Shown one piece after another: positions 1 to 64,000 of a DNA stretch of 64,000 nt. The stretch covers positions 248,001-312,000 of the forward strand of contig NW_002476212.1 in the NCBI RefSeq assembly GCF_000189635.1, written 5' to 3'. Source of the DNA: Tetrahymena thermophila SB210. Its lineage: Eukaryota > Ciliophora > Oligohymenophorea > Hymenostomatida > Tetrahymenidae. The first letter of the stretch is position 1; every line of letters starts with the position of its first letter. The position numbers and the translations under genes are program-made. The notes under the pieces are model-generated. The model was not told the DNA's origin. It did no database searches and worked only from the letters and a program-made list of their open reading frames with translations.

Positions 1-3000
1 AATAATAGTCAATACTTATATAATAATGAGGACACTAGCTAAAATTAAAATATTATATTTGATGATCTTTAACCATACTAGTACTATGAAGAAATATTAA
101 AACATGCACTAGATCCTCAAAATCATAATTTAGTAAACTTTTAATTATGCTTTATGTAAAATTTAATTAATAAATAAATACATAAATTAATAGATTTAAG
201 AAGATGAAACAAATTATGTAAAATTTAATTCAAAATATTTATGCTAATTATTTTTTAGGATAAAGGTATGAAAATCTTATCTGATAATATTCTCATTTAG
301 AAGCTTTCCCTTTAATTTGAACAACATAGATTTAAAAGATAAATCACATGCTATGAAAATCTAATTCAATAATTTTATGTAGTATTTTATCCAAATTTTA
401 AAGAAAATGTTTTTTCTTAAGGTAGCTTTGGCTAGTAATTTAGGCTTGCTGTTTTAAAATTAGAAAACGATTCTATTATTTACTCTATATTTTATGATAA
501 TTTTAGCTAGAAGTTTATCAATGTTTATTTCTTAATTAAAAAAGTAGAATTTGGTAGATTTTACCAATCAAATTAGTAATTATCTAGAATTTAGTTATTA
601 GACTCAATTTTTTGTAAAATAATAAGCTTTAATGAATACCATTGCTCTATAATGGAAGAAGCCTTTGATTTGTCTTTCAAATAATTGTTAAAGTATTCTA
701 AAAACAGATTTAATTAAATAGATAAGCTTAACTTTTTAATGTAGTTAATAGATTTTGCTTTAATTTTTGATGAGTTAGAATTATATTACAGTCAATATGA
801 TCAACACAATGTGGGTTTAGACTGCAGAGAGTCAAAATTTATTGTCAGGTTAAGAAAAATATTTATATTGAAAAAATACGATAATTCTTTTGACAAAAGA
901 ATGATACTCTACAAAGAAATTTACTGCATCCTTGAGCTAGTCTAGAAGATAGAAACATGTTAGCCTGAAGAAAATATATTTTATAATAATTTTATGAGTA
1001 AGTTTATTGAAGATTTTTAAAGTAGAGGAGTTTGTTAATAGGAAGTTATTTCATTTTTTTAAAAGTATTGTAAAAGTGTTCTTCAGCATTACCCTATTAT
1101 TAACCTGCACTATTTATAAATATATATTTAAGATCACAAATTGCTTTACTAATAAAATGATGAGGTGGAATAAGCTTAATTTTATAAAAAATATTTAAAG
1201 TTACCTGAAGAAAATTCTAATTAAGAAATACTCTAAAATTAAAATAATTGCAAGATATTTAATTATTTTAAAAATTAGAGTTTTTCCAAAGGAGATTTGT
1301 AATAAAATAAACAAGATACTCAAAGCTATGAAAATTGCTAAAATAATTTAAATATTTAAATATTTGAAATTCAATAAAATGCTTCACATACTAATAATGA
1401 TAAATTATCTGAAGAGAAATTATTAAGTAATAATTAACCTACTTTGGAGGAGATTAAATAAATATAAAATATATAGTAAAAACAAGATTTTTAAAAAGCT
1501 GTTAAGAATCTTTCTAAGCTGTTTTATATAGACATAACACCTATTTTACATGTAAGATTTTGTTTATATTTTTTTATCATTATCTTTAATAATTATTTTT
1601 ATAGCCTTATGGACTGACGAAATAAACTATAACCTATCCTGTTGACACAGACTTTTCTTTTTCGTTTGATATAAAAAATAGCAATTTTTAGCGATTTAGA
1701 TAAAATAATGAATTATATGAAGAAAAATTGATATCTTAATATCAAATTAAAGATTTTATTAACAGGACTTAAAATTTAATCACACAATTAAATGATATTT
1801 CTAAAATAAATAACAATCATTTAGAATTCGAAAAAAATCTCAAATCTAATACTGAATAGGATATTTAAGTAAAAAATTTTTGTAAAGTCAATACTTAGGA
1901 CTGTTTAATATAATTATTTGATAAAAAATTTAACATTAGATATAGCATAATCTCTATACCATGCACTTTACATTTTTACATGACACATCAAAGAGTTTTA
2001 TCAATAAATTCAGATTCTAATTTAACTAGATTTGTTTGTAAAGTTGGGTTCATAGACTATGAAAATCAACACATATACATAATAGATGGGAAATATAACC
2101 TAGATGACTTGAAATATGTTTATGTAAGGAATAACGCTTGCATTTAAGAAATAACATTAAGGCAAATACTTAATTAAATGTTGAAAATATTATTCTATTT
2201 TTTAGAAAATAAATTCTATCTAACAAATTTTAAACTAAATGCCTTTAGTATGTTTCAATCTTAAGTAATTTAAAATAATTTTTACTTAAAATACAACTAA
2301 GCCTACTCTATAACTAAAAGCTTAAATTATTGGGCTTAGATGATGGTCTATAACGGATATTTTTCATCTTCATTTTAAAAAATAGAAAATTATAAAAATT
2401 AAAAAAACATTTTGTTTGAATTCACAGAAGAGCATTATCTTTTTTTTTCTATAAAATTTTTTATTCACTAAGTACTTAAACTAGTTTTTAGTTTAGATAG
2501 CTCAATAAATTCAAACGACGATCAAGAATCATTTACATTAGAGAATAGCTAAATTGAAAAACTCAAAAAAATATTTAGCAAGGAACTATCTGATTTTATT
2601 TTATTTTTCCTTGATAAAAATAAATAATAATTTGATAAATAAGTTATGTTTTCTCTAATAGCAAACATTCTGCCTGAATAGCAAGTTTAGGAAACAATTT
2701 AATTGATTTATCTTAGTTAAACTGAGCAAACAATCATCAAAAACTATTTTTCTTGTCCAACTCAGCTTAATAAACTTGCTTTACTCTATTATTAACATTC
2801 AAATCAACCAGAAGTGCTAATAAAGGAATCTGTTTAAACAAATACTCTCTGCTAAATTATGAGAGGATTGAAATAAATTATTTAAAATAATACACAGATC
2901 AGTGATACCTCAATAGAGTTAATTTTAAAGTTCTTTTTTGATATTTTTAAAGACAAATAAAATAAATTTGATAATCATATCAAACCTATAGCAAATGAAG

Positions 3001-6000
3001 ATTTGCTAAATAATCCGAGATATTGTTTCCTAAGGTTTATATTTTTTTTACTTAATAATCAAAAGCATGAATTATTTTGGAAATTTTACTAAAGCTAAAT
3101 AGAAAGTGAGTGTGAAAAAATATTTTTTAAAAACATTCTTCTTTTAACATAAGAGAGCAAAAATATTTTTCAAAAACAAATTGATGATAATGCCTTGTAA
3201 TACCTTGAAAATAATCTAATTTAATTAAAAAACAATAAAGATATAGCATATCTCATAATTAGAAGTTTAATTCAACCAGCTTTTTTAAATATTGATAATC
3301 TAACTAAATTAAATAGTAAGCCAACTTTATTTGATTTTGAAGATTGTGGAAACTATTTTTTATAAGATTTGTTCTCTAATTCTTACATGTAAATTTTGGA
3401 AAAGCTAAAATAAGGTTCCATTTTTAAAAAGATATCCCATGATCCTGCAATCAACCAAAGCTAACAATTAATAATATAATAGATATATTGCATGTCTGCT
3501 ATTAATCTAACTAAGTATTCAAACTAAGAAGTTCAGGAACAATTGTAAATACTAGAAAATTTATACAAAAATAGTATAAAATTAGAATAAAAGAGTTGTA
3601 ATTTTGTAGAAGCAACAAAAACTATGTTAAAATAAAAGGCTTTAAATATATCTTAATACTACCTTGATAGAAATCCTTAATTAATAAAATACTATTCAGA
3701 ACTTAACCTAAAATAAAATAAAAATTAGATGTAATTATATAATTATAAAATACTGCAATTAAAGATACAAGAAGGTAAAATTTTTATATTTCATTTATTT
3801 TATTAATCTTAAAACAATTATAAAATATACAAAGTAGCTTTAATATGTTACTTGAAAAATGTATCATCAAAATTTTCAGATGTTTTCATAATTAATTTTA
3901 AAAAAATTTGAAAATAAATAATAAAATACTTTTTTATTTTTATATTTTACAAGGGAAGAAATAAGGTTTTTAAAAATTTTTTAATTATTTAAATTAAAAT
4001 TATAACTTAAAATTTATCTATTCTTATAATTTAAAAGCTTAAACTTAGATCAATTAGCCTTATATTTCATTTCCAGAGCAAGATAGTTAAAGCTAAATTG
4101 ACTTATAAAACTCTTAAAAATCATATGACGAATTTTTAAGAAAATTTTAAAATTTAGAAAATGTAATAATTGAATCAAATTTAATATAAAAAAAGCAGAT
4201 ATTGGAATTCTATAAGAATGATGTGGAGGATTAATTATAATAATAAACTAAATGCTATGAATAAATATAGAATTTAAAAAGTGATAGCCAAAATTAAACA
4301 AATTATTACTTTAAAACTGAAGAATACTAACAACTTTAGCTATAAAATGAATAAAATATATAGACTAAATAAATTATAAACAATGAAAAATAATAAAATT
4401 TATTAAATGATACTTAAGAATATAAATAAAATATTTAAATAATTTTTTTAGAAAATTAGTCTGCTACCTTTTAATTAAAATCTATCTCAAATGAAATGAA
4501 AAAAACTACAAAAACTTAAGATTTTAATTTTCAATCTGGAATGTTTGGATAAGGTAAAAATGATACAACAATTGAAATATTATAATCTTAAAATACTTAA
4601 AATGAATTAACATAAGGATTTCAAGAACTTGACAGCTAATCTGATATATCTTATAATTAAAAATAATGGTCATAATTGTACTTCAACTCTTATTTACCTT
4701 CATTGTAAAGATTTGGCACGTAGATGAGCAAAATATCGATTAGCAAAACAAATATATCTCAATTATCTAAAATAGGAGAATTAGGAAAGGGAGGATAAGC
4801 AACAGTGGAAATTTATTATGATTTTTAATAAAAAAAGAGATACGCACTTAAATATTTTAAATAACAGTAATACTATTAAAATGAAAAATGCTTTCATTAG
4901 ATAATTGTATAATAAGAAAATAGTTTTTATTTATTCAGTTATATTTGTAAATTGCTTGATTATTCTGATAACGAAAATAAATTGCTTTTTGAAACAGGAA
5001 TATTCAGTTTATATCAATTAAAGTAGTAAAGACCCATTTAGATAAGTGAACTAGTTGATATATTAAAATCTCTACTTTAATTTAATATCTAAATGAATAA
5101 GGCCTATTTGTTTCATGGAGATATAACTCCCTTTAATGCTGTAATATTTTAAGACCAAAACGAATAAAAAGCTTAAAAGATGTTTGGATTTTTTTCATCT
5201 GCATCTATCATTTAGATTAAAGTTATCGATTTTGTCACTTATTCAAAATAATGCTCACATTATTACAATTACAAGACAGACTCATTTAAATATATGGATT
5301 ATGAAAAAACAAATTTAGATTGGAATAAAATTCTCTTTGCAGAGACTTACAGTGTGTGTAAAACAGTTTACTACTTGATGTAGTAAGATCTACAATAACA
5401 AGTAGATTAGTTTAATTTAGATATTGATTAAGTTATGAAAATTAGCGAACAAACTTCAATACTTAAAAAATTGATAATATTTTTGAGTATGTTTATTTAA
5501 GAGAATAAAGTAAAAACAATATTGTCTTAAGATGGAATATCAGTAGATTTATTAAAGTATTTTTTTTCTCAATTTTTTGGTAAAATAAGTTGTAAAAATA
5601 AATATATAAAAATTGAAACTTTGAATTTACTAAAAAATCATCAATGGTAAAATATTACTAATATAAAATAGATGCATTAAACTGATGATATTGAATGCAA
5701 AATCATGAAAGCTTTTTACTATAAAAATAAGCTAAATGAGCATTTTTCATTTAACAGCAATGACAGTCTTTAGCAAAAGATAAAAAAAATAGACAATCTA
5801 TTAGAATAGATATTGATTCTACCTATATATGAAAGTTTTGATAGAAAGTTATTAGCTACTATTTACAATATTGTATAAAATTATCATTAGTTAGCTAATG
5901 AGACTCTTGAGTAATTTATTCAACTAGCTTGTTTTCTTTATTCTCATAAACCAGTTGATGACTCCTTTTATGCTCCAATTATTAATAAAATACTTATATA

Positions 6001-6614
6001 TATTAATGATTAACCAATCTAACAGTCCAAATTAATTACATTTATGATAAAAATATTTTAAAATATAAAAGATTAAGTAGGACCTACAGATTATTCAGAA
6101 TATATGATATAAAATTTGATATAATTAACTCAAAATATAGAAACTCCTTTTTATATTTTTATTTATGAATTTTTCTTTGGCATAGTATTTGACAATTAAG
6201 AGGTATTTAAAAAGTTCTCAAAAGAAATGTAAATAAAATTAAAAATAATTTTTTTATTTATTATTTTTAAAAAATAGTTTTTCCTTACTGAAATGTCTCT
6301 TATTAAAACCTAATTTGAATAGCTTTTAAAAATACATATTCATGCAATATCAAATATAATTTCATCATATTTATTTAGAGAATGAACATGAATTATTTTG
6401 TTCATTATTTTTAGAGTTTCAAGCATTAATTAGAGATCTTGAAACATAATTAGATTACGATACTATTAAATTGTATAATCTGCATTAATCTTTTCTCTAA
6501 AAAAATGAAGATTAGAAATTTGAAAAGTGCTATAATACTGAATAGTCTCTCTCTAACAGCTGTAAAAGAATTCAAAAACATTTACAAAATATAGAAAAAA
6601 GTCTCATTCATTGA
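1..6614 (+). CDS. Giant protein with two kinase-like regions (5' partial)
   Basis: At least 2068 residues; the 5' end lies upstream of the window. Inferred introns are 133-258, 1552-1604, 3775-3953 and 6229-6277, and all phases agree to the TGA at 6612. Seen: an N-terminal kinase-like start, GSFG at 421 followed by AVLK, with no recognisable catalytic loop. A second, clearer kinase-like domain in the C-terminal half has a glycine loop GKGGQATV (4784-4807), lysine motif YALK (about 4843), catalytic loop HGDITPFN (about 5117) and VIDFV where DFG is expected (about 5227). Known: HGD replaces HRD in some active kinases such as Bub1, but loss of the DFG glycine often marks weak or dead kinases. 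The linker from about 3960 to 4740 is rich in Q, N and K. Inference: tandem pseudokinase or atypical kinase. Its substrate and pathway are unknown. The first intron is the least certain. Confidence 0.75.
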
Positions 6615-7734
6615 CATTAAATATAAATGAATTTCTTTTAAAAGTATTCACCAATTTAAACTTTCTAAAATTTTTAATAATACCCAAAAAATATTCTATT
6701 TTTAATTATCAATAAATATTTTGTTTAATCTATTCTGTAGAATTCTTTCAAGTTATATAAAAATATTCATAGATTATAAAAATATTTATTTTATGTTTGG
6801 CAATATTTTTACCTAATTCAAACAAACTATAAAAATTATTAATTTAAAATATTTTTTTATTCTCGATTTAAATTTATTAATGATTGATTGCATTAGATTT
6901 AATTAATTAATGAATTAATTACAATATTAATATTCTAAAAAAAATCTGTCATTTATCTAAAAGAAAATTTTCTTATTTTTGTTTTTTTTTAGAATGATAA
7001 ATCAATAAATAATAAGACAGACAAATGTGAAAATAAATTTTTTGTTTACAAGATATTTAAAATTTTTTAATTTTTTCAATACTTTAAAATAAATAGAATG
7101 ACTTTGATTGTTTTCTCAAAAATTATTATTTAATTAATAAAAATCTAAAAAAATATTTAAAAAAAATTAAAGTTAACATAGAATAAATAAAAATAATAAA
7201 ATTATTATAATATTTAAAAGTAAATATCATCCGAATAAAAAAATTAATGAGCAAAACGAATCATCATATTCCAAAAAATAGCTTTTACTTGACCTTAGTT
7301 AATTAACAATACGCACTATAAAAACATTTTAAAGATATTTTATTTTTATTAAAAAAAATAAACAGTTTTAAAAATAAAAAGAATATTAATTATTTTCTTC
7401 TATTTTGTTTGCATATTAGAATTTGACAATTTATTTTACAATTCTCGATTTAAAATTTAAAAATGTAAGCACTAAGAATAGTAATGCTTATTACGTGATT
7501 TATATACAAAAAAATTATATACCTTAGATTACAGCATAATAATCAATTATTAGATTATTAATAATCAATTATTAGATTAACAATGAGAGAATGATTCTGG
7601 TTTGATATTAAATTATTAATTTAGAAGCCAAGTATGATAATATATTGCATTGAATTAAAGATTAGAGTTTTTAATTCTGTGCACACAATTAATTCATAAA
7701 AGAATACTTTAATTTAGAAATTAAAATAAGAAAA
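6615..7734. other. Intergenic, AT-rich
   Basis: No open frame with coding character was seen on either strand. It contains a short direct repeat at 7537-7579 and probably the 3' and 5' untranslated regions of the flanking genes. No RNA gene was recognised. Confidence 0.6.
7537..7579. repeat. Direct repeat, two copies
   Basis: The unit ATAATCAATTATTAGATTA occurs twice almost back to back, about 160 bp upstream of the start codon of the next gene. No function is evident. Confidence 0.6.
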
Positions 7735-10700
7735 ATGACAAATTATTTTCTAAAATTAATTTTTTTGTATTAGATAATTGTATTCGTTTATAGCTTATAG
7801 CCTTACTCTAATATACAAAGGAAATAGCTTACTCATCAATATGTAATACAGCCTTGTTAAGTATAGCCTGATGAAGTAGCTTATACAACTTAATTTTCCA
7901 CACTTTTTCCTAATGCTAATCAAGCTCAAAACTTAACTATATCTGGATGGTTTTTATTGTATGGGTACTAATCAAATAATTATGTAATATTTTCGGTTCA
8001 TGAATAAAACTAATCAGTGATGGCTCTCTTAGTTAATCTTAAAGATAATTAATTCATTTTCAATCTATTGGGAACAAATGGCATTACTCAAAATACTTAA
8101 ATTAAAGCTAATAGGTGGTTTTTTATGGTTGTTACTCTAAGTTGTATCTCTGGGAATATCTAAGTTAATGGTGGAGCATATTTTTATAATAGTTATATAA
8201 ATTTGTCTGGCATGTCAAAAGCATATTAAAATTCATATTTGCAATTGTAAAATATGGAATTCAATTCCGGAAATCCTCCTCAAAGATTGAATATCTAACC
8301 TTCTTGTTCTTTATACAAATAACTAGCTATTTTAATAGACAGCTATAACTCTATATAATCAACTTCTAAGATTGAAGATTATTTAGCAAAATAGGAGTCC
8401 AGTTTAATAATGCATTATGATTATTTTTACTCCTAATAAAATCCAGGAAAATTATTAAGTGATGTTGGAACTAAATATTAGATGCTAAATATACAAGACT
8501 AATTGCAAAACAATACTATTTGCTCAACAAACCATTTAGATACGTAAACAATTGAATTAGAAGGATTGAATGAATTTATTTTTTCATTTTTTATTAAATT
8601 TGAAAAAATTGCAAGTTTTAATTTTCTAACTCTTTTACTTCCTAATTATTTAGTTACTTTTACATAATATTTTAACTTTATTCAATTTGGATCTGCACAA
8701 GTTTAATTCGATATATCCAAGTGGGTTTAAGTAATTATTCATTATAGCTAGTATAGCACTGCACCATTATCTTTAATTATCTCGGGATATGAGTAAAATA
8801 TGCAGTCCATTTCATTTACTGCTGGCACTTAAGTAGCCCAACTAAAATTTAAATAAGATAGCAATAATAAATATTAGTTAAACCACATCAGAATTTATAA
8901 AGGCTCATTAATTTATTCCAATCAAAATTGCTTTCTTTAAAGTGCAGATGGCTCTTGCATACTCTGCAAACAGAATTATCTTTTAGATTTTTAAAACGAT
9001 ATGAGCTGTGTTATTAAAAGTTAAATTAACACAGATACAGAAATAAATGGCATAAAAGATTGGAATCCGCCAAGAAAAATTTGTCCCTTAAAAATGGTAA
9101 GTGATAACTCTTCACCAGATGGGTGCAAATGCATAGCTGGGTATTATCTTTAAGGTTAATAATGTGTTTTATGTCCAAGCTATTGCAGATAATGTAGTAA
9201 CCCAAACGATTGTAACCTAACAAGAGATAGTAGTGGAAATTGTTTAGATCCAAAAGCTTTTGATGATGGTAATCAATGTATACTGCCTTTTTTTATAATC
9301 CCTTAAAATAATAAATTTAGATATGTTATGAAAAAACCTGATTTCGGTTAAACTTGCTCTAACATGGATGTTTAGTCAAAATATTAGTATTATGGATCAA
9401 ATTTTAACTTATAATAAGATGATTCCTTTTTCTTTTCTTTCACTTTATCAGTAATGAGTCTTAATGGTAAAATAAATAAAACTACTCTAGCTTGGATAAA
9501 GTAAAGTTCGATTTTTTTACTTGAAATTATTTTAAAATATGTCTCAGACACAAACGGAGTACCTCTACTAACTGTACAATTCAACATAAAAAACAAATTC
9601 TTTAAAGACTACGTTTTTTTTATTTCAGATCCAGCGTGGATAGGATTTTGGACTGATAATTATAATTATTTGCTAATATTTAGATCTAATTAAATAAATA
9701 ATTAATTTTAATTTACTGATACAGATCCGTTTTTTTCTTCTCCAGATTTACAATTCTGCATAGGATATTGCGATTAGCTTATAAATGGTTGTCTATCTTT
9801 ACTAAGTAATTCTATAACATTTATTAGAAACCTATAATATTCTACCTAGTAAGGTATAGATTAAATGTTTTCGTTATATCAAGATGACTCACCATTAATA
9901 GGAATCTACAAATTTGATTAGAAATATTCAAATTTTTTAAAAGAAATAGTTAATTCAGGAACTAATAACCCTAGTGTAAAGCTTATTTTCAGCTAAAATC
10001 TTTAAAAATATAACAAATATTAGGGATTTTAAATATCTCAGAGTGTTTAGGCTACTTTAACGTATTCTAGTAATAGTTATGGAATAACAACTATTTCATT
10101 AAACCTTGAAATAGACTCAGATTATTAATTTTCTTAATTTTTATTTATTAATCTTTCTTTCCTTACAGGCGGGTACTCATTTTAAGTATTTCTTGTACCT
10201 GATTATTTATAAAACGTAATCAGAGTCAGACTCTGTTTTGATTCTTAGTGTTTCTCTACACAACAAGCCGTTCTTCTTTTTGATTAATCTAATTTCTTTT
10301 TTTTTACTTTCATTGCAGACTTAAAGTAAATGTATAAATAATACGTGCTCCTATATAAAGTAGATGTTGTCTGCAATTATATTTTAGAGAAATTCACTTT
10401 TGCGAGTTAAAAAACAAATTTTCAATTAGGCTTAATAACCTTTGGATCAAACACATCTTCATTTTAAATTTTCTTAGATAATATAAATATTTATAGCTAA
10501 AACGGGTTTGTGTATTATGATTTGACTTAAACAGATCCATGTCATATCTATATTAATATTTCTAATACCAAATGTCTCCATTTAAAAAGATAGTACCTTT
10601 ATTTTAACAATACAATAATTACTTAGTAAAAATGTTCTTAGCTTTCTAAAACCACTTAGAATATACCTGTAATAAATTTAAAAGATTAAACTTGTGATTT

Positions 10701-13017
10701 AATAATACCTCTATCTCCAACTTAATATTTATGTGGAAATGGACAGTATATTAAAGGCTAATTTGTATGCACTTTATGTAAAGATATAAATGCTAATCCA
10801 TTAAAATAATGCTTATAGTGTAAATCACATTTTTTTTATGATAAAATAACCTAAGTATGTTAAGAATGTGACTAGCAGTGCTAAGAATGTGTTGATAATA
10901 GCAGTTAATGCACTTAATGTTAATACATAAATTAAATTACTCCTTCGTGTGATTGCATTTCTTAGCCTCTAAAAGGATAAAATTCATGTTAATGCAATTA
11001 TAAGTGTGGTTCTTGTAGTTATTTAAACTCTGATAGTTGCATAACTTGCTCTTCGGATAAGAGAGTTATGCCAAACTGCTTATGTGATAGCTAATATGTT
11101 GAAGTAAATAATGAATGCATTAGTTTAAATTGCAGTTCTAAGTGTTAGAGCTGTAACTTAAACGCTAATAACTGCAATAAATGTTCTGTCAATAGAATAA
11201 ATCCACCACTGTGTAATTGCATGGAAGGCTTTTAGGAAGATTAAAATGGAGTATGCTAGCCCTGTCCAACAGGTACTTTTTTTGACCCTAACTTAAAAAA
11301 TTGTTAAAGCTGCTCTTCTTAGTGTCTATTTTGTAACTAAAAAGAATGTTTGTAATGTGCTGATGAATTCGAAAAATAAGGATCATAGTGTGTGTGTTAG
11401 AATTAGCTTTTGTACTATTTAGACTAAAAAAACGTGCTAAAATGTTTAAAAATGATGGACTTATATTTAAAATCTTCTAAATAAAACAATAAATAATTAA
11501 TAAAATTTATATTTGATAAAAATCTTCTAAAGTTTAATCTTGAAAATATTGCCCTTAACAAAATAGTTAAAGTTTACATACCTGAAATTCCTGAAACATA
11601 TTATGATGTTATCAATCCAATTTATGATTTAAATACATTTTAATTAGAGATAAAAATAAATTAGAATTTTTATGCAACCTTGTGTGTAGTTATTATAATC
11701 AAAAATTAATTTTTCATAAGTGATGATGAATCATTCATTTTAGGTGATAGCTATGTTAATTTTAAAATGAATGTTGGAATAGGTCCCTTGGTATTAAAAG
11801 ATGAAAACTTGGATAACTTACATCTTGATAAAATAAATGGATAGTTAAGTGAATTTAAATAGTCTAATTCTGGAATATTTTAAATAATTAACTAATTTTA
11901 GATAGTATTTTACTTGTTAAACACTCTTCAACCTATCTCTTTATTCCTTTTACTTGATGTAATTTATCCTCCCTAACTGTATAAGCTATATTAGTTTATA
12001 GGAAATTTTGTATTTCCCTAAGTTCCTGATTATTTAGATGAGCCATCCTATTCAAATTTCAGGATTTTAGGTTTCCAAATAGATGGGGTTGATTCTAAAT
12101 AGCCAAATTTTGGAAAATTTAAAAACTACGGATTTTGTTTAAGTCTTTTAGTAAATATTCCTTTGGCTGTAATAAAATATTTTGTTTTGTTTTCGTCTTT
12201 ATTGCTAACTATAACAGTACAGCTTAGGCTTTTCTATAAAAACAATTTAGTTTAGAAAATAAAAATTTTTTTAATTTAAAGAATAAATAGTGATAATGAA
12301 GTGAGTCTTTCAATAATTACTATCTGCTGCTTTATTTAATTCATAGAAATCAATTAAGACTCTTATATTTATAGATAAGGATTTTATTTGGCTTTAATGT
12401 TTTTATCAATGTAAATAGTACTATTCTACTTTAATTATTAAAATGTAACAAAAAATAAAAGTGAGGGTAATGAATATTCTATCCTCTTTACAGAGAGATT
12501 AAAATGTAATTCTACACCACTTTAAAAGAGCTACTTTTTGATTTAAAATATAAAGAAATATTTATATGTCTTAATTGTGTGTTCCTTATTCAATTACCCT
12601 CTTACTATTTGCATAACTTGTGGAATACTTTTTTTAATTTCTGCTCTCTTGACAGCTTATATGACTCCTTATCATAATAAGCTGAGTAGGTCTGTAAAAT
12701 TTTTAGGAGAAATAGCTTTATCAGTAACATGGTTTCTCCATATCCCTTTGCTTTCAAAAGAGTAAATTTTTAAATCTTAAGCTATAATTGAAGACAGTGA
12801 CCTTAAATAGTATTTAGATTTAGGAAACGTTATTCTTGGTTTGTTGCTAGCATATAATCTCTTATTTTTTGTTTAGTTACTCTATGATCTATATAAATAT
12901 GTTGATAATTTTTTAAAGAAAAAAAAGCTTTAAAACTAAACAGCAGCAAATAATTAGTCTTAATTATCTGAAATGTAATTATTAAAAAAGCCTTGTAAAG
13001 GTAATATTATATTATGA
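7735..13017 (+). CDS. Large cysteine-rich transmembrane surface protein
   Basis: A single exon of 1760 residues, ATG at 7735 and TGA at 13015, open only in the ciliate code. Seen: a hydrophobic N-terminal signal-like stretch (about residues 3-19), then two long beta-rich extracellular-type regions with scattered aromatic residues. A first cysteine cluster lies around residues 400-500. A dense furin/EGF-like block of CxxC repeats lies around 980-1240 (DNA about 10680-11460), where runs such as CDQQCQEC and CNLNANNCNKC recur. The last ~380 residues hold several hydrophobic helices (for example around 12150-12240, 12385-12450, 12570-12670 and 12835-12900), then a short basic Q-rich tail. This matches a family of very large ciliate surface proteins with laminin-G-like and furin-like modules and C-terminal membrane helices. 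The extracellular ligand and role are unknown. The lack of introns in 5.3 kb is notable beside its neighbours. Confidence 0.85.
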
Positions 13018-14205
13018 TCTAAATATTTATTTCTCACTTCTGCTATTAAATAAAATAAAATTTTAAAAATTGTTTAATTTATTTATCATAATAAAAAATA
13101 TAATTAGTAATTTTATATAATCTTATAATATCTTTATCAACAAATAAATTATCATTTTGTCTAAATAAATTTAAAAATATTGTTTTATTCATTAGTACTA
13201 TCCAAACTTAAATAATCTAAATATTTATAAAATCTAATAGAATCGTATCTTTAAATCTATATCATACTAAATTCAGAAATAGGTGCATAAAGTAATTATA
13301 AGAAATGTTTGGTATTGATTTTAGACATAAATATAATATTAGTAATGAAAATCAAAAATAAAATTCTTAATTTAATATTTTATGTTTTCTTCCATCATAT
13401 TTTTGATAATCTATTAAAAAATACACAAATTTAGACAAATAAAATAAAAATTTTTTTACTATAGAAATCTTAACCATAGGATTAAATAATGAGTTTAAAA
13501 ATTAGAATCAATCATACGCAATTAAATAATTTTTCCTGAATTTTATATTATCTTTTTGTTCAGTAAAATTTGTCTCAAAATTTAACTTATCAAGCAAAAT
13601 TTAATTCTTTGTAATAATTAATCAATAAATAAACAAAATTTGGCATTTTTTTCAAATAAAACACTATAATTACATTTTGATAATTATTTTCTATAAATCT
13701 ACAATTTAAATATCTAAATATTACAAAAATAATGCCAAAAAGTAATAAATTTTATAGAACTAAATTAAGTGTTTGTTCAAATTTCAAATTATTTTTTATT
13801 ATTTTTGTATTTTGAAAAATAAACCTTGATTAGATAGAAATGCTTGAAATAATTAATTATTATTCAAGCATCTTCTTTTATTAAATTGCGTGATTAATTT
13901 GCTTAAGAGAAATAAATAATTCTTCAATTCAATCAAAATAATAAATTTTTCAAAAATGAATAATGATATAATGAAGGAATTAAATTTGAAATTTGTATGT
14001 TTTAATCAAATGATTCAAAAATTTTATTGACTGGATTTAAAGTTTGTAATCATTTATAATAAAAAATAATTAATTTATTTAATTTATTGGTTTCAAAATA
14101 AGATATCTACAGTCTTAATAATAATAATAATAAAAATAGCAATAGCTGTAAAGCAATCAAACAAGAAACAAATAAATTGCTAGTTGAAACATTATTTTCC
14201 ATAAA
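13018..14205. other. Intergenic, AT-rich
   Basis: Nothing coding was recognised. A short ATA/ATT trinucleotide run lies at about 14119-14133, just upstream of the next gene. Confidence 0.6.
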
Positions 14206-17088
14206 ATGAAATCAAATTATTCTTAGAGCAAGTAAAGCTAATAAAAAGACCAATAAGGTAGTGCTTAGGAATGTAAAAAGATCATGACAGAAAAGATCAT
14301 GTAAGAGATCTAAAACTTGTCATTAGATGAGACAAATAAAATCAAGAAAAAAAACTAAGATGCTTTAAAGAAATATACAGCAGAATCTGAATAAAACTAC
14401 TTAGAATTCAAAAAGCTAGTTGAGTCCTTAAAAAAAGAAGTTATAGGTAAAAAAAAATTAACATATAAATTTATAATAGTTAATATGAACATCTATTATT
14501 TAAATATACAATAGAATATGCTTAAGTGATTCTTGATTGTCCAAAGATAGACAAAAAGACCAAAGTTTATGCAGAAAACTTGTAGCAATAAAGCTCTGAA
14601 CATTTAAAAAAGCTATAGGATATTTTAAGAAACAAGAATGTTAACATATATGTTAACTAATTCTTCAGCAACAGACATATTTATATTCTATAACGTATTA
14701 ATAAGAGTAAAAAAGATATTGAAGTTTTGATGAAGGCAGGATGCTGTGGTGGTAGCTAGTAATTTGTTGTTTACGATTAAAATAAATGAAAAAGAATATT
14801 TTTAAATCAAAATAATTTTGAGAAAATGGATAAAAAATTTTAATTCATGGATAAAGTTAAAAAAATTGTTTCATTCAAAATTAGCATGAAGTCTAAATAA
14901 AAATAATCTACTTTGATTAATTTTTTTTTTTGAATTTGCCTAAAAATATTATTTATTAAAAGACAAAAGTAAGCTCTTTCTATTGACGTACCTGAAAACT
15001 TTTATCTATGCTTGCACTTCTTAGAATTTCTTTCACAAACTCAAGCTTGTCCTCCTAAAATAGAGTATCCTCAATTAGATGCTGACTTTGATTCATTTTA
15101 GTTCAGGATATAGGAATTGATTGACAAATATTTCCCTACTGATACAGAAGTTAAGTTTGTAGAAATAGAGAAGGAGGTAATTAAAAAAGAAGTAGAAATC
15201 AGATAAGTGGAGATACCTAAGGTAGAATATATTAAAGTAGATTCTAAGTAGGATGATCTTGTAGGTAAAGGCCACGAATACGTGTACGGCATAGGAACAC
15301 CTCAATAAGTCAAAAGAGGCCTTGAATTGTATAAGTAAGAAGCAAAGGGTAATAATTGTAGAGCATTTAATAGTCTTGGTCAGGTTTATTTTGAAGGCAA
15401 AGTAGTTGAACAAGATTTAAACTAAGCCTATGATTACTATTTGAAATCTGCTGGCTTAGGTGATTTAGAAGGTATTTATCAAATTGGCTAGTTCTATGAA
15501 GTAATTTTTATTTTTATTTTTTAATCCAAATAAAAATGTTTTTTTATAACAATTACAGAGAGGCTATATTAGTAAGGTCACAAATAAGGAATATAGTTAG
15601 GATGAGCTTATAAAATCTGCTATCGAATAATATAAGAAAGCAAGTTAAAATAAAAATAAGGACACATTGCATTAAAATGCTATTGTAGATTTAGGATATT
15701 TTTATGAAAACGGAGTCAGAGACTCTAATGGCAATTTTATTATAGTTTAAAATATATAAGAAGCTAGCAAGTTATATGAATGTGTTGACAAACAAAATTG
15801 CCCTAGAGCATTGAATAATCTAGGTACTTTGTGCTTAAAAAACAATTAGAAAGTAACTTATTTTTGTGAATCTTAAATTAGATATAGAAATAGTATTTGC
15901 ATTTTAATTAATCTAATTATAATTAAATTAATAAAAGGAAAGAGCTTTGAGAAACTTTGAAGAAGCAGATAGGTTAGGATATCCTGCAGCAACTATGAAT
16001 CTAGGTATTTGCTACTTAAAAGGAATAGCAGTTCATACAGATATAAACAAAGCTATGAAATTACTTAAAAAAGCAGCTAGGAAAGGAAATTAAGAATCAA
16101 AACTTTAATATTGTTATTATCTTTTGTAATAAGCTAGTGATGAAAACAATGAGTAAGAATATTTCTAAGCTGCTACTTACCTCAGAGAAATACTCACAAC
16201 TTAACCTTAAAACTCAGATGCCCTTCTTTATTTGGGTTTCTTACATGAACTCGGTTTAGGAGTTACACCTGATTACAAAACATCTTTAAAATATTACTTG
16301 TAAATTCAAATTATTTTAATGATTTTAAATATTTAATAATATCATAAAAACTAGCTAATCTGCTGAGTAGAATAATGATAAAGCACTAACAAAGCTAGGA
16401 GACATTTACTTCTCAGGTAAAATTATTTTAATTTAAATAAAATTTCTTATAGTTTATTTAATGAACAGGTGCTTTGCTTCCTAAAAATGTACCAAAAGCT
16501 ATATATTACTATGAAAAGGCTGCCAGTTTTGGTAATTCAACAGCATTAATCAATTTAGGGTAAATTAAATAACCAAATTAAAATAGAATGTCATGAAATA
16601 ATTTATTTAAAAATAATAGAGCTATTTATGAAGAAGGATATGATGGAAATCTACCTGATTACGATAAGGCTTATGAATTATACTTGTAGGCTGCAAATAA
16701 TGGTTCTGCTGAAGCTTGGACTCATATTGGTTTAATGATTGAAATGGGTAGAAAAAAAGATTGTAAAGCTAGTGATGGATATTAGGCTTACTTGAAGGCT
16801 TCATAATTGGGTGATATAAATTCAATTTAAATTCTTAAAGACAAGGTGGATATCCTGCAAAATAATGAAATTAATTTATAATTTTAAAATGAAGAAGAAG
16901 AAGAGTAATTCCGTGTTCTAAGATAAAATTAATTACAAATTTTACAAAGTCACAGATAAATTTCTGAACTACAATAAATAAACTAGTCAAAAGCATCTAA
17001 AGTTTAAGAAAACTATGATACTCCCACAGCCATAGGATTAAATTATTAAAACTGGGAAAACTAAAACTTATAAAACTTTAAAAAATGA
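14206..17088 (+). CDS. Sel1-like repeat protein
   Basis: Model of 766 residues in eight exons. Introns: 14447-14514, 14759-14962, 15501-15558, 15853-15937, 16300-16354, 16417-16468 and 16560-16619. Seen: a K/Q/E-rich N-terminal helical region (about 1-250), then roughly nine Sel1-like repeats of ~36 residues (about 270-680) with the LG-Y--G and A--YY--AA signatures, for example LGDIYFSG, YYYEKAASFGNS and ALINLGAIYEEG. The tail is Q/N-rich. Known: Sel1 repeats are alpha-alpha solenoids that act as protein-protein scaffolds, for instance in ER-associated degradation and signalling complexes; no membrane segment is seen here. Several short introns fall inside repeats. The second intron is inferred: the Sel1 exon has no in-frame ATG of its own, and joining 14758 to 14963 keeps the frame open. 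The alternative is a separate small gene ending at the TGA at 14787. Confidence 0.85.
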
Positions 17089-19083
17089 AAATAGTGCAAA
17101 CAAAATACAAACAAATACACAAAATATATTAATTTATTTTCAAAACCATCAATAGAGTTATTTATATTATTTATATATTTATACAACTTTATTTGAAAAT
17201 ATTTTCATATATTATTCATAAATTAGCTTACTAAATTTATTTTACCTTTTAAAAATATATTTTTTATTACTAAGTTAAATAGCACATAAAATAATATTTA
17301 AATTCTTCATATTAACTAAATTAAGATAATTAAATATTTAAGAAGTTTTCCAAATATTTTTTTTCTTAAAATTATAAAAACTAATTTCATTTTATTTGCT
17401 AATTTATACTTACTTAACTTTCTTTTCATTTATTATTTTTACTTTTTTTATTTTCTTCTAATAATAGAAAATTTGGTTAATAATAAAACCAATAAAAATT
17501 TTTTAAGACTTAAAAATTGATTAATAGTTTTCTAGATATTTCGAAATAATATTTTGGTTTATTTAATATCCAAAAAAAATTAATAAATTATTTACTTACA
17601 TACTTTAAATTAGAAAATATAAAAATTTAACTTTCAAATATTAATTTAATTTAGAATGATTGATCTTTTCTAAAATTTATTTTCTTTCAATTAAAAAAAA
17701 ATTAGTTTTTATTTTATTTTTTAATTTATTCCATTCATTTTTTTTTATACCTTTTAAAATTTTCTTTTAATAAAAGAAAAAAATTGCTTATTATATCATT
17801 GATACACATTTTTAAAGTTCTTAATACTTATCGAATGCATGGCTTTAAATATTTATCAATAATTTTATTGATATTTTGAAATAATATTTTACTGTATTTA
17901 ATATTCGAAAAATATTAACTAATTAATTATTTTTTACTTTAAATTATAAAATAAAAAATTTAACTCTAAAAATTGTTTTCAATTTTAATGTTTTCTTCTC
18001 AACTCATATTTGCTATTTAAAATTTATTTGCACTTGTTTAATATTTTTTATTTGAGTATTTATAAACTAAATGCAAAATTTTTCTTAAAAGGTTTAAGTT
18101 TTTTTTTTTTAAAGGTTTTTTATTTAATTTAATAAAAAATGATTATCTGTTTCAAATTTTTTCAAATATAATTAAGAGATTATATTTTGATTACTTTTAA
18201 ATATAAAAATTAAGTAAATTAAATTTATACTCATTTAAAATTACGAATAATTTTTGTTTGTAAAAATGATCTCTAAATATTCAAATAAATCAAGTCTATA
18301 ATAAAAAAATGAAAGAATAGCATTTTATTCCAATGATTTAATTTAATTTAGATTTTTATAAGTAATAGCAATATAATGATAAAATATATCCAAAATAAAA
18401 TGAGGAGATTCTAAAATAAGGAGATAACATCGCTTATTAAATGATTTACACTAAAGGAATTAAATTTCTTAAAATATATAATTTTATTAATAAGCTTAAT
18501 AAATAGTCAATAAATCTAGGGATTTAAATAAATTTTTGAAAAATCTAAAATTTATAATATGAAGATAAATAAATAGGTTGGTTCTCATGTATACAAATAC
18601 CAACAGAAAAAATAAGTTAAAAGGATACGCTAAAATATGTATTTATTTATTATGATAGAGATAGTACATGAATTCTTATTGTTTGAAGATATTTAATATA
18701 ATTAGAAAAAGAAAAATAAAAAATAAGTCAAATGAAATAAAATACAAATAAAACATAAATTTCGAATTGAGATGTTTGCATGTATTTATATTAATTTATT
18801 TATTAATTAATTAATTGATACAAGATTTATTGATAGCTGTTTTCATTCATTTATTTATTTATTTGCTTATTTATTTGATCATATATACATACATAAATTA
18901 AATGAGTTTCATGTGTTTTTATTTATGAATTGCAATTATATTTTAATTGATATTAGATATATTTAAATAAAAAATCAAAATGAATATCATACACAATTTA
19001 TCTATCTATCTATCTAATTATCTTTAATTAAATGTATTTATATTTCATTGTGAAAACAAAAACAAAATATAAACAAAATTAAA
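17089..19083. other. Intergenic, AT-rich
   Basis: Long AT-rich stretch without coding character. It contains a TATC microsatellite at 18999-19016 and TTTA/ATTT-type runs near 18780-18870. No RNA gene was recognised. Confidence 0.55.
18999..19016. repeat. TATC microsatellite
   Basis: Short run of TATC tetranucleotides in intergenic DNA. Confidence 0.8.
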
Positions 19084-19500
19084 TCAATAGTAAATTGAAA
19101 CAAAGCAGCTATTGTTAAACGAAAAGTAAGGGTTCATAGCTCCATTAAATATCTGAAGCGTATAGGCAAAGGGCAGCATATTTTTGCAAAAGCAACAAAA
19201 GAATATCAGAATCATAATGAATAATAATTCAAGAGAACAAGTTATGATAGATTTGAAAAGCAATCCCTTAATCAGTAGATTTTTTGCAGGATGGACTCCT
19301 ACGAAGGCTATCAGTTTTGCATAAAATCTCCTAATAATAGGAATAGGTGTAGCCAATAAATTACTGATAAACAATACTCCAGATGAAGCATTTAATAAGC
19401 TTAATAGAATGGCATGTAAATTATTAAGCATTTTGCATTTTAAATTACGCTTGAACTCGCTTAAATTTACCACCCAACATCTTTAGTTGTTTTCAAATCA
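19084..19500 (-). other. Coding-like island, unresolved (possible small gene)
   Basis: This block is visibly less AT-rich than the DNA on its left, and several frames stay open. On the minus strand an open frame of about 120 codons ends at a TGA at 19086-19084 and uses no TAA or TAG; its product would be strongly hydrophobic, with two or three possible membrane segments. On the plus strand another frame (ATG at 19217) stays open to a TGA at 19682-19684, overlapping the start of the next gene. TGA is the only stop, so frames of this size arise by chance and neither reading is secure. I do not recognise the product. It could be a small membrane protein gene or a decayed gene fragment. Confidence 0.3.
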
Positions 19501-19628
19501 ACTATAATGGCTGGTTTTGACTTTTTAAACAAAATTTGTAAAAGATAACGCCTTAATTTTGAAAAATTTATTTAATTTTTTTGTAATAAATTTAAAATTT
19601 TATAATTATAATAACAGAGAATGTTTAA

Positions 19629-22600
19629 ATGTAGAATCTAAATTTAAATAAATATGGAAGCACTCCAAATTGTAACCTCAGTGATGAAGTTGCTTAGCAG
19701 TATAAAAGCGAGAATGCTTCAAGAAAGAAATATTTCGATAAAAATTAATAGCAGCATTAGTATAACTTTAATGACAATAATGACTATTAAGACTAAGCAC
19801 TTAAGTAAAAATTAAAAAATGAATATAATTAGGTTAAGAATTAGATAGAAATGTTAAATTAAAGGCTAGACTAGCACCCTTAGCACCATTAAAATTAATT
19901 GTAATTAATTTGCAGACCTTCTAACATTAATTTTTAAATATTTAGTTTTTCTTAAAAGGCAATCAAACCAATATAAATAAATAAATAAATCAATCAATAT
20001 ATCTATAAACTGCTCAATAACAAGCAAAAAATCAATATCAGGCCAGTCAAAATTTTCAAAAATAAACAAGCAAAAACAAAATTTCAAAATATAAAATTTT
20101 GATTTATTTATAAAGTTTTCTACTATTATTTTTTTTTTAAATTGGATTTACAAAAAATTTAAATATCAAAATCCACAAGCTATAGTCTTTATAATCAGCA
20201 AGATTAATTCATTTGTATAAAATAGTATTTCTGCAAGTCCAGATTACATAGAAGATAACTAAGATTTGAATTAAACCCAAAGAGGCAGACGCACAAAAAA
20301 AACCAAATAAAAAATAACTCCTAAGGTATATATATATACTTACTTAATTTAAATTCAAAAATAATTGTATTTTGTCCTCTTAAATATTTTAAAAAACCTT
20401 CAAATTACAATTTTTACTGGACATTTTGTTTAGATATTTTAAACAAAAAACTTATTTTAAATTTTTTAAAGAAGCTTTTGTATAAAAATAATTTCAAAAA
20501 TAGAATTAATTCAGTTTAGCATCAAGTTACTTTTTTTTAATTAATTTTTAAAAAAGTTATTGCAGATTGTTGTAAAATTTTTGAATATTTGTTACAGTTA
20601 AATAAAAAAGCATCATAAAATACAAAGTATTATTTTGAATAGAACTCAAAAATATTTATTCTTATTCAATTCAAATAGCTTTAGTCTTTTTAATTAAAAC
20701 GACATTTATTTTAATTAAATAAAAACACAGAATCAATCCAACCCTTCTTAAAAAAAATATATTTAATTATTTAATACATTTTATCTAAACAAACAAATGA
20801 ACCATAATATAAAAGCCACAAAAGCTTTGACCACTTTTATAAGGTGAGTTAATTTAAAGATATTGATAAATAAATGTGAAATATTTTTAAATGTAATTAA
20901 AGTTATTAATAAATACAGAAAATTTGATAAAAAATTTATTAAAATAGATTTATTTAATTAAAGAATTACTATTGAATATTATATATTAATTAATTATATT
21001 TATTTAGATTACTGAGAGTCCTCCTCCTCCTTAGTAGATTACAGTCATTAGAAATATTTCAGGACCTAAACCGCATTTAAATGATGGAGCTATTAAATAG
21101 TGTTTACAAATAGATGATGATGAAGATATCGCTTATCCACATTCTTAAAATGATATTAGAAGAGGATTGAGCCCTTAGCAATATTAAAATAATTAACCTT
21201 ATATCTCGGCAAGCAACTAATTTATGAGATCATCAGGGATGTATAATGACTATGATATGAATTCTTCTAAAGGTATGTAACAATAGCAAATTAAATCTCC
21301 TGAAAGATTGAGTGATGCATACTTTAGCACAGGATCAAATTTCCGTGTACCGTCTAAGAAAGATAAAAGGAATGGCAGCAAAGAAAGATTATAAAAAAGA
21401 AATAATCACAATCTAGGAGCTTCTCCTAAGTAGAGAAACACTTCTTAGTAATTAGGAAGTGTTAGAAGTGATAAGAAGAAACCATAGTATTTATAGAACG
21501 TTGAATCACGTATAAAGGGTGATATTTAAGCTCATAGAGACTAATACCAAAACCAAGATTAAAATTAACAATAAGAAAACGAGAATTTTGAAGACTTTAA
21601 ATATATGATGAATGAAGGAAACAATTAAAATAATCTTAACTTAGAAAAAGATGAAGATGATAAAAATTAAGAAGATGGATAAAACAATTAAACTACAGGA
21701 AATAATAAAGCAGAGGAGAATGTAGTTGAAATGGGTGTTCATTTTTCTAAAACTGCCCAAAAGAAGTATTATGAAAAATTAGAAAAAGAAAAGTAAAAGG
21801 AGCTGTAAAAGGAAGGTGAAAAAAAGAATTAGTATATTTAGCAACAATAGTTATAGCAATAGCAATAGCAATTACAAAATTACTAAGTTTAGTACAATCC
21901 TCATTAGCAAGAATAGTATTACAGAAGTATGGCGGCTGCTGCAGGTGGATATAATTCATTATCACCTCTATCCCATTAAAATCCTCTAAGCGCATAAAAT
22001 TTACTTTAACATAATTAAAATACTTTGATCGGCAGTGATAGTAATAGAATAGGACTAAATGGCAATTAAGAAAATATTGGTAGTGGTCCAATCACTTCTT
22101 AAAAAAATACTATTTATGGTGGTTATGCAAATGGGACTATGTAAGACAGAAATAAAAAAAATATGTATGAGAATGCAAATAGCTTTTTATCTTCACCTTT
22201 AATGAGATAATTCATAGAAGATGATGAAGATGAGGATATAAATTAAAATTATGAAAACGACTAGATCAACTAAAGAGAAGATGTGAGAGAGTATGATGAT
22301 TTTGTTTACCCTTTTGCTTCTCCCACCAACAGAAACACTCAATAGAATATCTACTCTAGCAACACTATGAAATAAAGCTATATTAATTAGAATAATCCTT
22401 ACTATAATTCTATGTAAATGGATCCTTGGAGACAATCAACTGGAAGTAGAGTTGGATTTAATTAGAATCCCAATTCAAATCAGACAACATAGAATAATTT
22501 CTACAATTAACAATCAATTGATTCAACATTTGGAGGAGGAGTTGGACCAAATTAAAATTCTTAATAGTAATTGCCTTCCTTCAATCCTAGTGTTGAATAG

Positions 22601-23214
22601 TAAAATTTCTAAAACAATCCAGAAGCTATTTTATCTGCAAACACAGCATCATTTAGACAGTAATAACAGTAATATCTAAAGCAACCTAATAAGAATACTT
22701 AAACAGCAAGAAATAGTCAAATATAGTAGTAATATCCTTAGGCAAGCAATCAAAAATCTTTAAAATTTAGTAAAAATAATAAACAAAATGGAAACAACGG
22801 TAAAATAGTGTAAAATTAAAATCCCAGTGCTTAACCAGTCTCGATGGTAGGTGAAGATAACGCTGAAAATGTAAGCGATTTTGAGCCAAGGTAATCAACT
22901 TTTATAACAACACAATATAAATATGACAGTGGCTAAAAAAATAACTCTTTCACTTGGGGTTAACAAAACTAAAGTAAATATCCAGCTGCCTACAGAAATG
23001 AAGAATTGTTTAGAGGTTATTAATTCATTCATTCATTCATTCATTCATTAAAATCTTGCATTTTATTTATTTATTTATTAAATTTAATATTCATTGCATT
23101 AAAATATATTTTTTATTTAAAATAGAATCAATTAATAACAATTCAGACTTTACTTTACCTAATGAAGAAGTTCAACAATACTTAAAAGAATTATAAAATT
23201 TTAACCAAAAATGA
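19629..23214 (+). CDS. Q/N-rich low-complexity protein, unknown function
   Basis: Model of 822 residues in four exons; introns 19901-20225, 20326-21007 and 23016-23125. ATG at 19629, TGA at 23212; all phases agree. Seen: a Q/N-rich N-terminus with a predicted coiled-coil character (about residues 50-90). A basic patch GRRTKKTKQK lies at the end of exon 2, and a PPPP-QQ stretch at the start of exon 3. Long disordered sequence rich in N, Q, S, Y and G follows, including a near-pure glutamine tract at about 21840-21890 encoded by a mixture of CAA, TAG and TAA. Acidic DDDED-type clusters are present, and there are no membrane segments. No catalytic or known binding domain was recognised. Composition resembles prion-like assembly or scaffold proteins, but that is only inference. 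The 682-nt second intron is long for this window and might hide a small exon. Confidence 0.75.
23023..23049. repeat. ATTC tetranucleotide repeat in an intron
   Basis: Tandem ATTC units directly follow the donor site of the last intron of the Q/N-rich gene. Confidence 0.8.
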
Positions 23215-25013
23215 ACAAATGAATAAATGATTTTAAAAATTTTTGATAATCTACAGAAAATAAAATAAATTTATTAACTATCTTATAGTTTGCTTGCTTA
23301 TAAGCAGCTAGTTAGTATTTTATTAGTTTTCTAGAAATAAATTTTCTACCTCTTTTAAATAAAATTATTAAACAACCATAAACCTATCTATCTATCTACC
23401 TACCTACCTAGCTATCTATCTATCTACTTTGATAAATTTTTAATTATAAAAAACTATAAACTTATTAATCTTAATTTTTCTTTAAACCTATCTAATTAAT
23501 TTTCTTAAAAGAAAACTAATTATTTATTTTATATGTTTTTATATTTTCTATTCTTAAATTAACATCTTTTTTAACAATTTTATTTTATTATTTTCTCTTG
23601 ATATGTTTATTTTCAGCAAACGAAATTAAACATGAAATTAAACATAAAATTAAACAAAAAGCAATATTGAAAAACAGTAAATTAAATTAATAAAAATTTT
23701 TTATTTTTTGTACTTTTAAAATTATTTTCTTTTTATTTTAAATTGATTAACAAAAAATAATAATTTAATTTTGAATCTACTTCAATAAAGAAGACTTTTT
23801 AATAAAAGAAATGAAAATAATTAATTTAAAATTTTTTTATTTTTATTAAATTAAATATCATTTTTTCAATAGATTTTAACAAATTATTTAATTTTTCTTG
23901 CTGAATTTATAAAATAAGTTGGATTGAAAAGAATAATTATTTTTATTTTAAATAAAATACAAAATTTTGAAGAAGTTGGTTAATATATTTTTTATTTTGC
24001 TAAGTATTACTTATTTGATTTTTTTATTAAAAAAATTAAATAAAATTGTTAATTTTTGAATATTTATTTGCTTATATTTAATTAAAAAATATTTACGGTA
24101 AAAAAGTAGCTTATTTTTTTGCATCAAAAATGAAAAAAAAAATGATAAAATTTAAAACATGAAACAAAAGCGTGTTTGATTTACATTTTTCTTTTAAAAT
24201 TTGTAAACGCATATATAGATTATTTAAATAAATATGCTTTGACTAATATTTATACAGTTTATTAATAATATTTATGATTTAAATCTATTTTTTTTTTAAA
24301 TATGAAAAGATAAATTAAAAATGTAAATTAAAATTATTATATCAAATTCAAGCAAATTTTTTCTGATTTGAAGATGAAAATAAAACTTTGGATTTTTATT
24401 TGAATAATATTTAGTAGCACCTATTAAAGATTTTACAATATGTTTATGAATCTTTAATAAATGTTTCCATAATTGTAAAATTTTATATTTTAAGTAATAT
24501 TCGTAAAGTAAAAGATATACTAATTAATTAATGCAAATTTTAAATGAATAAAATATGTTTAAGAGTATTCCAGAAAAAAGGTGAAATAAAAAATTTAATT
24601 TGGGGTAAAACCTTCTTTGTTTTAAAAATTAGAATGTTAAAGAAAAGAGAAACAAATAACACAAGTCAAGCATATATATTAAATAAGAAATATTGTACAT
24701 TGAGAAAGTGTATATTGAAAAAGATATATGCATTCATTTTATTTTAACTAAGAATCTTTTTTACAAATCTAAGAAAATAAAAGAAGGAATTATAGTAATT
24801 ATATGGAGAAAGAATTGATTAAAACAGTGTTTAAAACAATCAAATGCAAAGAAATGAAATGAATAAGAAAGTTAGAAGGAATCAAAAATAAAAAATCAAA
24901 AGAAGTGCTTTGAGTAGTATTGATTGAATAAGGAAAAAAAAGATAAAAAAAATTACTAAGTAAAAACAAAGCAAGTAAACAATCGAAAAAATACAAATAA
25001 CAAGAAAAACAAA
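23215..25013. other. Intergenic, AT-rich
   Basis: No coding character was recognised apart from short chance frames (for example 24544-24747). It contains a tetranucleotide microsatellite at 23383-23427. The A-rich last 200 bp are probably the leader of the Tom40 gene. Confidence 0.55.
23383..23427. repeat. CTAT/CTAC microsatellite
   Basis: Interrupted run of CTAT and CTAC tetranucleotides, about 45 bp long. Confidence 0.85.
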
Positions 25014-27070
25014 ATGGATATAAATAAGGTACTTATGAAGGTCATCTAGGGCACCACAGTTTAGTGCTCAAAGAAAGAAGAAGTTAATTTGGATGACCCT
25101 TCTTTCTCTAATATAGATCCCCACTTAAAAGTTGATGAATCAGAAGATAATTTTGATGATGAAGGCCCACTTACCCAACCTGGTCCCAAGAAATTTTCCA
25201 GAAAGCCCCCACCATTCCATGCCATTTTTAGAAATATTAAGGCTATTACTAGCAAAGTTGAACACATTAAGGGTTTTAAGTTCGAATTTACTACTCCTAT
25301 TTCTTAAAGATTTATGCTTCATCACTCTTGGGTTATTCCTTATTCCACAAATGAAGGTAGCAACCCTAATGAACAAAGTCAAAAGGCTATGATGGGTATG
25401 ATGAAGCCTCCTGTTACTTCAAGTTATACTTTATCTACCTAATATGTTGGTGGTTCTCAACAAGAATTAATGTAATAGTTTATTCAAAATATCTTATTTA
25501 AGGGTTCAGTGTATGCAACATCTAATGCAGAATAGTTCAAAGCAAGTTAAAAGTTTTTTTAATATCATAGAGATAGTAGATAATTAGTTAGTAAATGCAA
25601 GAATATTTTAGAAATATATTTCGCATTTAAATGGCATATGCTAAATACAACAATAAATGTCATTATTTAAACATTCAAAAAACATTTTAGCAACCTAATT
25701 TAGACAATTGTTTTTGAGATGGATTTAAAAGAAATAGAAATTCAATTACAAATTAAGAAAACTCTGAAATGATATTAATTATTATTAAACTAAAAATATT
25801 TATTTATTAAAAATTGTCATTAAATAAGAAGATACTAATTACAAACATTATCTCCTAACTTAGCTTGTCTATTTGCATTAAAATCACTCACTCTTACAAA
25901 TAATATCAGTTTTAAAGAAACTAAAATAAATTAATAATATGTTTATAATAGGACTACAGGACCTAAGTATCTCCTCTCTGCAAGATTAGATTCCAGTGGT
26001 AGTTTAGATGCCTCATATCTTAGATTCTTCAATAAAAACTGGAATTTGTAATTCCACTCCTAATTCCCCGCTGGTTCTGATGTCAAGATGGCTCAAATCA
26101 ATGCTGACCTTAACTATGAAAGTAAACTTTTTGATAAAGCAAAATTAAAATTTAAACTTAACAAAATTATTTTTATCATAAATAAATAGCCGATGACAGT
26201 ATTACTACCTTCAAATATTAAACTGGTGCTGTCGGTTTTGGCCACGTCCAAACTGTAACCAACAAACTCGTTTTTGGTTTTGAAAGTATTTTTGGTACAT
26301 TATAAAACATGACTATGTTCAACTACAGTGGTAGATACACTGCTAATAAAACTTCTACTCTTTACTTCAATTATATTGCTCCTTAAGACTAAGCTTGTTT
26401 TGCTTACTAACTTTTGGTAAACAGCTTAATTTTTATTATCATCAGTAACAAAATTTTTAAATAATCAATAATAGGTAAATAAAAAGTGTAGATTAGTAAG
26501 TGAACTTAATTACAAGATTTCTGAAGGTACCACTAACACAGTTATTGTAATAAATTCAATTCTTTTTACCTATTAATTTTGAATCCAATCACTTCTAAAG
26601 CTATAAAATATGAATTGAAATTAAATCTTAAAAAGTCTTTTACAGAAAGTCTGTAAGTAAAAAGAAAAATAAAGCAAATTTAGAAATAAATATATTCAGA
26701 CATAAACATTAAAGAAATACGATTTAATTCATTCAGGCATTAAACAAATAAAAAATTTTGTTATAGTTAGAAGAAAACTTATTATAAACAAAAAATGAAC
26801 AATTCGTTAGATAATTAAAATTATTTAAAATAAAATTTTTAATAAAATGTAAATTTAAATGTTTAACTGAATTTAAAATATAATTGATAGGCTTTCAGAT
26901 AAAGATTATAAGACAGTGAAACAATTGCTACTGTTAGTTCTAAGGGCAAGATTTCTACTGCTTTGACATTATTTGGTTAGGCATATAGCTTAAAGTTGTG
27001 TGCTGTTGCTGATTACTTTAAAGATTCTTACAAATTCGGTTATGGTTTTAGTATTGGATAACCCTAATGA
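25014..27070 (+). CDS. TOM40: Tom40, mitochondrial outer-membrane protein import channel
   Basis: Model of 368 residues in five exons; introns 25472-25951, 26122-26189, 26417-26474 and 26547-26890, with consistent phases and a TGA at 27068. Known: Tom40 is the 19-strand beta-barrel of the TOM complex, through which nearly all mitochondrial precursors pass. Seen: alternating-residue beta strands throughout. Family-like stretches are SSYTLSTQYVGG (about residue 145), GPKYLLSARLDSSGSL (start of exon 2), QTVTNKLVFGFES (exon 3) and a C-terminal strand KFGYGFSIG, matching the C-terminal beta-signal position. A ~60-residue N-terminal extension is acidic, then proline-rich (GPLTQPGPKKFSRKPPP). Codons are unusually C-rich for the window (TTC, GGC, AAC, ACC), as expected for a highly expressed gene. 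VDAC, the sister family, is the main alternative; length and motifs favour Tom40. Confidence 0.85.
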
Positions 27071-28259
27071 ACATGATTGAAGTTGAATCATAAATTAAAT
27101 AATATCTACATAAAATAAAATATAATCACATTCATTCATTCATTAATAAATATTTTTAGAAAAGGAGTAAGGTGATAATACTGTGCTTACTATATATCCA
27201 CTCATAAATACATACATACGATAATTATGACAAAATATTCTTAATTCCTTGCAAATATTAATATATTAATAACTTAAACACCCACATTAATAATATTTAA
27301 TTCTAATCTAATAATGATGCCAATTTTCTACTGCTGATTCGATTGGCTCAATGTAAGTAAAGGGTTGCTCTAAATTAAAAGTATTTAATGCACATATTAA
27401 AGTTACATTTTTGATGTCATTAGATTTTATTTATTTTATCCCTTTATCATTCTCATTTATATGTTTATATGTACTTTCATTTTTATATTTTAAAGTATTG
27501 ATAGATTAGTCTTAATTATTATCATCTGTTAACAATTCAACACTTCTTAAATTTTTTTAATTTTAATTTTTAAAACATGATTTTATCATTTTATTCATGC
27601 TTAAACTTAAAAGAGTTTTAACCTCAATTTATTTAAAAATTAGTCATAAATATAAATAATTTTGCTTGTGATTAGTTTAAAATGATAAAGATATTACAAA
27701 ATGAAATATTAATATTTTAAATAATATGCTGCATGATTTATATAACTCAAAATATATAATAAAGGAAACAAAATAGTATCTATTTAGCTAATTAGCATAG
27801 ATTTTAATATAAATCTTAGCAAATATAAATTTAATAAAAGGCAAAGTTTGTGCAATAAATAAATAATTTAAATTTGATATTAAATGGGATTAAGATTATA
27901 AAACAAAATTCAATATATATTTACTATTTGTATGCTTGCTTGTATGTTTTTTTGGTTAATTCATTTTATGCATGTGTATATTGATAAAAATTATTTAGAA
28001 GAAAAGGGAGAGACAGAGAGAGAGAGCGAGAATAAGAAGAAAGAAGATTGAAAATAAAATAAAGTAAATTAATTATAAATCAAGGCGCAAGCAGGAAATA
28101 TAAAAAATAAATTAATAAATAAATATTTTTCAGAAAAAAGAATACAAAGTAGAAGGCAACTTTTGTAAAGATAAAAAAATATTAAGTAGAAAACAAAAAA
28201 TATAAAAAGAAATAAACAATAGAAAAGCAGAAATATTCATTAAAGCAGGGAATTTAAAA
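27071..28259. other. Intergenic, AT-rich
   Basis: No coding character was seen. It includes a purine-rich GA run at about 28007-28030 upstream of the nucleoporin gene. Confidence 0.55.
28007..28030. repeat. GA-rich microsatellite
   Basis: Short run of GA dinucleotides, about 230 bp upstream of the start of the FG-nucleoporin gene. Confidence 0.7.
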
Positions 28260-31200
28260 ATGGAAAATTAGCAAGTACTTTCTCTTTTGCTTTTCTTCCT
28301 TTAGATAATTATTGCCTTGAAGACTTTGCATGCGTATTAATTAATTTTTAATTCAACCGTTATAAGTGGCTTCAGCCCTTAAAATTTTCTATTGCTTAGT
28401 TAACTGTTCTTAGATATAAAATTTGAATTTAACTATCAAATTATTTAGCTCAATGCAGATTAATTAATATTTGTTTTTTCGTAAATGGATAGGTTGAATA
28501 ATCATGAGGAAGATAAAGAAAAGAAGAATTAATCAAGCAAAAATCAAGATGCATAAAATAAGGATAAGGAATAAACAGTAGATCAAACAACTAAAAATTA
28601 GCATTAAATTGCATCGTAGTAATATCTTGCTAATTAAAGTAACAAAGATTAGCATTTGTCTTCTCAGTTTTATGGAAATTAGACAAGCAGTGGACCATCA
28701 TTTAGCAATTTCGATATAGATGTCTCAACTACATAGAGACAGCGTACTGATTCCTTCAGTGTACCAAACCCAAGTAGTTAAATTATTCAAAATTAATTGA
28801 AATTGAAAACTACTGTCAACATAAAAGATTTGCAACCTTACATAAATGATAATTACTTATAAACTCCTAACTTTAATACTAAAAATAATATTGTAGGCTA
28901 AAATAAGAGCAGAAAGAACTCAGAAAATATACCCTAAACTCCTAATTTCCAGCCAGAAAAAAGCAAAAAATTATAGCTTAATTTATAAACAAATAGTTAT
29001 TAGAATCCAAAAAAGATAGCATCTAGTAACAACCAAGATTTTAATTTGAATTAGCAAAACAATTCTATGATGGAAGTTAATTATGATTTGGACCAAGAAA
29101 GTCAAGAAATGCATTAGGAAGAGCTTCCTCAGCCTCCCTAATTTAAAACTGGTATGAGTATTAAGGAAATTATGAAAGTAGAAACTCCAGAAAAGAAAAA
29201 GATTTTGCAATAAAACAAAATGTTGTTCCAAGACAATAGCATCAACAATAATATAAGTCCCTTCATAAATCCTAAAAATTTCGTTTAATCTCCTGACTCT
29301 AACTTTTATACTCGTAATTCTTCAAACTTTAAATATTATTAAGCAAACTAATTTTAAATATTATTAAGCTAACTAATTTTAGTTATGTTTAAAAAAAGAT
29401 TTATAATTCAACTAAATCTTTATTATAATATATAGGTTAAAACAGATAAAGTAGTGTCTAAGAAGACAAAAGAAATAAACACCATTTTATAAATTAAAGC
29501 TAAATTCTTAAGGAAAAAGAAGCAAAAGTTATTAAAAATGATGAAAAAATCAGAGATGCACATTGGATTTAGCCTCCTACAAGCAAACCTTCAAGAAAGT
29601 ATTAAGAAAAAAGAGACTAAAACTTAAGTCAATAATACAGAGATATTCCTAACCCTAGCTTTGATGATAGAGCAGAACAATTAGATTCCAAGGTTATTTC
29701 TCGTAAAAGGCATGTATTCGATAGCTTTGCTCATGCTTATGAATCCGATGATATGGAAGATGAATAAACTGAAAAGAACCATTCTATTTGCAAGTAAATC
29801 TTTTTACATGAATTAATTATTTAATTAGTTGGATAATTTATTGGGAAAAAAAAAATAAATGTTTTATATTTGTTAATAAATATCTTAAAAATTAGCTAAA
29901 TAATAATAAATATTTGTATTAATACTTGTTTATTTATTCATAATTTAAATAATAGAATTTTACAAGTTCAAAAGAAAAGAAAGGAGGAACTTTTTTCTAA
30001 GTTTATCAAGTAAAAAGAAGCAGAAAAAAAGAACTAAATTTTGTTTAATGCTCCTTATAGCAATAACATGAATACTTTAGTTACGATAAATCACCGTGAA
30101 TAGGAAAAGATTGACCTTGAGGAAGCTGCTAAAGTAGAAAAACCAATTTTTATAAAGCCAGCTGATAGTTTGATATTAAACAAGAATGATAATCTACCTT
30201 AATAGCCATCTGAAAGCAATTTTAAATTGCCAGGAAATGAAAATACAAGTTTATTCAGTTAAAACTAAACTAAGCCTGCATCTATAAATATTATCATTCC
30301 TGATAAACAAATTTAAGCCAACTAAGATGAAAAAAGTACTCCTCTTGATAAAAAAGACGAAGGCATTAAATTATCTGTTTTAAATCCTCCTCCTGCTCCA
30401 AAGGCTGCATAAGCAGCTCCTTTGGGATTATTTGCTAACTTACCTCAATCATCTTTAGTATCAGTAGATAAGAAAGAAGATAATAACACTGCTGTTTAGG
30501 CAGTTAAGTCTACACCTCTTTTTAACTTATAAGAATCAAGTGCTGAAAGTCTAAAAAAATCTGATGGAATCAAAGAAATCTAAGAAAGCTCTTAAGAAAA
30601 AAATTTAACTACTCCTCAATAAACAATTACAAGTAGCAGTTAAGTTATTTCTAATCCATTTGATTCTTAATAATCTCTTTTCAGCAAAAGTCAAACTCCA
30701 TAGCAAGCTTAAACTCCTTAATAACTTTAAACTCAAATAGAAATTTAAAACGAAATAGCACAAAAAAAAGGTTTACCCAAAAAGTAAACCAGTGCTGGTG
30801 GTCTCTTTGGAAACTTAGCTTCAGCTTAGACAGAATAAAAAAAAGATGATGTAGGGCAACCTATGCAAACTAATACAGGATTATAAATACCCTCTATTCA
30901 AGCAAGTATAGGAATAGCTTAACCACTCACTCCAGCAAACACAGGATTCTTATTTAACATGCCAAAATAGTAGTAATAGCAATAATAAAATATTGGAACC
31001 CAAGCATCTAATAATGTAACTGAGAGAAATATATCTTCTTTTGACAAGTCAATCGAACCTTAAAAAGCTCTTCCTCCTAAAAATAAAGAATAAACTCAAC
31101 CTGAAAATAAGTTCGGTGGTGAAGGTGGTTTATTTGGAAATTTAGGTAAAAATTAGATTTCTTTAGACTAGTCAGTTAAAGTAACCACAACTTTGACAAA

Positions 31201-32302
31201 TGAAGTAAAAGAAGTTTAGGCTGCAGAAACAATGCAAACTACAACTTAAGATAATTCTGCTTCTGAACTTTTTAAAACACCATTTAGTTTGGATTCATAG
31301 AGTTAAGTTTAACAGTAAGCAAAAAATATTACAGATTAAAAGAATGATAATCATAAAGTTCCAACTCCTGTTTAACCTTAACCTTAACCTTAATCTTAAG
31401 GATTGTTTGGAAATTTAAGTAGTAATTAATCTGTTACTGAATAGAAGAACTTTTTGAATTAACCAAATATCCCAAGTAGTTTATTCCCTAGCGTTTCTAA
31501 TAGCAATGGATTAAACCAAGGAGGAGGTTTATTTGGAAAGAAAGATGAAAATACTTAATAGCAAATTGCAGAAAAGAAAACTGAATAACCTAAAAACTTA
31601 TTTAGTGGATTAATTAAAGATGGCGCTGTAGGTGGAGAATAAGCAATAGGAGGCTTTTTAAAGCAAGAAGCAAATAATAAATCAAACGGATTAGGATCAG
31701 GATTAGCATTTTTATAAAACCCAGGTGATGATAAACCGAAAGAAGCTAAAAATTTATTTGGATAATCCATATCTAATATAAATCAAAGTGGAGGTATTTT
31801 TGATAAATCCAATAACAACCCTTTAAAAGACAAATAATAATAGTAATAGTAGTTGAATAAGGACTTTGAGCCTTTACCACAAAAAGCTATCAATTAAGAA
31901 AATGGTTAACTTTAAACAGAAGTAAATGGTTTAAACTCTTTAGATAAGTAATAGAACTAACCAGTAAGCTAAAGTTTATTTACACCTTCATCTTAACCAG
32001 TTTAAAATTCTTTATTCTAATTGAAAGAATAACCTAAAGTATCCACTTCTTAATTGTAAAGTAGTTCGTAAGGAGGTTTATTTGGAAGTTAAAATTAATC
32101 ATTAAGTCAATAAACCAATTAATCAGAACCTAACAAAAATACATCCTTATTTGGTAATTTATAAAGTTAAAATAAAGGGGGCTTATTTGGCTCTAATGGA
32201 ACAGGACTTTTTGCAAATTAATCTAGCAATTCTAATTAGTAAAATGGTTTATTTGGAAATACTAGCCTATTTTCAAAACCAGCAGAGAGTGCTACATAAT
32301 GA
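28260..32302 (+). CDS. FG nucleoporin with N-terminal membrane segment (POM121-type)
   Basis: Model of 1252 residues; introns 29314-29435 and 29794-29955, TGA at 32300. The frame is open from an ATG at 28260; a second in-frame ATG at 28485 would remove the first 75 residues. Seen: the N-terminus has a strong hydrophobic helix (QVLSLLLFFLQIIIAL, about residues 5-20), followed by a disordered N/Q/K-rich region with basic patches (KKRKEELFSK). The C-terminal third carries FG repeats, mostly GLFG type: GGLFGNLASA, GGLFGNLGKN, GLFGNLSSN, GGGLFGKK, GGLFGSQN, NKGGLFGSNG, GLFGNTSLF. Known: FG repeats form the permeability barrier of nuclear pores, and POM121 combines an N-terminal membrane helix with C-terminal FG repeats. 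Tetrahymena is reported to have POM-type nucleoporins that differ between its two nuclei. Inference: a pore-membrane anchored FG nucleoporin. If translation starts at 28485, a soluble basket-type Nup is the alternative. Confidence 0.8.
29330..29381 (+). repeat. 25-bp tandem duplication inside an intron
   Basis: Two near-identical copies, each ending in AACTAATTTT and differing by one base, lie inside the first intron of the nucleoporin gene. Each carries a CTAA-type branch-point-like sequence. Confidence 0.6.
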
Positions 32303-34258
32303 TAAAGTTACTCAAAAATTAAACTTTTCTATGTCACATATTGAGCTCAGTACATATACTAATATGTAAAGCCTAAAAATAAAATTGCATTTTAAATAAA
32401 TTTTTTAAAAATTAAGTTAATTTAATTATCTTTGTTGTAAACCCGCTTAAACATAAATAAGTATATAATTAGTTTTACAAAGTTTTATCTTAATTGGTTA
32501 AATTAATTTTAATAATTCAGTCATTAATTAATTCTATTTTAAAAACAACCATGCTAACAAGCTAGCAAATAAGCAAGCAAAAAAAACAATTAAAAAGTCA
32601 ATAAGTAAAAGGAAATATTGAAGTTAACAATTTATCTAGAAAATTAAAATTTTTAATTGTTTAGAATATTTATTAACTTTAAATTAAGTGAAGAGTAAGG
32701 AATATTTATTAATTAAGTGAATATTAGTAAATAAATGAATTAGTGAATGATCATTTTTATTTTTAAATTTAGTAGATTATTATTAAATTTAGTCCTATTT
32801 ACAAAAAATTTTCTAAATTTCACAATTACACAATTAAACATTGAAAAATTGCAAATTATTTCAATGAAGATTATTTTGAAAAATTAATTTTTATTATAAT
32901 TTATAGATCCAAATAAAATTAAATTTATTTTACTTTTATAAATCTTACATTTTTTCAAAGTATTTTTAAAATTAAAAATAAATAGAAACATCAAAATATG
33001 TAATTATAAAATGTTAGTAAATAATTAATATATTTTTATTAGATTTGCTCTGAAATTTTTAATAGCGTATTTTACTTTTATTTACAACTTTACATATTCA
33101 AAGTTTATGCTCACCGAAAAGTTTGTTTTTTTTTAAGCAAGCATCATTAAAATATTTAAAATATTGGTATGACTTTTAGGAACAGCTTTATTTAAGCACT
33201 TTATAAAAACTTCTAAGAAAATGTGATCAACTTTTTAAAAAAAAATTTGTTCATTTTAATATTTTTAAAAATAAAATATCAAATATTTTTAGGTAACTTG
33301 TTGGTTTATTTATCTTTACAAAAAAATGCAGTAAGTAATTTGTGAGAAAGAATATTAGAAATTTTCAGTTAACTTTTAATTTCATTTTAAGTTTTATAGG
33401 AAGGCGTTCACATTATTTTTAATAAAATGATGAAAGTTTTTAAAAATAAAATAATAAAAATCTTTAATTTAGAAAAGTATTATAAACATTTATGAATGCT
33501 ATTTTTGCTGAAATTTGATTCTCAGATATGAGTTAATGAATTCGATATTATTTTTCAACTTATTTTAAATTTAAATATTAATCTACTAAAACCATTTAAC
33601 AGTTATTTTTTTCCTCTAATAAGTATAGAGTAAAATAAAAATACTAAAATCAATTTGAAGGAGTAGAAAAAATGTAATTTTAGTTAAGTGACATGAAAAA
33701 TAAATTATAAAATGTTAAAATTAGTTTGTTATTATAAAATCTAATGACTCTAAATGATCTAATAAGAAAAAATGATTACTGAAAACTTATAAATTATATG
33801 ATTGATTTTGTGTTATTTATATAATATGTACTGAAAGATCATACATATTCTTGATAAGTTTTTACTAGAGTGAATTTTTTATAAATTTGTTTGAAGTAGG
33901 CAGTGCTAACTAACTATCTTATTGATAAGATGATAGAGATTTAGAGAAAAAATATATAGTATTAATATATATACAAAAAGAAAGTAAAAGTCAAAGCAAG
34001 CATACAATAAGAGATAAGGGTAAAAAGATAAATAATCAAAACCACTTATCCAATATTTGTCTTTCTAATTCCTCAAAATGAGGATACCATCTAATTTATT
34101 CAAATGCAAGTGGCTTGAGGGCAGAAGTACTTTAATTGTTTTTCATATGAACTGAATATTTCCAATTATCACACTTTAGATAACATCAAATCTATCTATC
34201 AATCTATCTACTATTTATTTCATTTTACTAATAACGATTGATTTTTTTAATAAAAAGG
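32303..34258. other. Intergenic, AT-rich
   Basis: No coding character was recognised on either strand. A short CTAT microsatellite lies near 34190-34212. The last few hundred bases may be the leader of the DHHC gene. Confidence 0.5.
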
Positions 34259-34600
34259 ATGGCTTGCACCCATAATTTATATAATCTTACAGGCAGTCTT
34301 TATGGTTTTACTAAATTATACTAGTAAATTTTTTAGTCGAGAGGATGGTATAGTGTTAGTATTATTTTGGTAAAGAATCTTTTTATTTCCTTTTTTGCAT
34401 TTTAAACTTTGGATTTAACTATTTGCTTATATTGAAGCAAACAATTATCATGCTATTTTATATTTGATCAATTCAGAGATTAATAATTAAATAATTCAAA
34501 ACAAAGTTAAAATTTTAATCTAGTTTGCTTTGCTTATTCAAAATATCAATCAGCTTATACATACTCAATCTATCATTAAATTTTAACTTTTTCTATTGCG
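34259..34600 (+). other. Possible upstream exon(s) of the DHHC gene
   Basis: An ATG at 34259 opens a frame (MACTHNLYNLTG...) in the same phase as the downstream gene. A TGA at 34433 interrupts it. After that TGA the same frame is open and reads into the ATG at 34601 with a hydrophobic stretch, ILTFSIAM, that would serve as the first membrane helix DHHC enzymes need. An intron such as 34324-34476 would join the two, but I cannot fix the splice sites. Confidence 0.35.
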
Positions 34601-37600
34601 ATGAGTTAAATTCAAGGTTCCATTGGGATGATGGGATTTTAAATTTAATATAAAATTAACTAATGTAATAAACTGATTATAATATATAAAAGGATATTTT
34701 GGCCCTTCAGTGTAATCTTATATTATATAATTGTTTTTAGAAACCCAGGATATGTGCGATATGTAGATAAATGCTCTCCTCATCCATTCAAATAAGTAAA
34801 AATAATTTTACATTCATCTAAAATTTAGAATTATTCAATTTACTGCTTCTATCAATCATCAATTAGTAATCGATGAATTTAATTAATAGAAAATAATAAA
34901 CAATTTATTCCTGAAATTATATTTGTATTTTTATTTTATAAATAGACTTCCTACCAATTAGATGGCTCTATATTAAATAGCAAAGATATTTAGGGTAACT
35001 AGGCACCTTAAATAAATCTCTAATAAACCTTAAGTGGCGTTGGTAATCTTAAATTAAATAAGAAAGAACTGGTTTCTATTATAAAAAGCTAATCGATTAA
35101 ATAAAATCAGGCAAATATTTAGTAATTGCAGCTTCAGTAATAGCACCAGCTATCGCAACAACTTTCTACTATGAATTAAAATGTAAACTAAGCAAATTTT
35201 AGTAAATCATAGCTACATGATGAGTTTCAGTCTGAAATGATTTCATAACCACATTTAAATGCAAATGCAGCAACTTAAGAATAAGCAAATAACACAAACC
35301 CAAATGTGAAAGAAGTCAATCATAATATAAACAGTACATCCTTTCAATATAATCCGTTACAACATACTTATTAAAATAATGCTCAAGGATTACCTCCTAG
35401 TTTATACTAAATAGCATCTTAATTACATAATTAAGGTATCAATATCAGTATTAAAAATAGTTAGGGATAAAATATAAAAAATTCTTAATTTAATAACTAC
35501 AACTCTGCTATCAGCTAAATAGATGGAAATTAATTTTCAATTTAAGGATTTAAATAAAATGTAAATTTAGAAGAAGAGTAATAAATAAATAGTAGCGTAT
35601 TTAGACCTTGCTAATAATAAAATGAGATGGCAAATCAAAATTAAGATAAAAGTTGTAATGCTTATGATATAAATTAAAAGGAAATTTTGTAGAATATAGC
35701 ATTAAATAACTAAATAAGCACATCATAGTAGCCATAAACTAGTCATTTTTATATAGGACCAAATATCAATCAATATTATTAAACTTCTCACACTGATTTA
35801 ACAAGCATGAATGGAAATACATAAAAGAATATTTTTAAATACTAAGTTAGTGATGAAAATGAAGGAGGAAGTTCTAATTTTCTTCCTACTAACGGATTAC
35901 AATAACTTGCTTCTAAAATGCACAATAACCAAGCTAAGATGAGTGAAATACCTAAGGAGGATTCTTATCGATATATTTAAAACAGTATTAAAGCTACTCT
36001 TTCAGAGTTTGGAAAACCAACAAAATAAAGTTAAAAAATTACGTAAACTGAAAATAATGGAGAAACAGAGGTGTGCCCTGATACAAATGTTTTTATAGGA
36101 GGCGAGTCAGAAGGTGGCATAACAGTAATGTAGGCCATGCAAATGTATTAAATGGGATTAGATCCTAATCAATATTTTAACTACGAGTTAGGATAAGAGC
36201 TTGATATGGATGAGGAATCAGATAGAGTTTAGAGCTTTAGAGAAAATTCAGAAAGTGTTCAAAGTTAGTAAATATGCTTAGACGATCTTAAAGACGAGGA
36301 GGAAGAAGAAGAAGAAAAGTAAGATGAATCATGTCAAAATAAAAAATAATTGAATGATGAAGATGCTTATAATGGGGATAGCTAAGATATTGACGAACAT
36401 GCGAAAAATAATCTAAATGAATATCAGTCCAGTAATGCTATAAATAAAGAACAATTAAAAGCACTTAAAAAGAAGATTGTAAGCACTGCGCTTTCTATAG
36501 TAGAAAAATAGGAACAAAAATATTAAGATTAAATGTAATAATAGAAATAAGTTTAATTTGATTCAGGAAATGATTAGTCAAATGGAGAGCACCTTGAAGA
36601 ATTTGCTAGTCCAAAAAAAATTAAACAAAAAATATCTTTTTCTCCTAACATAGAATAAAACCTCTTTGTAGATGGTTCAGCTTAAATTAATTCAGAGCAA
36701 CATGAATGTGAACAAAAAGCAACAGGATTAAGCCCATCTAAATCCACCCCTACTTTAAATTAAAAGCAGTAAAAAGGAATAATGAAATAACATTAATTGT
36801 ATAAAGTTAACGAAAATTAAGATAATATGCATAAAATGCTTTAGTTGAGTCTTCATAATAGCTTAGGATCTTAAAATAATTATTTTTAATACGACATAAA
36901 TAACTTTAGTCATTTAAATGACGCAGTCATAACCAAGTACAATATCTCGTTCGGAAGAAATTTTAAAGAGGAATTGCAGAATCATGAAAATGATGATAAC
37001 TTAAATAAAAGAGATGTGGATGGTTAGATTTAGGGAATAAAAGTAAATTCTCTACAATCTTGCAATATAATAAGTAGTGGAAGAGATCATAATTCAAGTT
37101 ACTTGGCATCTATATAAAGTGAATCTCATCAAAGTCCTACTTAATAAAGTTCTAATAAAAATAAGTAGCTAAATATATAATATGTTTTAGAATTTTAGCA
37201 CCAAGGTGGTGTTTACTTTAAGGAAAGAGAGAGAGTTTCTCCTTAAAGGATATCTCAATCACCTAATTATCATGAAGGGATCGCATTTTTTTAGTAAAAC
37301 TACAGCAATGAAGGTATTAAAGAATAAGATTTGCTTTCTCCAATTCAGTTTATAGACCAATAGTAACAATAAAAACAATAATAATATAATTTTTAGAGTC
37401 TTATCTAGAAGAAGCTTTCTTTTAATACTCCTGATCCACATAATCTTGCACAGCAGTAAGATGATTATCTTGATGATGAAGCTTCTTATAGAGATTAAAA
37501 GTTAAGATACTAATAAGACTTATAAGGGAAAGCTCTTTTTAAAAACGAAAACCCAAATTCTATCAATAATTCAAATTATGATCCAAACTTTGAACATGAG

Positions 37601-40436
37601 TTTATCTACTCTGCTCTTTCTTCAAATAAACTTCTCAACTCATACAACCACTCTCGAAAAAACAGTAATTATTTTAACTCTCAATAAAAGGGTAAAGGTA
37701 CCCTCAATAATTCATAGAGAGATCCATCATTTTCAGAATTTGTTGGAAACCTTGGAATAGTAAAAAAAGGAATCATTTAAAACACAAGTAACATCACTTT
37801 CAAAAATAATTAAAATAATGAAACTACCATGGATGAGGATAAAAATATTACACAGCTGCTAAATAGCCCTGTGTTAAAGAAGAAGAGTAAATCATATTAA
37901 AATCAAGAATCAAATTTAGTTCAAAATAGATAGCAACATGCATCTGGTGTCTCTACATCTAAAAATAGTTATTTCATAGAAAATACATTCGAACCACAAC
38001 ATCGCAGCTCAAGTACAGCTTCTTACAAAAAAGGAAAGGCCATTTAATATTTTTAAAGCAATTAAAAACTAAAATAAAATAATCTAATTTTAAACAATTG
38101 TTTTGGTGTTGAATAAAACCAAAATTAAAATTTTGAAAATCAATTTGAATAGCAGCAACCTATTGAAGAATGCAATCAATAACATTAAGCAGATACTTAG
38201 GACAAAGAGATACAAGAAGAAAATGATCAAATCATAGAATAATAAGAAAATTTAGTTAACGTCAATAAGTGCAAGGATAGCTTAAATAATTTAAATTACC
38301 ATTCTAATGAATTGGGATAAGAATAAAATGATGAACGCCATAAAATACCAGATAGTTTGTCATTTACTAATTAATTATTGTAACCATTAAGCACTAACAC
38401 AAATGTTAATTTGACTCTAACAGATAATAAAATTGCTAATAACTTGCAGAATACAAATACTACTAAAAGCTGTTTCACTGAATCATCGCCTAATTAAATA
38501 TCTCCCTAATAAAGAGCATCTTTAATTGGATTTCAAAACAAAGATCTTCAATTTTTAACTAAAAAATGTTCTAATACAGTGGCTAAATATAGCTAATCAA
38601 GTATAAACTCTAATTAAAATAACTACATAGCTTCTAATCCTTAAAAACAATCACCTTCCTAAATAAACTACTCTTTCAAAGACAGATCTGGATCTGTAAA
38701 GTTAGCTAATAATACAAACTAAAGCGCATAATAGTGCAATAATTTTAATGATGATGCATCTTAAGAAAACGTAAAGTTTAATTCCTCACCTTATAAACAA
38801 AAAAGTTTTATAGACTAAGGTTCACATCATGGAATTTTTTCAAGAGAGGAACTATAAATATTCTCCAACGAATAAATTGAAGGAAGTGTGCAAACAAAAC
38901 TTTAATTAAAAACTTAAACCTAATCAAATATAATCGATAAATAAAATAACTTAGAAACTGAAGCTGGAAGTGCTTCTAACATCTATCATTTATAGAAAAA
39001 GGAATCAAGAAACAATCCCACATATTAACAACCCATATTAAAATAAAATCACTCAAATTTAATTAGTAAAAGTGTAGCATTTGCTCCTCAAGGTTCAAAT
39101 TCATAAATACAAAATTTTTAAGCTGCCTAATTGCAATCAGGCTAATTTATTTCTCATATTATTGGAAGCACAAAAGAAGGTTCGTCCCTTTAATAATAAA
39201 AGCTTACCTAATATTCAAGCTAATTGAGTAATTAGAACTATGTAAATGCCTAGATCGCTCTTTACTCGCCCTCAGCAAAATCCAATCTAACAATCTAAAA
39301 TGCTGCTGGAATGAGCTTCTTCAAAAATAATCAAACAAATTTATCAAACGAATCTTTCAATTAAACAAACACTTAATGTCCAAATCCGCTAACTCCCTCT
39401 TCTAATAGTAACAATAATCCAAACAATTTAAATACCTAAAAAGATTTATAAAATATAAATGCATAAATCATTAATCATGAATCTTTTACCCCAAATCACA
39501 TTTCCACGATAAAAAGAAACAGCAGTAACGCAAATTACTTTCACAAACTATCAACTGGAATGAGAAATACAATGAACACTGTACCAAACATAGTTTATAC
39601 CACTCAAGGCAATACCAGCTAGACTCAAAATAACCCAAATCTTAAAAATACAATTTCAATCAACAATAATAACAACAACAATACAAATAACAATAACAAC
39701 AATAATGAAAACATAACAATTACTAACTATACAGCTCCTTACTTTTTTGAAAAGAGATATTGTAAATATTGCTATATAAACTAGCCGACTCGCTCAAAGC
39801 ATTGTCTTATATGCAATAGATGCATATCTACCTACGACCACCATTGCCCATGGATAGGTGTTTGCATAGCTTAAAGAAATCATTTATTTTTTTTCTTCTT
39901 CATAATTTGTTAAAATGTAGTAAGCACCTTAACTATCATTGAGGTATATTAATTTTTTAATCATTCTTAATATATAAATTCAATCTAAAATTAATTATAA
40001 TTAACGAAAATATTAATATCAAAATTAGTTTATTCACTTTCTAGCAGAGAAAGTTAATTGGAAGATATAATCAGATGTTATTTTAGCAGTATTTAGTATA
40101 ATTTCAACTTTCTTTTTAGTTTATATATTTGGAATGACAATTCTTTTAGTGGCTTAGCATACCTACTATATCTTATTCAATTTGACTACATGTAAATTTT
40201 TATTTAAATTAATTCTTATCTCAAACTAAATTTTTAAAAAAGGGGAATTTTACTCTTGGGAAAAAATTACATATTTAAAAGATTTGCCTCGTAAATTCGG
40301 AAGTCCCTTTTCTTTAGGAATTTTAAAAAATATTAAACATAGAATAATTTCAACATTTTCTTCAGATACTTATGAGTGGTAAATAAATAAGCTTAGGTTA
40401 CCTCCTTAAAATAATATAATAACAAATTAGCCTTGA
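34601..40436 (+). CDS. DHHC-type protein S-acyltransferase with giant Q/N-rich insertion
   Basis: Model of 1849 residues; introns 34796-34945, 39944-40028 and 40192-40242, TGA at 40434. Known: DHHC enzymes attach palmitate to cysteines of membrane-associated proteins and act in Golgi, plasma and other membranes. Seen: a membrane helix (FSVILYYIIVF) leads straight into NPGYV, the place of the usual DPG motif (residue ~48). About 1600 disordered residues rich in N, Q, S and K follow, with acidic clusters. The cysteine-rich domain comes next: RYCKYC, then KHCLICNRC, then YDHHCPW with the catalytic cysteine at residue ~1699. Two more helices follow (FFFFFIICQNVV; FSIISTFFLVYIFGM), then the TTxE motif as TTWE, split by the last intron. 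The signature residues needed for catalysis are present. The start is uncertain: 34601 is the first in-frame ATG of the open stretch, but a first membrane helix appears to be encoded upstream. Confidence 0.85.
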
Positions 40437-41497
40437 AATAGAAAAAAAATTTTAAAAGTCTTCACAAAAATAAAGTAAAGAAAATAGAAAAATTAAGGAA
40501 CAAAAAAACAAATAGTGATAATTAGAATGTAAATAAGATATTTAAGTTTAATAAAAAAAGAAAAAGATACATTATAATGATTCATTAACTTACCAATTCT
40601 TATTCTGAAAACTAACAAATATAAAATAAATAAACTTAAAATGAAAAAATTAAATAAATAAATATAAATAATAAATTATTATTTTTGTAAAATAATATTT
40701 AAATAATCCTAGCTATATATCAATTAAATATATTATATAAAAATTAATAATACTAATTAATTCTTATAATCAAGATTTACTTACACCAATTAAAATTTAC
40801 TAATACAAAAAGTTCTATATACATTTAAAACGAAATTTTATAAATATCTATTGATTCTTTACAAAATAACTTCTTTTTTAACAAAAATTTATTTAAAATA
40901 TTTTGTTCCTAACATTTTGTATCTTAAACATCAATATAAAATTTAAATATCAAAAATATTTCTAAAATAATTTAATTCTTTGTGCTTAATATAATATTCT
41001 TCAGACCACATAAAGTTTCTCAACTTAAAAGCTAGCTAGCTCTTTTAATTTATTTAAAAGGTAAAAATTATTTTTAAATTATTCTAAATAATTTTTTATA
41101 AAATAAATCTAATTTAAAAGGATTTCATTTTTATGTATTTTAAAACATTCATTTTATAAAATCTATTGTTTGTAACCAGATTTTGACTTTAAATGAATTT
41201 GATTAAGCTCTCTGTTGATAAGATTAGAAATTATAATCAACTAAATAAAATAACTTTATTTTATTTAAATTATGAGTTGTGAGAACTATCAATGAATTTA
41301 TATGATTAATTCTAATTTTAGAATTAATTATCCTGTAAAAATTTGATTATAATAAAAATTTAATAATGTTTAAGATACTTTAAAGATACACTGAAATTGA
41401 TTAATAAGGGTATTCGTTATAAATAATCAAATTTTTTCTATCCACATAAATTAATTTATTAAATCCAAAAATTAATTCTACAAATATACAAAAAATA
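40437..41497. other. Intergenic, AT-rich
   Basis: No coding character or RNA gene was recognised. Confidence 0.6.
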
Positions 41498-44400
41498 ATG
41501 AAATAAAGCGATTTAGAATTTTAAGAGGACTCTCCTCAATTGAAACAAAAGCAGGAGTAAACGGAAAATGATGCATCTACTTTGCAGACAATAATTGCTG
41601 GAAACTCTAGTAGCCCTGATAAGGTTCTGAGATAGAAGATTTCTCAACTCTCAGAAGGCAAGTCTAGACCTAAATTCAATCGAATCAGCTTTTAAAAATG
41701 CGAAAATTTTGATGAAGATGTGGTTGATCCTAAAAAAATTGTAAAGAGCTCAAATAAAGGTTTGCGCTTGAGACAGATAATAAATGGTTTGTTTTAAACA
41801 TCAATTATAATCTTTAACTGTTTTTATACCAAAAATGGCGAATATATCTATGCCACCTTTGGCTTCGTTTTAGGATGCTTATCTTAGTGGCTGTTGATGG
41901 ACATTCATTTGGATAAATTCACAATCCAGCAAATTAAGAAGCTCTAAAAATAAAGGGTCACTCAATCTAATTCTCCTAGGAAGAAAGAAAATAAAAAAAT
42001 AAATTCAATAAAAGTAATAAATCGAAAAGCTTCAAAGAACTCATCTTTGAATTAAAGTAAATTATCCAATAATATAAAAGCACTTACTGACAATCAAAAA
42101 AAGACTGACTTAATTGAAATTTGCCAAATTTAACAAATGAAGAGAGATTCTTATTTAAATATTAAGCAAGTAGAAGATATCTAAAATAATAAAGATAACT
42201 CTTTAAATAAAAATCAAAGTCATTCTCTTAACAAACAATGTAATTCAATAATTTAATAGAACACTTCTTTTTAACACAACAGAAGAGCTACTTCTATTAT
42301 GGGAATTTCAGATAATTAAAAGCTAAAATAAAGTAGAGGAAGTTCTTAGCAATAAAGTCCAAAAAATATGCATGATAACTCTAATATCATCTCAAATTTA
42401 ATGTAGCTAAACGCCAAGCAAAAAGAGTAAACAATCTTGTATGAGAAGAGAAGATCTAAAATACTTTAAAGAAAATCAACAGCTCTTACAAACAATGACT
42501 TCATTAACTAAAAATAACAAAAGCCTATATAAATAAACTCTTAAAGCAATTAAGATATTACTTTTAATGCAATCGAAAAGGACTAAGAAAATAATAACAG
42601 ATCAATTAAAACTTAAAAATAAATGAAGTCAAGAAGATAATCTATAAAAATTTAAACAAAAACTTCTATAAAAAGTAAAAAATAAGGCAAATCATAAAAA
42701 AAAAATTATTAAAATGATGAGATGGCAGTGCTAAAAAAAGCTAACTGGTGTTAAATGTTTCATCAATTGAATTATTAATGGATTTAATATTTAATCAATT
42801 TACTACCTTTAATTACTATGGCTGTTAGGGATTAAGACACTCTAAGAAATTTACTTCTTTTATAATTTTTAAGAGGAATATTTATCATAGATGCTTTTAT
42901 TTCATACTAACAAGTAGAACTCACTCACTAATATACTGAGTATGTAAGAAGATACCTAAATCTAAATCCATTTAAATTTGTCACTGTATATTTAATATTG
43001 TTAATTATATTATCTTCATATATATATTATGTCATAGAGGACTTTACCACGCTTTGGGATAGCATTTGGAACATTATTGTCAGTATAACAACAATTGGCT
43101 ATGGCGATATTGTTCCTTAAACTAATGCTGGAAGAGCCTTGATCATTATTGTTACAAATATTTCAGTCGTTTTCCTATCTTTCATAACTTCTTTCATTTA
43201 GAACACGCAAGAATTCACAAAAGAGTAGCAATAATCATTTGATAAAATTATCAGAGATCTAAAAGAAAAAAAGATAAAGATGTAAAGTATTTTTGTCATC
43301 AAATACTTTTTTCATTATCATCTTCCTCCTTGTTAAGAAATCATACATAAAATAAAGAGCAATAAATCTTTTGTAAAATTAGATCTCAAATAAAATTATT
43401 AATTAGAATACCAATACGCATACATTCCTTCTTTGCCAATTCCAAATATAAATATTGAAGAGAGTAAAGAATAATAAAATATGATCAATTCTGGGTAAAA
43501 AGCTGAAAATGCAATTAATTAATTGTAAGAATTTAAAAATATTGAGAAAAGCAATGAATAAAAAAAGGATGTTTATTCTTGCGTAGTTTAAATTGAGGGA
43601 AATGTAAACAGCGGAGCTAATCAAACCAATAATAAATAATTGATAGAAATACAAATATTACAATAACAATAAAAAGAAAAAAAAAAATATTATATGAGTA
43701 AAATAAGAAAATATTTGGAAGAAAAAAAGAAATAAGATCACTCGTTTTTGAATAAAGTAAAACAAAAATATATGGAAATTGACAGATTAATTAGAGCAAA
43801 GGATAATAATTTTTATTTAATGGAAAATAAAATACTACCACAAACAAAAACGAACACAAATTAGTTCACTTAAAGAGGATCGATTCTTGGTGAAAATTCA
43901 CCAATGAATATTTAAAAAATAATAAGAGTATAGAATATTTTAGGTAATTAAAACTATCACTTTTCAACATTTGAAGACTAAAATAAATTGGTTAGCTAGA
44001 TAAAAACCTTTTAAGATTAAAATAAATTGATTTTAAAAACAATAGAAGAAATTAAAAATCAGTAGTATTAATAAGAAGTAAAATAAAATGAAGACAGCAG
44101 TGATAGTTATGAGTTATCATCTAATAATACTAACTGCAAGCATGCCAATAAAATTATCAGTCAAAGTAATTCTGTTATTCCAGAAACACCAAAGTAAATG
44201 CAAATAAACATTCCCTCTAATTATAAAACTATGACTTTTCAAGCTGGGACGTATCGCAGCATAAATACTTGCGAAACTCCTGTGAATAACACCAGAAGAA
44301 TCCCTTAGCCATTCAACTCAAAATTATGTATTGAAGATGACTCTTCTAATAATTTATCAAGGCTATAAACCTGTAAAGGTGATGCTGACCCTAACACAAT

Positions 44401-45310
44401 TGAAAGTAGTTAATAGATAAACACCTTGATTATATTTAATTAAAGCTCCGAAAATATATAAAGTAGCAAAAATTTTAAATCACAAAACTAAGTATGTAAG
44501 TTCAGTAGCTGCTCAGACTTAGATGGTACTTCTATAGTTACAACTAAAATCAAATATAATAAAAATTGTATCAAAGATCTCGATTAATAATAAGTTACAA
44601 ACAACACAGTAAATGATTAAAAGAACACATTTAAAAAAAACAAAAATAAAAAACAAGAAAATGAAAAAGAAGATGAAGATGAGGATGATTTTTCTGAAAA
44701 TCAATCTGAATTCTCATAAGCTAATAAACAAATGGTTAATTAATTGGTTAAAGTTAATAAAAATGGATAAAATAAAAAAAATTCTATTTATTAGGAACAG
44801 TCGTTAAAAGATAATTGCAAATAAGAGCCAGATATTTTTCATGTATAGAATCTTGATAATAGTGACATTTGTAGTAATAGCCAGATAACTTAAAATTAAA
44901 TAAGCGCACCTCCATCATCTTTACCTTTAGCTAAGTTTTTGAAGAAAAATTTACAGTAAAACAAATTAAGTTGTGAAGAATTTGATAATCAGTTTGAATA
45001 AGAAGATGAAGAATAATAATCTAACAAGACAGAAGCTCACAGTTAAAACCAAAAGGTAGATAGTAGCAAAGGAAAAATGCATTAAAACAGTATTATACCA
45101 GGCTTTACAGATAAGTATCTAAAAAGTAATCCTAAATTTTTATAAGATGTTAACTACTCAAACGACTGCAAAGTCCCTAAGATTACCAAGATAAGGTAAT
45201 TCAGTTTGGATTTACCAGTCTTTTAATAAGGTGAAAAATTTATCCTATTTAATAATAACTAGTAAAGTTTAGCAGAAGAATCAAATCTAAAATAAGAAGA
45301 GGAAATTTGA
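41498..45310 (+). CDS. SK-like potassium channel
   Basis: A single exon of 1270 residues, ATG at 41498 and TGA at 45308. Known: SK channels are voltage-independent potassium channels gated by calcium through calmodulin bound just after S6. Seen: two hydrophobic segments at about 94-112 and 119-138 (S1, S2), then a ~275-residue polar insert. S3/S4-like segments follow (LLLLQFLRGIFIIDAFIS), with only a few basic residues. S5 is around 491-513, the pore helix and filter TTIGYGDIVP at about 531-540, and S6 follows. The stretch after S6 (FTKEQQQSFDKIIRDLKEKKIK) is helical and basic, in the position of the calmodulin-binding domain. The remaining ~650 residues are disordered, Q/N/S-rich and partly acidic, with a coiled-coil-like part near 43650-43800. 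GYGD predicts potassium selectivity. Calcium gating is inference from overall similarity. Confidence 0.8.
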
Positions 45311-46123
45311 TGTAACCATAATAATAAATAAATAAGAAATTTTATTTTATTTTGCTAAATAAATATTTATATATAACATAGTCGTTTAAACTTTAATGCT
45401 TTTTTGTCAAAACATTTTATTTTCTGCTTCTATTCAAATTTTAATTTTAATTCAATCATAAAAATTGTTTTATTTTATTCTTACATTTGTTTCTATTTTG
45501 ATTTTGTAACATTCTTAAAAAATTAAGAATTACCTTGAATAGTCTATTGAGTTGCAAAATAATAGACTAAACTGATTGATCAATCTATTATATCAAATTA
45601 GTATCTTTGTTGTAACAAATATTTACTCCAAAATTTAAATATACTATCTAATTTGAATACTTTTTTAATATTTTATAAACAATGAATAACCTTTTCTTAT
45701 ATGATGAAAATTTTGTGAGTATTTTGAATATCTTTCAATCTATAAACTATGGTATATTAATAATAGATTTTACTATTAGAATTTAAATCTGCTTGCTTTT
45801 AGATATAATTAAAATTAAAAAAATTAATTTAAAAGTTTGATTAAGATAAAGTAAATATTTATGATTAGAGATAGAAAATTACAAATTATAAAGAATAGCA
45901 AATAGTAATTATCCATCGAATTTTGATTTCTGTTATTAAAATAATTTTTTATAAGTTAATTAAAGCTTTTCTTGTGAATTTATTATATTTCATTGATAAA
46001 TAATAATATCAATTATTAATATTTAAACAAGAGTTTATCAATAGTATTTTTATTTGTCAAGTTTATAAATAAGTCAATCAAATCAGCAATTTTTATTTTT
46101 TAAAGACCCGTCATATAATTAAA
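45311..46123. other. Intergenic, AT-rich, with a hairpin
   Basis: No coding character was seen. It contains an inverted repeat and a palindrome at 45540-45585, listed separately. Confidence 0.6.
45540..45585. repeat. Hairpin plus adjacent palindrome
   Basis: TAGTCTATT (45540-45548) and its exact complement AATAGACTA (45561-45569) form a 9-bp stem with a 12-nt loop. Five bases later comes the perfect 12-bp palindrome GATTGATCAATC (45574-45585). It lies about 230 bp past the stop of the SK-like gene. It could be a 3'-end RNA structure, a protein-binding site or chance. Confidence 0.6.
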
Positions 46124-48103
46124 ATGGCAATTAAAAAAGTAACTAACGCAGAAAATGATTATTTTCATAAAGAAAATAAAGGTTGGGAGTCTTTGGTTAG
46201 AACTTTTTAAAATTCTGTGAATAGAAATATAATTTCATATTTAATGGTACAAATATTATTTCATTAATTATCTCATTTGTTATATTATCATTTCATTTTT
46301 CAGTAAAAAATATCACTTTAAAAATAATAAAAACTAAAAGCAAAAAAATAATTCAATTGATGAATATTGTACCATTTAGCAGTATCACTAAAACATGATT
46401 TAAGATGTAAATCTATTTTATTTTTCATTTAATTCTAATTACTAAAAATAATTAAATTTATAATATTTAGAAAGAAAATGGATTTAAATTAAATTTTGAT
46501 AAGGAGTAAAGTTTAATATGTAATTAAAGCCTTAAAGTTAAGCTGGAAAAGAAAAGTAATGCTCTTTAGCCTCTTTGTCTAATGGTATACTGAAAAATAT
46601 CGCATATATTTAAACAAATTATTACTAAAAAAAGTGGTTGAATAATGGAAAAAGTATTGCAGTGGGATATACTAAGGCAAAGACTACAAACACAAGCAAT
46701 CATTAACTAAAGGGAGATATTAACATCATTAATTTTTATAAGCCTTAGCAGCGTCAAAGGTTCTTTAAAGATGTAAAAATTTAAACATGTTAGAATATAA
46801 ATATTATTACAAAAAACACTTAATAATTTAAGCAAAAATAAATATTTATGTTTATTTTAATTTAGATATAAGGTCTAGGTAGTATGAAGCTATTAAATAA
46901 TGGAAAGCATATAGTTGTAGGTGATAAAGTTGGAGATATTTACTTTCTAGATTATATTTTGAACAACCTAAAAAATTAAATGGAAGATAAAAAAAGTATG
47001 GAGGATAAATCTGATGAGTAGAAGCGTATTTCTACTAAAGTTCAAGATTTAGTAGACATATCGTAATTATAATTTTAATTTTTTTTGCCTAATAGATTAA
47101 TAATTTAAATAATATATTTCTATATATAGACCATCCCCAACAGATGTAAAACTAGCTATTGCTGGAGGAAAACAGATTAGCATTTTGGATATTCAAAAAG
47201 AAATAGAAGAAATACAGTTAGAAAGTATGTTTTTAAATTAATATTAAGTATTAATTTCCTTTACAATTTTTTCAAGATAAAACCAAGGAAATTACCTCCT
47301 GTGAATGGAATCCATAAAAGGCACTGATTATTAGTACTGATGACTCTAAAGTTAGGTTATGGGATCCTAGAGATGCATAAAATATAGCCGAATTGTATTT
47401 TTTTAAATTGTTTTATATTTATAAAGAAATAAATAAATAAAAATAGGAGCGCCCATAACCAGCCAGTAACAGTGGGTAAATGGCACCCCAACGGATATAA
47501 TTTTTTGACAGGGTAAATATATATTTATCATTCAAAATTAAATAAATATCTTCATTATTAAAAAATTAAAAGTGGTAAAGACAGAGCTATAAAGTTATTT
47601 GACATTAGAAACTTATCTTAACCTGTGAATACTTTTTGTAGTGATGGAGAAATTACTTGCTTGAAGTGGCATCCAATTTAATCACATATTTTTGTAAGTG
47701 GTGATAGTAATGGAAATGTTTTGCACTTTTAAACAGGGTAAATTATTTGATAAATCCTAAATACTTAAATAAGCTATTTAAATTTTTTAACATAGAGAAT
47801 AAAGTCCTATAGATTAACAATATTCAGATGATAAAATTATCGACATAGATTATCATCCTTTAGGTATTTAAAAAAACTCTAATTTAATTTTAAGCTTCAC
47901 TTTTAAAAAAAGGTAATGTCATGTGCTTTATTGATTAAAAGAAACAATTAAAGGTAAAAAATATTTTATTATTTAACTTTTTTATTATTAAAATGAGTAA
48001 TTTTGTTGATTCATTTTGTATTTATTTGATTAAATTCATTTATTAATTTAATTTTTTTTGAATTAAATAGTTTTATTCTAGAGATCCACCAAAAGAGTTT
48101 TGA
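46124..48103 (+). CDS. WD40-repeat protein
   Basis: Model of 410 residues in eleven exons; introns 46247-46340, 46407-46511, 46773-46865, 47063-47129, 47225-47276, 47395-47446, 47513-47572, 47738-47795, 47864-47912 and 47954-48070. Seen: repeated WD blades, for example SCEWNPQKALIIS with VRLWDPRD, then GKWHPNGYNFLTGSKDRAIKLFDIR, then CLKWHPIQSHIFVSGDSNG; further blades before and after are weaker. The protein ends soon after the last blade (FYSRDPPKEF). Known: such beta-propellers are interaction platforms. The WHP-type blades recall the polyadenylation factor Pfs2/WDR33, but I cannot assign that family. It is the most intron-rich gene here, with introns as short as 49 nt. The second intron's acceptor is uncertain: the obvious AG at 46470 leads into a TGA, so I used 46511. 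A PP2A/COMPASS-type WD protein is equally possible. Confidence 0.75.
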
Positions 48104-48773
48104 ATTGAATTCTAAAAAATATTTTAAATTTAAATAAAATAAATAATAAATATTTATAAATTAATTAATATAAATGTATTTGTTTGTATGAGTGTCTGAT
48201 AATTCTTTGTTATAAAAATGTATTGATTGATTTCAAAAAAATAATCAATATAAATTTGTTATATTCATTTAATACTTTGCTTGCATTATTTACTAAAAAA
48301 GTTAGTCTAATTAATTAAATTGTAGAATACTGTTTGATTTGTTAATATTTTTGAATTTAAAAAGAATTTTAACAAACAAAAAGGAAAACAAACAAAAAAT
48401 TATTCATTCAATTAGGATCTAAATCAAATATATATTGCAAACAAGAAGTAATTAAATAAACAGCCAATCAAAAAATATCTGAAATCAAAAGATAATTATA
48501 AAGTAATTAATATTTAATAAATTGATTTCAAATATAAACTATAACAAATAAACAAACAAATACTATTAGCTACTTACTTATTATATCTTTAGCAGTAAAC
48601 AAAACATTTTAGCAAGTTTTCTAGGAAGTAAAATAATTGAGGTTTGATAAATAATTATTCATTAAAATAGATAGATAGCTATGAAAAATAATGTAAATTT
48701 GAATTGCGTTTCCATTTTTTTTTTTTGAGGACTGTTGTGTTTGATTTGATTATTTAACAATTACAGTTTTCAT
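48104..48773. other. Intergenic, AT-rich
   Basis: No coding character or RNA gene was recognised. Confidence 0.6.
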
Positions 48774-51700
48774 ATGGCAAGTAATTATTTAAGTTTTAAT
48801 GCGTTCTTCAAAAATAAATAGGTTACAACGTCCTCTTAGTAGCTTTTAAATTGGATAAAAAGCTTAAATGGATAAAATTGCAAATAGGTATAATCCTTTT
48901 TGGATTTGAGAAGTGGTAATTTTTTTAATAATCTTAATAAATTCATAAAATATTTGAAAATAAAAAACAAATTATTTAAAGCAAAATATTAAATTATACT
49001 CAATTTCTATAAAGAAGTATATTTGATCATTATTTAGATGCAATTGTACTTGTTTAAATTTGATTAATTGTATTTAAAATGTTTAGGTATTGTATTAGGT
49101 GAGATTGTCTCAGAAATATATTAGTAGAGTCAAATACTTTAGGAATTAAATTATCATAATTTAGTAAATCCCAATAACTGTATTGCTAATTTGAATAACA
49201 TTATTTGCGAAATCAAATGTTAGTGTAATAAAAATGGCGTGCAATTTCCAACTCATTTACAAGGGATTACACCTGCTCATTTATACGAGGTCATTTACAA
49301 GATTATTTTAATTGACAAAATTTATAATTCTAAACTTCAAATATTTAAAATAAAATACTAAATATCTTAATTTTTAATAAATTAACAGGAATAAGAGTCT
49401 ATTCAAACTTTTTGTGAATGGTTGTTTTTATAGAAAAAGCTAATGTAGATGAGGATTAATGGAACTTTTTAGAATTAGTAAAAAAACAGTATCAAAAGAC
49501 CTCCAATGTCCAAACAGAATTAGATTTAATAAAATAAGAAATTTAACTGCGAAGATGATGATTAAGTTTTGGATCAAAATCCTATTTTGATGACATTTCA
49601 ACCACATTAATAAATTGGATTTGGCAAGAGTTTAGTTGAATAGTCTCATAACTCTATCTAGCAATCCAATTAAAAAGTTTAATAAACTGATCAAGATGAA
49701 CTTAATAATAGACATTTTTCTTCTAGAAGCAGCGAACCCGAGCTATTTTATGCATCAGACTTAAACTTTGTTCATGAAAATAATCATTTTGAAAGCTTTA
49801 ATGATGAATAGTTTAATAAATAGAGTACCCTTAAGCAATCTTTAGAAAATAGTTACCAAGTCCTACGCCCTTCGTCACCATATTAAACAGGCTCTTTTAA
49901 ATAAAAATAATAAAATGCATTTGGTGCTTAAAAAGTAGTTTAATTTGATTAAGATGCTTCTTTTTAAAAATAAAATGAATCTGATTAATTTGCAGATAGT
50001 AAAAAAATGGCTAATAATTATTTTCCTTTTTCTTAGAGTTCATCTGCTTAATCGTCAGCCATTAAAGGCAAGGCAGAAAAATCATCTTAGCCTCTTTAGT
50101 AATAAGACTTAGCAAACTCTTTTGATTCTTCAAAAAATGTGATGAAAGTTTCTCATTACTTGAATGACACAAAGAACAATAAAGTAAATAATAGTAACTT
50201 ATAAGCAAATTAGCTTAATGAAGAATCATTAAGCAAAAACAATTAATCTATACAAAGTAAAAACAATCAATCTATACAAAGCAAAAAAGGCTATGAACAG
50301 TAAGAAAATAATCAAAGGTAATCAAACCTATAGTTACCTCCTTAGCCTAACTCTTCAAAGCCTGTAAAATCTGTAAAACCTAACTAAAATCATCATTAGC
50401 ACTCAAACTCTTTCAATCTCCAATCAAACTAAACAGCCAACACAAGTATTTATAGCGTTTAAAGCAGCTCTGCTTAAAAGTGCTCTAATATAGAAACATC
50501 TGACAAAAGTAAGATATAAAGCTAAAAAAAAGAAGTTTAAAAAATTAGTGCAAATTTTTCTGTAAATTAATCTTCTGGGTATCTAAATGGTTCTTTTGGA
50601 GCTGCTCAGGGTGGAATAATGAATTCTCAATCTAAAGAGAAATTAAAAAGAGAAATTGAGTAATTAGATTTAAGTATAAAGGAAGAATAAATCAATACAT
50701 AGGGAACTAACAGAATAAGCAATAAAGCTAAATAATAAGTTTTATAATAATAACCTAATTAAAATACAATTATTAATTCATAATCTTAAAATTAATAAAA
50801 TTTTAACAAAAACATACCTAATTCTGCAAGCTCCAGACTTTCTTATTAGAGTAATAAAATTACTCAGGAATAAACATCAAATAGAAACGAAAATAGCAGC
50901 TAGTAATTGTCTAAAAATAGATCAAATTAAAGTCTAGTAGAGCCTACTTAATATCCTAATTTACCTGTGCAAAAACCATAAAATCTCAAAAAATAATAAG
51001 GGAGTTTAGGAGGTAATTAATACGTCTCTTCTGGTAGCAATAATAGCAATACTAATAGCAGAATGCGTTCTTATTCACACTAATAATCTACTTCTAATAA
51101 CAGCGAATCAGCAGCTAATTCTGAAATATTTTCATGTAGCAATAATAATAATAATAATTAAAATGAACATTAAACTAGCTTAAATTAATAGAATAAAGAC
51201 AAGGTAAAACCATTACAAATATTTGAATGTAATGATCAACAAAAAGAAAGATGCCTCAAGTGGCTTTATGATATATGTTTAATCAAAAAAGATATCAAGG
51301 ATATCAAAGAAAAACTACCTAAAGTATGTAAGAACGGCGTAATCTTTTTAGACATAATCAATCGTATTTAAGGAAAAGGAGATACTATAACAGGAATAAA
51401 TAGAAATACAAAGAACATGTCGCAAATCAGAGCTAATTATACCAAATTATTCTATTATTTGAGAAAATTTGAGAAAATGAATCCTAGGTACTTATTTAAT
51501 TCTGAAGAATATCTAATGGAAGGCAATAGTGACATATTTTGGGGACTTCTTGATGATATATGGCATCTTTTCCACAGTAAGCAATCACCTTTTGATAAAA
51601 GATCTGAATCCTATGCTCTTAAAAATTAGAAGAATTAGTAAAAAGAAGGAATTTCATAAATAAGCTAACCAGACAAAATAAAAAATTAGTAAGACAACTA

Positions 51701-54700
51701 TAATTAAATACTATTTAATAATAGTAATACTAAGTCAGGAAATAAATTAAGCTAGAATTTTAATGAGGATTAAAGCAGTGTATTTAACGTAAATAATAAC
51801 CCTAGCAGCTGTAGCGCTAGGATTGTTAAAACTCTTCCTAATGATTCTGAAACAGGCTCTCTATTTAACAAGAAAGTAAATGGAATGAATGATCTAAGAT
51901 AGAATGAAGGCCAAAACCCTGTTCTGAAGACATAAGGAAGCTCGAAAAATATGAGTATTAATGGAGGAGGCTTTAGTTAAAATTAATAAAATGTATTTAC
52001 ACCTAAATATAAATAGTAAAGAAATGGAAACAGCTAACAAAGTCCTATACCTTCTCCAAAGAGTATTTAGAATATGAACTATGATAATTTAAGCTAAAAA
52101 GTTGTTCTAACAAGATAAAATACAAGTAGCAATCTTAATTAATCTTACACAAGCCAAAGGAAATCTTTGACAAATCTGAATGCGAACAATTCCTCTTATA
52201 AAAAATTAAGTAACTACAAAGACATTCACACACAAAGATAAACAAATGTAATTATAATATATTATTTTATTCTCTTTTTTTTGACAGATCAGTTTAATTT
52301 ATTTTAAGTTTAAATGTTAATTTATATAAAATATTTATTTAGGCAGTCATTTAATTTAATACTCCGACAAGAAGATGCTTGAGTAGAAGAACTTCTAGAG
52401 ATTTTATAATAAATCAATCATAAAGTCCTTCAGTTTCAAGATAAAGAATCAATACAGTTCACACATTTAATCATAATAGTGTGAATTACTCCCATTAAAA
52501 TAATAATAACAATTCTTTCTTGAAATTTAATAGCTAAAGCAAACTAAATTAAAATAATAATTCTTTTCATACTGCATTTAGTCCATGCACAAATAGGACT
52601 CCATCTAAAGGAATAAATGGATTCGGGTTTAATTAAAATACTCCAAAAGTAATTGCTATTACTCTTGAAATGGAAATTCAAACTAATTAATTCTTAAATA
52701 AGCTCGGTTTTAATTAATATATTGTCAAGAAAGATAAACATCTCTTTGAAGATCCTTTAAGAAACGGTACTTTGCTATGCAAATTAGTAGAAAAACTGAA
52801 TCAAAGAGTTGATAGGTACTTTGCTAAACCTAAAAATATTGAGGAGTGTCGTTTTAACATAGAGTCTGCTTTGCAGCCTTTAAGATCTGTGTAAGAGAGT
52901 ATAAATATTCCTTTCTATTTATTATTTAAGACTGAAGAAATTTTGAAAGGCGAGCACGATGCAATATGGGGCTTGCTTTATAATCTAATGAAAAACCAAG
53001 AAAATATAAGGTAAGCTGATCCTTTAACATAAGTTATTGCAGGTGCTAAGAATGAAATTTATCCAGCTAACAATGGATACATAAATGAAGCAAATAAAAA
53101 TAAGAACAACGAAGTTAATGATGAATATAATAAATCCCTATTTGGCGGAGCTGATTAATATAGTCCTGTTTCAGTTAATAGATAAAAAAATGAAGAAGAA
53201 CTTAATTAATATAAAGGTGGACAAATCGACATAACTTAAGATATTCATCTTCCTTACTCAGCAGATTAAATATATAAATTAGAAGCTAGTTTGATTAAGT
53301 GGATTAATTAAAAATGTGGTAAATTGTTTACTAGCTTCTAGCCAATTTATAATTCAATCAGAAATGGAGTACTGCTTTGCTCTCTAATTTCATCCATATT
53401 AAATAGATTAATATCTCCAAGTCATTAATAGCCAACTTCTGACCATAATTGTTTAGCAAATATACAAAAAGCTCTTGTACCTTTGAGAAATATGAAAAAT
53501 ATGGGTTAGAAATTTTTATGGAAGGAGAATTTAATTTTACAACAAAATTAATCAGTTATTCTTGGATTATTAGAAGGTTAATTTTTATTTTATTTAATGA
53601 AACTAAATATTTTTTGCATGAATTTTCTATTTTCAAAACAATTACTGCATTAGAAAATAAAATATATTTTATAAAATTAAACTTTTTAACAAAAAAAATT
53701 AAAAATCAATATTTATAAACACATTAATAATTTACTAAAATAATTAGATTTGAGAAGATACAGTGATGGACTTCCAGCAAGAAAAGGTGATAAATATTTT
53801 GAAGAGGGACCTTACTTTGGATTTTCTTTTAATAAAGAAAATCAATACCCTCCTGCTGCTGCTGCTCCTAGTCAAACGGATAGAAATATGTGCAGCAATA
53901 ATAGCAGCTTTAGGAATTAAAGAACAGTAGGAGATTCTGTTACATTTTGTGAAGATGCTTTTAATATTGGAGGAGAAAGGGTTTAACTAAATAACGAAAA
54001 TAAATTTCAATAAAATTTACTTAGTAAGTTGAATAACTAAAAGCCTTACAGCTTGTTTAAAGAAAGCTTTGAAGAAAGCAACTTTTCTAGCGATAGCTTT
54101 AATTAAAAATTCCCATAAAATTAATTTATAAATAGAGCTTATTAACTCATATAAGAAAATGCATAAAATATATAAAATTCCAACATAAACTAATAAATAA
54201 ACTAAATTGTTTAAAAAGAACTTAACTAACCTCAGCAAAAACCAAAGGGTCTTCTCGATAATTTTTAATAAAAGCAAAAGCAAATCCTTGAAGAGCACAA
54301 TAACCCCTCTATAAACAATATACAATATCCATATTAATAATAAAACCAAAGTATTACTCACTCGAACATTACATTCTAAAAATAATAAAATTTATAATGT
54401 AATTAATTTATCTTAATTCATTCAAATAATAAATTTGAATTTTATTTGTTAAAATATTTTATGAAAAAATTAATTATTTTAATTCTAACTAAAAAATAGA
54501 AGAGTCAGAAAATCAGTCTCCTTCTTCTTTAAATATTTTGAATTGGCTAAACGAGATTGGTTTATAAGATATTTCAAAGTCATTAGATTTAAATTCGCCA
54601 GTAGTACAATCCTTTAAAGATGGGTAAATATTACATTTATTAATTAATTAATTAATATTAATAAATAACTAAAAATTAATCAAATATTTAACTGTGTCAA

Positions 54701-55114
54701 TATATTTGTAAGGTGATATTTGATAAAAAGCTTTTTTAAAAATACTACTTAATGGATTAAAATTTTATCCATTACTATTTTATTAAAAATGTAAGGTTGG
54801 TAATATGTAAAATCATAGAAAAACTAGATTAAACAAGAATACCTGGTTTGATTAATAACCCTAAGACATCAGCTAGCTGCTTAGTAAATATAAGAAAGGC
54901 TTTCTTTATTTTACAAAAGAAGACTGATTTTGATCCTAAACTCTTGCTTGATGAAACACTAGTTTATGAGGCTAAAAATCATTTTGTGGTTAACTTCTTG
55001 AATTAGTTAAAGCATGCTTTTAAAAATTAATACCTTTACCTTAAAAGATTGAAGTAAACAATTAATTAAATAAATTAATAATTAATTTTAATCTATTAAT
55101 CAAAGAAAAAATGA
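48774..55114 (+). CDS. Protein with five calponin-homology-like modules
   Basis: Model of 1843 residues; introns 48916-49086, 49290-49388, 52248-52342, 53577-53747, 54399-54499 and 54624-54795; every phase agrees to the TGA at 55112. Known: CH domains bind actin, microtubules or partner proteins. Seen: module 1 (about 15-125) has LLNWIKSL, SFLDLRSGIVLGEI and NNCIANLNNI. Module 2 (about 736-852) has CLKWLYDICL, KNGVIFLDIINRI and DIFWGLLDDIW. Module 3 (about 1175-1290) has LRNGTLLCKLVEKLNQ and HDAIWGLLYNL. Module 4 (about 1370-1490) has IRNGVLLCSLISSILNR and SVILGLLEDLRRY. Module 5 (about 1703-1820) has LNWLNEIGL, SFKDGLVICKIIEKLDQ and SCLVNIRKAF. Q/N/S-rich linkers separate them; the first is about 600 residues. 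Modules 2-5 look like the divergent CH type found in microtubule and flagellar proteins. Inference: a multivalent cytoskeletal or ciliary cross-linker. No spectrin, EF-hand or motor domain was seen. Confidence 0.85.
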
Positions 55115-55616
55115 ATAAATCAGAGACATTTCTATTAATTTGAATAAATGATTCTATTATTTTTTATCCACAATTTAAGAAAGTTACACTTAAAATAAAA
55201 GAAAGTATTGAAAAGGTAGGTAGTTGCATATTAAATCACTCAATTATATAACTAATTTTATATATTATTTATTATTCTTCACTTTATAATGTCTATAAGT
55301 TTTATTACATGTGTTTTCATGGTATTCAATATCAAAAAGTTTTTATAATAGTTAGAAAAAAAAAATTAAATAAAGTATTTTTTATATCATAATATTAACT
55401 AAATAAATTTAGTGTACATCGATAAGCTTTTAATATTTAGACACAAACTTTAAATGATTGATTGAATAGCACTTTATTATTAATATTAGTAGATTCAATG
55501 TGTAAATAATAATAATAACAATAAAGAAAGTCTTCTCAAATTATTTATTTAAAGAAATATAATAATAAATTTAATTATCAAAGTAGAATTGTAAAGGAAA
55601 CTAAATTTATTGCAAG
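55115..55616. other. Intergenic, AT-rich
   Basis: Short AT-rich spacer between two plus-strand genes. Nothing else was recognised. Confidence 0.6.
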
Positions 55617-58600
55617 ATGTTGGATTTGTAAAAATCTAGTAGCTCTCCTTTTAACAGCTGTGATGAAAAAAATTCTAATAATAGGAAAGTAGTACCGTTT
55701 AATTAGTAATATGCCGATTGTGATATCTAAGCAGTTAGTTTTAAAATGGGTTCATATAATAATAGTTTCAATTAAGTAGAAGAAAAAAATGGAATTCAAT
55801 TTTTATAAGAAAGCAACTTGTAGCTTACAAACCAATAATAATCTAATTAGAAAAAACTAGACACATAATATGATGATACTATATTTAAAACATTTTATCC
55901 TACTAGCGATGCAATTGAACAAAATATTACAAATTCTCACTAAAAAAACAATTAAATAATAATGGATGATAAAACCTCTACTTAATAAAATATTAAAATA
56001 TAAAGTAACAAATTACAAAAGTAAAACACATTAAATACCACACAAAAAGAATTAGTCGCAAGTAATTTAAAAGAAAAAGAAAACAGTGTTTTCCAATAAT
56101 CAGAATATTTATCGCGATTTAATAGTGGCTCTATAATTCAAGCAAAAGGAGAATCAAAAGTAGCACAATCTAATTAAAAAAGTCATAGTTTTGGAAATGC
56201 TCTTCTGGTTAAAAAATTCATTAATAAGTTAAAGGCTAAATCAACTAATTATATTCTTAATCTGATAACATAAAACATTTTTGAACTAATCTATGATAAA
56301 TCCTCAGACTACAACTAGTTTACTAATTAGAGAAAGTTAAAGCAAAAGGTATGTTAGTTATCATATTATATAAATAAACAATATGTTAAAAATATGATAT
56401 TTATACTAATTTGTTAAAACTAATTAGGATAAAGAAAAAACCTTAATACACAAGCTTATCATTCGTACTATTGGTAAGTATTAATAATTAAATTAAATAA
56501 TTTATTATAAATCTATTTACTGTTTAATTAATTTAAAATTACATCATAAATTTTGCTTTTTACTGAAGCCTAAATAAATTCCTTATTTTATTATTTAGCG
56601 TATAAATAAAAAGCATTTAAAAAATAAATAAAAACTATGAAGGAAGTTCAATTAAAAATTTTAATTTTAATTGGATTTGTTTTATTATTTTCAACAAAAT
56701 TTAAAAATTCATTTCTGAAAATAATAAAATAATTATTTTTAATTTTTTATTTTATTAGTTTTTTTGAAAATAAATTATATTTTTTTCTTAAAATAACTAA
56801 CTCTTAATGTTTATTAAAAATTAATAATTAGATTACATCTATAAGGCATTTTTGAATTAGAATTACATTTTTCTTCCAGTAAAGATGTCAATAAATAAAT
56901 TTGTATTTGCAAGCTTATTTTTTTAAATTTTATAAATAAATAGGAAAATATACTGATATTCATTTGGGAAGTATTGCTATCAATCTACTTGTTATCTCAA
57001 ATAATTATTCAGCCTCTGAGAGACTCCTTCCCAACTTATCTAGATTATACCAACAATGATATGCTATTTTTCCACTAATAGATCTTACCTATATGTATCT
57101 TTGCAACTGATACTTTTTTTTTATTTAATACAGTAAATATATTTGAAAAAAAGAAATTTAATTTTTAAAATTTTTTTTATTTTTAAATAAACAAACAAGG
57201 CTATTTTTAAAAATGGTTAAATTATTAAGGATAGAAAGTTTATCTTTAAGACAGCATTATAAAAACATTTTATGTAAAATAAATAACAACTAATTTATCA
57301 TATATTTAAGAATTTATTTAAAAATAAATAAACAAATATAGATTTGAGTTAATTGTCATAACTTTATACTATATAGGTACTTCATTTACTGATTACAGTG
57401 TATTAAAATATTCCATCTTGCTCAAATCCTTTGAGTTTTTTAGCTTATTCAAAAAATTTTGCAATTTATTTGATCATAATCAAAATGGGCTTATTTACAC
57501 ATAATCTGCTTTGATAGTTCTGCAAATATTTATTTTAGCTCATATTTCTGCATGCATTTTTATAACAGTTGCAAACGCCTCTGCACCTAGCATTACTTGG
57601 ATTACAAAGCTATAAGAAGTAACAGAAATTACAAATCTTACCATATCTCAGATTTATGTTTCTGCTTTGTATTGGAGTATAATAACAATGGTAACTCTAG
57701 GATATGGAGATATTGTACCAATTAGTCAAAGTAAAAAAATAATTTTTTTGATTGAAATTTCATAAAATTCAAAATTTTTAAATTATTTAATTAATCAGAT
57801 GAAAAATTATTCGTAATATTTATTGCATTTGTATCGTGCGGTCTCTTTGGCTATTCTTTTAATCTGATAAGTAAATTTTAGTTTAGAAATGAACAAATTT
57901 AATTCTTTCTTTCTTTTTGTATTAGGTGAAATTATTAATGAAAGTTAAAAAAACAAAAATAAGATAAAAAACGATTTAGAAATGCTGAATAATCTTATCG
58001 ATGAAAGAGGATTGAGCAATGAGCTTAAAAATAAAGTAAGAAGGTATTTTGAGTATCTTTATAAAGAAAAGATGAAGAATACTGAAATAGGATATGAAAT
58101 GATAGGTACATTACCTCCCAATTTAAAAGATGAAGTTATGAATGACCTCTACTCAAAAATTTTAAAGTAACACCCCTTGTTTTCAAAGAATTTTTCTGAT
58201 TAATTTATTGCTGAGCTTTCTCTTACTATGAAAGAGCTAAAAGTAGGTCCAGAATTGATAATCCTAAAAAAGTAGCAAATATAAGATAAGTTATACTTTA
58301 TCTTAAATGGAGAAGTAAACTCTTACTTGTAGAAGTTAACAAATGTTAACAATATAATTGAACAATTAACCGTAATAATTTCTTTTTACCTTCCTTAACT
58401 ATATAATAAACTTTTTCATTAAATTTAAAAGTTATATTTATTATTCATCTTGAGATTTTAATTTAAAAGTTTTATTAAAACATAGTATTTATTTATTAGT
58501 CTCTTCAATTCAAATTTGAGTTCTAAATAAATACTGCTGCTAAATAATTTCCATAACGTTAAATAAAAAATAATAAAGCAACCATGAAAATGGATTAATA

Positions 58601-60533
58601 ATAAATTTTACTTATTTTTAATCAAGAATTGCTAAAGTAATTTAAAATTTGCCGATTTATTTTAAAGAAACTTAAAAATGAATTAAAAACTTTTTTATGA
58701 TTTTCTATGGAAAACACATAAATTCTTATTAAAATATGGCAAAAAATTGTTTTTTGTTGACGAATCAGCTGAGAAAGGCCCCAATATTTTTTTTATTATT
58801 GTTTATAATAATCAAAATTGTAAAATATTGTATTAATTAATTAAATTTTGAAATGATATTTAATAGAAAGGAGCAGTGATTGGGCTTTAAGAATTTATTA
58901 CTTAAACACCAATTGAGTACTTTTATAAAAGTGAATCAGTAGCATCTTTAGGGTATATAGAGTATTCAGAATTTTATGAAACACTAAAAAAACATCCAAA
59001 AGATTATGTAATAAATACCTTAAGATTTTTTGTTCATTATAATTCATAAAATAAAAGGAGATCTATTACAAGATTAAGGATAAACTGAGTGTTTACAGAG
59101 AAGGCAGTGCATGTAGATTGTTTTGCAGATTCTGTAAAAAATCAGTTCATTCAAGTGATGAATGTCCATTAATTACTTATTAACCTAATATTAATAAGAT
59201 AGTATACAAGTTGAAATAGCTAGAATTAATCTAATAAGATAGAGATAGTTATAAAAGAGTCAATAAACAAAAGCAGAATTCAAGGCACATATTTACAACT
59301 ATTAATGATAATGCTAATAAAGTTGCAAACGACTTAGTAAATAACTTATAGAAATCATAAGAAACATATGAATAAAGCAAATAAGAAATAATAGACTCAT
59401 TAATTCAAAACTAGTACAATAATGAAAAATTAGAAAATGAATCAAGCAAAGAAAATAAGATTGAAGAGTAACTTCAATCGATTAGGCAAAGAAGAATTTC
59501 TTTTCAATTAAGTTTAGCAAGGAAATCTATTGAACACTCTCATATTTTCTCTAACAATACATAGTTTTTTTATTAAAAAGAAAACTCTAAAACTTAATAT
59601 GAATAAGAAGAAAACCTTATTGCAGAGAGTTAAAATAAATTGAATTCAATTGATAATTTACCATAAATAGAAAAAACAAGCGAATAACCTGTTAATTAAA
59701 AAAATTTTAATAATTTTAATTAATTAGAAGAAATAAAAGAAATTATTCACTAAAATAGTAACCAAAATGAAGGAGGAGAAGGATCTTAATATTTTTCTTA
59801 TTTTGATTAAAGTTTTGCATAATAAGATAAAATTAATTTCGATGAAGAATAAAATCAAAACCTAGATAAAATACAGACATTTAACTTATTCTAAATAGAA
59901 CCTAGCAGCAATAAATCATTTTAAAATAACTTAATTTAGTAAAACTCACCAATTAAACGTAGAAGTCAGTTTTATGATTAGAATTAATTTGAAAAATGTT
60001 ATTCAGAGAATAAGTCAGTTTCAGAGGAGTTAGTCAGCACAAAATGTTTAGAAAAAAGTAAAACATTCACAAATTTTTTATTTGATCAAGATAATTTAGT
60101 AAGATTTCATAGAAAAAAGTTATCAAATGTCATCATAAACCCTAATTTTAATATTTTTGATACACCTTTGTCATAAAAACATCCTAAGAGAACAACTTCT
60201 AATAATACTTAATTGCATTTAATTAGTCTGTAAAGCTAACAAAATTAATAATAATAATAATAATAGTTATAAATATCTCCTACAAACTCACAAACCAATA
60301 TTTAGCATATTTTTGAAGAAGAATATTAATTACCTTTTATTTTGCTGAATGATTTTGATAAATTTTAAAATTATATTTACTATTTCCCCCATAATAATCC
60401 AAGCTTAATCCTAAGAAATATAGAAGATTAGCGTCTTTAAAGAATAGAAAGGTAAAGAAAGCTTAAATAAAAAAAGAATTAAAATGAAAAATCAAAATTT
60501 GTAAGTTCAAATATTCCTGATAAAAAGAATTGA
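55617..60533 (+). CDS. CNBD-type potassium channel with CCHC zinc knuckle
   Basis: Model of 1195 residues in ten exons; introns 56349-56427, 56474-56879, 56903-56943, 57133-57199, 57274-57341, 57731-57798, 57871-57925, 58372-58866 and 59008-59057. Seen: a disordered N-terminus (~240 residues), then six membrane segments starting near residue 268. The S2-S3 loop FNTAIFKNGQIIKDRK is typical of EAG/KAT/CNG channels. The filter TLGYGDIVP lies at about 472-480. The C-linker (LIDERGLSNELKNKVRRYFEY) leads to a cyclic-nucleotide-binding fold at about 596-695 (LYFILNGEV, GAVIGLQEF). Just after it comes CRFCKKSVHSSDEC, a CCHC zinc knuckle (about residue 726). A Q/N-rich tail follows. GYGD predicts potassium selectivity. 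S4 (YSILLKSFEFFSLFKKF) lacks the regular arginine ladder, so voltage sensing may be weak. Whether the domain binds nucleotide is unproven. A 23-nt microexon and a 41-nt intron are needed to keep frame. Confidence 0.85.
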
Positions 60534-61371
60534 ATAAAAAATTTTATTTCAGCTAAAATAATTTTTTATTTTAATAATAAATTATTATTCTTGTTTACTT
60601 AATATTAAGTTTAATTTAAAATGAATTACTTCTATATATATATATATATATATTTATTTCCCTTTTTAATTAATACTAGTAAATTAAATTAAAACCTCTA
60701 AAAATTTGCAAAAAGCTTTTATCAATGTAATAATAAATTATTGTATTTTTAACTTAAATCTATTAATTTAATTTGATTTACATCATTTAGAATACTACTA
60801 TTTCAGATTTAGTTAGTTAATTAATTGTTCTAAATAAGTGTTTAGTTCAATTATCAATGTTTTTTTTTTTTGAATAAAATTAAATGAAATTAAAAAATTA
60901 TTTATAAAAATATTTGATAATTATTCTTTCCTTACCTCAAATATTCCTCTATTTTAAAATAAATATCTAAAGCCTAAATTAAAAAAATAGACTTTAAATA
61001 ATTTAATCACTGTTTAGATATTATATTATTACTCTCTTGTTTATATTACAAAACGCTTAATTAAAATCTAGTGGTATGGTAAAATATATATATTAATTAG
61101 GCTAGATTTTTAAATAAAAAATATTTTTAAAAAATAATTTGAAATTTTAAATAAAAAAGTGATTTTCGTTTGGCCTTAATTTATGAGGACTTACAGTATA
61201 TATTTATTTAATAACTTTAAAAATTAAGTTTAAAATAATTTTTAAACTTTGTTTGATTTAAAAATATTTATTATAAATAATTCAAATAATAAAATTATAT
61301 AAATTCATTCATTCTTATGATACAAGCACAAAATAAATCTGATTTAAAACTTAATAAAATTTTATTGATTT
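60534..61371. other. Intergenic between convergent genes, AT-rich
   Basis: This spacer separates the 3' ends of the CNBD channel (plus) and the ankyrin gene (minus), so it should hold both 3' untranslated regions. It includes a TA repeat at 60633-60653. No conventional terminator can be recognised. Confidence 0.6.
60633..60653. repeat. TA dinucleotide repeat
   Basis: About ten TA units roughly 100 bp past the stop of the channel gene. Confidence 0.8.
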
Positions 61372-64000
61372 TCATTTGGTAGAAGATATTTGAACACTTT
61401 TTGATTTGATTGTATGCTGATTTTCTCTCAAAATGTTTTTAATTTAGTAAACAGCATTTTAGTTTTTTCCAACAGAATCGATGTCAGCTAAAATTTCTTC
61501 GTTAAAATGTTAGTTATTAGCTCTTTTCTACATATTTTTATTTTTATAACTGAAAGTAGTTTTTTTCGTATAAATCTGTTTGAAGACAGAATTGTTGTCA
61601 ATAGCAAATTATTGGGTTAGATCAATTTTTAAAGCTCCGTTTGTATATCTATTATCTACTGATTGACTGATACTTTGCTTTTTAATAAGATTGTTATTGT
61701 TACTATTTTAATCTAAGTTGCTAATTTTTGCTACTGCATTTTCGAGTCCCATCTTTTTAATCAATTCAAAACTACCCATTGCTATAGGTGTTTATTAATC
61801 TTAATTAACTATGTTCAAATCTCCACCTTTTTCCATAAAATCCATGATTATCTTTTCATTTTATATTTAAAAAGCCATATGCAATGGAGTATTCCCGTTT
61901 TAACATGGCTCATTAACATTTGCACCCAAATCAACCAAGTACTAAACAAACTCTTCATTTTTGTTCATGACTGTGTAGTAAAGAGGTGTATTTCCTTTAA
62001 ATTTAAAAAAATAACATATACTTAATGCAAAAGTAAATAAAAATATAACTGCATGAGCAATTTACAAATAAAGTTTTAATTTACCTTGTTTATCTTTGAT
62101 ATTAACATCACTACTACTCAATAAATAACCAGCATTTTTTATAGCTTGGAAAGTATTATGCTAAGCTGCTGAAATAAGTTTTTATTACTTTACTAAGAGT
62201 GTATTTTTAAACATTCTTGCCCTCAATTTTTCTAGATCATTTTGTCTTTATTATTCATCTTATTTTGTTTTCTTAAGCTCCGATTTTAAAGATTTTATAT
62301 TTTAAGCTAAATTTTATGAGTTTTTTTATCTTTTAGTTTGTTATTATTGTGGAGTTAAATTTAATGAAGCTATTTATTCTTACATAGTCAACAGATTAAA
62401 ATTTTTACTTCCATTTTTTACACTTTCAGAACCTTAAGTACTTAAAATTTTTCTTTAAAAATCATCTAGTTGTAGTAGATTTTAGCCTCTCCTGCTTTTG
62501 TTTGTTTCTTAAAATATGGAAATATCTGTTTAAACATTTGTTGTCTTATTAAACATTGTAGAAGATCTGCTTAATTATATATTATTTTTTGGTAGTTAAG
62601 CAGAACCACTACTTCTTTTATTTTCACCTTTCTCTTTATATTCTCTTAATTTTTCTATAAAGGAACTAAAATCCTATCTTTAAAATGTGTTGCCAACAAT
62701 TGATTATGGCGATTAGGCACCTAGAGTAGTTGATACAAAAGTAGTATCTTATAGGTTTTAGCTCCTACTTTTCGAGAGTAAGCCTTTTTTTGCAGATTGC
62801 ATTGGAGTACTGTTTTTTGTTCTATAATTTTAATCATCACTATCAACGCTTTGATTATCTCCAATAATGCTATCTTGCAATATCTCCTACTTATTTTTGA
62901 ATTTCATATTAATCAAAATTTACCTTTCCCTTGGAGACATAGTATCTTTATGATTTTTTTTAGGTGTTGAAGGTTTTACTTTGTTTGTTTTTTACTCTTT
63001 TTATATTTAAAATAAAATTATTTAACTTTATTAAGCAAAATTGATAGAGAAAGTAATCAATTTAAAATTTATCCCCAGTTTTTGTTTTTTCAAAAAAGTT
63101 TGGATTATAAATAATAAAAATTTTTTGAAAATAAAATCAGGGTTTTGAAAAAAATATTTTAAATTACACTGCTCAAAAGATTGTAACTGCTAAGCGAAAC
63201 TACTTAAATGATTCATAAATGAGCTAGCTGCCATTTTAGTTTTGGTTCTTTTTATTAATTTGCTAATTTTCTATTCATCTAAAATTGCTGCTTTTTTTTT
63301 AGCAATTCTCATCCTATAATTTTTTTATATTATTATAGCTGCATGAGTTCTTATTTCATCTGTTATCCATGGATTTCTTTTAGGTAAGTCAAATTTATAT
63401 TCATTTTTTTAATTTTTTCCCCCATACTCTTCTGCAGCATCTAAAGGACCACTGGAGTAAAATGTCTGAAAGAGATCTTTTTTGTTCTTCATTATCGAAT
63501 TCTTGATAAACATTCTCTGTTTGACCATTTCTAATTGGATTTTTTATTATTATATAAAATAAATTAAAGATAAATTAATTTACTTTCTTTTTATTAGCTT
63601 AATTTTGCAATTTCTTATTAAGAAAGAATTATGCCATCAGTTTTCTAGTACTTTTAGTCATCAATTAAGTTTGAATTTAATATTAGCATTGAGCTTGGAT
63701 GGAAAAGTCTCTATGATTTTTCTATTGTTATTTCTTCTCCATTCTTAAGGCTGTACAAAGTTTTCAATTATTTATTTTTATCTGGGACTTATTTTGAATA
63801 AAATTCTTTGCATTTTTGAGAATGCAAAGTTAGATTTATTGGTAATTCGTTTTCAAATTTATCATTCAAACTTTTGCCAAAATTTTTCAGAAGATTATCT
63901 TATTTGATTACATGCATCTTTATTTCGTTTAATTTATATCCCTCGATTAGCTTTTCTATAATTTTATTTTTCATTAAATTAGAGTGGTAGTGCTCGCTTT
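61372..64000 (-). CDS. IQ-motif and ankyrin-repeat protein (5' partial)
   Basis: Minus-strand gene whose 5' end lies beyond 64000; the stop TGA is the complement of 61372-61374. At least 770 residues are visible. Introns in plus coordinates: 63531-63583, 62997-63167 and 61995-62084; phases agree. Seen, from the 5' side: a folded-looking region with NGEEITIEKSQRLFHPSSM. An IQ motif follows (HAAIIIQKNYRMRIAKKKAA, around 63300), the usual calmodulin-binding sequence. Then comes a disordered Q/K/S-rich stretch with a coiled-coil part (around 62200-62300). Ankyrin repeats begin near 62180: LISAAQHNTFQAIKNAG, GNTPLYYTVMNKNEEFVQYL, LGANVNEPCQNGNTPLHMAF, then a degenerate one. A short N/K-rich tail closes it. 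Known: ankyrin repeats bind protein partners. Inference: a calmodulin-linked adaptor; any catalytic domain would be outside the window. Confidence 0.8.

Follow-up and report, generated by a model that had tools for sequence, protein, structure and literature searches.

Five CH modules on Q/N-rich linkers in a predicted Tetrahymena thermophila protein and its two paralogs

The window analyzed here, a stretch of 64,000 nucleotides from Tetrahymena thermophila SB210, contains a predicted gene on its forward strand whose product carries five divergent CH modules strung along Q/N-rich linkers. Searches of the same genome with these modules as queries identified two further five-module genes on the unlinked contigs C138 and C300, and the three genes have the appearance of a genuine family of flexible scaffolds. 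Each of the five module positions, referred to here as slots M1 to M5, has kept its own character through gene duplication.

Under code 6, the region 48774-55114 (+) is read as one predicted gene of seven exons encoding 1843 amino acids, from an ATG at 48774 to a TGA at 55112-55114, which is the single TGA of the reading frame. Its six introns are 95-172 nt in length, have a GC content of 0.10-0.14 and all begin with GT and end with AG; their boundaries were picked manually using reading frames and GT/AG positions. N, Q and S together make up 36% of the residues of the predicted protein. The features of the gene are listed in Table 1.

Table 1. Exons, CH modules, linkers and introns of the five-CH gene, in positions of the window.
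Feature	Position	Residues	Strand	Remarks
Exons	48774-48915, 49087-49289, 49389-52247, 52343-53576, 53748-54398, 54500-54623, 54796-55114		+	hand-built splice model
M1	48825..49469	aa 18-142	+	PF00307 23.0 bits, E 9.2e-5, below cut-off; Hook-leaning profile
Linker 1	49470..51227	586 aa	+	N+Q 0.31, net charge +15
M2	51228..51602	aa 729-853	+	PF00307 20.9 bits, E 4.2e-4, below cut-off
Linker 2	51603..52657	320 aa	+	basic, net charge +25, one SPIP, contains intron
M3	52658..53023	aa 1174-1295	+	PF00307 33.4 bits
Linker 3	53024..53248	75 aa	+	8 aa in C138, 108 aa in C300
M4	53249..53824	aa 1371-1505	+	PF00307 39.5 bits
Linker 4	53825..54519	198 aa	+	contains intron
M5	54520..55048	aa 1704-1822	+	PF00307 35.2 bits
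M1 introns	48916-49086, 49290-49388		+	splice model
Linker 2 intron	52248-52342		+	splice model
M4 intron	53577-53747		+	splice model
Linker 4 intron	54399-54499		+	splice model
M5 intron	54624-54795		+	splice model

The Pfam CH family (PF00307) was the top Pfam match for all five modules of the window protein. At least three modules scoring as CH by profile had been set as the bar in an earlier sequence-only reading of this DNA, and M3, M4 and M5 exceed the curated Pfam cut-off of 26 bits while M1 and M2 fall below it. The whole protein scored 79.8 bits against PF00307 (E 2.2e-22), with three stretches individually passing 0.01, and no other Pfam family was detected in it at E 0.01. Across the three paralogs, 13 of the 15 modules matched PF00307 at E 0.01, or 13 of 14 when M3 of C300 is left aside. 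Following its first helix, that module has an insertion of approximately 40 residues, and alone it gives no Pfam match; it was omitted from the alignment and profile built from the family, which therefore represent 14 of the 15 modules. When the profile used for each module was built from the four remaining slots, all 15 modules exceeded each of 3000 shuffles and 79-80 linker tiles, the weakest being M1 of the window protein with 13.3 bits against 11.6 bits for the best shuffle. The five divergent CH modules proposed from the letters alone are thus upheld by profile comparison within the family.

Structure prediction was informative for one module, and the CH fold is supported in this way for M2 alone. 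An AlphaFold2 model of M2 from a three-row alignment showed a CH-like order of helices (pLDDT 74.8, pTM 0.72), with one of the five models at pLDDT 38.9, and a single-chain model of M3 and M4 made with no alignment was uninformative (pLDDT 34.8). The motifs which the same reading had assigned to every module were found in part of them. A turn of the DG/NG type is present in M2, M3 and M4 (NG) and in M5 (DG), with M1 having SG instead, and the GLL of the C-terminal helix is confined to M2, M3 and M4, being absent from M1 and M5. It should also be noted that M4 is flanked in all three paralogs by common motifs, namely LPYS before the CH region and a FEEGPY/FKDGPY/FEE-PY stretch after it. The retention of these flanks suggests that the M4 domain may extend beyond a plain CH.

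The linkers are Q/N-rich as had been described, with an N+Q share of 0.25-0.35 in all four. Their hydrophobic share is 0.23-0.32 against 0.37-0.43 for the modules of the same gene, and from this composition alone they are predicted to be disordered. The description of the modules as being separated by long linkers holds for linkers 1, 2 and 4 and less so for linker 3. The four linkers measure 385, 365, 8 and 258 aa in C138 and 526, 210, 108 and 213 aa in C300, and no blastp match between the paralogs continued past the module edges at E 0.01. With just eight residues between them in C138, M3 and M4 may act together in that protein.

The genome searched comprised 101,022,631 bases in 445 contigs. 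The spliced models of the paralogs encode at least 1682 aa (C138, for which no start codon was found) and 1765 aa (C300), and in both the order of the five modules is that of the window protein. The view of the region as one gene is supported by this order being kept in the spliced models of two unlinked paralogs. The only other match to the module queries was a weak one on contig C269 (E 0.139), and the family size of three is a lower bound, as the genome search scored few candidates and did so exon by exon; a genome-wide search with PF00307 detected just four of the 15 modules of the three genes. Pattern scans of contig collections gave 90 matches in genome contigs and 366 and 76 in viral contigs, none of which was confirmed; these collections contain no ciliates by design and are silent on the spread of the family among ciliates.

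Modules of the same slot share a mean identity of 33.8% (15 pairs) compared with 17.1% between slots (90 pairs). M2 is the best conserved, with 46-49% identity between the window protein and both paralogs. In a tree of the 15 modules every slot formed one group, with support values of 100/100, 100/99, 85/97, 66/68 and 90/93 for slots 1 to 5, and slot 1 separated from the remaining slots with 100/100 support. The support for slot 4 is low and M1 of the window protein and M3 of C138 lie on long branches. Because the modules keep the same order in the paralogs, resemble each other slot by slot and group by slot in the tree, the five-module protein is judged to predate the gene duplication, with selection acting on the modules and little of it on the linkers.

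The introns had also been put forward as support for growth of the protein by duplication of its modules, and this part of the sequence-only reading was rejected. Four of the six introns of the window gene lie within modules, which is not unusual given that modules account for 34% of the protein (binomial 0.107). Introns at the turn glycine were found in M1 (phase 1) and M5 (phase 2), the phases being different, with none at the turn of M2, M3 or M4. Three introns are common to all three paralogs. Two of these are in phase 1, one at the M1 turn glycine and the other immediately ahead of M5, and the third is in phase 2 and falls at the M5 turn glycine. Only the window gene and C138 have the second M1 intron, and among the three paralogs the M4 intron occurs in the window gene only. 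Such agreement slot by slot, which was partly guided by homology as the CH pattern was considered during the manual placement of module borders and of every splice site, suggests duplication of the whole gene after the five modules had been assembled. The intron pattern therefore points to gene duplication and not to module duplication.

To place the modules among CH domains of known structure, the 14-module profile was searched against the PDB. It matched 39 sequences at E 1, with the lowest E values for Navigator-2 (1.9e-11), alpha-PIX (1.2e-9) and fimbrin (2.4e-9), and EB1, NDC80 and SPEF1 chains were absent from these 39. Profiles of the single slots had their best PDB matches with Hook3 for M1 (6e-5), Navigator-2 for M2 (0.0066), alpha-PIX for M3 (4.6e-5) and M5 (7.9e-7), and fimbrin for M4 (9.3e-8). 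A phmmer search with M3 and M4 of the window protein alone gave weak matches to beta-PIX (0.013), Navigator-2 (0.046) and an EB1 chimera (0.19). Against the CH_2 family (PF06294, SPEF1/CLAMP), M1 reached 15.9 bits compared with a cut-off of 27 bits, and no CH_2 match of the genome fell at the five-CH genes. Elsewhere in the genome, a SPEF1-type exon on contig C283 agrees by eye with PDB chain 9nw3_1A through the beginning of its CH, for about 73 residues. Judged by the 14-module sequence profile, and similarity of this kind does not tell the binding partner, the nearest solved relatives are CH domains of the actin family and of the signalling type and not those of the microtubule type. Single CH domains of SPEF1 and the EB proteins bind microtubules, according to PMC11642885, and by the same comparison these are not the nearest relatives.

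It is proposed, with about an even chance of being correct, that the five-CH protein belongs to a ciliate family of three genes encoding large, modular, flexible and multivalent cytoskeletal scaffolds or tethers. Five CH-fold modules, distinct by slot, would be strung on long and fast-changing disordered linkers rich in Q, N and S. Each module would bind its own partner with modest affinity, either cytoskeletal filaments or filament-associated proteins, while the linkers would let the modules reach separate sites. The summed binding could then hold a cortical or ciliary-base structure together, with the modules working singly and not as tandem actin-binding pairs. The slot-wise conservation supports distinct partners for each slot, the identity of which we infer. 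The sequence-only reading had offered the conjecture that the protein might cross-link microtubules or cortical filaments like a spring. Points against this proposal are that M1 and M2 score under the Pfam cut-off, that M3 of C300 is without a Pfam match, and that filament binding is not a necessary property of single type-3 CH domains. In PMC1914345, isolated type-3 CH domains (Vav, PIX) are reported not to bind actin, and the single CH of Dictyostelium GxcDD goes to membranes and not to actin. The window protein resembles this group of single type-3 CH proteins (PIX, Vav, calponin) in its best matches for slots M3 and M5, but differs in having no RhoGEF, SH3 or other catalytic domain at E 0.01 in Pfam. 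GxcDD was also considered as a possible five-CH protein and rejected, as in PMC1914345 'five' refers to CH types and GxcDD has one CH.

The scaffold proposal was weighed against a role at microtubule plus ends similar to that of the Navigators, which is considered unlikely. The Navigator-2 CH heads the PDB matches of the 14-module profile, and the N-terminal part of the Navigators (NAV2/NAV3, UNC-53) shows further likeness in its long disordered basic stretches and perhaps in its SxIP-type motifs, linkers 1 and 2 of the window protein also being basic. Navigators are described in PMC9877351 as combining a single CH with SxIP motifs and extended disordered regions. One or more strict SxIP motifs are present in the linkers of each paralog, giving four in total against a shuffle mean of 0.93, a number reached by 0.95% of 2000 shuffles, although the count was made post hoc, after the Navigator match, and is uncorrected for other motifs. 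The EB1 C-terminal domain (PF03271), the reader of SxIP, has matches in the genome at two places only (C267:119870 and C248:323524) and is absent from the window protein at E 0.01. On the other side, the sole SxIP of the window protein is SPIP, with proline at the variable position, and the linkers that carry the motifs differ from protein to protein. Navigators furthermore combine one CH with coiled coils and an AAA+ domain, whereas the window protein has five CH modules and no AAA+ domain was found in it (Pfam, E 0.01). A protist protein with a Navigator-type CH and SxIP, Dictyostelium DDB0185859, is described in PMC9877351; it has one CH instead of five and is set beside the family by this published description and not by sequence. 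CH matches on contigs C156 and C60 appear EB1-like by eye, and with the EB1 C-terminal domains lying on other contigs the EB-like set may be divided, or include more members than is apparent.

It is decidedly unlikely that the protein binds or cross-links actin in the manner of spectrin and fimbrin, with M3 and M4 as an actin-binding pair. Fimbrin being the best PDB match of M4 and the short M3-M4 gap of C138 would favor such a pair, but linker 3 is 75 aa long in the window protein and 108 aa in C300, and no adjacent CH1-CH2 pair was evident, the C138 gap being the nearest approach. In alpha-actinin, spectrin and other tandem chains, the best stretch for the 14-module profile was in the first CH and never in the second, where for fimbrin (1pxy) the assignment of which CH is which is an assumption of ours. 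The reported lack of actin binding by isolated type-3 CH domains noted above also stands against this reading. Fimbrin and plastin share with the window protein the presence of several CH domains in a chain, yet theirs are four, packed as two tandem pairs after EF hands, whereas here there are five single CH modules and no EF hand was found. A separate fimbrin-like CH cluster is present elsewhere in the genome (C184:533192-535363).

Equally doubtful is a combined scheme in which the protein would be an old ciliate-specific cross-linker. M1 would bind a dynein/Hook-type partner, M2 to M5 cortical filaments or their proteins, and the basic linkers EB1, so that the chain would couple microtubule ends to the cortex. 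A reading as a dynein adaptor, with M1 serving as a Hook domain that binds dynein light intermediate chain and the remainder of the protein carrying cargo, is very improbable. It would be consistent with the Hook3 N-terminal domain being the best match of the M1 slot profile, with the NuMA hook family appearing below the cut-off in two of the three M1 sequences and with slot 1 standing apart from the other slots. PF00307, however, ranked first in Pfam for all three M1 sequences, and the alignment spans just residues 15-93 of Hook3. The single match of HOOK_N (PF19047) in the genome is elsewhere, at C138:835817, with none at the five-CH genes, and the linker following M1 is Q/N-rich. That the model fuses two or more neighboring genes, or that some modules are chance matches, can hardly be credited in spite of the hand-chosen splice sites and the low Pfam scores of M1 and M2, given one open frame through seven exons, the recovery of each module by held-out profiles and five modules in order in two unlinked paralogs.

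In the multi-CH proteins known so far, the CH domains are paired or packed together. In the present family five CH modules are spaced singly on predicted disordered linkers, and their slots stayed distinct through gene duplication. The sequence-only reading knew of no described protein with this layout, and no description of it was found among the literature matches listed; in the titles and abstracts of these, no five-CH ciliate protein was described, most subscription papers being outside reach. The protein may well have been annotated automatically as a CH protein in databases, and the novelty is in the layout and not in the domain. If the modules bind separate partners, the family would offer direct access to the way in which the cortical cytoskeleton of ciliates is tied together, in an organism that permits gene knock-out and tagging.

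A number of other frames were observed on the same strand of the window. Potassium-channel-like frames flank the five-CH gene at 41306-45307 and 56719-57864 (Ion_trans_2, E 1.1e-13 and 1.7e-8), and a WD40-type gene lies directly upstream of it at about 46500-48000, with an exon at 47328-47747 (WD40, E 2e-5, just below the cut-off). Further upstream, the frame at 34877-40372 has a DHHC palmitoyltransferase domain (E 7.4e-22) at its end, after approximately 1600 Q/N-rich residues. The frame at 29297-32299 is rich in GLFG/FG repeats and without a Pfam match at E 0.001; from the look of these repeats it is presumably FG nucleoporin-like.
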